From an uncultured Erysipelotrichaceae bacterium (GTDB lineage: Bacteria > Bacillota_I > Bacilli_A > Erysipelotrichales > Erysipelotrichaceae), in contig CAMQRS010000009.1 of the NCBI GenBank assembly GCA_947036815.1, positions 1-44,467 on the forward strand: a DNA stretch of 44,467 bases. Reading direction: 5' to 3'. The notes beneath the pieces are model-generated. The model saw only the letters and a program-made list of their open reading frames with translations. It ran no database searches and was not told the DNA's origin. Positions 1 through 44,467 of the stretch are shown in pieces (position 1 is the first letter of the stretch; each line of letters begins with the position of its first letter). A program made the translations under genes and the position numbers.

Positions 1-4
1 CAAA

Positions 5-35
5 ATAAAAAGATGTTGGTGATTTCTCACCAACA
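5..35 (-). terminator. Rho-independent terminator of the leftmost gene
   Basis: A stem of GTTGGTGA (15-22) and TCACCAAC (27-34) with a four-base loop is extended by one T-A pair. Read on the minus strand it is followed by a T-rich run (the A-rich stretch at 5-11), so it terminates leftward transcription from the gene ending at 124. On the plus strand no T run follows. Confidence 0.8.
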
Positions 36-123
36 CCAGAAATTGTAGAACCATTAAAATGACTGCTTTTTTTATTTGAAATAGGGGCTGGTAATTTGTA
101 AATTAATTAATGAAAATACGCTG

Positions 124-699
124 TTACAGGCTAGGAGGCAATGATTTTAAAATGTAAATGAATACAAAATTCAACCCGTTCACTAATATTAGTTCAGATA
201 AGGAAGAAATATCACCGAGAATAAAGATGGTGAATGTAAATGCACTTAGAATATAATACAAAAGGATTCTAACTTGATTGCTTAGCAGAAATTCACTATC
301 AGAAATACGTTTACACCATGCCATTACTAAGACATAGGTAAGAATGCAAGCGAGCATGCTACCGATGACATGATAGGTGGAGAGAAAATCATTGCTGTGG
401 TTGGTAAAGGGAGATAGTGTTGCACTGATATGAATGAAGCTAACGACACCACAAAAGAATATGTATTTTTTACTATATATATTATAGTTAATTAAAATTA
501 ATAAATAAGATACGAAGAAGAAACATGCTTGAAGACATCCCCATAAGATAAATAGTGAGCGAAATTCAGCTTGATTACCCACATAGGTGAAGTTCTCGTA
601 AAATAAGGATTCTTGAAAGGCTAAGTAAAAGCATAAAAAGGGAAGTAAGATACTTCCCATAAAAATCAACATAGAATAAACGAATGACTTATTTTTCAT
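124..699 (-). CDS. Polytopic membrane protein, family not recognised
   Basis: A protein of 191 residues if started at the ATG at 699, with about six hydrophobic segments; it begins MKNKSFVYSML and a first membrane helix follows directly. I do not recognise a family. A histidine (STYHVIGS) lies near a membrane segment. The open frame extends further upstream to a TTG at 759 with an ATG at 744, but neither has a Shine-Dalgarno sequence, and a near-perfect sigma-A promoter lies inside that extension with its start point close to 699. I therefore prefer 699, which would make the message leaderless or nearly so. It is divergent from spoVAF and ends before its own terminator. That the gene is real is supported by this promoter, the terminator, and a sensible membrane topology; its function is unknown. 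Confidence 0.65.
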   Translation of the reverse strand: MKNKSFVYSMLIFMGSILLPFLCFYLAFQESLFYENFTYVGNQAEFRSLFILWGCLQACFFFVSYLLILINYNIYSKKYIFFCGVVSFIHISATLSPFTNHSNDFLSTYHVIGSMLACILTYVLVMAWCKRISDSEFLLSNQVRILLYYILSAFTFTIFILGDISSLSELILVNGLNFVFIYILKSLPPSL

Positions 700-705
700 A
701 AATAC

Positions 706-734
706 ATAATAACGATAAGAAACTGTACTGTCAA
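706..734 (-). promoter_or_regulatory. Sigma-A promoter for the leftward membrane-protein gene
   Basis: On the minus strand TTGACA (734 to 729), a 17-base spacer, then TATTAT (711 to 706). The expected start point falls at about 699, on the A of the ATG chosen for the gene, so the transcript may have no leader. Confidence 0.6.
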
Positions 735-735
735 T

Positions 736-764
736 GTATAGCATGATGAAAATTATCAATACTA
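736..764 (+). promoter_or_regulatory. Possible forespore sigma-G promoter for spoVAF
   Basis: GTATA at 736-740, 17 bases, then AATACTA at 758-764. This is close to the known sigma-G pattern (G-ATA type -35, CATACTA type -10). It fits a spoVAF gene, which is forespore-expressed in Bacillus. The predicted start leaves a very short leader that overlaps the ribosome site, so the assignment is tentative. Confidence 0.35.
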
Positions 765-779
765 ATGATGAGGTGAGTT

Positions 780-2195
780 ATGCAATTAAGTAGAAATTAT
801 GATGAAAATGTAAAAATGTTAAGTCAGGCGTTATATGTAGATAAAAGTTTTGATATTGTATTAAGGGAGTTAATTGTTAGTGAAACAAGGTGTGCACTAT
901 TCTTTATAGACACTTTCACAAAAGATGAAATATTGGAAAGAATTATCGAATTCTTATTAAAAGAAGATAGCAGTGAGGCGTTACTAACAAAAGATCTGTC
1001 TTTCTTTGAGAAAAGGTTTATTCCTTATATTGAGGTAACAGAACAAAATGATGTGTCATTATTAGTGAACAATGTATTGAGTGGTCCATTGATTATGATC
1101 TTAGAAGGATTCGATCGCGCGATTGTATTGGATGCGAGAACCTATCCATTACGAAATGTGAGTGAACCTAAAGATGATCGAGTAATACGAGGAAGTCATG
1201 ATGGGTTTGTTGAAACATTGGTTTTTAATACAGGATTAATTCGACGAAGAATTAGGGATGCCAATTTACGTATGGAATATTCAAGTGTGGGAAGTGTGAG
1301 TAAGAGTGATATTGTAATAACCTATATGGAGGATAAAGTGGATCATGAATTATTGAAACACTTACAAGATCGTTTGGACAGCATTGAAGTTAAGTCGTTG
1401 ACGATGGCACAGGAAAGTATTAGTGAAGCCCTGATTCCTCAAAAATGGTATGACCCATTTCCAAAGGTGAAGTATAGTGAGCGTCCTGATGTTATCGCAA
1501 GTAATGTGATGGAAGGTAAAATTGCCTTGTTGCTAGATAATTCTCCATCAGCGCTAATATTGCCGACATCTTTTTTTGATTTCTTTGATGAAGCTCAAGA
1601 TTATTATAGTTTACCAATCACAGGTACCTATTTTAAAATTTTAAGATTGTGTGTATTTCTTACATGTGTATTTCTTACACCATTGTGGTATCTAGCGATT
1701 CTGAATGCAAAATATTTGCCAGGGTGGTTGGATTTTATATTGATAGAAGAAGCTATTAATGTACCCCTAGTAATCCAACTAATATTAATGGAATTTGGGA
1801 TAGATGCAATTAAGTTAGCCTCTCTAAATACCCCGCAAGCACTATCTGGCTCATTTAGTATTATTGCTGGGTTAATCTTAGGTGACTTTGCGATAAGTGC
1901 AGGTTGGTTAAATGGAGAAGCCATCTTCTATATGGCATTCGTTGCATTAGCAAACTTTACCCAAGTGAGTTATGAATTAGGATATGCAGCTAAATATACG
2001 AGGGTAACGTTTCTTATACTTATTACTTGTTTAAATTGGGTAGGATTCATAATTGGATTAATATTATTAGGTTATATATTAGTCGTTGAAAAAGGCATAT
2101 TTTCATATTCTTATTTATATCCTTTGTATCCTTTTAATAAAGATAAGTTCAAAAATATATTTTTCCGTAAAAAGTTAAAGGTGAAGAATCGGTAA
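780..2195 (+). CDS. spoVAF: Spore germination protein, SpoVAF/GerA-A family
   Basis: A 471-residue protein of the GerA-A/SpoVAF family, usual length about 480-490. The N-terminal half (about 1-275) is the soluble domain; hydrophobic segments fill about 285-450. The phrases GIDAIKLASLNTP, GLILGDFAISAG and SYELGYAAK resemble SpoVAF more than the GerAA germinant receptors, as does the basic C-terminus after LYPLYPFNKDKF. In Bacillus, SpoVAF sits in the spore inner membrane and belongs to the spoVA operon tied to dipicolinic acid release and germination. Here it stands alone: no other spoVA or ger gene is next to it, and the next gene, pfp, has its own promoter. AGGTGA lies four bases before the ATG. 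The host is therefore a spore former or a recent descendant of one. A GerA-A receptor subunit is the main alternative. Confidence 0.8.
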   Translation: MQLSRNYDENVKMLSQALYVDKSFDIVLRELIVSETRCALFFIDTFTKDEILERIIEFLLKEDSSEALLTKDLSFFEKRFIPYIEVTEQNDVSLLVNNVLSGPLIMILEGFDRAIVLDARTYPLRNVSEPKDDRVIRGSHDGFVETLVFNTGLIRRRIRDANLRMEYSSVGSVSKSDIVITYMEDKVDHELLKHLQDRLDSIEVKSLTMAQESISEALIPQKWYDPFPKVKYSERPDVIASNVMEGKIALLLDNSPSALILPTSFFDFFDEAQDYYSLPITGTYFKILRLCVFLTCVFLTPLWYLAILNAKYLPGWLDFILIEEAINVPLVIQLILMEFGIDAIKLASLNTPQALSGSFSIIAGLILGDFAISAGWLNGEAIFYMAFVALANFTQVSYELGYAAKYTRVTFLILITCLNWVGFIIGLILLGYILVVEKGIFSYSYLYPLYPFNKDKFKNIFFRKKLKVKNR

Positions 2196-2209
2196 AGTTT
2201 ATTTAGGCA

Positions 2210-2238
2210 TTGAAAATAGGTATGCTAAATGGTAAAAT
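2210..2238 (+). promoter_or_regulatory. Sigma-A promoter of pfp
   Basis: TTGAAA (2210-2215), 17 bases, TAAAAT (2233-2238). A strong AGGAGG at 2254-2259 follows, nine bases before the ATG at 2269. Confidence 0.7.
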
Positions 2239-2268
2239 ATATAAGTAAAAATTAGGAGGAATATTATA

Positions 2269-3474
2269 ATGAAAAATTGTTTAGTTGCACAATCAGGTGG
2301 ACCAACTACAGTAATCAATGCTTCTTTAGCAGGTGTAGTTAGAGCAAACCAATTAAACCCAGTTTACGATACAGTATTTGGGGGATTAAATGGAATTGAA
2401 GGAATCTTAGAAGATCGTTTATATGATTTAACAAATATGACTGAATTTGAAAATAGAGTATTACGTCAAACTCCATCTTCAGCATTAGGATCATGTCGTT
2501 ACAAATTAAAAAGAACAGATGATACTGATTACAGAAAATTAGTAGCTATTATGGATAAACATGATATTGAAATTATGTTCTATATTGGTGGAAATGATTC
2601 AATGGATACAGTGGATGCATTAAGCCAATGGGCAAAAGAAAACAACATAAACAAACGTTTCGTTGGAATTCCTAAAACAGTTGATAATGACTTAATGGTT
2701 ACTGATCACTGTCCAGGATTTGCATCAGGAGCTAAATTTGCTAACTATGTAGTAAATGCTACTTGGTTAGATTACCATGTATACACACGTGCTGAAGTAT
2801 TCATTCTTGAAACTATGGGTAGAGATGCTGGTTGGTTAGCTGGTTCTACTGTATGTACAGGAAAAGTTGACTTAGTAGTGTTACCAGAAGTTGCTTTTGA
2901 TAAAAAAGTATTTTTAGCGCAAGTTAAAAAATGTATGGATGAAAAAGGAAAATGTTATATTGTAACTAGTGAAGGAGCTCAATTCGCTGATGGAACTTAC
3001 ATTGCCGCTGGAGAAGCTGCTAATGATGGATTCGGTCATGCTGTATTAGGTGGAGCTGGAGAAACATTAAAACGTATGATCTTAGAAGCTGGTATTGCAC
3101 CAAGAGCGAAAGTACAAGACTTAAGTTCTGCTGCAAGAAGTAGTAACTTTGCTCAATCTTTAGTAGATGTTACTGAAGCATTTGAATTAGGTATTTCAGC
3201 ACATTCAAGAAGTGCAAACCCAACTTTCACTGGACACGTAGTAGCTGTTCAAAGAGAAATGAGAGATGGAAAATACAATGCTAAGTTTATTGCAGGACCT
3301 GCAGAAAACTTCGCTAACCATGTAAAACATGTACCAACTGAATGGATTTTAGATGGATACCAAGGATTAACACAAGAGTTTCATGACTATGTGAATCCTT
3401 TAATGGCAGGAGAACCAACGTTGATTATGGATGGAAACATTCCAGCAACTGTAATTCCTTACCACCAAAGATAA
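2269..3474 (+). CDS. pfp: Pyrophosphate-dependent 6-phosphofructokinase
   Basis: A 401-residue phosphofructokinase, which phosphorylates fructose 6-phosphate to the 1,6-bisphosphate in glycolysis. The N-terminus VAQSGGPTTVINASL is the phosphoryl-donor loop. IGGNDSMDT (about 106-114) replaces the GGDGS of ATP enzymes, the Asp in place of Gly being the known mark of PPi enzymes, and PKTVDND (about 135-141) carries the Lys found in PPi-PFKs where ATP-PFKs have PGTIDND. MGRDAGWLA is the sugar-phosphate site. The gene has its own promoter, a strong ribosome site and a good terminator, so it is a single-gene unit. Its codon use (frequent GGT, GCT, CGT) suggests high expression compared with the glycan genes. 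A PPi enzyme saves ATP and allows reversible flux; ATP use is not excluded from sequence alone. Confidence 0.92.
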   Translation: MKNCLVAQSGGPTTVINASLAGVVRANQLNPVYDTVFGGLNGIEGILEDRLYDLTNMTEFENRVLRQTPSSALGSCRYKLKRTDDTDYRKLVAIMDKHDIEIMFYIGGNDSMDTVDALSQWAKENNINKRFVGIPKTVDNDLMVTDHCPGFASGAKFANYVVNATWLDYHVYTRAEVFILETMGRDAGWLAGSTVCTGKVDLVVLPEVAFDKKVFLAQVKKCMDEKGKCYIVTSEGAQFADGTYIAAGEAANDGFGHAVLGGAGETLKRMILEAGIAPRAKVQDLSSAARSSNFAQSLVDVTEAFELGISAHSRSANPTFTGHVVAVQREMRDGKYNAKFIAGPAENFANHVKHVPTEWILDGYQGLTQEFHDYVNPLMAGEPTLIMDGNIPATVIPYHQR

Positions 3475-3482
3475 TAATTAAG

Positions 3483-3508
3483 AACGCTCAAAAAGCGTTT
3501 TTTTTTTT
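3483..3508 (+). terminator. Terminator of pfp
   Basis: AACGCT (3483-3488), loop, AGCGTT (3494-3499), and a run of T to 3508. A damaged echo of its right arm and T run is found at 5292-5303 before the second copy of the 52-bp repeat. Confidence 0.9.
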
Positions 3509-3560
3509 ATTTTAGGTAGAGTTTAAAGGCATATTCATATATAATAATGTAGAAGTTGAA
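3509..3560 (+). repeat. 52-bp direct repeat, copy A (promoter-like element)
   Basis: Begins ATTTTAGGTAGAG and ends TGTAGAAGTTGAA; identical to 5305-5356 except for C at 3536 versus A at 5332. It contains TATAAT preceded by TTTAAAGG, so it probably holds the promoter of the nucleoid-protein gene. In this copy it precedes a decayed relic of that gene and then galE. Confidence 0.9.
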
Positions 3561-3800
3561 TTAATATAAATATAATGCATTATTCCATAATATGTATAAC
3601 AAAAAGAATAGATCGAATGAAACAAGCAAGTATTGTTGAAAATATTAGTAGGATACTAAGGTTCACTATTGAGGGAGCGTATGAAATACTATGATGGAAG
3701 ATGAATTGTGTTAATAAGTGGAAATCTATCTAGCTGTTCAAACTAATTGTCGATAAGTTACTTACTGGAAACTCATGATGAATGTGTAAAAAAGTAAGAC
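3561..3800 (+). pseudogene. Decayed, internally deleted copy of the nucleoid-associated protein gene
   Basis: The stretch 3683-3783 aligns by eye with 5862-5961 of the intact gene at roughly three quarters identity, sharing CGATGGAAGA-like, ATAAGTGG, TAG(C/T)TGTTC and TTGATGAA-like blocks. The frame is destroyed by a single-base loss near 3701 and by stop codons. The stretch 3574-3610 resembles the first codons of the intact gene (both share ACAAAAAGAA), and 3641-3682 resembles 5823-5861. About 380 bases in between (codons about 25-152) are missing. The upstream 52-bp repeat is shared by both copies. The relic fills the 425-base gap between pfp and galE; I see no other gene there. The end is uncertain because similarity fades after about 3800. 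Confidence 0.8.
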
Positions 3801-3899
3801 TAGTATGTAGTTTTTAAAAAGATGGAATGAATTAGTGAATTATCTAGAATTCAAGATGTTAAGTTGATTATTTAATGAAAAACCTAGGAGGGTTAAACA

Positions 3900-4901
3900 A
3901 TGAATGTATTAGTAACGGGAGGATTAGGATTTATAGGAAGTCATACTTGTGTAGAACTATTGAATGAAGGACATGAGGTTATAGTTGTTGATAATTTATA
4001 TAACTCTAAAATAGAGGTTAAAAATTATATTGAAAATATAACAAAAAAACAAGTGAAAGTGTATATTCAAGACGTGTGTGATAAAGAAGGAATGAAACAA
4101 ATATTTAAAGAAAATAAAATAGACTCAGTAATTCATTTCGCTGGATATAAAGCAGTTGGAGAATCTGTAGCAAAACCATTGATGTATTACGAAAATAATC
4201 TAATAAGCACTTTTTCACTTTGTGAAGCCATGTTAGAAGCTGAGTGTTATAACTTAGTATTTAGTAGTAGTGCAACAGTTTATGGAACCCCTGAAAGGAC
4301 ACCAATTGATGAAAATTGTCGATTAGGACCAACAACAAACCCTTATGGAACAACTAAATTATTCATTGAACAAATTTTAACTGATTTACAGTTTGCGAAT
4401 AGTAAATTAAATATTGCTTTATTGAGATATTTTAATCCGGTTGGAGCTCATGAAAGTGGATTGTTAGGAGAAGATCCAAAAGGGATACCGAATAATTTAA
4501 TGCCTTATATTGTAAAAGTTGCTAGTAAAGAGTTAGAAAAATTACATGTTTTTGGTAATGATTATGATACTCATGATGGTACTGGTGTAAGAGATTATAT
4601 TCATGTTGTAGACTTAGCAAAAGGACATCTGTGTGCACTAAATAAATTAAATACAGAGAAAATCGGTATCGATTGTTATAATGTCGGAACTGGTGTTGGA
4701 TATAGTGTACTAGATATGGTGCGTGCATTTGAAAAAGAAAACAACTTAGAAGTTCCATTTGTAATTGATCCAAGAAGACCGGGAGATGTTGCGACTTGTT
4801 ATTCAAATCCAGATAAATCTTGCAAGGAACTAGGCTTTAAAGCGATGAAAACAATTGAGGATATGGTTAGAGATAGTTGGAAATTTGTGGAAAATTCATA
4901 A
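3900..4901 (+). CDS. galE: UDP-glucose 4-epimerase
   Basis: A 333-residue short-chain dehydrogenase of the GalE family, full length. It interconverts UDP-glucose and UDP-galactose (or the N-acetyl forms). Visible marks: the NAD-binding GGLGFIGSH at 6-14, the aspartate after VVDN, the catalytic Ser region SSSATVYG (about 122-129) and the YGTTK catalytic Tyr/Lys near 149-153, then RYFNPVGAH typical of GalE. AGGAGG lies nine bases before the ATG. It would feed UDP-Gal or UDP-GalNAc to the glycan locus downstream. No clear promoter is seen close by; the element at 3509-3560 could drive it through the relic, giving a 350-base leader. Confidence 0.93.
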   Translation: MNVLVTGGLGFIGSHTCVELLNEGHEVIVVDNLYNSKIEVKNYIENITKKQVKVYIQDVCDKEGMKQIFKENKIDSVIHFAGYKAVGESVAKPLMYYENNLISTFSLCEAMLEAECYNLVFSSSATVYGTPERTPIDENCRLGPTTNPYGTTKLFIEQILTDLQFANSKLNIALLRYFNPVGAHESGLLGEDPKGIPNNLMPYIVKVASKELEKLHVFGNDYDTHDGTGVRDYIHVVDLAKGHLCALNKLNTEKIGIDCYNVGTGVGYSVLDMVRAFEKENNLEVPFVIDPRRPGDVATCYSNPDKSCKELGFKAMKTIEDMVRDSWKFVENS

Positions 4902-5016
4902 ACAATTATTTAGAAAATGTACAATGGGTTATTAACTTTAGAGATAATTGAGATTAAAACATTTCTATAGTATTATTGTAATATATATTTGTGTTTTATA
5001 TGAAATTCATCAAGCG

Positions 5017-5070
5017 AATGCAAAAAAAGTAAAATGAGTACATCCGTACTTATTTTACTTTTTTTGCATT
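5017..5070 (+). terminator. Very long bidirectional hairpin after galE
   Basis: A 25-base-pair stem (5017-5041 with 5046-5070) with one G-T pair and a four-base loop ATCC. The arms contain A7 and T7 runs. It can end galE transcripts and also leftward ones. Its length and near perfection are more than a terminator needs. Confidence 0.75.
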
Positions 5071-5304
5071 TTGAATATAGAATAAATATATTTCGAATAT
5101 CAATTAGTAATCGATCTCCATAGGTTCAAGAACTCTGTATTCTAGTGCATTAAGATAATGTTTATATTCTTATTGTAGTTAAGTGCTAATAGTTATAGTT
5201 AATTTCAAAAAACACTATGATCGTTTTTTGAAATACATAAAAGCATGATGTTTTTATGTAACTAAAAATATAATCATATTATATTGGCTTGGCGTCTTTT
5301 TTCT
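5071..5304. other. Non-coding stretch with two adjacent hairpins
   Basis: No gene seen. Two hairpins abut: ATTTCAAAAAAC (5202-5213) with its exact complement at 5223-5234, then ACATAAAA (5235-5242) with its complement at 5252-5259. The loops carry similar CTATGATC and GCATGATG text. At 5292-5303 there is a degenerate copy of the pfp terminator tail, leading into repeat copy B. A role as small RNA or terminators cannot be told apart. Confidence 0.55.
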
Positions 5305-5356
5305 ATTTTAGGTAGAGTTTAAAGGCATATTAATATATAATAATGTAGAAGTTGAA
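5305..5356 (+). repeat. 52-bp direct repeat, copy B (promoter-like element)
   Basis: 51 of 52 bases identical to 3509-3560. It ends 11 bases before the start codon of the intact nucleoid-protein gene, so it carries that gene's promoter region, with TATAAT at about 5335-5340. Confidence 0.9.
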
Positions 5357-5367
5357 AGAAGGTTATT

Positions 5368-6339
5368 ATGATTATAAATAAAGCAATACTACATATCATG
5401 GATAAACAAAAAGAAGATTATGAATTAAGTGAACAATTATTACTAATTGATATGAGTATGAATGAATACTTAAATAAACATATAGATAAAATGAGAGAAA
5501 GCGCAACGGCTCAAAAAGGGGTATGTAAACAAAGTAGTCCCGTATGTCAGTTACTACCAACGTATGAAGAGAATACGTTTGAAACATTGAGTAAATCAGT
5601 AGCAACACAATTTTTTGAAGCATATAAAGAAGCATTGAGATATGAAGATATAAATTTATTATTTGTAGAATATGAGTTGGATAGTATACTTTACTTTAGT
5701 ATGATGAAATTTCATACTAAACAAGGGTATATTAGGAATATGGATGGACATTCAAATGAGTTGATTTTAATCAATCAATTAATGCCGAATGCATCTCAAC
5801 AAATAGATGAATACTTTACTATAAATATTAAGGAATGTAGTGTGGTTTTTAAGGAACACAAGAAATATTACGATGGAAGAGAAACCTTGTTGATAAGTGG
5901 GGATATACTTAGTTGTTCGTGCGAATTATCGACAAAAGATTCACTGAAAGCACTTGATGAAATAGTGGTTAAAGTAAGTAATGAATTAGAAGAGGATGTA
6001 TTAGAAAATACATTGAAGATGAAACAGTTTGTGAAATCTTGTATGGAAACAGATAAACGAATAGATGTGAAAGATGTTGCAGAAGTAGTGTATTCGAATA
6101 ATGATAGATTCAAGAGCAGGATGGAAACTTTAATTGAAGAAAAAGAGTTACCAGAAAATATAGAACTACAAGCGAAGGCTCCCGTAGCGATGCGAAAACA
6201 TAAGATAAAGAGTGATACGGGTATAGAAATTAGTGTACCCATTGAATTGATGGATGCAAAAGGAATGTTAGAGATTAAGAAAAATAGTGATGGAACATGT
6301 AGTATTATAATGAATAATATTGGAAAAATAATTAATTAA
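5368..6339 (+). CDS. Nucleoid-associated protein, NdpA/YejK (37 kDa) family
   Basis: A 323-residue protein that looks like the nucleoid-associated 37-kDa family (YejK/NdpA, PF04245). Typical phrases are the start INKAILHIMD, the LSEQLLLID region, a central MMKFHTKQGY block, a QQIDEYFTINI block and ECSVVFKEHKKYYDG. YejK binds DNA in E. coli; in Firmicutes the role is unknown. GAAGG precedes the ATG by eight bases. The gene stands alone after a duplicated upstream element, and a decayed second copy lies at 3561-3800. No terminator is clear before the broken gene that follows. Membership rests on pattern memory, not on an alignment. Confidence 0.7.
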   Translation: MIINKAILHIMDKQKEDYELSEQLLLIDMSMNEYLNKHIDKMRESATAQKGVCKQSSPVCQLLPTYEENTFETLSKSVATQFFEAYKEALRYEDINLLFVEYELDSILYFSMMKFHTKQGYIRNMDGHSNELILINQLMPNASQQIDEYFTINIKECSVVFKEHKKYYDGRETLLISGDILSCSCELSTKDSLKALDEIVVKVSNELEEDVLENTLKMKQFVKSCMETDKRIDVKDVAEVVYSNNDRFKSRMETLIEEKELPENIELQAKAPVAMRKHKIKSDTGIEISVPIELMDAKGMLEIKKNSDGTCSIIMNNIGKIIN

Positions 6340-6367
6340 ACTATATTAGGTACTGGTGTAAAAGGAC

Positions 6368-6923
6368 ATGAACAAGGAAAAGTGGTTCAGATGGGTTGTT
6401 TTACACTTTTAATGAAGTAGGGGCAATTATTTCGATGGTGTTTCCTTTTGTTTTATTACTGGTTCATATTTTAAAAATATATGGAATAAGTGAGTATAAA
6501 AAAATAGCGGTGTCGTTATCGCTAGTATTTATATTAACTATTGGAACAATATTGTATATTCCAAATACGAACCTTTATAAAATTTTAAAGTTACATATCG
6601 CTTTTTTACATATTGATAGTGTAACTGATGTGGTTAGTATTGATGGATTGAATTGATTAATGTTTAGTGATTGATTAACATTCGCGAATAATGAGCACGA
6701 TCTATTTGAAGAAACCACAACTGCTAAAACAATTCGACGAATAGTAAATTATAAGGTAGTAGAGATAGATAAATTAATGTATATTTATGCTATCTTGTTG
6801 GGTTATTCATTGGATTTATTGAGCGGACATGTGTTTAGTGCACCTTCAGTCAGTATATTGTTAATAGCAATTCAAATCCAATTATTAGAAAAATTAAAAT
6901 ATAATAAAAAACATATAGGATAG
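6368..6923 (+). pseudogene. Broken membrane-protein gene
   Basis: A start ATG at 6368 reads MNKEKWFRWVV, then the frame must shift near 6395 to continue FYTFNEVGAIISM and two hydrophobic segments up to a TGA at 6654. The same frame has a second TGA at 6672 and then runs open to a TAG at 6921, including NNEHDLFEE and a hydrophobic stretch YIYAILLGYSL. Joined, this gives a protein of about 180 residues with three or four membrane segments. One shift and two stops point to decay. The piece 6396-6656 alone (86 codons, TTG start) has no ribosome site. The family is not recognised. Confidence 0.5.
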
Positions 6924-6938
6924 GAAAGAGGTGATATT

Positions 6939-8108
6939 ATGAAAGTTACAATTTATGCGCTTCATCTAGGTTTTGGAGGAGTAGAAAAGTATGTTATCAC
7001 ATTGGCAAATATATTGATTAAAAAATGTGATGTTGAAATTATCTCAACTTATAAGATGGTGGAGATTCCTTCATTCCCGTTGGATTATAAAGTGAATGTG
7101 ATGTATTTACTAAGTGATTTAAAGCCAAATAAAGAAGAATTAAAAAAAGCACTAAAGAGTAAAAACATAGTATCTATAATAAAAGAAGGGTATGTATCTT
7201 TAAAAGTTTTAATATTAAAGAAAAGAAAGAACATAAAAAGCATTAAACAATGTAACAGTGATGTTATTATCTCTACTAGAGATTTTCATAATCATTTAAT
7301 TCAAAAGCATGCAGGTAAGAATATAGTGAAAATAGCGACGGAACATAACCATCATAATAATGATCAAAAATATATAGATTCATTAATCAGTTCTTGTGAT
7401 AAATTTGATTACATGTTGCCTATCTCTAGGGAATTAACTAATTTCTATCAGGAACGATTACCGAATGTAGATGTGATACATATTCCATTTTGTATAGATA
7501 CACCGCGTAATGAACCTGTTTGTACATTTAATAAAAATTTAATTAATGTGGGAAGGTTGTCTAGTGAAAAAGGAAGTTTGGAATTAATTGATATATTTCA
7601 TCAACTGTACCAATTAGATAATGAATATCAACTGCATGTAGTTGGCGATGGGCCACTTATGGGTGAGGTTATTCAAAGAATTAAAAAATATAAATTAGAA
7701 GAAGTAGTTCATGTACATGGGTTCTTATATAGTGATAAGATTGAGGAATTATATGCGATGTCTAGTGTCTTCTTAATGACTTCTTATACGGAATCATTCG
7801 GATTTGTGTTATTAGAAGCTATGGCTTGTGGTATTCCTTGTATTGCATTTGATAGTGCCCAAGGAGCAAATGAAATTATAAAAGATAAGATAAATGGTTA
7901 TTTAATAGAAAAACGTGATATAAATGATTATATAGAGAAAATAAAGATACTAACGAATCACCGAGAGACTTATTATCAACTGTATGAGCAGGCCTTAATG
8001 AGTAGTGATGTATTTACAATAGAAAACACAAGTAAAGGGTGGTATACATTACTTGAAAAAATAAATGACATAAAAAAGATAACCTATAATAACGGAGGTA
8101 TAGACTGA
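6939..8108 (+). CDS. Glycosyltransferase family 4
   Basis: A 389-residue GT-B enzyme of family GT4, which moves a sugar from a nucleotide donor to a lipid-linked glycan on the inner face of the membrane. The N-terminal FGGVEKYV loop (12-19) is the acceptor-side glycine loop; INVGRLSSEKG near 202-213 begins the donor domain; and the EX7E motif is E285 to E293 within ESFGFVLLE. AAAGAGGTGATATT precedes the ATG. The TGA stop overlaps the next ATG by one base (8106-8110), so translation is coupled. It is the first intact gene of the glycan locus. The donor sugar cannot be told; galactose, glucose and N-acetyl sugars are all known for GT4. Confidence 0.9.
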   Translation: MKVTIYALHLGFGGVEKYVITLANILIKKCDVEIISTYKMVEIPSFPLDYKVNVMYLLSDLKPNKEELKKALKSKNIVSIIKEGYVSLKVLILKKRKNIKSIKQCNSDVIISTRDFHNHLIQKHAGKNIVKIATEHNHHNNDQKYIDSLISSCDKFDYMLPISRELTNFYQERLPNVDVIHIPFCIDTPRNEPVCTFNKNLINVGRLSSEKGSLELIDIFHQLYQLDNEYQLHVVGDGPLMGEVIQRIKKYKLEEVVHVHGFLYSDKIEELYAMSSVFLMTSYTESFGFVLLEAMACGIPCIAFDSAQGANEIIKDKINGYLIEKRDINDYIEKIKILTNHRETYYQLYEQALMSSDVFTIENTSKGWYTLLEKINDIKKITYNNGGID

Positions 8109-8578
8109 TGAAAAAAATAATGTTTATATCAAGTATGGGTGGTCATTTAAGTGAATTGCTTCAACTAGAGCCGATTTACTTGAAGTATGATGCGTATTTT
8201 GTAAGCGAAAAAACAAAGACCACAACATTTCTACAAGATAAATTCCCTGGGAGAGTTTCTTATTTAAAATATGCAACGAAAAAAAATTTACTGTTATACG
8301 CTATTGTGTTTCCAATGAATTGTATTCATAGCTTATATATCTTTATGAAAGTAAAACCAGACGTTATCATAAGTACAGGTGCACATACGTCAGTGCCTAT
8401 GTGCTATATAGCGCACTTCATGAAAAAGAAAGTAATTTACATAGAAACCTTTGCTAACATTCATACAAAGACGATGGCTGGAAAACTTGTTTATCCGATT
8501 GCAGATCACTTCATTGTACAATGGGACAGCATGTTAAAACTATATCCAAACGCAATTTGCGGTGGATGGATATTTTAG
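8108..8578 (+). CDS. Alg14-like (PssD/Cps14F) glycosyltransferase subunit
   Basis: A 156-residue protein matching the Alg14 family, as in PssD and Cps14F. It has an N-terminal SSMGGHLSELLQL motif (residues 8-20) and a single hydrophobic region (LLLYAIVFPMNCIHSLYIFM). In eukaryotic Alg13/14 and pneumococcal Cps14F/14G, this subunit anchors and boosts the catalytic partner, which is encoded next here with nine bases between. The ACAHTS-like segment STGAHTSVP (about 94-102) fits the family. It probably forms the membrane half of a beta-1,4-type transferase; donor sugar unknown. Confidence 0.88.
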   Translation: MKKIMFISSMGGHLSELLQLEPIYLKYDAYFVSEKTKTTTFLQDKFPGRVSYLKYATKKNLLLYAIVFPMNCIHSLYIFMKVKPDVIISTGAHTSVPMCYIAHFMKKKVIYIETFANIHTKTMAGKLVYPIADHFIVQWDSMLKLYPNAICGGWIF

Positions 8579-8587
8579 GAGAAACCA

Positions 8588-9058
8588 ATGATATTTATAA
8601 GTTTAGGTACTCAAAACCATAGTTTTGAAAGATTATTAAAAGAAATAGAAGAATGTATTGATTTAGGTATCATTACACAAAAAGTGATTATACAAGCGGG
8701 TTATACACAGTTTTTTAGTAATAAAATGGAAGTGTTTGATTATGTCGATGCTGATACTTTTGCAACACATATAAATGAATGTGAATTATTTATTTGTCAT
8801 GGAGGAGTTGGTTCCATCTTGACTGCAATACAACAAGGAAAAAAAGTAATCGCAATTGCAAGATTGAAAAAATATAAAGAACATGTTAATGATCATCAAG
8901 TAGAAATTATTCAAAACTTTCATAATTTGAAATACATTTTGGGATGTAGCGATATTTCTCTGCTAAAGGAAGCGTTAAGAATGGTGGGGAACTTCAATCC
9001 AGAAGTATATAAAAAAAATAACACTGCTTTTTGTCAGCTTATTGAAACTTTATTATAA
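8588..9058 (+). CDS. Alg13-like (PssE/Cps14G) glycosyltransferase catalytic subunit
   Basis: A 156-residue donor-binding subunit of the split GT-B enzyme; ISLGTQNHSFERLL at 4-17 and the donor-binding CHGGVGSI (about 74-81) followed by KVIAIAR are family marks. In Cps14G this partner is a beta-1,4-galactosyltransferase. The ribosome site AGGAG lies in the stop of the preceding gene. Together with the preceding gene it forms the active enzyme. The sugar is inferred only by analogy. Confidence 0.88.
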   Translation: MIFISLGTQNHSFERLLKEIEECIDLGIITQKVIIQAGYTQFFSNKMEVFDYVDADTFATHINECELFICHGGVGSILTAIQQGKKVIAIARLKKYKEHVNDHQVEIIQNFHNLKYILGCSDISLLKEALRMVGNFNPEVYKKNNTAFCQLIETLL

Positions 9059-9108
9059 AAAATGCTTATAAGGTTGTAATTAATTAAATTATAAATTATT
9101 TACAAATA

Positions 9109-9117
9109 TGGTATAAT
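9109..9117 (+). promoter_or_regulatory. Extended -10 promoter
   Basis: TGGTATAAT, an extended -10 with no good -35 box at the usual distance. It lies 40 bases before the next gene. A similar element occurs at 19414-19422. Confidence 0.6.
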
Positions 9118-9156
9118 GAAAATCTGTAAGTTATTTTATAAAAAAGGAGGATCAAG

Positions 9157-10005
9157 ATGTCTAATGGATTTATAATTGTGAATTATAATGATGCTGAAAC
9201 TACATCACTATTATTGGAGCAAATAAAGGAATATAAAATTCTTGATCTTATTGTAATTGTGGATAATTGTAGCAAAGATGATAGTTTATACAATTTAGAA
9301 AAATACGCTAATGATAAAATACACATAATCTCTAATATTGAAAATAAAGGCTACGGATCTGGCATAAATGTGGGTGCGAAATTTTTAGAAAGACAATTAG
9401 GTAATTGCAATATTATCGTAAGTAATGCAGATATCGTAATCGAAAATGAATCTGTTATTATTCAGTTAATTGAAAATAAAACAAGTGATATGGGAATCAT
9501 CGCCCCTTGTATTAGAGAACATGATGGAGTTAGTAGAGGATGGAAAATTCCTTCACCGTTACAAGACGTTTTATTAAATATCTTGTATATACACCGTTAT
9601 TTAAGACCTATATTAGTACATTATAAAGAAACACACTATGCAAATAGAATTGTTGAGGTGGAGGCAGTCTCCGGTTGCTTTTTTTTGATAGATTCTGTTG
9701 CTTTAAGTGAATGTGGATATTTTGATGAAAATATATTCTTGTACTATGAAGAAAATGTTATTTCGAAAAAACTTCAAAAAATACATAAAAAAGTATTTAT
9801 TAGTAGAGATAGTGAAGTGTTTCATAATCATTCTGTATCAATAGATAAAAGTATAAATCATATAGGTAAGTATAAAGAATTGAAAAATAGTCAATTATAT
9901 TTCCAAAAGGAGTATAATGAAGCTGGTATTTTTTCATTGTGTGTATTAATGGTAAGTATAAAAATAACCGGTTTTTTACTGAAAGTTATTGAGAATAGGA
10001 AATAA
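9157..10005 (+). CDS. Glycosyltransferase family 2, rhamnosyltransferase-like
   Basis: A 282-residue GT2 enzyme with the GT-A fold. FIIVNYNDAETT (5-16), VDNCSKDDS (39-47) and NKGYGSGINVGAK (about 66-78) are typical of WbbL-like rhamnosyltransferases; the metal site appears as SNADI near 91-95 rather than a plain DXD. EAVSGCFFLID and GYFDENIFLYYEE (about 186-198) form the acceptor region and catalytic base. The C-terminus has a hydrophobic anchor. It has its own extended -10 promoter and AAAGGAGGAT ribosome site. The rml genes in the same locus make rhamnose transfer a fair guess. Confidence 0.85.
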   Translation: MSNGFIIVNYNDAETTSLLLEQIKEYKILDLIVIVDNCSKDDSLYNLEKYANDKIHIISNIENKGYGSGINVGAKFLERQLGNCNIIVSNADIVIENESVIIQLIENKTSDMGIIAPCIREHDGVSRGWKIPSPLQDVLLNILYIHRYLRPILVHYKETHYANRIVEVEAVSGCFFLIDSVALSECGYFDENIFLYYEENVISKKLQKIHKKVFISRDSEVFHNHSVSIDKSINHIGKYKELKNSQLYFQKEYNEAGIFSLCVLMVSIKITGFLLKVIENRK

Positions 10006-10026
10006 ATAAACTTAAAATAAGCCTAA

Positions 10027-10060
10027 AGAAGAGAACGTTAGTCTTCTGTATTTTGATTTT
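10027..10060 (+). terminator. Weak hairpin with T-rich tail
   Basis: AGAAGA (10027-10032) pairs with TCTTCT (10042-10047), followed by an interrupted T run. The loop is nine bases and the stem weak. It probably ends the preceding single-gene unit. The rest of the 186-base gap is AT-rich with no gene. Confidence 0.4.
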
Positions 10061-10191
10061 TAATCATAAACTAATTGCACTTTGTAAAAGTCTAATTTTA
10101 TTAATGTTTTAAAAACAATAAAATATAAGTGAAAATATAAAGTATATATAAAATTAAAATTATTTAACACTTAAATAATTAGGAGGATGTT

Positions 10192-11319
10192 ATGGATATA
10201 AATAATGCAATTGAAGTTCGAAATATGTCTAAATCATTTAAATTGATTTTTGACAAACCACAAACGTTGAAAGAAAGATTAGTTTTTTGGCATAAGAGTG
10301 AAGTGGAATATCATCAGGTTCTGAAGGATATTAGCTTGAATATTAAAAAAGGAGAAACGGTTGCTTTAATAGGAACAAATGGAAGTGGAAAATCAACATT
10401 ATTAAAATTAATGACAAAGATACTATATCCTAATGCAGGAACATTAACTACGCAAGGAAAATTAACTTCTCTATTAGAACTGGGAGCAGGATTTCATCCA
10501 GATTTTTCAGGGAGAGAAAATATTTACTTTAATGCTGCAATATTTGGGTTAACTAAAAAAGAAATTGAATTAAGAATTGATCAAATTATAGAGTTTTCTG
10601 AGTTGAAAGATTTTATCGATAATCCTGTAAGAACTTATTCTTCAGGGATGTACATGAGATTAGCTTTTTCAATTGCGATAAACGTAGATGCAGAAATTTT
10701 GCTTATTGATGAAATTTTAGCAGTAGGAGATCAGTATTTTCAAGATAAGTGTTTTGCGAAATTACAGGAATTGCGTAAAAGTGATAAAACGATTGTAATT
10801 GTTTCACATAGTCTAGATACAATAAAAAAACTGTGTGATCGTGTAATTTGGATATATAAAGGAACATTAAAAATGGATGGGGCTCCTGAGGAAATAATTG
10901 ATAATTATTTAGAACAAATAGTTATTGATCATCAAAAAGAAGGCGTTAAAATCACAAAAACTAAAGACTACGAGGGTGAATTATATATTGATTTACCTGC
11001 TAAAGGAACATGTCTAGCTAGAGATGAAGATAGTTTAAGAATCGAAGGATGGGAACTTTCAGAAACTACGCAGTCAAGGGTAAAAGTGCTATTAAATGGA
11101 TCAGAAATCGAACATGTGAAAAGAAAAGTGCGATTGGATTTATATGCAGTGTTTGAAGATAAGTTCGGAGGTTATGGAACTAACCCTCTTGCAGGGTGGA
11201 TTTGTAGCGCTGATTTATCAAAATTAGACTCTGGAGCGCATACGATAGAAGTTATTGTATATGATGAGCATGGAGAGATAATTAAGAGAATGATTAGAAA
11301 ATTCGAAATAGAGAAGTAG
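10192..11319 (+). CDS. Polysaccharide/teichoic-acid type ABC exporter, ATPase subunit
   Basis: A 375-residue ATPase of the Wzt/TagH type. Walker A is GTNGSGKST (61-69), the signature YSSGM (149-153), Walker B ILLIDE (169-174), and the switch His is at 206. Residues about 1-240 are the nucleotide-binding domain. Residues about 250-375 form an added domain with a beta-rich look (LRIEGWELS, VKVLLNGSE, GWICSADLSKLDSG, HTIEVIVYDE); this is not the classic Wzt C-terminal domain as I remember it and may bind the glycan. AGGAGG lies five bases before the ATG. With the permease two genes on it would flip a finished lipid-linked polymer across the membrane. Confidence 0.9.
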   Translation: MDINNAIEVRNMSKSFKLIFDKPQTLKERLVFWHKSEVEYHQVLKDISLNIKKGETVALIGTNGSGKSTLLKLMTKILYPNAGTLTTQGKLTSLLELGAGFHPDFSGRENIYFNAAIFGLTKKEIELRIDQIIEFSELKDFIDNPVRTYSSGMYMRLAFSIAINVDAEILLIDEILAVGDQYFQDKCFAKLQELRKSDKTIVIVSHSLDTIKKLCDRVIWIYKGTLKMDGAPEEIIDNYLEQIVIDHQKEGVKITKTKDYEGELYIDLPAKGTCLARDEDSLRIEGWELSETTQSRVKVLLNGSEIEHVKRKVRLDLYAVFEDKFGGYGTNPLAGWICSADLSKLDSGAHTIEVIVYDEHGEIIKRMIRKFEIEK

Positions 11320-11328
11320 GAAAATATC

Positions 11329-12309
11329 ATGAAAATTTCAATTGTAATGACTTCTTATAATGGAGAACGATTTTTAAGTAAACAATTACTAAGTTTAAAA
11401 AATCAAACGATAAAAGTAGATGAAGTGATTATAATAGATGATAACTCTATAGATGAAACAGTTTCTGTGATTAGTAATTTTATAGAAGAGTTTAATCTAG
11501 AACATTGGAAGTTACATACAAATCCAACTAACATTGGATTTAAAAAAAATTTTGAAAAGGCTCTTAAGTTTGCATCAGGAGATTTAATATACTTGTGTGA
11601 TCAAGATGATATTTGGAATCTTGATAAAATAGAAGTTATGCATAAAGTGTTCGATGAAAATAACCACATCAAATTACTTGCTTCTTCGTTTTCGTTCATT
11701 AATCAAGAAGGAATTCCTTTTGAGATTGAACAAATAAAAAATAAAAGCAATCAAAACATGTTGCCCTTAAGCGTTAAAAAAAATGATGTGATACGTATAA
11801 ACTATGATTTCGTATTAAAAGAAAATTTTGCACAAGGTTGTTGCATGGCTATAACAAAAGAAATAGTTGATGATTATTTATTAAGAAAAAATACCCAACT
11901 GCCACACGACTGGTCAATGGTGCTATTAGCAGCAAGTCAAGATAGTTGTTATTTTTACAACAGAGAGTGTATTCAATATAGAATACACGATAAAAATACA
12001 ATTGGATTAGATAGTTTAGTCCAAGGAAATCGACTACAAAGCAGGTCTCATCGACTGCTAAATAGAATAGAAGTATTAGAAGAAGAAAATCAAGTATATA
12101 CATATTTACTTGATTTTGATGAAAAAACTAGTGAAAACAAAAAAGTTTACAATAATCATAAAAATTGGATGGAAGTTCGATTGGATTGCTTGAAAAATAG
12201 AAACATACTAAAGTTAATGTTTAAATACATTTTTAAATATAACAAAAACTGTTATAATTTAAGAGCTTTTGGAGGAGATTTAGTCTATTTAATTAGATAT
12301 TCTAAATGA
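11329..12309 (+). CDS. Glycosyltransferase family 2
   Basis: A 326-residue GT2 enzyme placed between the two exporter genes. IVMTSYNGERFL (4-15), IIIDDNSIDETV (34-45) and the metal-binding CDQDDIWN (about 90-97) are clear. The pattern is common in rhamnosyl- and other transferases of wall polysaccharide loci. A WMEVRLDCLKNRNILKLMFKY-like helical tail may touch the membrane. The ribosome site is weak (AGGA). Specificity is not readable from sequence. Confidence 0.87.
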   Translation: MKISIVMTSYNGERFLSKQLLSLKNQTIKVDEVIIIDDNSIDETVSVISNFIEEFNLEHWKLHTNPTNIGFKKNFEKALKFASGDLIYLCDQDDIWNLDKIEVMHKVFDENNHIKLLASSFSFINQEGIPFEIEQIKNKSNQNMLPLSVKKNDVIRINYDFVLKENFAQGCCMAITKEIVDDYLLRKNTQLPHDWSMVLLAASQDSCYFYNRECIQYRIHDKNTIGLDSLVQGNRLQSRSHRLLNRIEVLEEENQVYTYLLDFDEKTSENKKVYNNHKNWMEVRLDCLKNRNILKLMFKYIFKYNKNCYNLRAFGGDLVYLIRYSK

Positions 12310-12338
12310 AAAAGAAAGCGGAGAAATGAGGTTATAAA

Positions 12339-13118
12339 ATGAAATTATTAAATGAAATTTACGCATATCGTGAATTGTTGAAAACAAATATAAGAAAAGA
12401 ATTAAGAGGGAAATATAAAGGATCAGTCTTGGGAGTTTTGTGGTCTTTCTTTAATCCATTACTTCAAGTTTTAGTTTATGCAATTGTATTTCCGTATTTA
12501 TTAGGAAATACAGTTGATAATTATTTAATTTACCTAATCATTGGAATCATTCCGTGGACGTTTTTTACTACATCAATGAATCAAGGGATGATGTGTATTC
12601 GTGCAAACGCAGGGATTGTTAAAAAGGTATATTTTCCTAGAGAAATTCTACCGATATCTGTAGTTTTAGCAGGGTTATCAAATTTTGCAATTTCAAGTTT
12701 AATTATTTTAGTGTTTTGTTTATTTTCAGTTGGATTAAGCTGGCATTTAATCTTATTCCCTGTCATAATGATTCTTCAAACGTTAATCACATTAGGTCTA
12801 GTCTTAGCACTAAGTGCTATTAATATATATGTGAAAGATGTAGAATATATTGTAATTTTTATTATTAATATGCTGTTTTATGGAACTCCAATTTTATATG
12901 AAAAAAGCATTTTTGATAATGCACCAGTAATTTTGAAGCAGTTAATCGACTTAAATCCATTTTCTCATTTAATTCAAATGTATCGAGATGTGTTCTTCTA
13001 TCACCAAATTCCAGAAATGGGTAGTTTAATTTACGTATCAGTAATTGCGGTAATTTTAGTTGCATTAGGGACAATGATATTTAATAAACTAAAAATTGGA
13101 TTTGCGGAAGAGGTTTAG
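12339..13118 (+). CDS. Polysaccharide ABC exporter, permease subunit (ABC-2 type)
   Basis: A 259-residue ABC-2 permease of the Wzm/TagG/RgpC type with about six membrane helices; full length for the family. ELRGKYKGSVLGVLWSF (about 21-37) is the typical amphipathic segment before the first helix, and PFSHLIQMYRDVFFY near the C-terminus is also characteristic. It pairs with the ATPase at 10192-11319. A GAGG ribosome site precedes the ATG, and the next gene starts four bases after its stop. Confidence 0.92.
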   Translation: MKLLNEIYAYRELLKTNIRKELRGKYKGSVLGVLWSFFNPLLQVLVYAIVFPYLLGNTVDNYLIYLIIGIIPWTFFTTSMNQGMMCIRANAGIVKKVYFPREILPISVVLAGLSNFAISSLIILVFCLFSVGLSWHLILFPVIMILQTLITLGLVLALSAINIYVKDVEYIVIFIINMLFYGTPILYEKSIFDNAPVILKQLIDLNPFSHLIQMYRDVFFYHQIPEMGSLIYVSVIAVILVALGTMIFNKLKIGFAEEV

Positions 13119-13121
13119 ACT

Positions 13122-15248
13122 ATGGAAAAGAAAATATCGAATCAAATCAAAGTGCTAAATCATTTGTTTAAAAAGAATGAAGTTTTAATTGATATTTTAA
13201 CTAACTCTACGGAAGTAGAGTTTTGTGTGTATAACGGAGAAAAAGAAATTGATTACTTAAAAAAAGTAACTTCAAACAAGCAAGTACAGCTTCAGATACC
13301 TTTGACAAAAGAAATGATAGATATAAAAATTGTTGCGAGAATTGAAGATGAAGAAATCACCTTATTAATGATACATATGAATGCATTGCTAAAATGCAAA
13401 ATGAAAATCATAAGTATGGTAATAAAAATTTGTCTTTTTAATGAAATAATGATTAGAGGAGTTAAGTTTCTTTGGCGTGAACATAGATTTATTATTCCGT
13501 TCTCTGTGTATAAGAAATACTTTAATCAATTTTCAACAAGAGTAAAACAAGGAGGAGAAGTGTTACTTAATCCTTATATAATTTCTGATTATGAAAAATG
13601 GATTCATGAAACAGAAAAGAGATCAGAAGTGATGTCCTTAAAAATGAATCCCTTGTTTTCTATAATTACCCCAGTCTATAATGCAGATAAAATAGTTTTG
13701 ATTGAATGTATCGAATCGGTACTTAAACAATCTTATGAAAACTTTGAACTAATTTTAGTAGATGATGCATCAACAAAAAAAGAAACATTAGACACACTAA
13801 AACATTATGAAAATTTAGATGTGAGAATTAAAATAAAATATAGAACTGTAAATGGCCATATATCTAGAGCAAGCAATGAAGGTATTGAACTTGCAAGGGG
13901 AGAATTTATTGCATTATTAGACAATGATGATGTATTGTGTGAAAATGCGCTTTATGAAAATGCTTTAGTTATCAATAGTCATCCTAATTTAGACATGATA
14001 TATAGTGATGAAGATAAGTTGAATCTTCAAGGCAAAAGATGTGATCCTCATTTTAAACCTGACTTTTCTTTTGATACTTTATTAGGGATAAACTACATTT
14101 GTCATTTTACTGTTTTAAGAACCTCATTGGTTAAACAAGTAGGAGGATTTAGAATTGGATATGAAGGTGCTCAAGATCACGATTTATTCTTGCGTATAGT
14201 AGAAAATACAAATAAGATTCACCATATAGCTAAAATTTTATATCATTGGAGAATGGTAGAAGGATCAACTTCTTTAGAAATTGGAAACAAGAGTTATGCA
14301 ATAGTAAATGGAGAGAAAGTTATAGAAGATGCAATATTAAGAAGAAACACAAAAGCGACATTTGAGAATGTGTTAAGCAGTACTGTGTATTATGTAGACT
14401 ATGATGCATTAGAAACTAGTGTATCAATCATTATTCCATTGCGGGATTTTGCCGGAATTACTGAAACTTGTGTAAATTCGATTATCGAAAAAACATTATA
14501 TAAAAACTATGAAATATTACTAGTGGACAATAATAGTGTAGAAGAAAAAACATTTGATTTTTTCAAAAAAATACAAAATAAACAAGCAAATGTTAGAGTG
14601 ATTACAGCAGATATGGAATTCAATTACTCTGCAATTAATAACCTAGCCGTATCTCAAGCTAGTGGAGAAGTGTTGATGTTTTTAAATAACGATACTGAAA
14701 TTATCGATGGCAACTGGTTATCAAATATGGTCGGATATGCAATACAGAAACATGTAGGGGCGATTGGAGCTAAGTTATTGTATCCAGATTTGACTATTCA
14801 ACATGCCGGAGTTTTTGTAGGACTCGGTGGAGGAGTTGGTTGCCACGCATTCTTGGAAAAAGATAGAATGGATAATGGAGTATTTGGAAGACTTGCAATT
14901 CCATATAATTATAGCGCAGTGACTGCAGCCTGCATGGCAATAAAAAAAGCTCTGTTTATAGAAGTTGGGGGTTTCGATGAGTCATTAAAAGTTGCGTATA
15001 ACGATATAGATTTATGTCTTAAATTATTAGATAAAAATTATTTTAATGTTGTTTTACCAAAGGTAGAACTAATTCACCACGAGTCAAAATCACGAGGTGT
15101 CGATACAGAGAGCGATAAATATAAGAGGTTTTTAGCTGAATCCGAATATATGTATGCACGATGGGATGACTATCTAGATAGAGATCCTTACTACAATCTT
15201 AATTATAGTAAAAAAGGATTGTTTATGTTTGATAAAATAAAGAAATAG
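13122..15248 (+). CDS. Two-domain glycosyltransferase family 2 protein
   Basis: A 708-residue protein with two GT2 domains after an N-terminal region of about 175 residues. Domain 1 starts at FSIITPVYN (about 178) and has VDDAS and LLDNDDVL (about 265-272). Domain 2 starts at VSIIIPLRD (about 434), with VDNNS, FLNNDTEI (about 518-525) and GGFDESLKVAYNDIDLCLK, which includes the catalytic base pair. Both sites look intact, so it may add two different sugars or make a repeating disaccharide. It is followed by a paralogue of similar design ten bases later. Such proteins are frequent in rhamnan-type and O-antigen ABC-dependent loci. Confidence 0.87.
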   Translation: MEKKISNQIKVLNHLFKKNEVLIDILTNSTEVEFCVYNGEKEIDYLKKVTSNKQVQLQIPLTKEMIDIKIVARIEDEEITLLMIHMNALLKCKMKIISMVIKICLFNEIMIRGVKFLWREHRFIIPFSVYKKYFNQFSTRVKQGGEVLLNPYIISDYEKWIHETEKRSEVMSLKMNPLFSIITPVYNADKIVLIECIESVLKQSYENFELILVDDASTKKETLDTLKHYENLDVRIKIKYRTVNGHISRASNEGIELARGEFIALLDNDDVLCENALYENALVINSHPNLDMIYSDEDKLNLQGKRCDPHFKPDFSFDTLLGINYICHFTVLRTSLVKQVGGFRIGYEGAQDHDLFLRIVENTNKIHHIAKILYHWRMVEGSTSLEIGNKSYAIVNGEKVIEDAILRRNTKATFENVLSSTVYYVDYDALETSVSIIIPLRDFAGITETCVNSIIEKTLYKNYEILLVDNNSVEEKTFDFFKKIQNKQANVRVITADMEFNYSAINNLAVSQASGEVLMFLNNDTEIIDGNWLSNMVGYAIQKHVGAIGAKLLYPDLTIQHAGVFVGLGGGVGCHAFLEKDRMDNGVFGRLAIPYNYSAVTAACMAIKKALFIEVGGFDESLKVAYNDIDLCLKLLDKNYFNVVLPKVELIHHESKSRGVDTESDKYKRFLAESEYMYARWDDYLDRDPYYNLNYSKKGLFMFDKIKK

Positions 15249-15257
15249 GAGAAAAAT

Positions 15258-17267
15258 ATGAGATTTTATATTGAAGAAAGTGTAGTATGTGGATTCAAAA
15301 ACCCATTATTAATTTTCAAAGGATCTATTGAAAGTAAGTTTGATAAAATATTAATATGCAAAAAGAATGGGGATGTATTGCATACCCACAATTTAAAAAA
15401 AACGAAGTTTAAATCTATTTCTTTTGCATTCGAGTATGCTTTGCCTAGTTCACTCGTTGCTGTATCTTATGATGTTTATGCAGAAAATAACGAAAGTATG
15501 GAAAAATTTCATACAATTCATACCAGTGCATTAACAAGGTTTTTTCAAAAACATGTGCAAATAGGAAATAAATTAAATGAAATTGGTAGTAAAGAAGTTT
15601 TATCTACTAATAAGATAGAGGGATTAATTAATCCTTTTAATGATAACCAATATCATGAATGGATTAGCAAGCAGGAAAAATATCTTCCTATTCAAGAATA
15701 CGCGTACAACCCATTAATTTCTATCGTTATGCCTGTATATAATGTAGATTCAAAATATTTATCTGAATGTATTGATTCAATTTTAAAACAAACATATACA
15801 AATTTCGAAATTTGTATAGCTGACGATTGTTCGAATAAACAAGAAACCTTAGATACACTAAAAGAGTATGAAACCTTAGATTCAAGAGTTAAAGTTTTTT
15901 ACCGAGAAAAAAACGGACATATTTCTAATGCTACAAACTCTGCTTTAAGCATTGCTAGTGGAGATTTTATAGGATTATTAGATAATGATGATGTACTACA
16001 CATAAACGCATTAAACGAAGTTGTACACGCATTAAATAAAAATGAAAATCTTGATTTTATTTATTCAGATGAAGATAAACTTAGTCTTGAAGGTGAGAGA
16101 AGTGATCCTCATTTTAAGTCAGATTTTTGTTTAGACAAATTTTATGGAGGAAACTTCATTTGTCATTTCAGCGTTATTAGAAAAAGTATTATTGAAGCAG
16201 TAGGCGGATTTAAAATTGGGGTAGAAGGGGCACAAGATTTTGATTTGTTTTTAAGAATCACTAATAAAACAGATAAAATTTATCATATACCTAAAATTTT
16301 ATATCATTGGAGAATGATTCCGGGATCTACAGCACTAGATTCTAGTTCTAAAAATTATGCTGGGGAAGCAGGAAAAAAAGGATTGCTTGATCTTTTCAAT
16401 AGTAAAGGAATTGATGTTGAAATTGATGTAGTTGTAAATACTCATTATTTTGTTAAGTATTTAATGGAAAAGGAAGAAAAAATAGATGTTATACTTTATG
16501 TTTCTAGTAACAATATAAAATATTTAAAAGAATTAGAAAATAAAATGAAATATGTTTATTATTCGAATTACCGCATTGTTTCATTTACTAAGGATTATGA
16601 TGGTTCAGTACTTACTAGTCTTAAAAGTAAAATAAATTTTATTAAAACAGAGGGAAATCCTGTTCATAAAATTAATGAATATTTAAAGCAAAGTGATGCA
16701 GTCCATTTTTTATTTTTACAAGAAAATTATATGCCTTCTACATTCGACAGTCTTGAACTGATGGCGGGATATTCGCAGCAACCAGAGGTTGGTGTCGTCG
16801 GAGCAAAAGTATTGAATAAAAGGAAAAGGGTAATCGAATACGGTTATGTTATTAATGAATTTGGGAAGTGTATTCCAACAAATGATGAAGTATTACAAAA
16901 TGAATATGGAATCTACGGTAATTTACTAGTACCTAGCAATTACACAGTATTGGAAAATAAAGCATTTATGATTTCAAAGGATAAACTTGAAAAGGTCAAT
17001 TGGTTAAATGAATCTTTATCGGTAAATAAGGCCTACTATGATTTGCATGTGAAAATGAAGCGTAGCCTTGGACGCAATGTTATTTTGCCAAAGGTTATGT
17101 TCGAAAATAATGGAAAACTGAATCAAGATAATAAAAATGATTTACCAATTCTTGATCATGAATATATTGATAAATATTATAATGAAAATTTATCAAATAA
17201 GAAAGCTTTTGCAATTGATCAGGTAGAAATTAAGCAAAACAGAACTTATTTAAAAAGGGGGGCGTAA
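15258..17267 (+). CDS. Paralogous GT2 protein with a degenerate second domain
   Basis: A 669-residue paralogue of the preceding protein. Domain 1 is intact: ISIVMPVYN (about 154), ADDCS, LLDNDDVL (about 240-247), DPHFKSDF and EGAQDFDLFLR, which closely match its neighbour. The second domain can still be traced by GVVGAKVLNKRKRVIEYG and ILPKVMFENNGK. But the metal site that reads NNDTE next door is QENYM here, and the FDESL...NDIDLCLK catalytic segment reads LNESLSVNKAYYDLHVK. So the C-terminal half is probably not a working transferase and may act in binding or pairing. AGGAG precedes the ATG. Confidence 0.85.
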   Translation: MRFYIEESVVCGFKNPLLIFKGSIESKFDKILICKKNGDVLHTHNLKKTKFKSISFAFEYALPSSLVAVSYDVYAENNESMEKFHTIHTSALTRFFQKHVQIGNKLNEIGSKEVLSTNKIEGLINPFNDNQYHEWISKQEKYLPIQEYAYNPLISIVMPVYNVDSKYLSECIDSILKQTYTNFEICIADDCSNKQETLDTLKEYETLDSRVKVFYREKNGHISNATNSALSIASGDFIGLLDNDDVLHINALNEVVHALNKNENLDFIYSDEDKLSLEGERSDPHFKSDFCLDKFYGGNFICHFSVIRKSIIEAVGGFKIGVEGAQDFDLFLRITNKTDKIYHIPKILYHWRMIPGSTALDSSSKNYAGEAGKKGLLDLFNSKGIDVEIDVVVNTHYFVKYLMEKEEKIDVILYVSSNNIKYLKELENKMKYVYYSNYRIVSFTKDYDGSVLTSLKSKINFIKTEGNPVHKINEYLKQSDAVHFLFLQENYMPSTFDSLELMAGYSQQPEVGVVGAKVLNKRKRVIEYGYVINEFGKCIPTNDEVLQNEYGIYGNLLVPSNYTVLENKAFMISKDKLEKVNWLNESLSVNKAYYDLHVKMKRSLGRNVILPKVMFENNGKLNQDNKNDLPILDHEYIDKYYNENLSNKKAFAIDQVEIKQNRTYLKRGA

Positions 17268-17268
17268 G

Positions 17269-19248
17269 ATGAAATCAATTTTTACTAGTTTACTAAAAGT
17301 TATAACTAATGTTTTTTCAACTATCAATAACACCTGGCTTAATTTTTTAGAACACAATATAATAAAAAAATTATTTGTTATATTTCCAAATAATTTATGT
17401 ATGTTTTTATTGATGATAGTTTCATTTGTTTTAATTAGTAATCTTTATCAAAGTACTGAATTAGTTAAAATTCATAATAGTACAAATATACTGGATGCGA
17501 ATAGTGGAGAAATTTATCAAGAGACAATCTCATTTCAATTAGAGTCTATTGAAGAAACATCTATTGAATACATTGATAATATCGGTATGTATTTCGGCAC
17601 TTATGAACGTGAAAATGATGGCGAATATACTTTGAATTTAATTGTTGAAGAAAAAATCGAGCAAACTTTTAGTTTTAATGCTTCAGAATTAAAAGATATA
17701 GAATCATATTTCTTTGAAGTTGAACCGATTGCTGTAGAAAGTTTAAATGATTATACTATTGAACTTATACCCGAAGATGTTGACTTAGGAGATGGAGTTG
17801 CGTTGCTTAAAGAAAATGATTCTGGGACTTATGCATATGTATATGCAAATAATAGAGATGGTTTTAATTTTAGGCTGCTTTTCTTAGCTATTATGTCCTT
17901 GATATATTTTGGGTTTAACTATTTAGTTAATTCTAAGAAAATAGCTCCACATAATTTTTTATTATATTGTGTAGTTTACTTATTGTGTGGAATGATACTT
18001 ACACCACCGTTCCAAGTGCCCGACGAACCTTTTCATTTTTATAGAAATGCTTCGATGTCTGAGTATAAAGTAGGAGAATCAATTAAAGATATGTATAATC
18101 AAGGACATATTGAAACTCTTCCAGATATGTCTTGTGTTAACTATTCTGAAATAAATGGTAAAGATTTTGTTAGTGATAAAAATGATATCATTAACTGTCT
18201 TGCGTCATCAGATGCAACTGATCAATATGCTGGAAGAACAGAGCAAGCATTTTTAGGTGCTATCATCCCGTCTGTAGGAATCCGGGTAATGAATTATTTT
18301 TCCGACTCTCCACTTCTTATTTTTTATTCAGGAAGATTAATGCACTTACTTGTATCTGTATTTATTTTATATAAAGCAATTAAAATGACACCTAAATATA
18401 AGGCTTCAATGCTAGTCGTTGCATTAATGCCAATGAGTGTTTTCTTAATTGGGTCATATTCATATGATTCGATTTTGATTTCAATTTCGATATTTTTTGT
18501 GGCAAAATTTTTGCATCTCAAGGAATCGAAGCTACGATTAAAATGGAGTGATTATTTAATATTTTTAGTTATGGCTATTTATTTCTTTAATGTTAAAATA
18601 GTGTACCTTCCTATTGCTTTATTATTACTCTTCCTGCCTAAAGAATGTTTCGGTACGAATAAATATAAGTGCATAAAGTTATTCTTATACTTTTCTACTC
18701 TAATTTTACTTTCTTCAACTGTTAATTTTGTCGCTAGTATTGGAGAAATAGCTAGTGTGCCATCTCCTGTTGATCCAGGAGGAAGTAATTTAGAATACAT
18801 CTTAGGTAATCCTCTTTATATATTTCGGTTAGCTTATGAAACGATAACTACATTACTTCCATTCTATATACAATCATTGGTAGGTAGTTTTGGATGGCTT
18901 AAATTCCATATAGATGAGATCTTTATTTTAGCTTATATTACGATGTTTATTTATTTAGTAGTTGCAGAAAAATCAAGTTTAAGTGCAAAAGAAAAAGTAA
19001 TTTTCTTTATTGTTAACTTATTCATGATTTCAGGGGTTTTTGCAGCTATGTATTTTTCTTGGAGTGACTACCAATCGCCAATTATTGTCGGAGTACAAGG
19101 AAGGTACTTTATCCCTATTCTTGTTCCATTCATAGTATGTTTACCTAATGTAATGGGTAAAATTCAAATGAATTATTCATATATATATAGTTTTATAAAT
19201 GTTATATTATTATATTATGTAATGTTCATATTTTTTATATATTATTAG
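17269..19248 (+). CDS. DUF2142 family membrane protein
   Basis: A 659-residue multi-pass membrane protein. One helix lies at about 37-62, then a non-membrane region of about 140 residues that is probably extracellular, then about ten or more helices from about 203. PPFQVPDEPFHFYR (about 246-259) is the hallmark of DUF2142 (PF09913), a GT-C-like family with an acidic DE pair after the first helix. Members occur in polysaccharide loci and are suspected of using polyprenyl-phosphate sugars on the outside. The gene starts one base after the preceding stop, with AGGGGGG upstream. It ends the 10192-19248 operon, before a hairpin. Confidence 0.85.
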   Translation: MKSIFTSLLKVITNVFSTINNTWLNFLEHNIIKKLFVIFPNNLCMFLLMIVSFVLISNLYQSTELVKIHNSTNILDANSGEIYQETISFQLESIEETSIEYIDNIGMYFGTYERENDGEYTLNLIVEEKIEQTFSFNASELKDIESYFFEVEPIAVESLNDYTIELIPEDVDLGDGVALLKENDSGTYAYVYANNRDGFNFRLLFLAIMSLIYFGFNYLVNSKKIAPHNFLLYCVVYLLCGMILTPPFQVPDEPFHFYRNASMSEYKVGESIKDMYNQGHIETLPDMSCVNYSEINGKDFVSDKNDIINCLASSDATDQYAGRTEQAFLGAIIPSVGIRVMNYFSDSPLLIFYSGRLMHLLVSVFILYKAIKMTPKYKASMLVVALMPMSVFLIGSYSYDSILISISIFFVAKFLHLKESKLRLKWSDYLIFLVMAIYFFNVKIVYLPIALLLLFLPKECFGTNKYKCIKLFLYFSTLILLSSTVNFVASIGEIASVPSPVDPGGSNLEYILGNPLYIFRLAYETITTLLPFYIQSLVGSFGWLKFHIDEIFILAYITMFIYLVVAEKSSLSAKEKVIFFIVNLFMISGVFAAMYFSWSDYQSPIIVGVQGRYFIPILVPFIVCLPNVMGKIQMNYSYIYSFINVILLYYVMFIFFIYY

Positions 19249-19277
19249 GTTTAATTTCACAAAAAATAATTACTCAT

Positions 19278-19320
19278 AATAAAGTGTAATCGCTATGGTT
19301 GCACTTTATTTATTAAGTAA
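19278..19320 (+). terminator. Terminator-like hairpin after the first glycan operon
   Basis: AATAAAGTGTAA (19278-19289) pairs with TTGCACTTTATT (19299-19310) with one G-T pair; a T-rich but broken tail follows. The rest of the 200-base gap is AT-rich and holds the next promoter. Confidence 0.6.
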
Positions 19321-19413
19321 AACATTTTTTATCCTATTTATATGATTTTGAGGTAATTATTTCAACTTATATATGAGTTATTTTTAAAAAAAGAAGTAAT
19401 TTTATTTTTTTTT

Positions 19414-19422
19414 TGGTATAAT
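19414..19422 (+). promoter_or_regulatory. Extended -10 promoter of the second glycan operon
   Basis: TGGTATAAT, identical to 9109-9117, preceded by a T10 run in place of a good -35 box. It lies about 28 bases before the next start codon. Confidence 0.6.
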
Positions 19423-19449
19423 TATAGACGATTTAACAAGGAGATTTAC

Positions 19450-20163
19450 ATGCCCAAAATATTACTAATAATTCCAGCATATAATGAAGAGGAATCTATA
19501 AAAAATGTATATAAAAAGATACAGGATTATAATCAAAAGAATGAATTGACTGTTGATGCAATAGTAATCAATGATTGTTCGAAAGATAATACAAAAGGTG
19601 TTTGTGAATTGAATGATATTCCACATATTAATTTAATTCATAATTTAGGAATAGGTGGAGCGGTTCAGACAGGTTATAAATTTGCAAAAGAGAATGGATA
19701 TGACATAGCAATTCAATTCGATGGAGACGGTCAACACGATGTTGAGTATGTAAATGACTTAATTAGTCCGATTGTTAATGGAAAAGCAGATTTTGTCATT
19801 GGATCTAGATTTGTTGATCATGAGACTAGTGAATTCAAGTCAACAGTAGCAAGACAAATTGGTATTAAAGTAATTTCAACATTTATAAAATTAGTAACTA
19901 GACAAAAAGTGTTGGACACAACATCAGGATTTAGAGCAGTTAACAAAGAGATAATTTCATTATTTGCTGAATGTTACCCTGTAGAATATCCAGAACCAGT
20001 TACGACTACAGAGCTTTTGAAAAAAAAATACAGATTAGTAGAAGTGGCTGTTAAAATGTATGAAAGAGATACGGGAACATCTTCTATAAGTTCGTGGAAA
20101 AATATATACTACATGGTAAATGTTGTTTTATCAATACTATTAGTAGGCATAAGGAGGTATTAA
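19450..20163 (+). CDS. Polyprenyl-phosphate glycosyltransferase (DPM1-like GT2)
   Basis: A 237-residue GT2 enzyme of the dolichyl-phosphate mannose synthase type. LLIIPAYNEEESI (4-16), VINDCSKDNT (38-47), HNLGIGGAVQTG (about 61-72) and QFDGDGQHD (about 92-100) are the usual blocks, with the metal-binding DGDGQ. SRFVDHETS and RQKVLDTTSGFRA follow. It would load a sugar onto polyprenyl phosphate for transfer outside the cell. There is no C-terminal membrane domain; the small DUF2304 membrane protein starting one base later probably supplies that. AAGGAGAT lies before the ATG. Confidence 0.9.
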   Translation: MPKILLIIPAYNEEESIKNVYKKIQDYNQKNELTVDAIVINDCSKDNTKGVCELNDIPHINLIHNLGIGGAVQTGYKFAKENGYDIAIQFDGDGQHDVEYVNDLISPIVNGKADFVIGSRFVDHETSEFKSTVARQIGIKVISTFIKLVTRQKVLDTTSGFRAVNKEIISLFAECYPVEYPEPVTTTELLKKKYRLVEVAVKMYERDTGTSSISSWKNIYYMVNVVLSILLVGIRRY

Positions 20164-20164
20164 T

Positions 20165-20494
20165 ATGAATTATCAATTAGCGGTGTTTTCAGTTTCAATA
20201 TTATTGTATTTAATAATATCATTTATTTTATTAAAGGGTAGAATTTCATTGAAATACGCACTTGTTTGGTTTGTGCCATCAACAGTCATTTTCTTATTAG
20301 CCATAATTCCCGACGTATTTTATCAACTTGGTAAAATGTTAGGATTTCAAACATTATCAAGTTTGATTGTAGGAATATTATTAGTTCTTTTAATTTTCAT
20401 ATGTATTTCTTTAACAATTATTGTGTCAGGTCAAAAAGTGAAAATAACTCTTTTAATACAAGAGGTATCAATGTTGAAAGAAAAAATCAATTAG
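20165..20494 (+). CDS. DUF2304 family small membrane protein
   Basis: A 109-residue protein with three membrane helices and a charged C-terminal helix (QEVSMLKEKIN). LKGRISLKYALVWFVPS is a DUF2304 mark. This family almost always follows a DPM1-like gene and is thought to be its membrane partner, possibly a flippase for the lipid-sugar; that role is inferred. AAGGAGGT lies inside the end of the preceding gene. Confidence 0.88.
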   Translation: MNYQLAVFSVSILLYLIISFILLKGRISLKYALVWFVPSTVIFLLAIIPDVFYQLGKMLGFQTLSSLIVGILLVLLIFICISLTIIVSGQKVKITLLIQEVSMLKEKIN

Positions 20495-20532
20495 AATGAT
20501 CGAATATTTTAAATTAAGGTGGGGAAAAAGTA

Positions 20533-21324
20533 ATGGAAAAACATTTACATACATTTGTAGTTTTAGCATTTAAAGAGTCAAAGCATTTAGAAGATTGTAT
20601 CAAGAGTGTTCTATACCAAAAACATAAAAGTTATGTCGTAATTGCAACATCTACGCCTAATAACTTTATAAAAAATATTGCACGTAGTTATGGTTTAGAT
20701 ATTCTTATAAATGAAAATAACAAAAAAGGAATAGGATATGATTTTGAATTTGCATCAAAGTTTGAACACTCAGAATTGGTCACAGTTGCACATCAAGATG
20801 ATATTTATAATTATGATTATTCTTATAAAATGATAGAACGGTATAAAAAAAATAAATCATCTATTATTTTATTTAGTGATTATTATGAAATTAGAGGAAA
20901 TGAAAATATTTCTACTAATATTAATTTAATAATTAAAAGAATTATATTGATGCCTTTAAGGTTTAATGTTTTAAATAATTCCAAGTTTATAAAAAGAAGT
21001 TGCTTGTTTTTAGGTAATGCCATTTGTTGCCCTGCTGTAACATTTGTAAGTGAAAAAATAATGCATAAAGAATTATTTATTTGTGATTTTAAATGCAATA
21101 TAGACTGGTATGCTTGGGAAAAACTTTCCTTGGAAAAGGGTAGTTTTGAATATTTATCAGATAAATTAATGGGACATAGAGTTCATGAAAATTCTACAAC
21201 TACCGCAATTATAAAAGATAACGTTCGTACGCAGGAGGACTTAGTGATGTTCGAAAAATTTTGGCCCTGTTTTATAGCAAAACGAATAAATGTCTTTTAT
21301 AAGAAATCAGAAAACAGCAATTAA
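20533..21324 (+). CDS. Glycosyltransferase family 2
   Basis: A 263-residue GT2-like protein. VVLAFKESKHLEDCIKSVLYQ (starting about residue 9) is the first strand and helix, and VAHQDDIYNYDYS (about 84-96) contains the metal-binding DD. A WYAWEKLS segment and MGHRVHENSTT at about 218-228 match the acceptor half. The VIATSTPN strand lacks the usual VDD, so the donor may be unusual. It has a strong AAGGTGGGG ribosome site and precedes the aminotransferase by 12 bases. Confidence 0.8.
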   Translation: MEKHLHTFVVLAFKESKHLEDCIKSVLYQKHKSYVVIATSTPNNFIKNIARSYGLDILINENNKKGIGYDFEFASKFEHSELVTVAHQDDIYNYDYSYKMIERYKKNKSSIILFSDYYEIRGNENISTNINLIIKRIILMPLRFNVLNNSKFIKRSCLFLGNAICCPAVTFVSEKIMHKELFICDFKCNIDWYAWEKLSLEKGSFEYLSDKLMGHRVHENSTTTAIIKDNVRTQEDLVMFEKFWPCFIAKRINVFYKKSENSN

Positions 21325-21336
21325 AAAGGAGAAATT

Positions 21337-22395
21337 ATGAAATTATTTACAGTAGGCCCAGTTGAGATGTATGAGCACACATTACGTGAAAGAGGAAAGC
21401 AGTTACCTTACTTTAGAACAGAGCAATTTTCAACAGTTATGATGGAGATAGAAGAACGTCTAAAAAGAATTATGAAAACATCGAGTAAAAGTAAATGCGC
21501 TATTATTACAGGTTCAGGAAGCGCAGCTATGGAATCCGTTGTGTCGAATAGTTTAGATAAAAATGATAATGTTTTAATAATAAATGGCGGTTCATTTGGG
21601 CGTAGATTCGTTGAACTTTGTGAAATTTATAGTATACCTTTCGATGAACTGATTGTTCCATTTGATGAACAATTATCAGAAAAACATTTTGAAAGCCATA
21701 AGGAAATAAACTATACCGCCATGTTAGTCAATTTGCATGAGACAAGTACAGGACAATTGTATAATATAGAATTGTTATCTAAATTTTGTAAGCAACATGG
21801 TATGAAATTAATTGTTGATGCAATTAGTACTTTTTTAAGTGATGAGTATGATATGGATGGGAATGGAATTGATTGCACCATTGTGTCATCACAAAAAGCA
21901 TTGGCGTTGGCGCCTGGGTTAAGTATGATAGTAATGAATCAAACATTTTACAAGGAAAAAGTGGAAGGGAAACCACCTATTAATTTATATCTAAATATTC
22001 AATCTCATGTTGAAAATTTAAAAAGAGGACAAACTCCCAATACGCCTGCAGTAGGTATTTGTTATGAATTGCTTGATATGTTAAGAAAAATAGAAAAAAA
22101 TGGTGTTGAGACCAAGGTTCAAAACACAGCGATAATGGCAAATCATTTTCGTTTGTTGGTTAGTCATACATCAATCAAAATACCTGAGTTTACACTTAGT
22201 AACACATTAACTCCTTTGTATTTTGAAAATGGAGGGGCTAGAAAAATATATGATTATTTAAAGAATAACTATGATATATATGTTACTCCAAGTGGTGGAG
22301 ATTTATCAGATAAGCTATTAAGAATAGGGCATATGGGAAATGTACAAATTGAATATTATGATGAATTAATTAAATACTTGAAGGAGGCTTTATAA
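21337..22395 (+). CDS. Class V PLP aminotransferase, 2-aminoethylphosphonate transaminase-like
   Basis: A 352-residue fold-type I aminotransferase of the alanine-glyoxylate/PhnW group. FTVGPVEM at 4-11, the cofactor-binding TGSGSAAMES (58-67), VDAIST (160-165) and the PLP lysine K187 in SSQKALALAPG are clear. PhnW swaps 2-aminoethylphosphonate and phosphonoacetaldehyde with alanine and pyruvate. The gene is followed one base later by a LicC/PntC-like cytidylyltransferase, an arrangement expected if it makes an aminoalkyl-phosphonate for surface decoration. No PEP mutase or phosphonopyruvate decarboxylase is in the window, so this is inference; serine- or alanine-glyoxylate aminotransferase is the alternative. 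AAAGGAGAA precedes the ATG. Confidence 0.8.
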   Translation: MKLFTVGPVEMYEHTLRERGKQLPYFRTEQFSTVMMEIEERLKRIMKTSSKSKCAIITGSGSAAMESVVSNSLDKNDNVLIINGGSFGRRFVELCEIYSIPFDELIVPFDEQLSEKHFESHKEINYTAMLVNLHETSTGQLYNIELLSKFCKQHGMKLIVDAISTFLSDEYDMDGNGIDCTIVSSQKALALAPGLSMIVMNQTFYKEKVEGKPPINLYLNIQSHVENLKRGQTPNTPAVGICYELLDMLRKIEKNGVETKVQNTAIMANHFRLLVSHTSIKIPEFTLSNTLTPLYFENGGARKIYDYLKNNYDIYVTPSGGDLSDKLLRIGHMGNVQIEYYDELIKYLKEAL

Positions 22396-22396
22396 A

Positions 22397-23089
22397 ATGA
22401 AAGCAATATTAATGGCGGCAGGAATGGGAACGAGAATTTCTAGTGAAACGAATAAACCCAAATGTTTATTACCGATTAAAAATAAAAGTTTAATAGTACA
22501 TACAGTGGAATTGTTAGAAAAAAATAATATAGAAGTTCATATAGTATTAGGTTATAAAGGCCAATTAATTAGAGAAGAGTTAATAAATCATAATGTAAAG
22601 TTTTATGAAAATCCATTTTATAAAGTTACTAATTCTATCGCTTCTCTTTGGTTTGCTAGAGATATATTGGGAAGTACAGATATAATTATGGCAAATGCTG
22701 ATGTTTATTATACTCAAGAGATATTGGATATTGTAATGGAAGATAATAGAAATGTAGTGATGCTTGCAGACTCTTCTAGGATTCTAGAAGGAGATTATTT
22801 TTTCAAATGTGAAAATAATCTTATTGTAGATTATGGTAAGGAATTAAAGGAAAACGAACGTAGTTGCGAATATGTAGGTATTGCAAAAATCGGCAATAAG
22901 TTCATCCCTGAATTCAAAAAGCAATTGCTTTATTTAATTGAAAACGGTGATTACAATTACTGGTGGGAAAACACACTATATACATTAATTAAATATGTTG
23001 ATATAAATGTAATTGATATTAACGGGAATTTTTGGGGTGAAGTGGATACAAAAGAAGATTACAAAAGGATATTAAATTATGTCGAATAG
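22397..23089 (+). CDS. LicC/PntC-like CTP cytidylyltransferase
   Basis: A 230-residue nucleotidyltransferase. AILMAAGMGTRI (3-14) binds the nucleotide, NKPKCLLPI follows, and YKVTNSIASLWFAR (about 75-88) plus MANADVYY (about 98-105) match the LicC group. YWWENTLYTL and WGEVDTKEDY close the protein. The family activates phosphocholine, or 2-aminoethylphosphonate in the case of PntC, as the CMP ester used by LicD. The gene overlaps the next by 11 bases, so translation is coupled. With the aminotransferase before it and LicD three genes later, CMP-aminoethylphosphonate is a reasonable product; CDP-choline is the alternative. Confidence 0.85.
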   Translation: MKAILMAAGMGTRISSETNKPKCLLPIKNKSLIVHTVELLEKNNIEVHIVLGYKGQLIREELINHNVKFYENPFYKVTNSIASLWFARDILGSTDIIMANADVYYTQEILDIVMEDNRNVVMLADSSRILEGDYFFKCENNLIVDYGKELKENERSCEYVGIAKIGNKFIPEFKKQLLYLIENGDYNYWWENTLYTLIKYVDINVIDINGNFWGEVDTKEDYKRILNYVE

Positions 23090-24233
23090 CATAAATAGTG
23101 ATGCATTGTATAATTGTGTAGGCTGTGGATTGTGTAGTAAAATATGTCCGGAAAACGCAATACAGTTTATCACTAATGCTGAGGGTTTTATTAATGCGAG
23201 AATTAATGATGAAAAATGTATTAATTGTGGCTTATGTAAAAAAGTTTGTCCTAAATTTTATGAATCTAATTCTGATTATGATATTAACAAGGCGGAAGCT
23301 TATTATGGAAATAGTTTGGATTTAGAAGTAATGCATAAAGCAACATCTGGCGGAATTGTCCATGAAATTGCTAAACTTTCAATATCAAACGGCGTTAAAG
23401 TTATAGGCGTAGCTTATGACTATGAAGAAAATATAGCAAAGCATATAATTGTAAATAAAGAAGAAGATTTATTTAAAATTATAGGAAGTAAGTATTTACA
23501 AAGCAAAGTACATGATGTATTACCACAAATAAACCATAAAGACAAATATTTGTTTATTGGGACACCTTGTCAGTGTTATGCACTAAGAAAATATATAAAG
23601 TTGAAAAATATAGAAGATAATTTTATTTTAATTGATTTTTTCTGTCACGGTCATAGTAGTCAGATTACATGGGACAAATACATTAAGGAGTCTGGATTTG
23701 TTGATATAGAGGAAGTTGAGTTTAGATCCAAGGTTAAAGGATGGCATAACTTTGTAATTCATATAAAAGATAAAAACAAAAATTATTATGGAGATTCTAA
23801 TAGTGATAATTTCTTAAAATTGTTTTTGGCAAATTCTAACATTTTAAAAGGCTGCTATACATGTAATTTTAGGTATAATGAAATTTATGCCGATATAAGA
23901 GTAGCTGATTTCTGGGGAAGAAAATTTTGGAATAATCAAGATGGTGTTTCTATGATATTATCTTTGTCAAAGAAAGGTTCTACAGTTTTAACGGAATTAC
24001 ATAAAAATGCAAGTATCTCTAAAATCGATTATGAAGAAATATATACTGCAAAACAAGGTAAATTAAAAGGAATAAAACAAATCCCAATTTATAGAGATCA
24101 AGTAATTGAACAATTACAAAGTGATAAGACTTTAAAAGAGATTGCAGAATTTGTTAACAAAAAGACGAGAACTACAAGATTTGTAGATGAAGTGAGTAAG
24201 CGTATTATATCATTTCAAGAGAGGGGCAAGTAA
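23079..24233 (+). CDS. Fe-S protein of the coenzyme F420 hydrogenase/dehydrogenase beta subunit family
   Basis: A 384-residue protein. Two 4Fe-4S sites are seen at CVGCGLCSKICP (about 13-24) and CINCGLCKKVCP (about 47-58). The FrhB-like parts include KATSGGIVHEIA (about 87-98), GSKYLQSKVHD and FIGTPCQCYALRKY (about 154-167). Members of this family occur in polysaccharide loci next to pyruvyl transferase-like genes, with no known reaction. The partner cofactor may be a flavin; F420 itself is not expected in most Firmicutes. It probably carries electrons to a sugar or carrier modification. Its start lies inside the preceding gene, and its stop overlaps the next start by one base. Confidence 0.87.
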   Translation: MSNSINSDALYNCVGCGLCSKICPENAIQFITNAEGFINARINDEKCINCGLCKKVCPKFYESNSDYDINKAEAYYGNSLDLEVMHKATSGGIVHEIAKLSISNGVKVIGVAYDYEENIAKHIIVNKEEDLFKIIGSKYLQSKVHDVLPQINHKDKYLFIGTPCQCYALRKYIKLKNIEDNFILIDFFCHGHSSQITWDKYIKESGFVDIEEVEFRSKVKGWHNFVIHIKDKNKNYYGDSNSDNFLKLFLANSNILKGCYTCNFRYNEIYADIRVADFWGRKFWNNQDGVSMILSLSKKGSTVLTELHKNASISKIDYEEIYTAKQGKLKGIKQIPIYRDQVIEQLQSDKTLKEIAEFVNKKTRTTRFVDEVSKRIISFQERGK

Positions 24234-25417
24234 TGAATATATTATTATTAGATTCGGGGAATACGTATAATTATGGAAGTATGATGATGGCGGAGAATTT
24301 TATTTATTATTCATCTGATTGTGGTACTGCAAAAAACAAGTATTATGTATCAACAAATAATGAAGTACATATTGAAAGATTAAAAGATGCAACAGGAATA
24401 GAGGAAATTTATTCAGTTAAGGTAAATGACTTATTTAAAGGGAATTTAGCAATGGCTTATGCAAAAAAGAAAATTATAAGAATAGATACCAGAACTGATT
24501 TATGCAAATCAATGGATAAAATCATATTTTTAGGTGGAGATGATTTCACAGAAATTTATGGTGGTAAACAATTAATGGGCTGTGTTTACTATGTAGATGC
24601 TTTAAGGTATAAAGATAATTACATCGCTTTAGTAGGACAAAGTATAGGACCATTTGATAAAAAAAGAGAAAAATTTATATTAAGTGTGTTAAAAAAAATG
24701 GATTTAATATCATTGCGTGATCCGGTTTCTCTTAATTATTTAAAAAATGTGAATAAATTTAGCAATTCTAAAAGCGTTACTGATTTAGCCTTGTTGCCTT
24801 TAGCTAAAGAAGTAAAACCTTTGAAAAATACAAAAGATTATGTTGTATTATGTCCTAGTGAAATTATGTATCGTCATGCAAAAATTAGCGATCGTGATTC
24901 GTTTATTGAAATTAATTCTCGTATTTGTGAATATGTTTTAGATAAATTGCCAAACATCAAACTAGTGTTACTTCCTCATGTATGGAATGATGGCACTCAT
25001 GGAGATGCGCACATCATGAGAGAAATTTTTACCAAAATAGAAGATAAGTATAAAGAAAGAATTCAAATGAACGATTTCAGCATGCAACCTTATGAAGTGA
25101 GAAATTTAATTTATCAAAGTAAATTTCTTATAGCTGAAAGAATGCATCCTGCGATTTCAGGGTTAGAATGTGAAGTGCCTTCAGTTGTGTTTTCATATGG
25201 AAGAAAATATGAAGGGATTTTTGAAAAACTTTACAACTTAGAAGACATTATTGTAGATGTTAGAAACTTTGATGACTATAACGTTATGTTGACAGATATT
25301 AAGAATAAAGTAGATTTTGTAATTCAACATGATGATGAACTAAGAAAAAAAATTGCAACGATAAATATTAAGACTAGACCAGTTGCCTTGAATCATATTA
25401 AAGAAATAATGAAATAG
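24233..25417 (+). CDS. Polysaccharide pyruvyl transferase family protein
   Basis: A 394-residue protein of PF04230 (CsaB/WcaK type). LLDSGNTYNYGSMMMAE (about 4-20), FLGGDDFTEIYG (about 100-111), VGQSIGPFDKKR (about 134-145) and RMHPAISGLECEVPSVVFSY near 303-322 are the family features; the RxHxAI motif is intact. Family members add a pyruvate ketal from PEP to sugars, but those paired with an Fe-S F420-type protein have no assigned reaction. It is coupled to the preceding gene by a one-base overlap. AGAGGGG precedes the ATG. Confidence 0.85.
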   Translation: MNILLLDSGNTYNYGSMMMAENFIYYSSDCGTAKNKYYVSTNNEVHIERLKDATGIEEIYSVKVNDLFKGNLAMAYAKKKIIRIDTRTDLCKSMDKIIFLGGDDFTEIYGGKQLMGCVYYVDALRYKDNYIALVGQSIGPFDKKREKFILSVLKKMDLISLRDPVSLNYLKNVNKFSNSKSVTDLALLPLAKEVKPLKNTKDYVVLCPSEIMYRHAKISDRDSFIEINSRICEYVLDKLPNIKLVLLPHVWNDGTHGDAHIMREIFTKIEDKYKERIQMNDFSMQPYEVRNLIYQSKFLIAERMHPAISGLECEVPSVVFSYGRKYEGIFEKLYNLEDIIVDVRNFDDYNVMLTDIKNKVDFVIQHDDELRKKIATINIKTRPVALNHIKEIMK

Positions 25418-25424
25418 GTAAAAT

Positions 25425-26273
25425 ATGAAAACTTACGATAATGAGACTTTAGCTAAATTACAAAGAGTCGAATTGGAGATATTAAGAGATTTTATATCAC
25501 TTTGTGATAAGTATGAATTGGAGTATTTTGGAATCGCAGGAACATGCATAGGAGCAATTAGGCATCAAGGTTTTATACCATGGGATGACGATATTGATAT
25601 CGCACTTCCTAGAGATTCTTATAACAAATTTATTTCTTATGCAAAAAAAGAATTATCTGATAAATATACAGTCATGAATGCTGAAACGAATTCTAATTAT
25701 CCATTAATGACCACGAGATTAATGTTGAAAAACACTAAATTTCGTGAATGCGCTTTAGCAAATATTGATTGTGAGTTAGGAATATTTTTGGATATTTATC
25801 CATTTGATCATTTAAGTGATAAACCTGAAGTTAGAAAAAAACAAATGATGAAGGCTTTTATCTATAGTAAATTATTAATTTTAAGGAGCATAAAGCGACC
25901 GGTTTTAGGTTATGACGGCTTTAAAAGCAAGTTAATTTATGCATCTTGTCATATAATTCATTACACTATGAAATTATTACAAATTAAAAAAAGTTGGCTA
26001 TATAATCAATGTTTGAAAGCTAGTACCTTTAGCAATGATGAAATAAACTCAAAAGAAATTGATTTTTTATGTGATACAACCCCATATATGAATATATGGA
26101 AAACTGAAGATATATATCCATTAAAAAAATTGATGTTTGAAGATATAGAATTGAATTTCCCTAAAAACATGCATACTAATTTAACCAATACATATGGTAA
26201 TTACATGGAGTTACCTTCTATAGAGAAAAGAAAAAATCATTTTCCTCATGAACTAGAGTTTTTCAATGAGTAA
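25425..26273 (+). CDS. LicD family phosphotransferase
   Basis: A 282-residue LicD protein. GTCIGAIRHQG at 39-49 and WDDDIDIALPR at 53-63 form the nucleotidyltransferase-fold active site, with Asp 54-56 and 58 binding metal. LicD enzymes move phosphocholine or similar aminoalkyl phosphates or phosphonates from CMP to a glycan. The cytidylyltransferase two genes back would make its donor. Its end overlaps the flippase start by eight bases. The C-terminal ENMHTNLTNTYGNYMELP-like segment is typical. Confidence 0.9.
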   Translation: MKTYDNETLAKLQRVELEILRDFISLCDKYELEYFGIAGTCIGAIRHQGFIPWDDDIDIALPRDSYNKFISYAKKELSDKYTVMNAETNSNYPLMTTRLMLKNTKFRECALANIDCELGIFLDIYPFDHLSDKPEVRKKQMMKAFIYSKLLILRSIKRPVLGYDGFKSKLIYASCHIIHYTMKLLQIKKSWLYNQCLKASTFSNDEINSKEIDFLCDTTPYMNIWKTEDIYPLKKLMFEDIELNFPKNMHTNLTNTYGNYMELPSIEKRKNHFPHELEFFNE

Positions 26274-27516
26274 ATTTTTTACTACCTCAACTAATGTTAA
26301 AAGAGACAGTTTTATATGGAACACTATTTCTTCGACGTTACTAGCAGGGATGTCAGCACTCCTTCTAGTAGTGGTAGTAAGAACTTTAAACGATTTAGAT
26401 GCCGCTATTTTTTCATTAGGGTTTTCCATAGCTCAAATGATGTTAACTATAGGTTACTTTGATATGAGAGCATTTCAAGTTACCGATGTTGCCAAGAAGT
26501 ATGACTTTAATACATATCTTAGTTCTAGATTGATAACTTGTGTAATAATGATAGGATTTAGTTTTATTTACGTAATTATTAAAGAATATGATATATATAA
26601 AGCAACAATAATTTTATTGCTTTGTTTCTTCAAAATGATTGATGCGGTTGAAGATGTGTTTCATGGAGAATTACAATTACATGGTCGCTTAGATATTGCA
26701 GCTAAACTTCAGTCTTTTAGAGTTTTAATTTCAATTGTTGTATTTTCCTTATGTTTGGTTATATCTTATAATCTTATGCTGTCTTTAATATTGACTACGA
26801 TTATTTCTATTTTGATTGTTTTCACTAATATTCCAATAATGAGGCAATATACTGAGTTAAAATTGTCGAAGCAGTATACTACAATCTATAAATTACTTCT
26901 TACATGTTTACCTCTATTTATAGGCTCTTATTTATCTATCTATATAGGGAATTCTCCTAAATATGCTATTGATTTATATCTGGAACCAGTTTTTCAAACT
27001 TATTTCAATATCTTATTTATGCCTTCATTTGTTATTAATTTATTTAGTAGCTTCGCTTTTAGACCTATATTAACAAGCTTAGCACTCCAATTTAACGAAA
27101 AGAAATTTAGTAAATATACAAAGACCATAAGCATGCTTGTAATATATTCATTATTTTTAACTTTTATTGTCATAATGATATCTTCATTTATAGGAATCCC
27201 TTTGTTGAATTTAGTATATTCAGTAAATTTAAATGGATATAAATTGGAATTGCTTTTGCTACTTCTAGGTGGGGGGATTAGTGCGGTTGGAACGATACTA
27301 TATTATTCTCTAACAATCATGAGAAAACAAGGACTTATGTTAATTTCTTATATTATTACAGCTGCAGTTACTTATTTTCTAACTCCTTTCTTAGTATATA
27401 ATTTTGGATTTTCAGGTGCATCAATAGCTTATGTTATTATTATTACAATTAGAGCTTTAATTTATTTTGTTATTTTAGTTTTATGTTATAAAAAGCATAT
27501 AAAAGAGATTGAATAA
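26266..27516 (+). CDS. Oligosaccharide flippase (Wzx/MATE-like)
   Basis: A 416-residue protein with about twelve hydrophobic helices, fitting polysaccharide flippases of the MOP superfamily. The N-terminal ISSTLLAGMSALLLVVVVRTL and DLDAAIFSLGFSIAQ are typical. It would flip a lipid-linked repeat unit, a second export route beside the ABC-2 pair. No Wzy polymerase is recognised in the window. Its start is inside the end of licD; there is only a weak ribosome site, so coupling is likely. The next gene starts directly after its stop. Confidence 0.85.
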   Translation: MSKFFTTSTNVKRDSFIWNTISSTLLAGMSALLLVVVVRTLNDLDAAIFSLGFSIAQMMLTIGYFDMRAFQVTDVAKKYDFNTYLSSRLITCVIMIGFSFIYVIIKEYDIYKATIILLLCFFKMIDAVEDVFHGELQLHGRLDIAAKLQSFRVLISIVVFSLCLVISYNLMLSLILTTIISILIVFTNIPIMRQYTELKLSKQYTTIYKLLLTCLPLFIGSYLSIYIGNSPKYAIDLYLEPVFQTYFNILFMPSFVINLFSSFAFRPILTSLALQFNEKKFSKYTKTISMLVIYSLFLTFIVIMISSFIGIPLLNLVYSVNLNGYKLELLLLLLGGGISAVGTILYYSLTIMRKQGLMLISYIITAAVTYFLTPFLVYNFGFSGASIAYVIIITIRALIYFVILVLCYKKHIKEIE

Positions 27517-28677
27517 ATGAACTACTACTCAACAGGTCAGTTTGCTAAATTAGCAAATGTGACGATACGTACAATAAGATATTATGATAAAGTGGGCTTG
27601 TTAAAGCCTTCTTTTATTATGGAAAATGGATATAGAAGGTATAGTGAAAGTGATCTTATAAGCCTACAAAAGATAATAGCGTTAAAACAAATAGGTTTCT
27701 CACTAGAAGAGATTTATCCGTTAGTATTAAATGATGATAAAGAAACATATAAAGAATCACTGAGCATGCAGTTACAGTTAGTAGATAAAAAAATGCAACA
27801 TTTGAAATTGTTAAAAGAAGCGATTAAATCCAGTCAAGTTTTATTGGATAAAGATCAACTAGAATGGAATAAGGTTGCAGAACTAATTCGTTTAACAAAT
27901 AAAGATGATACATTATTTGCTGAATACAAGAATGCAAACAACCTAAATATTAGAATTGACCTACACACTAAATTTTCTACCAATAAGGAAAAATGGTTTG
28001 ATTGGTTGTATAATAAAATAGAATTTAAAAATGTAAATAGATTATTAGAACTTGGTTGCGGCAATGGAGAGTTGTGGATTAATAAAAATATAAATTTAAG
28101 AAATAGAGAAATATATTTATCTGATAAATCAGAGGGTATGTTAAAAGATGCTAAAAAAAGATTGGGAAATGATTATAGCTATTTTGTAATAGACGCAGAG
28201 AGTATTCCTTTTAGAAAAGAATACTTCAATTCCATTATAATGAATCATTCATTATTTCACGTTAACGATATCGAGACAGGGATCAAAGAAATTGCTAGAG
28301 TACTAAAAGATGACGGAATATTCTATTGCAGTGCTTACGGTGAGAATCATATGAAGGAGATTACATCGCTAGTAAAAGAGTTTGACCAATCTATTGTCTT
28401 ATCAAATGATTACCTTTACATACGCTTCGGACTTTCAAATGGACACGATTTATTATCATTATCATTTAAAAATATTACCATGGAAATATTTGAGGATGAA
28501 TTAGAGATAAATGATGCTCAAATGTTATTTGATTATATTGTTTCATGCTATGGAAATCAAAATGAAATAATTGGTCAACGTTTAGCTGAACTTAAGCTGT
28601 TTTTGGATAATAAACTAAAACAAGAGAAAGTGATTCGTGTAACGAAAGAAGTTGGTCTATTTATTGCAAAAAAATAA
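27517..28677 (+). CDS. MerR-type regulator fused to a SAM-dependent methyltransferase
   Basis: A 386-residue fusion. Residues 1-70 are a MerR winged helix: YYSTGQFAKLANVTIRTIRYYDKVG, then GYRRYSESDL. Residues about 71-125 form the coiled dimer helix. From about 150 a class I methyltransferase domain begins; motif I is LLELGCGNG (about 176-184), the acidic residue follows in YLSDKSEG, and the later IMNHSLFHV and ARVLKDDGIFY are motif IV/V-like. The SAM loop looks intact, so the domain may bind SAM as a signal or act as an enzyme. The gene ends eight bases before a promoter with a MerR-like palindrome that drives the rml operon, so it is a likely regulator of that operon. It starts directly after the flippase stop. 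Confidence 0.85.
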   Translation: MNYYSTGQFAKLANVTIRTIRYYDKVGLLKPSFIMENGYRRYSESDLISLQKIIALKQIGFSLEEIYPLVLNDDKETYKESLSMQLQLVDKKMQHLKLLKEAIKSSQVLLDKDQLEWNKVAELIRLTNKDDTLFAEYKNANNLNIRIDLHTKFSTNKEKWFDWLYNKIEFKNVNRLLELGCGNGELWINKNINLRNREIYLSDKSEGMLKDAKKRLGNDYSYFVIDAESIPFRKEYFNSIIMNHSLFHVNDIETGIKEIARVLKDDGIFYCSAYGENHMKEITSLVKEFDQSIVLSNDYLYIRFGLSNGHDLLSLSFKNITMEIFEDELEINDAQMLFDYIVSCYGNQNEIIGQRLAELKLFLDNKLKQEKVIRVTKEVGLFIAKK

Positions 28678-28684
28678 AAAAACA

Positions 28685-28715
28685 TTGACCATTACGTTAC
28701 GTAATGGTTTATAAT
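28685..28715 (+). promoter_or_regulatory. MerR-type promoter/operator of the rml operon
   Basis: TTGACC (28685-28690) and TATAAT (28710-28715) are separated by 19 bases, longer than the usual 17. The palindrome ACCATTACGT-T-ACGTAATGGT (28688-28708) fills the spacer, perfect in both ten-base arms. Long spacers with a centred ACGT-N-ACGT palindrome are known for MerR-family activators, which untwist the promoter to align its boxes. The regulator is most likely the MerR-methyltransferase just upstream. Confidence 0.85.
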
Positions 28716-28745
28716 GTTATAGACAGTAAAAGGAGGATTTTATTT

Positions 28746-29636
28746 ATGAAAGGAATCGTTTTAGCAGGAGGAAGTGGAACTCGTTTATATCCACTTACAA
28801 AAGTAACAAGTAAGCAATTATTACCAATTTATGATAAACCAATGATTTACTACCCGTTAAGTGTATTAATGCAAGCAGGTATAAAAGAAATATTAATAAT
28901 TTCAACACCAGATGATACGCCAAGATTTAAAGATTTATTAGGTGATGGAAGCCAGTTCGGAATTTCATTAGAGTATAAAGTACAACCTAGTCCAGATGGA
29001 TTAGCACAAGCATTTATTATCGGTGAAGAGTTTATCGGTGATGATAGTGTAGCAATGGTGTTAGGAGATAATATATTCCACGGACATGGATTAGCTAAAC
29101 GTTTACGTTTGGCATCTGAAAAAGAAACTGGAGCAACTGTGTTTGGTTATTATGTAGAAGATCCAGAAAGATTCGGTGTTGCAGGATTTGATGATAAAGG
29201 AAATGTAACTTCTTTAGAAGAAAAACCTACGAATCCAAAATCTAATTATGCAGTAACAGGATTATACTTTTATGATAATAAAGTAGTAGAGTATGCTAAA
29301 AATTTAGCACCTAGCCCTCGTGGAGAATTAGAAATTACGGATTTAAATAGAATCTATTTAGAAGCTGGAAACTTAGGAGTTACCTTATTAGGTGATGGAT
29401 TTACTTGGTTAGATACAGGAACTCATGAATCTTTAGTTGATGCAACTAACTTTGTATATACAATTGAAACACACCAACATAGAAAAGTTGCTTGTTTAGA
29501 AGAAATCGCATTCGATAACGGATGGATTACTACGGAAGAACTAGAAAAAATATACCAAGTATACAAGAAAAATCAATACGGAGCATACTTGAAAAAAGTG
29601 ATGAACCGTGAATATGTCGACAAAGGAGTTAAATAA
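28746..29636 (+). CDS. rmlA: Glucose-1-phosphate thymidylyltransferase
   Basis: A 296-residue enzyme that joins glucose 1-phosphate and dTTP to make dTDP-glucose, the first step to dTDP-L-rhamnose. [13 protein letters not shown] (6-18) is the nucleotide loop, [15 protein letters not shown] follows, and VLGDNIF (about 107-113) binds metal. The start is the ATG at 28746, nine bases after AGGAGG; an in-frame ATG at 28704 lies in the promoter and is not used. The length fits the short RmlA type. The stop overlaps the rmlC start by one base. Confidence 0.96.
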
Positions 29637-30208
29637 TGAACGTAATTAAAACTAAATTAGATGGCGTAGTTATTATTGAACCAGATATATTTGGAGATCA
29701 CAGAGGTTACTTTTGTGAAACATACAGTAAAAAGAAATACGCAGAATTAGGAATAGATGTAGACTTTGTACAAGACAATATGTCTTTCTCAGCTCAAAAA
29801 GGAACACTAAGAGGATTGCATTGGCAAAATTATCCAATGGCACAATCTAAATTAGTTAGTTGTACAAAAGGAATTGTAATCGATGTGGCAGTGGATATTA
29901 GAAAAGAAAGTCCAACTTATGGTGAATGGGTTAGTGTTGAATTAAGTGAAGAAAATAAGAGACAATTCTTTATTTCTCAAGGATTCGCACATGGATTTTT
30001 AACATTAACGGATGATGTAGAATTTAGATATAAAGTAGATAATTTTTACTCTAAAGAACATGATCGTGGAATTCGTTATGATGATCCAACAGCAAACGTT
30101 GATTGGGGTACATTATTAAACGGAATTGAACCAGTATTATCAGATAAAGATAAGTTTGGGCCAGAGTTAAAAGATGCAGATAGTAATTATGAATATTTCA
30201 CTGAATAA
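29636..30208 (+). CDS. rmlC: dTDP-4-dehydrorhamnose 3,5-epimerase
   Basis: A 190-residue cupin enzyme, third in the pathway by reaction order. FGDHRGYFCETY (19-30), the catalytic base H62 in LRGLHWQ, and VDVAVDIRKESPTYG with FAHGFLTL are standard. The Tyr of the active site lies in NFYSKEHDRG (about 136-145). AAAGGAG precedes the ATG within rmlA. The next gene starts inside its last codons. Confidence 0.95.
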   Translation: MNVIKTKLDGVVIIEPDIFGDHRGYFCETYSKKKYAELGIDVDFVQDNMSFSAQKGTLRGLHWQNYPMAQSKLVSCTKGIVIDVAVDIRKESPTYGEWVSVELSEENKRQFFISQGFAHGFLTLTDDVEFRYKVDNFYSKEHDRGIRYDDPTANVDWGTLLNGIEPVLSDKDKFGPELKDADSNYEYFTE

Positions 30209-31256
30209 AAAATGTAATTTAAAAGAAAAAATAGATACAATATATAGTTCGAATTTAAGTGTGGTGAAGATTATTGCATGCGTTGCGGTAATATACAGCC
30301 ATTCTTTCACTGTTACAACGGAGAACAGTCTTGGTGATGGATTAAGTCAGTTAACTCACGGACAACTTTCTTTTGGAGGCCTTTCGGTTGCTGTTTTTCT
30401 ATTTTCAAGTGGGTTGCTGAGCACTAAAAGCATTTTAAAGCAAACCCGATTTATTCCTTATTTAATAGGAAGGTTGGTAAGAATATTACCAGCTTTAATA
30501 ATGGTTGTTTTACTCACTACATTTATATTAGGACCAATAGTTACAGAAGTAAGTGTATTCACATATTTTACAAGTGTAGAAACCTATTCTTACCTACTGT
30601 ATATTGTGTTATTACCGGTGTATTCATTAACTGGTGTCTTTATAGAAAATCCAGTTTCTTTAGTTAATGGTTCTTTATGGACATTGATATTAGAAATGTT
30701 ATGTTATATAGGTTTATATATAACTTTGAAAATGCAATTTATTACTGATAAAAAAAAATGTGCATTAATCATTATTTCAATATTGTGCGTAATTATTGGA
30801 TTTGATTTTTTACCTTTTTTAAATAATTTTGTAGCTTACCTTCGACCATTGCTTATGTTTTTTATAGGAATGATATATTATGCTTATGCAGATAAAATAA
30901 TATTATCTACTAAGTTGTTTATTTGTAGTTTAGTAGTATTCTTCATTGGATTGTTTACTGGTTATTCAACTGTGGCTATTCTTGTATTATTGCCATATAT
31001 AGTAATATGTATCGCCTATCTGTTTAAACAAAATAATTTTGAATTTGCGAAGTTAGGTAAATTCACTTATGGAATTTACCTGCTAGCGTTTCCAATACAA
31101 CAAACTTTTGAGGTGTATTTTAATGCATTAACACCGCTTAGTAATACTGTTTTATCATTTATAACTAGTTTAATATTAGCATACTTTTTGTATTATTTAG
31201 TAGAAAAACCAAGCATGCGTATTTATAAAACAAAAAAGGAGAAATATAAAATATGA
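30174..31256 (+). CDS. Acyltransferase family 3 membrane protein
   Basis: A 360-residue (355 from the ATG at 30189) membrane protein with about ten helices, fitting the acyltransferase_3/OafA-type family. LSVVKIIACVAVIYSHSFT (about 28-46) includes the catalytic-type His after the first helix; GGLSVAVFLFSSGLL and GRLVRILPALIM follow as usual. Such proteins add acetyl groups to surface sugars. It is inserted between rmlC and rmlB, overlapping rmlC by 20-35 bases and rmlB by four. No clear ribosome site exists at either start, so translation may depend on rmlC. Its base and codon use is more AT-rich than the rml genes, like the glycan locus, which suggests a later addition. Confidence 0.87.
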   Translation: MQIVIMNISLNKKCNLKEKIDTIYSSNLSVVKIIACVAVIYSHSFTVTTENSLGDGLSQLTHGQLSFGGLSVAVFLFSSGLLSTKSILKQTRFIPYLIGRLVRILPALIMVVLLTTFILGPIVTEVSVFTYFTSVETYSYLLYIVLLPVYSLTGVFIENPVSLVNGSLWTLILEMLCYIGLYITLKMQFITDKKKCALIIISILCVIIGFDFLPFLNNFVAYLRPLLMFFIGMIYYAYADKIILSTKLFICSLVVFFIGLFTGYSTVAILVLLPYIVICIAYLFKQNNFEFAKLGKFTYGIYLLAFPIQQTFEVYFNALTPLSNTVLSFITSLILAYFLYYLVEKPSMRIYKTKKEKYKI

Positions 31257-32281
31257 AAATTTTAGTAACAGGTGGAGCAGGATTCATCGGTGGAAACTTT
31301 GTCCACTACATGGTTGAAAAATACCCTGAAGATATGATTGTGAATTTAGATGCATTAACATATGCAGGAAACTTAGAAACATGTAAATCAGTAGAAGATG
31401 CAAATAACTATAAATTTGTGAAAGGTGATATCGCGAATAGAGACTTCATCTTTAACTTATTTGAAGAAGAAAAATTCGATGTAGTAATTAACTTTGCTGC
31501 AGAATCACACGTAGACAGAAGTATTGAAGATCCAGGAATCTTTGTACAAACAAATGTAATGGGAACAACTACTTTATTGGATGCTTGTGTAAAATACGGA
31601 ATTACTCGTTACCACCAAGTATCTACGGATGAAGTGTATGGAGATTTACCATTAGATCGTCCAGATTTATTCTTTACAGAAGAAACTCCATTACATACTT
31701 CAAGTCCATATAGTTCAAGTAAAGCAAGTGCTGATTTATTTGTATTGTCTTACCATAGAACATTCGGATTACCTGTAAGTGTATCAAGATGTTCAAATAA
31801 CTATGGTCCTTACCACTTCCCAGAAAAATTAATTCCATTAATGATTTCAAGAGCGTTAGCTGATGGAAGTTTACCTGTATATGGAAACGGAGAAAATGTT
31901 CGTGACTGGTTACATGTATATGACCACTGTGTAGCAATTGATTTAATTGTACGTAAAGGTAGAGTTGGAGAAGTATATAACGTAGGTGGACATAATGAAA
32001 GAACTAACTTAGAAGTTGTACAAACGATTCTTAAAGCATTAGATAAACCAGAAAGTTTAATTACTTATGTACAAGATAGAAAAGGTCATGACATGCGTTA
32101 TGCAATCGACCCAGAAAAATTAGAAAACGAATTAGGATGGGTTCCTAAATATAATTTTGATACAGGAATTCAACAAACGATTCAATGGTATTTAGATAAT
32201 AAAGACTGGTGGCAAAATATTTTAAGTGGTGATTACCAAAACTATTTTGAAACTATGTATAAAGAAAAAGGTAGAGTTTAA
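31253..32281 (+). CDS. rmlB: dTDP-glucose 4,6-dehydratase
   Basis: A 342-residue extended short-chain dehydrogenase. VTGGAGFIGGNFV (5-17) binds NAD, FAAESHVDRSIED (about 80-92) and STDEVYGDL (about 124-132) hold the catalytic Thr-Asp-Glu triplet, and YSSSKAS (about 156-162) the Tyr/Lys pair. It removes water from dTDP-glucose, making the 4-keto-6-deoxy sugar. AAAGGAGAA precedes the ATG, which overlaps the acyltransferase stop. A strong hairpin separates it from rmlD. Confidence 0.96.
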   Translation: MKILVTGGAGFIGGNFVHYMVEKYPEDMIVNLDALTYAGNLETCKSVEDANNYKFVKGDIANRDFIFNLFEEEKFDVVINFAAESHVDRSIEDPGIFVQTNVMGTTTLLDACVKYGITRYHQVSTDEVYGDLPLDRPDLFFTEETPLHTSSPYSSSKASADLFVLSYHRTFGLPVSVSRCSNNYGPYHFPEKLIPLMISRALADGSLPVYGNGENVRDWLHVYDHCVAIDLIVRKGRVGEVYNVGGHNERTNLEVVQTILKALDKPESLITYVQDRKGHDMRYAIDPEKLENELGWVPKYNFDTGIQQTIQWYLDNKDWWQNILSGDYQNYFETMYKEKGRV

Positions 32282-32290
32282 CATATATTT

Positions 32291-32317
32291 AACGCAAATC
32301 AATTGATTTGCGTTTCT
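32291..32317 (+). terminator. Perfect hairpin between rmlB and rmlD
   Basis: AACGCAAATC (32291-32300), loop AATT, GATTTGCGTT (32305-32314), then TCTT. It is a partial terminator or mRNA-stabilising stem, since the T run is short and rmlD has no promoter of its own that I can see. Confidence 0.7.
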
Positions 32318-32333
32318 TAATAAAGGAGACAAT

Positions 32334-33173
32334 ATGAAAATATTAGTTACAGGATATAAAGGACAATTAGGATATGATGTTGTAAATGAAGCAACAGCTA
32401 GAAATATTGAAGCCATCGGAGTAGATATTGATGAAATGGATATTACTGACGCGAATCAAGTGCAAGAGGTAATTACAAGTGGAAACTATGATGTAGTTGT
32501 GCATTGTGCAGCATGGACAGCAGTTGATAAAGCAGAAGACGAAATAGAATTATGTACAAAAGTAAATGTAGAAGGTACTAAAAACATTGCTTCTGTATGT
32601 GAAAAATTAGATATTCCAATGATGTATTTCTCTACAGATTACGTATTTGATGGACAAGGAACTACGCCTTGGAGCGAATATGATCAAAGAGATCCTTTGA
32701 ACGTATATGGACAAACAAAATATGAAGGTGAGCTTATTGTTGAAAAATTAAACAAAAACTTTATCATTCGTATCGCTTGGGTATTTGGAGTGAATGGGAA
32801 TAACTTTATTAAAACAATGCTTCGTTTAGGAAAAGAACGTGGAGCTGTAAGTGTAGTAGCAGATCAAGTTGGTTCTCCAACATATACTGATGATTTATCT
32901 ACGTTAGTTGTTGATATGATTCAAACTGAGAAATATGGAACTTACCACGCAACAAATGAAGGATTATGCTCTTGGTATGAATTTGCATGTGAAATATTTA
33001 AACAAGCAGGTCTTGAAGTAGAAGTGACACCTGTAGACAGTAGCGCTTTTCCAGTGAAAGCAACACGCCCTAAAAATTCAAGATTATACAAAACAGAGTT
33101 GGATAAAAACGGATTTGATAGATTGCCTACATGGCAGGATGCATTATCAAGATATTTAGAAGAAATAAAATAA
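32334..33173 (+). CDS. rmlD: dTDP-4-dehydrorhamnose reductase
   Basis: A 279-residue reductase giving dTDP-L-rhamnose from NADPH and the 4-keto sugar. VTGYKGQLGYDV (5-16) is the nucleotide loop, CAAWTAVDKAED (about 61-72) a family block, STDYVFDG (about 101-108) the catalytic Ser-Thr-Asp, and YGQTKYEGE (about 126-134) the Tyr/Lys pair. AAAGGAG lies eight bases before the ATG. It ends the rml operon, followed by a strong terminator. Confidence 0.95.
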   Translation: MKILVTGYKGQLGYDVVNEATARNIEAIGVDIDEMDITDANQVQEVITSGNYDVVVHCAAWTAVDKAEDEIELCTKVNVEGTKNIASVCEKLDIPMMYFSTDYVFDGQGTTPWSEYDQRDPLNVYGQTKYEGELIVEKLNKNFIIRIAWVFGVNGNNFIKTMLRLGKERGAVSVVADQVGSPTYTDDLSTLVVDMIQTEKYGTYHATNEGLCSWYEFACEIFKQAGLEVEVTPVDSSAFPVKATRPKNSRLYKTELDKNGFDRLPTWQDALSRYLEEIK

Positions 33174-33210
33174 ATATCAATGCGTAAAGATGTTATAAAA
33201 TAAAACAAAA

Positions 33211-33242
33211 AAAATCGAGTATGTTCATGCTCGATTTTTTTT
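33211..33242 (+). terminator. Terminator of the rml operon
   Basis: ATCGAG (33214-33219) pairs with CTCGAT (33230-33235), with inner pairing, followed by a T8 run (33235-33242). An A run before it allows leftward use too. Confidence 0.88.
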
Positions 33243-33275
33243 GTTTTAGCAAGATTAATTAATTAGTCTATTATA

Positions 33276-33304
33276 TTGACAAACGTTCAAAAAAGGTGTA
33301 ATAT
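33276..33304 (+). promoter_or_regulatory. Sigma-A promoter of the importer operon
   Basis: TTGACA (33276-33281), 17 bases, TAATAT (33299-33304). CGTTCA at 33284-33289 and TGAACG at 33315-33320 form an inverted pair around the -10 box and may be an operator, but the arms are short. Confidence 0.8.
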
Positions 33305-33330
33305 TTGACGAAAATGAACGGAGATACACT

Positions 33331-34311
33331 ATGAAAAAGTTGTTTACGGGTTTAGTTCTAGTTGCGATACTTTTAGTGTTCAATGTAACAAAACAAGAAC
33401 AAGATAGTATTATCATATATTCAAGCATGGAACAGTATCGTGTAGAAGAACTTCAAAAACAATTGAATAATCAATTTCCTGATGAAAATATAATGGTTAT
33501 GTATGTACCGACTGCAAAATCAGCAGCAAAAATAAAAGTTGAAGAGGAAAGCACTGATGCAGATATCATAGTTGGATTAGAAACTTCTTATTTAGATAAG
33601 ATTGAATCTAGTTTAGCAGATTTAAGTGGAATTCAAACATTGAATTATTTAGACGGTTTATCAGTAACAGATAACGATAATAAATATGTTACGTGGGAAA
33701 AACAAGCCGGAGCATTCATTGTTAATACAGATGTTTTGGAAGAACATGGACTAGAAGCTCCAAAATCATACGATGACTTACTTGATCCAAAATATAAAGG
33801 CTTAGTCGCAATGCCAGACCCTAAATCTAGTGGAACAGGGTATTTCTTTTACAAAAATCTTGTGAATGAGCGTGGAATCGAAGGAGCATTAGACTATATC
33901 GATGAATTAGCAAATAATGTGAAATCATTTACAGAATCCGGATCAGGTCCAGTGAAGTTACTAATACAAGAAGAAATCGCAATCGGATTGGGATTAACAT
34001 TCCAAGGAATCGAACAAATAAATCAAGGATCACCATTTGAAATTATCTTTCCAGAAGAAGGGTCACCATACTCATTGACAGGAACAGCTCTAATCAAAGG
34101 AAGAGAAGAAGATGAAAAAATAGTCGAAATTTTCAATTTTATCATTAATGACTTTCTTGTTTATGACAAAGAATATTTCTCACCAGAATTAATTTATGAA
34201 GGACAAGAAAACAAAATAGAAAATTATCCTGAACATATAGAATACGCAAACATGGATGGGATATCAGATATAGAAGAAAAAGAAAGGTTATTAGAACTAT
34301 GGAAATATTAA
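33331..34311 (+). CDS. ABC importer substrate-binding protein, iron/2-aminoethylphosphonate type
   Basis: A 326-residue binding protein of the AfuA/PhnS cluster. A hydrophobic N-terminal segment (3-19) is followed by IIIYSSMEQYRVEEL. FIVNTDVLEEHG, PKSYDDLLDPKYKGLVAMPDP and TESGSGPVKLLIQEEIAIGL match the family. There is no Cys lipobox, so it seems to be held by its N-terminal helix or released. The operon it heads ends with a cytidylyltransferase, which favours an aminoalkyl-phosphonate or related amino-alcohol as substrate over iron; the ligand is inferred. GGAG lies before the ATG. The ATPase gene overlaps its end by 13 bases. Confidence 0.82.
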   Translation: MKKLFTGLVLVAILLVFNVTKQEQDSIIIYSSMEQYRVEELQKQLNNQFPDENIMVMYVPTAKSAAKIKVEEESTDADIIVGLETSYLDKIESSLADLSGIQTLNYLDGLSVTDNDNKYVTWEKQAGAFIVNTDVLEEHGLEAPKSYDDLLDPKYKGLVAMPDPKSSGTGYFFYKNLVNERGIEGALDYIDELANNVKSFTESGSGPVKLLIQEEIAIGLGLTFQGIEQINQGSPFEIIFPEEGSPYSLTGTALIKGREEDEKIVEIFNFIINDFLVYDKEYFSPELIYEGQENKIENYPEHIEYANMDGISDIEEKERLLELWKY

Positions 34312-35084
34312 AAGACGATATTAAATTATCAGTAAGAGGTTTATACAAAAAATATGATGGGAAAGATGTCTTAAATAGAATCTCATTTGATGTTAAACAA
34401 GGAGAATTCTTAAGTGTACTTGGACCAAGTGGTTGTGGAAAAACAACGCTATTACGTATCTTAATCGGTCTTGAAACTCAAACTGATGGAGAAATTTTAA
34501 TTGACGGAAAAGATGTATCTAAGTTAAAACCTAACGAAAGAGGAATGGGAATTATTTTTCAAAACTATGCTTTATTCCCAAATATGACGGTATTTGAAAA
34601 TGTAGAATACGCATTAAAATTAAACAAAGAATTAAAATTTCAAAGTAAAGCAATAGCTGAACGAACTTTAGAACAAATTGGAATGATGGAACACAAAGAT
34701 AAGAAACCTAATCAATTATCTGGTGGACAACAACAACGTGTCGCAATTGCTAGAACTTTAGCGTTGAATCCAAAAGTCATATTACTAGACGAACCAATTT
34801 CAGCCTTAGATGTTACCAATAGAGAAATTATGAAGAAAGAGCTGAAAGATATTCAGAAAAAATTCAACTCAACAATGATCTTCATTACGCATGAACAAGA
34901 AGAAGCATTTTATTTAGCCGATCGTATTATGGTTATGAGTGAAGGAAACATAGAACAACTAGATACTCCTAAAAATATATACGATAATCCAGCAAACAAA
35001 TATGTAGAAGACTTTGTATTAGCACACTTAGACCAAAAATTAGAATCATTATTGAAGTGTACAGGTAAAATTGCACATGAATAA
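34299..35084 (+). CDS. ABC importer ATPase subunit
   Basis: A 261-residue ATPase. Walker A is GPSGCGKTT (about 43-51), Q-loop QNYALFPNMTVFENV, signature LSGGQQQRVAIAR (about 139-151), Walker B VILLDEP and switch His in FITHEQEEA. The protein stops soon after the D-loop region, with no C-terminal TOBE domain, which FbpC/PotA-like relatives carry. It sits between the binding protein and the permease with overlaps on both sides, as in a coupled operon. Confidence 0.9.
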   Translation: MEILKDDIKLSVRGLYKKYDGKDVLNRISFDVKQGEFLSVLGPSGCGKTTLLRILIGLETQTDGEILIDGKDVSKLKPNERGMGIIFQNYALFPNMTVFENVEYALKLNKELKFQSKAIAERTLEQIGMMEHKDKKPNQLSGGQQQRVAIARTLALNPKVILLDEPISALDVTNREIMKKELKDIQKKFNSTMIFITHEQEEAFYLADRIMVMSEGNIEQLDTPKNIYDNPANKYVEDFVLAHLDQKLESLLKCTGKIAHE

Positions 35085-36660
35085 TAGAACTTACAAAGGG
35101 CTACGATTATTCATTGTTGTATTTTTATTTGTTAGTGTCGTATTTCCATTAATTAGTTTATTGCTGAATATTGAATTTGCGGACTTTGGGAAAGTATTGT
35201 CTTCTCCTCAGTTTTCAGATATGATGTTCAACTCTATTGTTGCTACCGGAGCATCTACCATTATTTCAGTAACAATAGCGTTTATATTAGCATGGTGTGT
35301 AAATCGATCAAATATTAAATTCAAAGCTATTTTAGCTGTCTTATTTACACTACCTATGTTAATCCCTTCTATTTCACATGGAATGGGACTCGTACTATTA
35401 CTAGGAAGCAATGGGTTATTAACTAATTTACTAGGAATAAACATTGAACTATATGGATTCACAGGAATTATCTTAGGATCTATACTATATTCATTTCCAG
35501 TTGCTTTTTTAATGCTAACTGATATCTTCAAATACGAAGATTATACAACTTATGAAGCAGCACAAGTCTTAGGACTAACAAAAAAACAACAGTTTACAAC
35601 AATCACGTTACCCAATATGCGTAAAACAATGATTTCAGTAATTTTTGCTGTATTCACGATGATTTTCACAGATTATGGAGTCCCACTTGTTGTTGGTGGA
35701 ACAGTTATGACTTTACCAGTATATATGTATAGAGAAGTTATTGGATTACTAAATTTCTCTACCGGAGCTATCATTGGGTTAGTCCTATTGATTCCAGCAT
35801 TCGTTGCCTTTATTATTGATTTAAAAGCAGAAGAAAACGGAAATACATCAACCATAACTAAAGGTTATATTATTACAAAAAATAAAGCGAGAGATGTATT
35901 CTCTTCAATCTACTGTATTGTTGTATTAGTTATTATATCGTTACCGATACTAGCGTTTGCCTTACTATCAGTAGTGAAACAATATCCAATTGATATGTCA
36001 TTTTCTTTAGAAAATATAGCACAAGCATTTGATTTAGGAGTAGGAATGTACTTACAAAATTCACTTGCGATATCATTAGTTACAGCACTTGTAGGGTTAT
36101 GTACCATTTACTTCACCGCTTATATTAATGCACGTTCTAAAAAAACATTTACGAATGGAATGATTCATTTAATCTCAATGCTTTCATTAGCAGTTCCCGG
36201 TGTTGTATTAGGGTTGTGTTATGTACTATTCTTTAAAGGAACATTCATCTATGGAACATTAGCAATCATTGTATTAGTAAATACAATCCATTTCTTTGCT
36301 TCACCATATTTATTAGCTTATAACTCATTGAGCAAGTTTAATAAAAATATGGAAGATATATCTGAAACCATGGGAATTAGTAAAATGAGAATGTTACTAG
36401 ATGTGTATGTTCCTTGTACTAGAGAAACAATCATTGAAATCTTTTCATACTTATTCGTAAACGCAATGGTTACGATATCAGCAGTATCATTCTTAGCTAA
36501 CTTTAAAAACATGCCTATCGCATTAATGATTCCTCAATTTGATTCACAATCATTAATAGAAGCTACCGCATTTATATCACTATTAATATTATTTGTTAAT
36601 ATTACTGTGAAATTAGCAATTTATTTATTAAAGCGTCATATCGCAAAACAGGAGGTTTAA
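35077..36660 (+). CDS. ABC importer permease with two fused membrane domains
   Basis: A 527-residue permease with about twelve helices in two related halves, as in FbpB/AfuB and PhnV-type systems. The first half has YEAAQVLGLTKKQQFTTITLP (about residues 160-180), an EAA loop that docks to the ATPase; the second has MEDISETMGISKMRMLLDVYVP (about 425-446). I take the ATG at 35077; the open frame could start at a TTG at 35071, but both lie within the ATPase end. It probably works as the whole transmembrane unit. Confidence 0.88.
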   Translation: MNNRTYKGLRLFIVVFLFVSVVFPLISLLLNIEFADFGKVLSSPQFSDMMFNSIVATGASTIISVTIAFILAWCVNRSNIKFKAILAVLFTLPMLIPSISHGMGLVLLLGSNGLLTNLLGINIELYGFTGIILGSILYSFPVAFLMLTDIFKYEDYTTYEAAQVLGLTKKQQFTTITLPNMRKTMISVIFAVFTMIFTDYGVPLVVGGTVMTLPVYMYREVIGLLNFSTGAIIGLVLLIPAFVAFIIDLKAEENGNTSTITKGYIITKNKARDVFSSIYCIVVLVIISLPILAFALLSVVKQYPIDMSFSLENIAQAFDLGVGMYLQNSLAISLVTALVGLCTIYFTAYINARSKKTFTNGMIHLISMLSLAVPGVVLGLCYVLFFKGTFIYGTLAIIVLVNTIHFFASPYLLAYNSLSKFNKNMEDISETMGISKMRMLLDVYVPCTRETIIEIFSYLFVNAMVTISAVSFLANFKNMPIALMIPQFDSQSLIEATAFISLLILFVNITVKLAIYLLKRHIAKQEV

Positions 36661-36661
36661 T

Positions 36662-37570
36662 ATGAACTTATCATATTTACAATTTGAAATTTTAAGCAAA
36701 ATTGAGCGTCATCCAAGTAAAAAACACTCACAAAGAAACTTTGCAAAAGAATTGTCTGTTTCTTTAGGAACAATCAACAAAGTAGTAAATGAATTAATAG
36801 AGTTAGAATTAATTCGTACGAAAGAAAATAGCCTATTTGATGTAACGTTAAAAGGGTATGAATGGTTGGAACCATACCGTGTTAAAAAAGCAGTTATCAT
36901 GGCTGCTGGATTTGGAAGTCGTATGGTACCTATTACATTAAATACGCCGAAACCTTTGATTTTAGTCAAAGGAAAGAAAATCATTGAAACATTGATTGAC
37001 GCAATTATTTATGCAGGAATTCAAGATATCACAATTGTCAGAGGATATTTATCTGAACAATTCGATGTACTATTAAAAAAATATCCAATGATTAAGTTCG
37101 TAGAAAATCCAATCTATAATGAAGCAAATAACATTTCAAGTGCCTATGCTGTTCGTTCTATTTTAGAAAATGCATACGTTGCAGAAGCAGACCTATATGT
37201 CTACAATCAAGAAATAATTCGTAAGTATGAATATGCTTCGAATTACTTAGGGGTAAAAGTAGATCGTACGGATGATTGGTGCTTTGAAGTAAACAAAAAT
37301 ATCATTACTAAAGTAAAAGTCGGTGGAGAAGATGTACATCATATGTACGGAATATCTTATTGGACAAAAGAAGATGCTAATAAACTTGTTAATGATATTG
37401 AGCTAGTGTATAAAAAACCAGGTGGAAAAGAACGCTATTGGGATGAAGTAGCGCTTAGAGAATGTATTGATAACTATAGTGTCATGGTACGTCCAGTTAA
37501 ATCTGGAGATATTATTGAAATTGATACCTTTAATGAATTAAAGGATATTGATCCCATCTACAACATCTAG
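36662..37570 (+). CDS. Winged-helix domain fused to a LicC-like cytidylyltransferase
   Basis: A 302-residue fusion. Residues 1-75 are a MarR/wHTH-like fold: LSKIERHPSKKHSQRNFAKEL, then SLGTINKVVNELIELELI as recognition helix. Residues about 76-302 are a nucleotidyltransferase: AVIMAAGFGSRMVP (78-91), LNTPKPLILVKGK, and NEANNISSAYAVRSIL with EADLYVYN as in LicC/PntC. RYWDEVALRE and IIEIDTFNEL close it. Start follows the permease stop by one base, with AGGAGG before it. The HTH could sense the aminoalkyl substrate and control the importer operon; the fused enzyme would make the CMP ester. That joint role is inferred. Confidence 0.85.
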   Translation: MNLSYLQFEILSKIERHPSKKHSQRNFAKELSVSLGTINKVVNELIELELIRTKENSLFDVTLKGYEWLEPYRVKKAVIMAAGFGSRMVPITLNTPKPLILVKGKKIIETLIDAIIYAGIQDITIVRGYLSEQFDVLLKKYPMIKFVENPIYNEANNISSAYAVRSILENAYVAEADLYVYNQEIIRKYEYASNYLGVKVDRTDDWCFEVNKNIITKVKVGGEDVHHMYGISYWTKEDANKLVNDIELVYKKPGGKERYWDEVALRECIDNYSVMVRPVKSGDIIEIDTFNELKDIDPIYNI

Positions 37571-37607
37571 TTTTATTAGTAAAGAAAAGAATATATATAA
37601 TTAAATA

Positions 37608-37636
37608 TTGACATAAATCTTTAAAAAGTGTATAAA
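37608..37636 (+). promoter_or_regulatory. Sigma-A promoter of thrS
   Basis: TTGACA (37608-37613), 17 bases, TATAAA (37631-37636). It leads into the T-box leader. Confidence 0.75.
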
Positions 37637-37642
37637 CTATAG

Positions 37643-37858
37643 TATAAACGTTGATAAGGATAACAATATATGAATTTAATACAGAGAGTAAAGTGGTTGC
37701 TGAAAACTTTATGAGAAGACATATATTTACTACCTTGGAGTTGGACTTGAAAAAGAATCCCGAATCACACTCGTTACGTGTTAGAGTTGTACATAATGTA
37801 CATAAATTAAGGTGGTACCGCGTAAGTCTTCACGTCCTTTGGATGCGAAGACTTTTTT
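37643..37858 (+). promoter_or_regulatory. T-box leader, threonine-responsive
   Basis: The T-box core AAGGTGGTACCGCG lies at 37809-37822, followed by a terminator stem. It senses uncharged tRNA-Thr and allows read-through into thrS. Stem I occupies about 37645-37745; ACT and ACC, both Thr codons, stand side by side at 37729-37734, where the specifier is expected. A 71-codon frame over it is a chance ORF. Confidence 0.93.
37825..37858 (+). terminator. T-box regulated terminator
   Basis: AGTCTTC (37825-37831) pairs with GAAGACT (37847-37853), CGTCC with GGATG inside, then T6 (37853-37858). The alternative fold uses the T-box core as antiterminator. Confidence 0.9.
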
Positions 37859-37879
37859 ATATCTAGGAGGAAATTAGAA

Positions 37880-39613
37880 ATGGTAGATTTTAAAAATGAT
37901 GAAGCACTGAATACATTAAATCATTCATGTGCACACGTATTAGCACAAGCAGTAAAACAACTATATCCACATGCAATGTTTTGGGTAGGACCAGTCGTTA
38001 ATGAAGGGTTTTATTATGATATTGATTTAGGAAATGATGTTATTAAAGACGATGATATTCCTAAAATAGAAAAACAAATGAAGAAAATTTGTAAAGATGG
38101 TAAAAAAATTGGAAAAAGAGAATTAACGAAAGAAGAAGCGATGGAACTATTCAAAGATGATAGTTACAAGTTAGACTTAATCTCTGGATTAGAAGAAGGA
38201 ACAATTACTACTTATGGACAAGGAGACTTCATTGATTTATGTCGTGGTCCTCATATGGAAACGGTAAAAGCATGTCGTAACTTTAAATTAGTAAAACATT
38301 CTGGTGCCTACTGGAAAGGTGATAAAAATAATAAAGTGCTTCAAAGAGTATATGGAGTTTGTTTGCCTACTCCTGAAGAGTTAGAACAACACCTATTCTT
38401 AATTGAAGAAGCGAAAAAACGTGATCATAAAAAATTAGGAAAAGAATTAGGTTTATTCATGATGAGTGATTATGCTCCGGGGATGCCTTTTATGTTACCT
38501 AAAGGAATGATGATTCGTAATACGTTAGAACAATACTGGTATGATGAACATACAAAAGAGGGATATGAATTTATTAAAACTCCTTTAATGATGGCAAAAG
38601 AATTATGGGAAGTAAGTGGACATTGGGGTAATTATAAAGACAACATGTACACAAGTATTGTGGATGATCGTGAGTTTGCGATTAAACCAATGAACTGTCC
38701 TGGCGCAATGTTAGTGTATAAACAAGGATTACACTCGTATAAAGACTTACCAATCCGTATGGGGGAAATAGGTCAAGTACATCGTAATGAAGCATCAGGA
38801 GCGTTAAACGGACTGTTTAGAGTGCGTACGTTCAATCAAGATGATGCACATATCTTTATGCGTCCAGATCAAATTGAAGAAGAAGTAGTACGATTAATGA
38901 AATTTATTGATCGTGTTTATACAATGTTAGGATTAACATACAAAGTGGAATTAAGTACACGTCCTGAAGATAAATATATCGGAGACATTGAAACTTGGGA
39001 AAAAAGTGAAGCGGCACTAGCTGCTGCATGTAAGTCTGCAGGAAAAGAATATAAATTAAACCCTGGAGATGGAGCATTCTATGGTCCTAAACTAGACTTC
39101 CATATTCAAGATTCATTAGGAAGAGTATGGCAATGTGGGACAGTTCAATTAGATATGAACTTACCAGAAAGATTTGACTTAACTTATGTTGACTCAGAGA
39201 AAAACAAAGTACGTCCAGTGATGCTACATAGAGTTATCTTTGGTTCGGTAGAAAGATTTATCGGAATCTTAATTGAACACTTTGGGGGAGCATTCCCAAC
39301 TTGGTTAGCACCAACTCAAGTAAATATTATTCCAGTTAAAAATGAATACCATTTAACATACAGTAAAGAATTAGTTACTTTACTACAAAATAATGGAGTT
39401 CGTGTAGAAATGGATGCTAGAGAAGAAAAATTAGGATACCGTATGAGAGATTCTCAAATGAAAAAAGCACCGTTTACGTTAGTTATCGGTGATAGTGAAA
39501 GAGATGAAAAAACAATTAGCTTTAGAAGACATGGTAGTCAAGCGACAACTACATTAACACAAGATGAATTTATTTCATTAATAAAAGAAGAAATAACAAG
39601 CAAAAAACTATAA
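37880..39613 (+). CDS. thrS: Threonyl-tRNA synthetase lacking the TGS domain
   Basis: A 577-residue class II synthetase that charges tRNA-Thr. The protein begins almost at the editing domain (LNHSCAHVLAQAVKQLYP, 12-29), with a further CRGPHM zinc-like editing site (about 117-122). The catalytic core has MNCPGAM (about 273-279), HRNEASGALNGLFRVR and RPVMLHRVIFGSVERF; Cys and two His are the zinc ligands. A C-terminal anticodon-binding domain follows. Usual length is about 640, so the N-terminal TGS domain (about 60 residues) is absent; the start is fixed by AGGAGG and the T-box terminator upstream. Editing and aminoacylation domains look complete. Confidence 0.96.
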   Translation: MVDFKNDEALNTLNHSCAHVLAQAVKQLYPHAMFWVGPVVNEGFYYDIDLGNDVIKDDDIPKIEKQMKKICKDGKKIGKRELTKEEAMELFKDDSYKLDLISGLEEGTITTYGQGDFIDLCRGPHMETVKACRNFKLVKHSGAYWKGDKNNKVLQRVYGVCLPTPEELEQHLFLIEEAKKRDHKKLGKELGLFMMSDYAPGMPFMLPKGMMIRNTLEQYWYDEHTKEGYEFIKTPLMMAKELWEVSGHWGNYKDNMYTSIVDDREFAIKPMNCPGAMLVYKQGLHSYKDLPIRMGEIGQVHRNEASGALNGLFRVRTFNQDDAHIFMRPDQIEEEVVRLMKFIDRVYTMLGLTYKVELSTRPEDKYIGDIETWEKSEAALAAACKSAGKEYKLNPGDGAFYGPKLDFHIQDSLGRVWQCGTVQLDMNLPERFDLTYVDSEKNKVRPVMLHRVIFGSVERFIGILIEHFGGAFPTWLAPTQVNIIPVKNEYHLTYSKELVTLLQNNGVRVEMDAREEKLGYRMRDSQMKKAPFTLVIGDSERDEKTISFRRHGSQATTTLTQDEFISLIKEEITSKKL

Positions 39614-39616
39614 GAG

Positions 39617-39640
39617 AAGGCACAATTTGTGCCTTTTTTT
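39617..39640 (+). terminator. Terminator of thrS
   Basis: AAGGCACA (39617-39624), loop ATT, TGTGCCTT (39628-39635), and T7 ending at 39640. Confidence 0.93.
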
Positions 39641-39673
39641 GTTATGTTAATAAATTCTTAATGAAATTCATAG

Positions 39674-39703
39674 TTGATACTTATAATACAACTACTCTAT
39701 AAT
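39674..39703 (+). promoter_or_regulatory. Promoter of the two-component operon
   Basis: TTGATA (39674-39679), 18 bases, TATAAT (39698-39703). A small palindrome ATGAAATTCAT at 39661-39671 just upstream could be an autoregulatory site. Confidence 0.7.
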
Positions 39704-39729
39704 AGGGGTACAGCACAGGAGGAATAATT

Positions 39730-40419
39730 ATGTACAACATATTAATATGTGATGATGAAAAGGATATTGTGAAAGCCTTAAAAATATATTTGTTTAATGA
39801 AGAATATAACTTATTTGAAGCGAATGACGGAAGAGAAGCGGTGAATCTAGCAAAAAAACATGAATTTCATGTCATCTTAATGGATGTAATGATGCCACAT
39901 ATGGACGGAATTAGTGCCTTAGCAGAAATACGGAAAACAAGTAATGTACCAATCATTATGCTAAGTGCTAAAAGTGAGGATACAGATAAGATACTAGGGT
40001 TAAATGTAGGGGCAGATGATTACGTTACCAAACCATTTAATCCAGTCGAAGTATTAGCGAGAGTTAAATCTCAACTTCGAAGATATACGCAACTTGGTTC
40101 ATTAACGACAAGTGATGACGTTATAGTGATTGGAAGTATTCAATTAGATGATAAAGAAAAGAAAGTAAGAGTGGACCAAAATGAGGTTTCTCTAACACCA
40201 ACGGAATATGAAATATTAAAATTATTAATGATGAATCCAAACAGAGTGTATTCACCAAAACAAATCTATGAACAAGTATGGGATGACTGTGGATTCGCAA
40301 GTGAAAATACAGTAGCAGTGCATATTCGTCATTTAAGAGAAAAAGTTGAAATTAATCCTTCAGAACCACGCTTCTTGAAAGTAGTATGGGGACAAGGGTA
40401 TAAGCTAGAAAGGAACTAA
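39730..40419 (+). CDS. OmpR-family response regulator
   Basis: A 229-residue regulator. The receiver has acidic D8/D9 (ICDDE), phosphate acceptor D52 in LMDVMMP, and K101 in YVTKPF. The winged helix (about 130-229) has SLTPTEYEILKLLMMNPNRV and ENTVAVHIRHLREKVE, typical of OmpR/VanR. It is paired with the kinase four bases on. A glucosaminidase gene with its own promoter follows the pair, so control of wall turnover is possible but unproved. AGGAGG lies seven bases before the ATG. Confidence 0.95.
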   Translation: MYNILICDDEKDIVKALKIYLFNEEYNLFEANDGREAVNLAKKHEFHVILMDVMMPHMDGISALAEIRKTSNVPIIMLSAKSEDTDKILGLNVGADDYVTKPFNPVEVLARVKSQLRRYTQLGSLTTSDDVIVIGSIQLDDKEKKVRVDQNEVSLTPTEYEILKLLMMNPNRVYSPKQIYEQVWDDCGFASENTVAVHIRHLREKVEINPSEPRFLKVVWGQGYKLERN

Positions 40420-40422
40420 CAA

Positions 40423-42327
40423 ATGGAAAAAAATGAAGTACAAGAGTTCAAAAAAGAATTTAAGCTTAAAGGATTAAAATATAATCAAATGAATAAATCG
40501 ATAATGTTCGTTGTATGCCTAATATTTCTTGCAATCACAATCACTTTTGGAGCATTAGTAGCTACCGCATTTAAATATGACATGTACTTTTCTACAAAGA
40601 AAGATGCCACTGAAGAGATAAATAGAGATGTGGTTTGTAGAGATTTTTACTGCGATAGTATTTATGATATGATGAATGCGTATAGTGTTGAAGATTATAG
40701 TAATTTAGAAATTTTATCAAGCAGTCATAATGAAAACCTTAGATTTACTATTGGAACACCAACTGATTTGTTTCAATCCGATGAATTTGATTTAACTAAA
40801 TATACATTGGTGTATGAGGCATCCGGCTATTATTATAATTATGCAATAGAAAATACTCAACTACATGAAGGTAAAGTGTATATAAATAATGACTATTTAA
40901 CGAGTAGTCGATTTGATATTGTTAATCTAGGAATAGACTATTTGTATAAGTACAAGCATATGTTAATAATAGGGGTAATAGTATTACTTTGTTTTGATTT
41001 ATGGATTTATATTTGGCTGCTTCATGCAGCAGGAAGAAGAGAAAATCGAGAAGGGTATGTAATGAATGCATGTTCAAAAATCCCGTTAGAAATTTACTTC
41101 CCCCTAATTTGCTTTGCGATATTCTTCCTAGCTGCAATTAGCTCGGATATCCTCTTTTTCAATTATCGATTGCAAGTTATATTCACTATCATTGTATTTG
41201 TTATTGGAGGAATGCTTGTGAGTATAGATTTTGCTATACGTGTAAAAACGAAAACATTGTTCTCGAATACATTAATCGCAATCATGTATAGAAAAACAGT
41301 TTATCCGATAAAGCTTATAGTTAAAAAGATGTGGAAAGAACATACCAACCTAATGAATAAATTGGTCATTGTTTATGTATTGATTGGGTTCTTTGCGGTA
41401 ATGCCTTTTATTGGAGCCATTGTGTACTTGTTATTATTTGCACCACTTGTGTATTTAGCTTATATCTTAATGAAATTACATGAAGCTACTATTCAACTAG
41501 CAGAAGGTAACTTAGACTATCAAGTGGATACTGCAAAGATGATTTATGAATTTAAAGAGAGTGGAGAAAACTTGAATTCGATTGCTCATGGAATGAATAT
41601 CGCCGTAGAAGAGCGATTAAAAAGTGAACGATTTAAGACAGAGTTAATCACGAATGTATCACATGATATTAAAACACCTTTAACTTCAATTATTAATTAT
41701 GCAGACTTAATTAATAAAGAAGAAACAGAGAACGAAAATATCAAAGAATACAGTAACATATTGTTGCATCATAGTGAACGATTAAGAAAGATGAGTGAAG
41801 ACTTAATCGAAGTTTCAAAAGCAACGACAGGTAACTTAGAAGTCAATTTACAACCTTGTCAAATTGATGTATTACTTTCTCAAATATATGGAGAGTATGA
41901 TTCTAAAATGCAAGAAAAAGGCTTAGATTTTATCATTAATAAAAAAGAATATCTTCCTCAAATATTAGCAGATAGTAAATATATCTGGAGAGTCTTAGAC
42001 AACATGATGAATAATATCTATAAATATGCATTAGAGAATACGAGAGTCTATATTGATGTTGTTCATGTAGATGGTAAAGTTAGTATGATATTTAAAAACA
42101 TCTCTAAATATCCATTGAATGTGGATCCTCAGGATTTATTAGCTAGATTTGTACGTGGTGATGATTCAAGACATACTTCTGGAAGTGGACTTGGTTTATC
42201 CATCGCAAATGGATTAGTAACCATGCAAAAAGGATCGTTAGATATTCAAATCGATGGAGACCTATTTAAGATAGTCTTGTTGTTTGATGCGATAGATAAA
42301 GATGATTATACTGAATTTAGTATGTAG
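40423..42327 (+). CDS. Membrane sensor histidine kinase
   Basis: A 634-residue kinase. One helix at about 25-48 is followed by an outer region of about 120 residues with two Cys (CRDFYC), and then about six more helices up to about 350. A HAMP-like linker (AEGNLDYQVDTA) leads to the phosphoacceptor H414 in VSHDIKTPLTS. The ATPase part has NMMNNIYKYALENTRVY, FVRGDDSRHTSGSGLGLSIA and a C-terminal strand pair. The extra membrane block between sensor loop and HAMP is unusual for a plain VanS kinase. It is coupled to the regulator. Confidence 0.93.
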   Translation: MEKNEVQEFKKEFKLKGLKYNQMNKSIMFVVCLIFLAITITFGALVATAFKYDMYFSTKKDATEEINRDVVCRDFYCDSIYDMMNAYSVEDYSNLEILSSSHNENLRFTIGTPTDLFQSDEFDLTKYTLVYEASGYYYNYAIENTQLHEGKVYINNDYLTSSRFDIVNLGIDYLYKYKHMLIIGVIVLLCFDLWIYIWLLHAAGRRENREGYVMNACSKIPLEIYFPLICFAIFFLAAISSDILFFNYRLQVIFTIIVFVIGGMLVSIDFAIRVKTKTLFSNTLIAIMYRKTVYPIKLIVKKMWKEHTNLMNKLVIVYVLIGFFAVMPFIGAIVYLLLFAPLVYLAYILMKLHEATIQLAEGNLDYQVDTAKMIYEFKESGENLNSIAHGMNIAVEERLKSERFKTELITNVSHDIKTPLTSIINYADLINKEETENENIKEYSNILLHHSERLRKMSEDLIEVSKATTGNLEVNLQPCQIDVLLSQIYGEYDSKMQEKGLDFIINKKEYLPQILADSKYIWRVLDNMMNNIYKYALENTRVYIDVVHVDGKVSMIFKNISKYPLNVDPQDLLARFVRGDDSRHTSGSGLGLSIANGLVTMQKGSLDIQIDGDLFKIVLLFDAIDKDDYTEFSM

Positions 42328-42372
42328 TGAAAACTGAAATGAATATAAAGTTGGCAGAAATTAATAAAAATG

Positions 42373-42408
42373 CTCAAAAGGAATAGTACATTCTTTTGAG
42401 TTTTTTTT
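42373..42408 (+). terminator. Terminator of the two-component operon
   Basis: CTCAAAAGGAA (42373-42383) pairs with TTCTTTTGAG (42391-42400) with one bulge, then T8 (42401-42408). Confidence 0.88.
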
Positions 42409-42461
42409 ATCCATTAAGATAGTAATTTAATACATTCGATATCCATTAGCAAAATATTATC

Positions 42462-42490
42462 TTAACAATAGTACTATATTTTGTTATAAT
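42462..42490 (+). promoter_or_regulatory. Sigma-A promoter of the glucosaminidase gene
   Basis: TTAACA (42462-42467), 17 bases, TATAAT (42485-42490). Confidence 0.75.
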
Positions 42491-42512
42491 TCAAATGAGA
42501 GGAATTGAATCA

Positions 42513-44339
42513 ATGAAAAATAAAATTACAATTACAATGTTAATATCTTTTCTTTTTATTGCATATGGATATAGCAATGATATGTTTAATGTGGAAACAA
42601 AAGATATTTCAAATACAGAAGAAAAATACGAAGCAGAAGCTACTTTAAGTGAAGATCATGTTTTTACTACGATGGATATAGATGGAAATATAATAGAAGT
42701 TGATGTAGAAGCATTAGAAGCTGAGGTTTTATCTGAACAAGCAGAGATTCTTTCAGCACAGCAAGAATTAATGGCATTAACTGCAGTCGGAGGAACATCG
42801 AAAGCTATTTCTTATGGGGTAGTTAACTTTCAAACGAAAGCGTTTGATACAAATACAAATTATAAAAATGCAGAAACAGAGGCGACTGGCTACCTAAATG
42901 GATATTATGGGATTGATGCAGCATATTTAGGAATGGAAGGCGGACAAGTAAAATTTAAAATGGGTGGAGTTACTGGTTTAGTATCACCAAGTGATGTGCA
43001 AGTAATAGATATTAGTGATACTGCATCAGCGAAACATTTGAGTTACTATCAGGTTGTGAACGGGAAATTATATCACTATATGACCTTAGATTTAAACCAT
43101 GATTCTAGTTCAGGCTACTATGGTGTTGTACAAGTTGGGTACCAACAAAGTTACATGAAAGCAGGAGTTAAGTATTATAGTTATGATGGTCATTATTTTT
43201 ATGAATCATATCAAAGTATGATAGATGATTATAAAGCGGGAACAACTACGAGATCAATAAACAATAGTAATACGTACTATAATTATTACCAATTTTTAAG
43301 TCATAGAAGTGAGACTACATTTACTGATATTCAATTGGACGCCTATGTAAAAAGCAAAAAACCGGCAGGATCTATAATGGTAGGTCTAGGAGATTCTTTT
43401 ATCGAAAACGAATCTAAATATGGAGTAAATGCTAGTTTGATGTATGGAGTAGCAGCGAATGAAAGTGCTTGGGGTACAAGTAGTATTGCCACCAATAAAA
43501 ATAATTTATTTGGTCATGCAGCTTACGATAGTGATCCCGATGGTTCATCAAGTTCATATTCAAGTCCAGAATATAGTATTTTCTATCATGCGAATGTCTT
43601 TGTTTCACAAGGGTATTTAGATCCTTGTGATGGTAAAAATACAGGAGGAAACGGGTATAACTCAGGTGTTTGCCAACTTGGTAGATATAAGGGATCGCAT
43701 TTAGGAGACAAAGCAAGTGGAATGAATGTTAAGTATGCTTCAGATCCTTATTGGGGAGAAAAAGCAGCTGCTGTATCATGGCAATTAAATAATGCCTATC
43801 CAGATGTGAAAGACTATGAAACATATACAATAGGAATAAAAACAGAGCCGACCAATTATAATGTGAGACAAGAAGCGAGAGATTCTTCAAATATGTTATA
43901 CCAAACAGGGAATTATGAAACATATCCAATACTTATTCTTGGAAAGACAAGTGGGCAAAATGTTGGCGGTAATGATCTTTGGTACAAAATACAAAGTGAT
44001 GTAACGCTAAATAGTTCGGGAGATACGATGACTCAGGATAAAGGTGTATACGACTTTGATAATTATTTTGGTTATATTCATTCAAATGGAATTCAAGTAG
44101 TTTCGAATTCAGATATCATCCCTCCAATTGTACCTTCGGTTAAATTAGGTGATGTGAATGGTGATGACAGTATAGGAGCGATTGATTATTTAATGATCAA
44201 GGACTATATTATGGGTAAAATTTCTTTAAACTCAACTCAAAAAACAGCAGCTGATGTAAATAAAGATAATAGCATAGGAGCGATTGATTATTTAATGATT
44301 AAAGACTTTATTATGGGTAAATTACCCAGTCTAGATTAA
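42513..44339 (+). CDS. Secreted glucosaminidase with C-terminal dockerin
   Basis: A 608-residue exported protein, started at the ATG at 42513 (AGAGGA nine bases before it); an ATG at 42495 is in frame but precedes that site. A signal peptide of about 20 residues (ITITMLISFLFIAYG) leads. The middle (about 60-270) is an unassigned wall-binding-like region. The GH73-type glucosaminidase fold includes SLMYGVAANESAWGTS, with E317 as the likely catalytic acid, and NNLFGHAAYD. It cuts GlcNAc-MurNAc links in peptidoglycan. An SH3-like part follows (YNVRQEARDSS). The last 65 residues are a dockerin with two calcium loops, DVNGDDSIGAIDYLMIKD and DVNKDNSIGAIDYLMIKD. The matching cohesin is not in the window. 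Confidence 0.9.
   Translation: MKNKITITMLISFLFIAYGYSNDMFNVETKDISNTEEKYEAEATLSEDHVFTTMDIDGNIIEVDVEALEAEVLSEQAEILSAQQELMALTAVGGTSKAISYGVVNFQTKAFDTNTNYKNAETEATGYLNGYYGIDAAYLGMEGGQVKFKMGGVTGLVSPSDVQVIDISDTASAKHLSYYQVVNGKLYHYMTLDLNHDSSSGYYGVVQVGYQQSYMKAGVKYYSYDGHYFYESYQSMIDDYKAGTTTRSINNSNTYYNYYQFLSHRSETTFTDIQLDAYVKSKKPAGSIMVGLGDSFIENESKYGVNASLMYGVAANESAWGTSSIATNKNNLFGHAAYDSDPDGSSSSYSSPEYSIFYHANVFVSQGYLDPCDGKNTGGNGYNSGVCQLGRYKGSHLGDKASGMNVKYASDPYWGEKAAAVSWQLNNAYPDVKDYETYTIGIKTEPTNYNVRQEARDSSNMLYQTGNYETYPILILGKTSGQNVGGNDLWYKIQSDVTLNSSGDTMTQDKGVYDFDNYFGYIHSNGIQVVSNSDIIPPIVPSVKLGDVNGDDSIGAIDYLMIKDYIMGKISLNSTQKTAADVNKDNSIGAIDYLMIKDFIMGKLPSLD
44169..44321 (+). repeat. Twin dockerin repeats at DNA level
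   Basis: 44169-44219 and 44271-44321 are 51-base near-identical segments (four visible differences) encoding SIGAIDYLMIKD(Y/F)IMGK. They are internal protein repeats of the dockerin, not a mobile element; such likeness points to recent duplication or conversion. Confidence 0.85.
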
Positions 44340-44349
44340 GGAGAATTCT

Positions 44350-44420
44350 ATGAAAAAAATATTAAAAAAATTAGGTATAATAGCAATTGCTTGTGTATGT
44401 ATGATAAGCGTAGTTCAACC
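44350..44420 (+). CDS. Start of an exported protein, cut by the contig end
   Basis: Only 23 codons and two bases remain: MKKILKKLGIIAIACVCM then ISVVQ, a signal peptide with a possible lipoprotein-like Cys pair. AAGGAGAA lies before the ATG and the gene starts ten bases after the glucosaminidase stop, so it is probably co-transcribed. It is cut at 44420 by adapter sequence; function unknown. Confidence 0.7.
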
Positions 44421-44467
44421 AGATCGGAAGAGCACACGTCTGAACTCCAGTCACCGCTCATTATCTC
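44421..44467 (+). other. Illumina TruSeq adapter with index (artefact)
   Basis: The sequence from 44421 begins AGATCGGAAGAGCACACGTC and runs 34 bases as the TruSeq read-1 adapter to 44454. The 8-base index CGCTCATT (44455-44462) follows, and then ATCTC, the start of the adapter tail. These bases are not from the organism. Confidence 0.99.

Follow-up and report, generated by a model that had tools for sequence, protein, structure and literature searches.

The window analysed here, a 44,467-nucleotide stretch of DNA from an uncultured Erysipelotrichaceae bacterium, carries a gene for a fused MerR-methyltransferase regulator between a polysaccharide locus and a dTDP-rhamnose (rml) operon (Table 1). 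The upstream locus, with glycosyltransferases, a TagGH-type ABC transporter, aminoethylphosphonate-like genes, LicD and a flippase, runs into the regulator gene. The flippase stop directly abuts the regulator start (27516/27517), and the regulator gene is therefore probably co-transcribed with the upstream polysaccharide genes. Within the rml operon, the probable acyltransferase gene overlaps the 3' end of rmlC and the 5' end of rmlB.

Table 1. Positions in the window of the regulator gene, its domains and motifs, the rml promoter and the rml operon
Feature	Position	Strand	Basis
MerR-methyltransferase fusion regulator, 386 aa	27517-28677	+	Open ORF; Pfam MerR_1 and Methyltransf_11
MerR winged-helix DNA-binding domain, residues 4-67	27526-27717	+	Pfam MerR_1, 60.9 bits (cut-off 21.6)
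SAM-binding motif I LLELGCGNGELW, residues 177-187 (LELGCGNGELW)	28045-28077	+	Intact; conservation
Motif SC(H/Y)GNQ, residues 343-348, putative second-ligand pocket	28543-28560	+	rml-clade-specific conservation
-35 box TTGACC	28685-28690	+	Sequence; TTGAC conserved across operator collection
Putative operator palindrome ACCATTACGTTACGTAATGGT	28688-28708	+	Perfect 10+1+10; conserved 5' of rmlA or of the first rml gene or operon
Promoter spacer, 19 bp	28691-28709	+	Sequence
-10 box TATAAT	28710-28715	+	Sequence
rmlA ribosome-binding site AAGGAGG	28730-28736	+	Sequence
rmlA, glucose-1-phosphate thymidylyltransferase	28746-29636 (ATG 28746)	+	TIGR01207, 480.8 bits (cut-off 360.65)
rmlC, dTDP-4-dehydrorhamnose 3,5-epimerase	29636-30208	+	TIGR01221, 223.4 bits (cut-off 155.75)
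Putative membrane acyltransferase	30174-31256	+	ORF; named by sequence appearance only
rmlB, dTDP-glucose 4,6-dehydratase	31253-32281	+	ORF; 83-90% identity to RmlB of most rml loci of the order
rmlD, dTDP-4-dehydrorhamnose reductase	32334-33173	+	ORF; kin in rml loci

Two further parts of the window were recorded. The gene row at 21337-26273 encodes a PhnW/AepZ-related aminotransferase (below the equivalog cut-off), a nucleotidyltransferase, an FrhB-like iron-sulfur protein, a polysaccharide pyruvyl transferase and LicD, which suggests that the polysaccharide is decorated with phosphonate- or phosphocholine-like groups. A second regulator-enzyme fusion, with a winged-helix-like N-terminus of about 75 aa (by eye) and an NTP_transferase domain (Pfam), lies at 36662-37570 and adjoins a 2-aminoethylphosphonate-type ABC transporter (33331-36660).

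An earlier note, made from the DNA sequence, had described a MerR-methyltransferase fusion beside the rml promoter. This description holds, since the reading frame is open over its whole length and both Pfam domains score above their cut-offs, Methyltransf_11 at residues 177-271 with 64.3 bits (cut-off 21.2). Pfam found these two domains only, and a GyrI-like or TipAS drug-binding domain is absent from the regulator. The best PDB sequence matches of the winged helix were MtaN, TipAL and BmrR, and no entry among the matches listed spans both domains. Four residues of the MerR domain (R18, Y23, R40 and Y42) are invariant in 89/89 rows of the rml clade, the clade of regulators linked to rml genes. 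The AlphaFold model has a helix at residues 75-111 (pLDDT about 65-74), a candidate for the long dimerisation helix that follows the HTH in MerR regulators, followed by a methyltransferase fold with pLDDT values mostly of 81-97, and Foldseek matched this sensor fold to small-molecule methyltransferases with E-values of 1e-13 to 1e-10. Orthologs from two families share 42-56% identity with the regulator across the full length, and about two dozen full-length ones were present among the first 60 relatives.

The promoter begins seven bases after the regulator stop, one fewer than the eight counted earlier. Its 19-bp spacer holds the perfect 10+1+10 palindrome as described. The note had let this palindrome overlap both promoter boxes; it does share 3 nt with the -35 box, but it stops 1 nt short of the spacer's end and does not reach the -10 box. 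From the end of the -35 box to the centre of the palindrome the distance is 7 bp, as in the 21-bp sites of MerR-type regulators (PMC5045206), so that the proposed layout of a MerR activator site stands. The mark of such a site, a palindrome inside a 19-20-bp spacer with its centre 7 bp past the -35 end, is present in full. On the plus strand, no promoter with 16-18 spacing overlapping the palindrome was found. At up to three mismatches the palindrome is unique in the window (0 in shuffled sequences), and the whole 1.68-Mb genome contains a single further look-alike, which is weak and has 3 mismatches. This look-alike (C60:6704) was rejected as a second operator, being an intrinsic terminator by eye. 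No operator was found 5' of the regulator gene in the window; autoregulated versions of the regulator occur in other lineages only. A plus-strand terminator between the regulator gene and rmlA was also not found, and read-through from the upstream genes could therefore add basal rml expression in the window.

Conservation of the palindrome across genomes had been set beforehand as the test of a functional link, and the palindrome proved to be kept where the regulator-rml pair is kept and absent from regulator-free rml genomes. Across 316 genomes of the order, the exact operator pattern TTGACNNTNACGTNACGTNANGGNTTA occurred in 45, at one site per genome, while the reversed control gave 0 matches. 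The regulator is encoded in 45/45 of these genomes, in one of them (G075) as a copy with frame breaks. The regulator profile matched 77 genomes, 68 of which hold a MerR-methyltransferase orthologue or a fragment of one. Co-occurrence of operator and regulator was significant (Fisher P = 5e-34; by genus P = 4e-11), with the qualification that these values treat related genomes as independent and are overstated, the genus count being the fairer. Among rml-positive genomes, the exact site was present in 45 of the 64 with the regulator, compared to 0 of the 72 without it. Regulator genomes missing the exact pattern mostly had a slightly changed site at the rml promoter where upstream DNA was available. 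In four regulator genomes rmlC was undetected (G133, G136, G028 and G055); G136 yielded neither rml genes nor a site, and the regulator gene of G028 and of G055 is located at the end of a contig.

Nearly all orthologs among the first 60 relatives that had rml in view showed the same kind of promoter 5' of rmlA. After training on 45 of the sites, a weight matrix was applied to 72 regulator-linked rmlA upstream regions, some of them representing one genome fetched twice; the site lay directly 5' of rmlA in 61 of these loci and 5' of rmlB, rmlD or a merR-rml operon in the other 11. Eight cases in which regulator and rml are unlinked reached matrix scores of 32-47. The upstream regions of eleven regulator-free rml loci scored below -18, the level of random DNA, and contained no site; one of these genomes (G063) has a deep MerR-methyltransferase paralog only. 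The pairing with rml was also found in Anaerostipes, Hungatella, Lacrimispora, Roseburia and Lachnospira.

The operator lies 51-86 bp before the rmlA start, in a few cases 98-155 bp, and it follows the target genes. It remains at the rml promoter in loci where rml and the regulator gene converge (L036, L037 and L040), where rml is one or more genes away (L038, L043, L044, L048, L151 and L152), where about 70 kb separate the two (G042, Sharpea) and where they are on different contigs (G039, Kandleria; G047, G195, G227, G229, G230 and G232). One genome (G048) encodes two regulator paralogs, each adjoining a separate rml operon that has a distinct operator variant. This distribution bears on the possibility that the palindrome does not serve this protein as operator but is a terminator, a chance feature or the site of another MerR regulator, with the neighbourhood reflecting gene-order conservation only. 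The palindrome can indeed form a terminator-like hairpin on the minus strand, and other MerR regulators use the same core. However, the site is found at rmlA even if the regulator is encoded elsewhere, and it is lacking where there is no regulator; we regard this possibility as highly improbable. The terminator reading in particular was rejected, as there is no minus-strand gene needing a terminator at this position. Judged by its 7-bp MerR geometry and its conservation in dozens of genomes, the palindrome is more than a chance feature.

Sites resembling a 19-bp-spacer promoter with a ACGTNACGT-type core were also observed at G048:C22:21827-21853 and G020:C39:404039-404065 (L250 and L251). Both adjoin genes for MerR regulators of 255-280 aa without a methyltransferase domain. 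Since such proteins share it, a ACGTNACGT-type core is not by itself diagnostic.

Among 90 distinct operators, the outer arms covary at positions ±7, ±8 and ±9 (0/2000 shuffles reached the observed value), and the mean symmetry was 0.737 compared to 0.646 for shuffled operators (maximum 0.679), in a comparison whose shuffles ignore kinship and whose 90 operators include a few that belong to other MerR genes. Such symmetric changes of the arms fit recognition by a dimer. In Lachnospiraceae operators the outermost bases are less symmetric. Covariation of MerR residues with operator bases was also tried and was uninformative, as the signal extended across the whole protein and reflected phylogeny, not contacts. 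Control of rml by this MerR-methyltransferase through the palindrome is strongly supported by comparative genomics, and at this level the link between gene, operator and target is shown by computation.

A scan of GTDB genomes returned at least 562 relatives, of which the best 80 were examined. In Clostridium oryzae, Anaerocolumna, C. zeae and C. folliculivorans, the regulator is paired with rmlB only (TIGR01181 above the cut-off); the two genes are adjacent and the site fronts the pair. The rml-clade regulators have a well-supported sister clade (98). Within it, the same kind of site precedes gene pairs or operons that encode DegT sugar aminotransferases in Clostridium, and lies 5' of genes for NudK-type GDP-mannose pyrophosphatases, once GalE, in Paenibacillus and Cohnella. 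With rml genes, DegT, NudK and GalE as partners, most of the regulator group is therefore tied to nucleotide-sugar genes. Deep MerR-methyltransferase paralogs with 30-33% identity (L240-L244) do not adjoin rml, and the open frame of one of them (L244) extends to 630 aa, running on into an apparent HAD-type hydrolase.

The methyltransferase motif I, which the earlier note had called intact, is present. In the rml clade, L177, G180, G182, G184 and W187 as well as D203, which follows beta-2, are fixed in 89/89 rows, and E178 in 88/89. The 64.3-bit Methyltransf_11 match, motif I, the acidic D203 and the Foldseek matches together assign the domain to the Rossmann-like class I methyltransferases. 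Across 108 rows of the rml and sister clades the SAM-site residues are near-invariant, with departures at E178 (one row) and C181 (six rows). The sister clade retains most of the SAM-site residues; G184 is replaced by Ala in seven of its rows. These invariant residues and the predicted fold indirectly support SAM binding by the sensor. The earlier note had proposed the SAM level or a methylated small molecule as the signal; a nucleotide sugar is a further candidate.

A second set of residues is specific to the rml clade. F247, Y274, H278, G305, S343 and C344 are fixed in 89/89 rows, and G346, N347 and Q348 in 88/89. S343 is common to all groups, whereas F247, Y274, H278, G305, C344 and G346-Q348 are different or variable both in the sister clade and in stand-alone methyltransferases. 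Conservation of these positions, which lie outside the SAM site, speaks for a second ligand and against a signal consisting of SAM alone. At position 248, the aligned counterpart of the second His in the AtmM LHH motif, 88/89 rml-clade rows have Tyr; the window protein is the only one of the clade with His there, and it also has Tyr at 345. In sugar O-methyltransferases, His residues of the LHH type act in catalysis. Because His248 is kept, a loss of catalysis cannot be asserted for the window protein, while the domain in the rml clade as a whole is probably a sensor more than an enzyme.

A simpler sensor would read the level of SAM (or SAM/SAH) alone, the second pocket having no regulatory role, and would tie wall rhamnose to the methyl-group and growth status of the cell. 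In its favour, no feature other than the SAM site is fixed in every clade, and a housekeeping pathway would be well served by a signal that, like SAM, growing cells always contain. But this leaves unexplained why F247, Y274, H278, G305, C344 and G346-Q348 are fixed in the rml clade and differ in a sister clade linked to other sugar genes. We consider sensing of SAM alone rather unlikely.

The protein could alternatively sense an external toxin or antibiotic in the manner of BmrR, TipAL or EcmrR, with a pocket that binds and maybe methylates the compound, and raise wall rhamnosylation as a protection. Its HTH is nearest to those of MtaN, TipAL and BmrR, its fold is nearest to natural-product and other small-molecule methyltransferases (e.g., GtmA, AtmM, LahSB, MitM and RebM), and rhamnosylation of wall teichoic acid is reported to protect Listeria from antimicrobial peptides (PMC4441387). 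However, the targets are biosynthetic sugar genes instead of efflux or modification genes, there is a single target per genome, and the second pocket is strictly fixed, unlike a broad drug pocket. Toxin sensing appears improbable to us on these grounds.

We propose, with a probability of roughly 0.6, that the protein is a dedicated MerR-type switch of rml that acts by ligand-driven untwisting of the promoter spacer and whose sensor probably responds to SAM or SAH and a nucleotide-sugar metabolite. By analogy with the MerR family, a dimer of the regulator would bind the 21-bp palindrome within the 19-bp rml spacer. Without ligand it would hold the promoter off; with ligand bound it would untwist the over-long spacer, so that sigma-A RNA polymerase could use the promoter. 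MerR proteins are known to bend and under-twist the spacer and thereby activate promoters with 19-20-bp spacers (PMC8113463, PMC7722741, PMC9909328). If rml follows the family in this, its promoter should have little activity unless the activated regulator is present, and loss of the regulator should therefore be costly where this is the sole rml promoter. The sensor would be a class I methyltransferase fold with a retained SAM site and, in addition, a second pocket specific to the pathway. Because the SAM site is constant while the second pocket is target-specific and frozen, we infer two ligands and a sensor that is not an efficient enzyme. Going by these conservation patterns, the sensor would probably respond jointly to SAM (or SAH) and to some metabolite of the very nucleotide-sugar pathway under its control.

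More tentatively, the group may represent an undescribed class of Bacillota MerR regulators in which a retired or repurposed methyltransferase serves as a sensor of SAM and nucleotide sugars, so that one-carbon supply and sugar-nucleotide supply would jointly gate surface sugars. If so, the gated sugars would be dTDP-rhamnose in the present case; in the sister clade they would be the sugars linked to DegT, GalE and NudK. The system would also show a methyltransferase converted to sensing within a one-component regulator, and biosensors for SAM or for nucleotide sugars might be developed from it.

dTDP-rhamnose is a main building block of Gram-positive wall polysaccharides. Genera common in the gut and rumen carry the regulator-rml pair (Holdemanella, Amedibacillus, Traorella, Kandleria, Sharpea, Anaerostipes, Hungatella, Lacrimispora and Roseburia). 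Our analysis points to a dedicated and undescribed dTDP-rhamnose switch across gut, rumen and soil Bacillota. As operator, target and sensor fold are all defined, this control of wall rhamnose is directly testable.

The earlier note knew of no rhamnose synthesis under such control, and we likewise found no description of a MerR-methyltransferase regulator of rml in the searchable open literature. A review of the MerR family names metal, redox and drug-type effector domains, and the word methyltransferase does not occur in it (PMC9909328). We class the MerR mechanism as the known part of the system and the sensor domain and its target as the new part. With BmrR, MtaN, TipAL and EcmrR the regulator shares the MerR winged helix and a palindrome inside a 19-bp spacer between the -35 and -10 boxes; activation of promoters with over-long spacers has been shown for EcmrR and BmrR (PMC8113463, PMC7722741). 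It differs from these four in having a class I SAM methyltransferase fold as effector domain in place of a GyrI-like or TipAS domain, and dTDP-rhamnose synthesis in place of drug efflux as target. The metal regulators CueR, ZntR and MerR have the same operator geometry, a 21-bp site centred 7 bp past the -35 end (PMC5045206), but they comprise about 130-140 aa compared to about 386 aa here, and their effector domain and targets are different.

On the side of the sensor, stand-alone class I methyltransferases of related genomes (L234 and L236-L239) belong to the same methyltransferase subfamily, with 32-41% identity to the regulator, and share with it RI..H.KYS.NK...W, LELGCGNG..W, D203 and S205. 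They have no MerR domain, do not adjoin rml and keep Tyr-His at 247-248, whereas H278, G305 and the SC.GNQ set are missing from them. The O-, N- and S-methyltransferases GtmA, TmtA, OxaG, JHAMT, AtmM, RebM and PMT resemble the regulator in fold but are enzymes without a DNA-binding domain.
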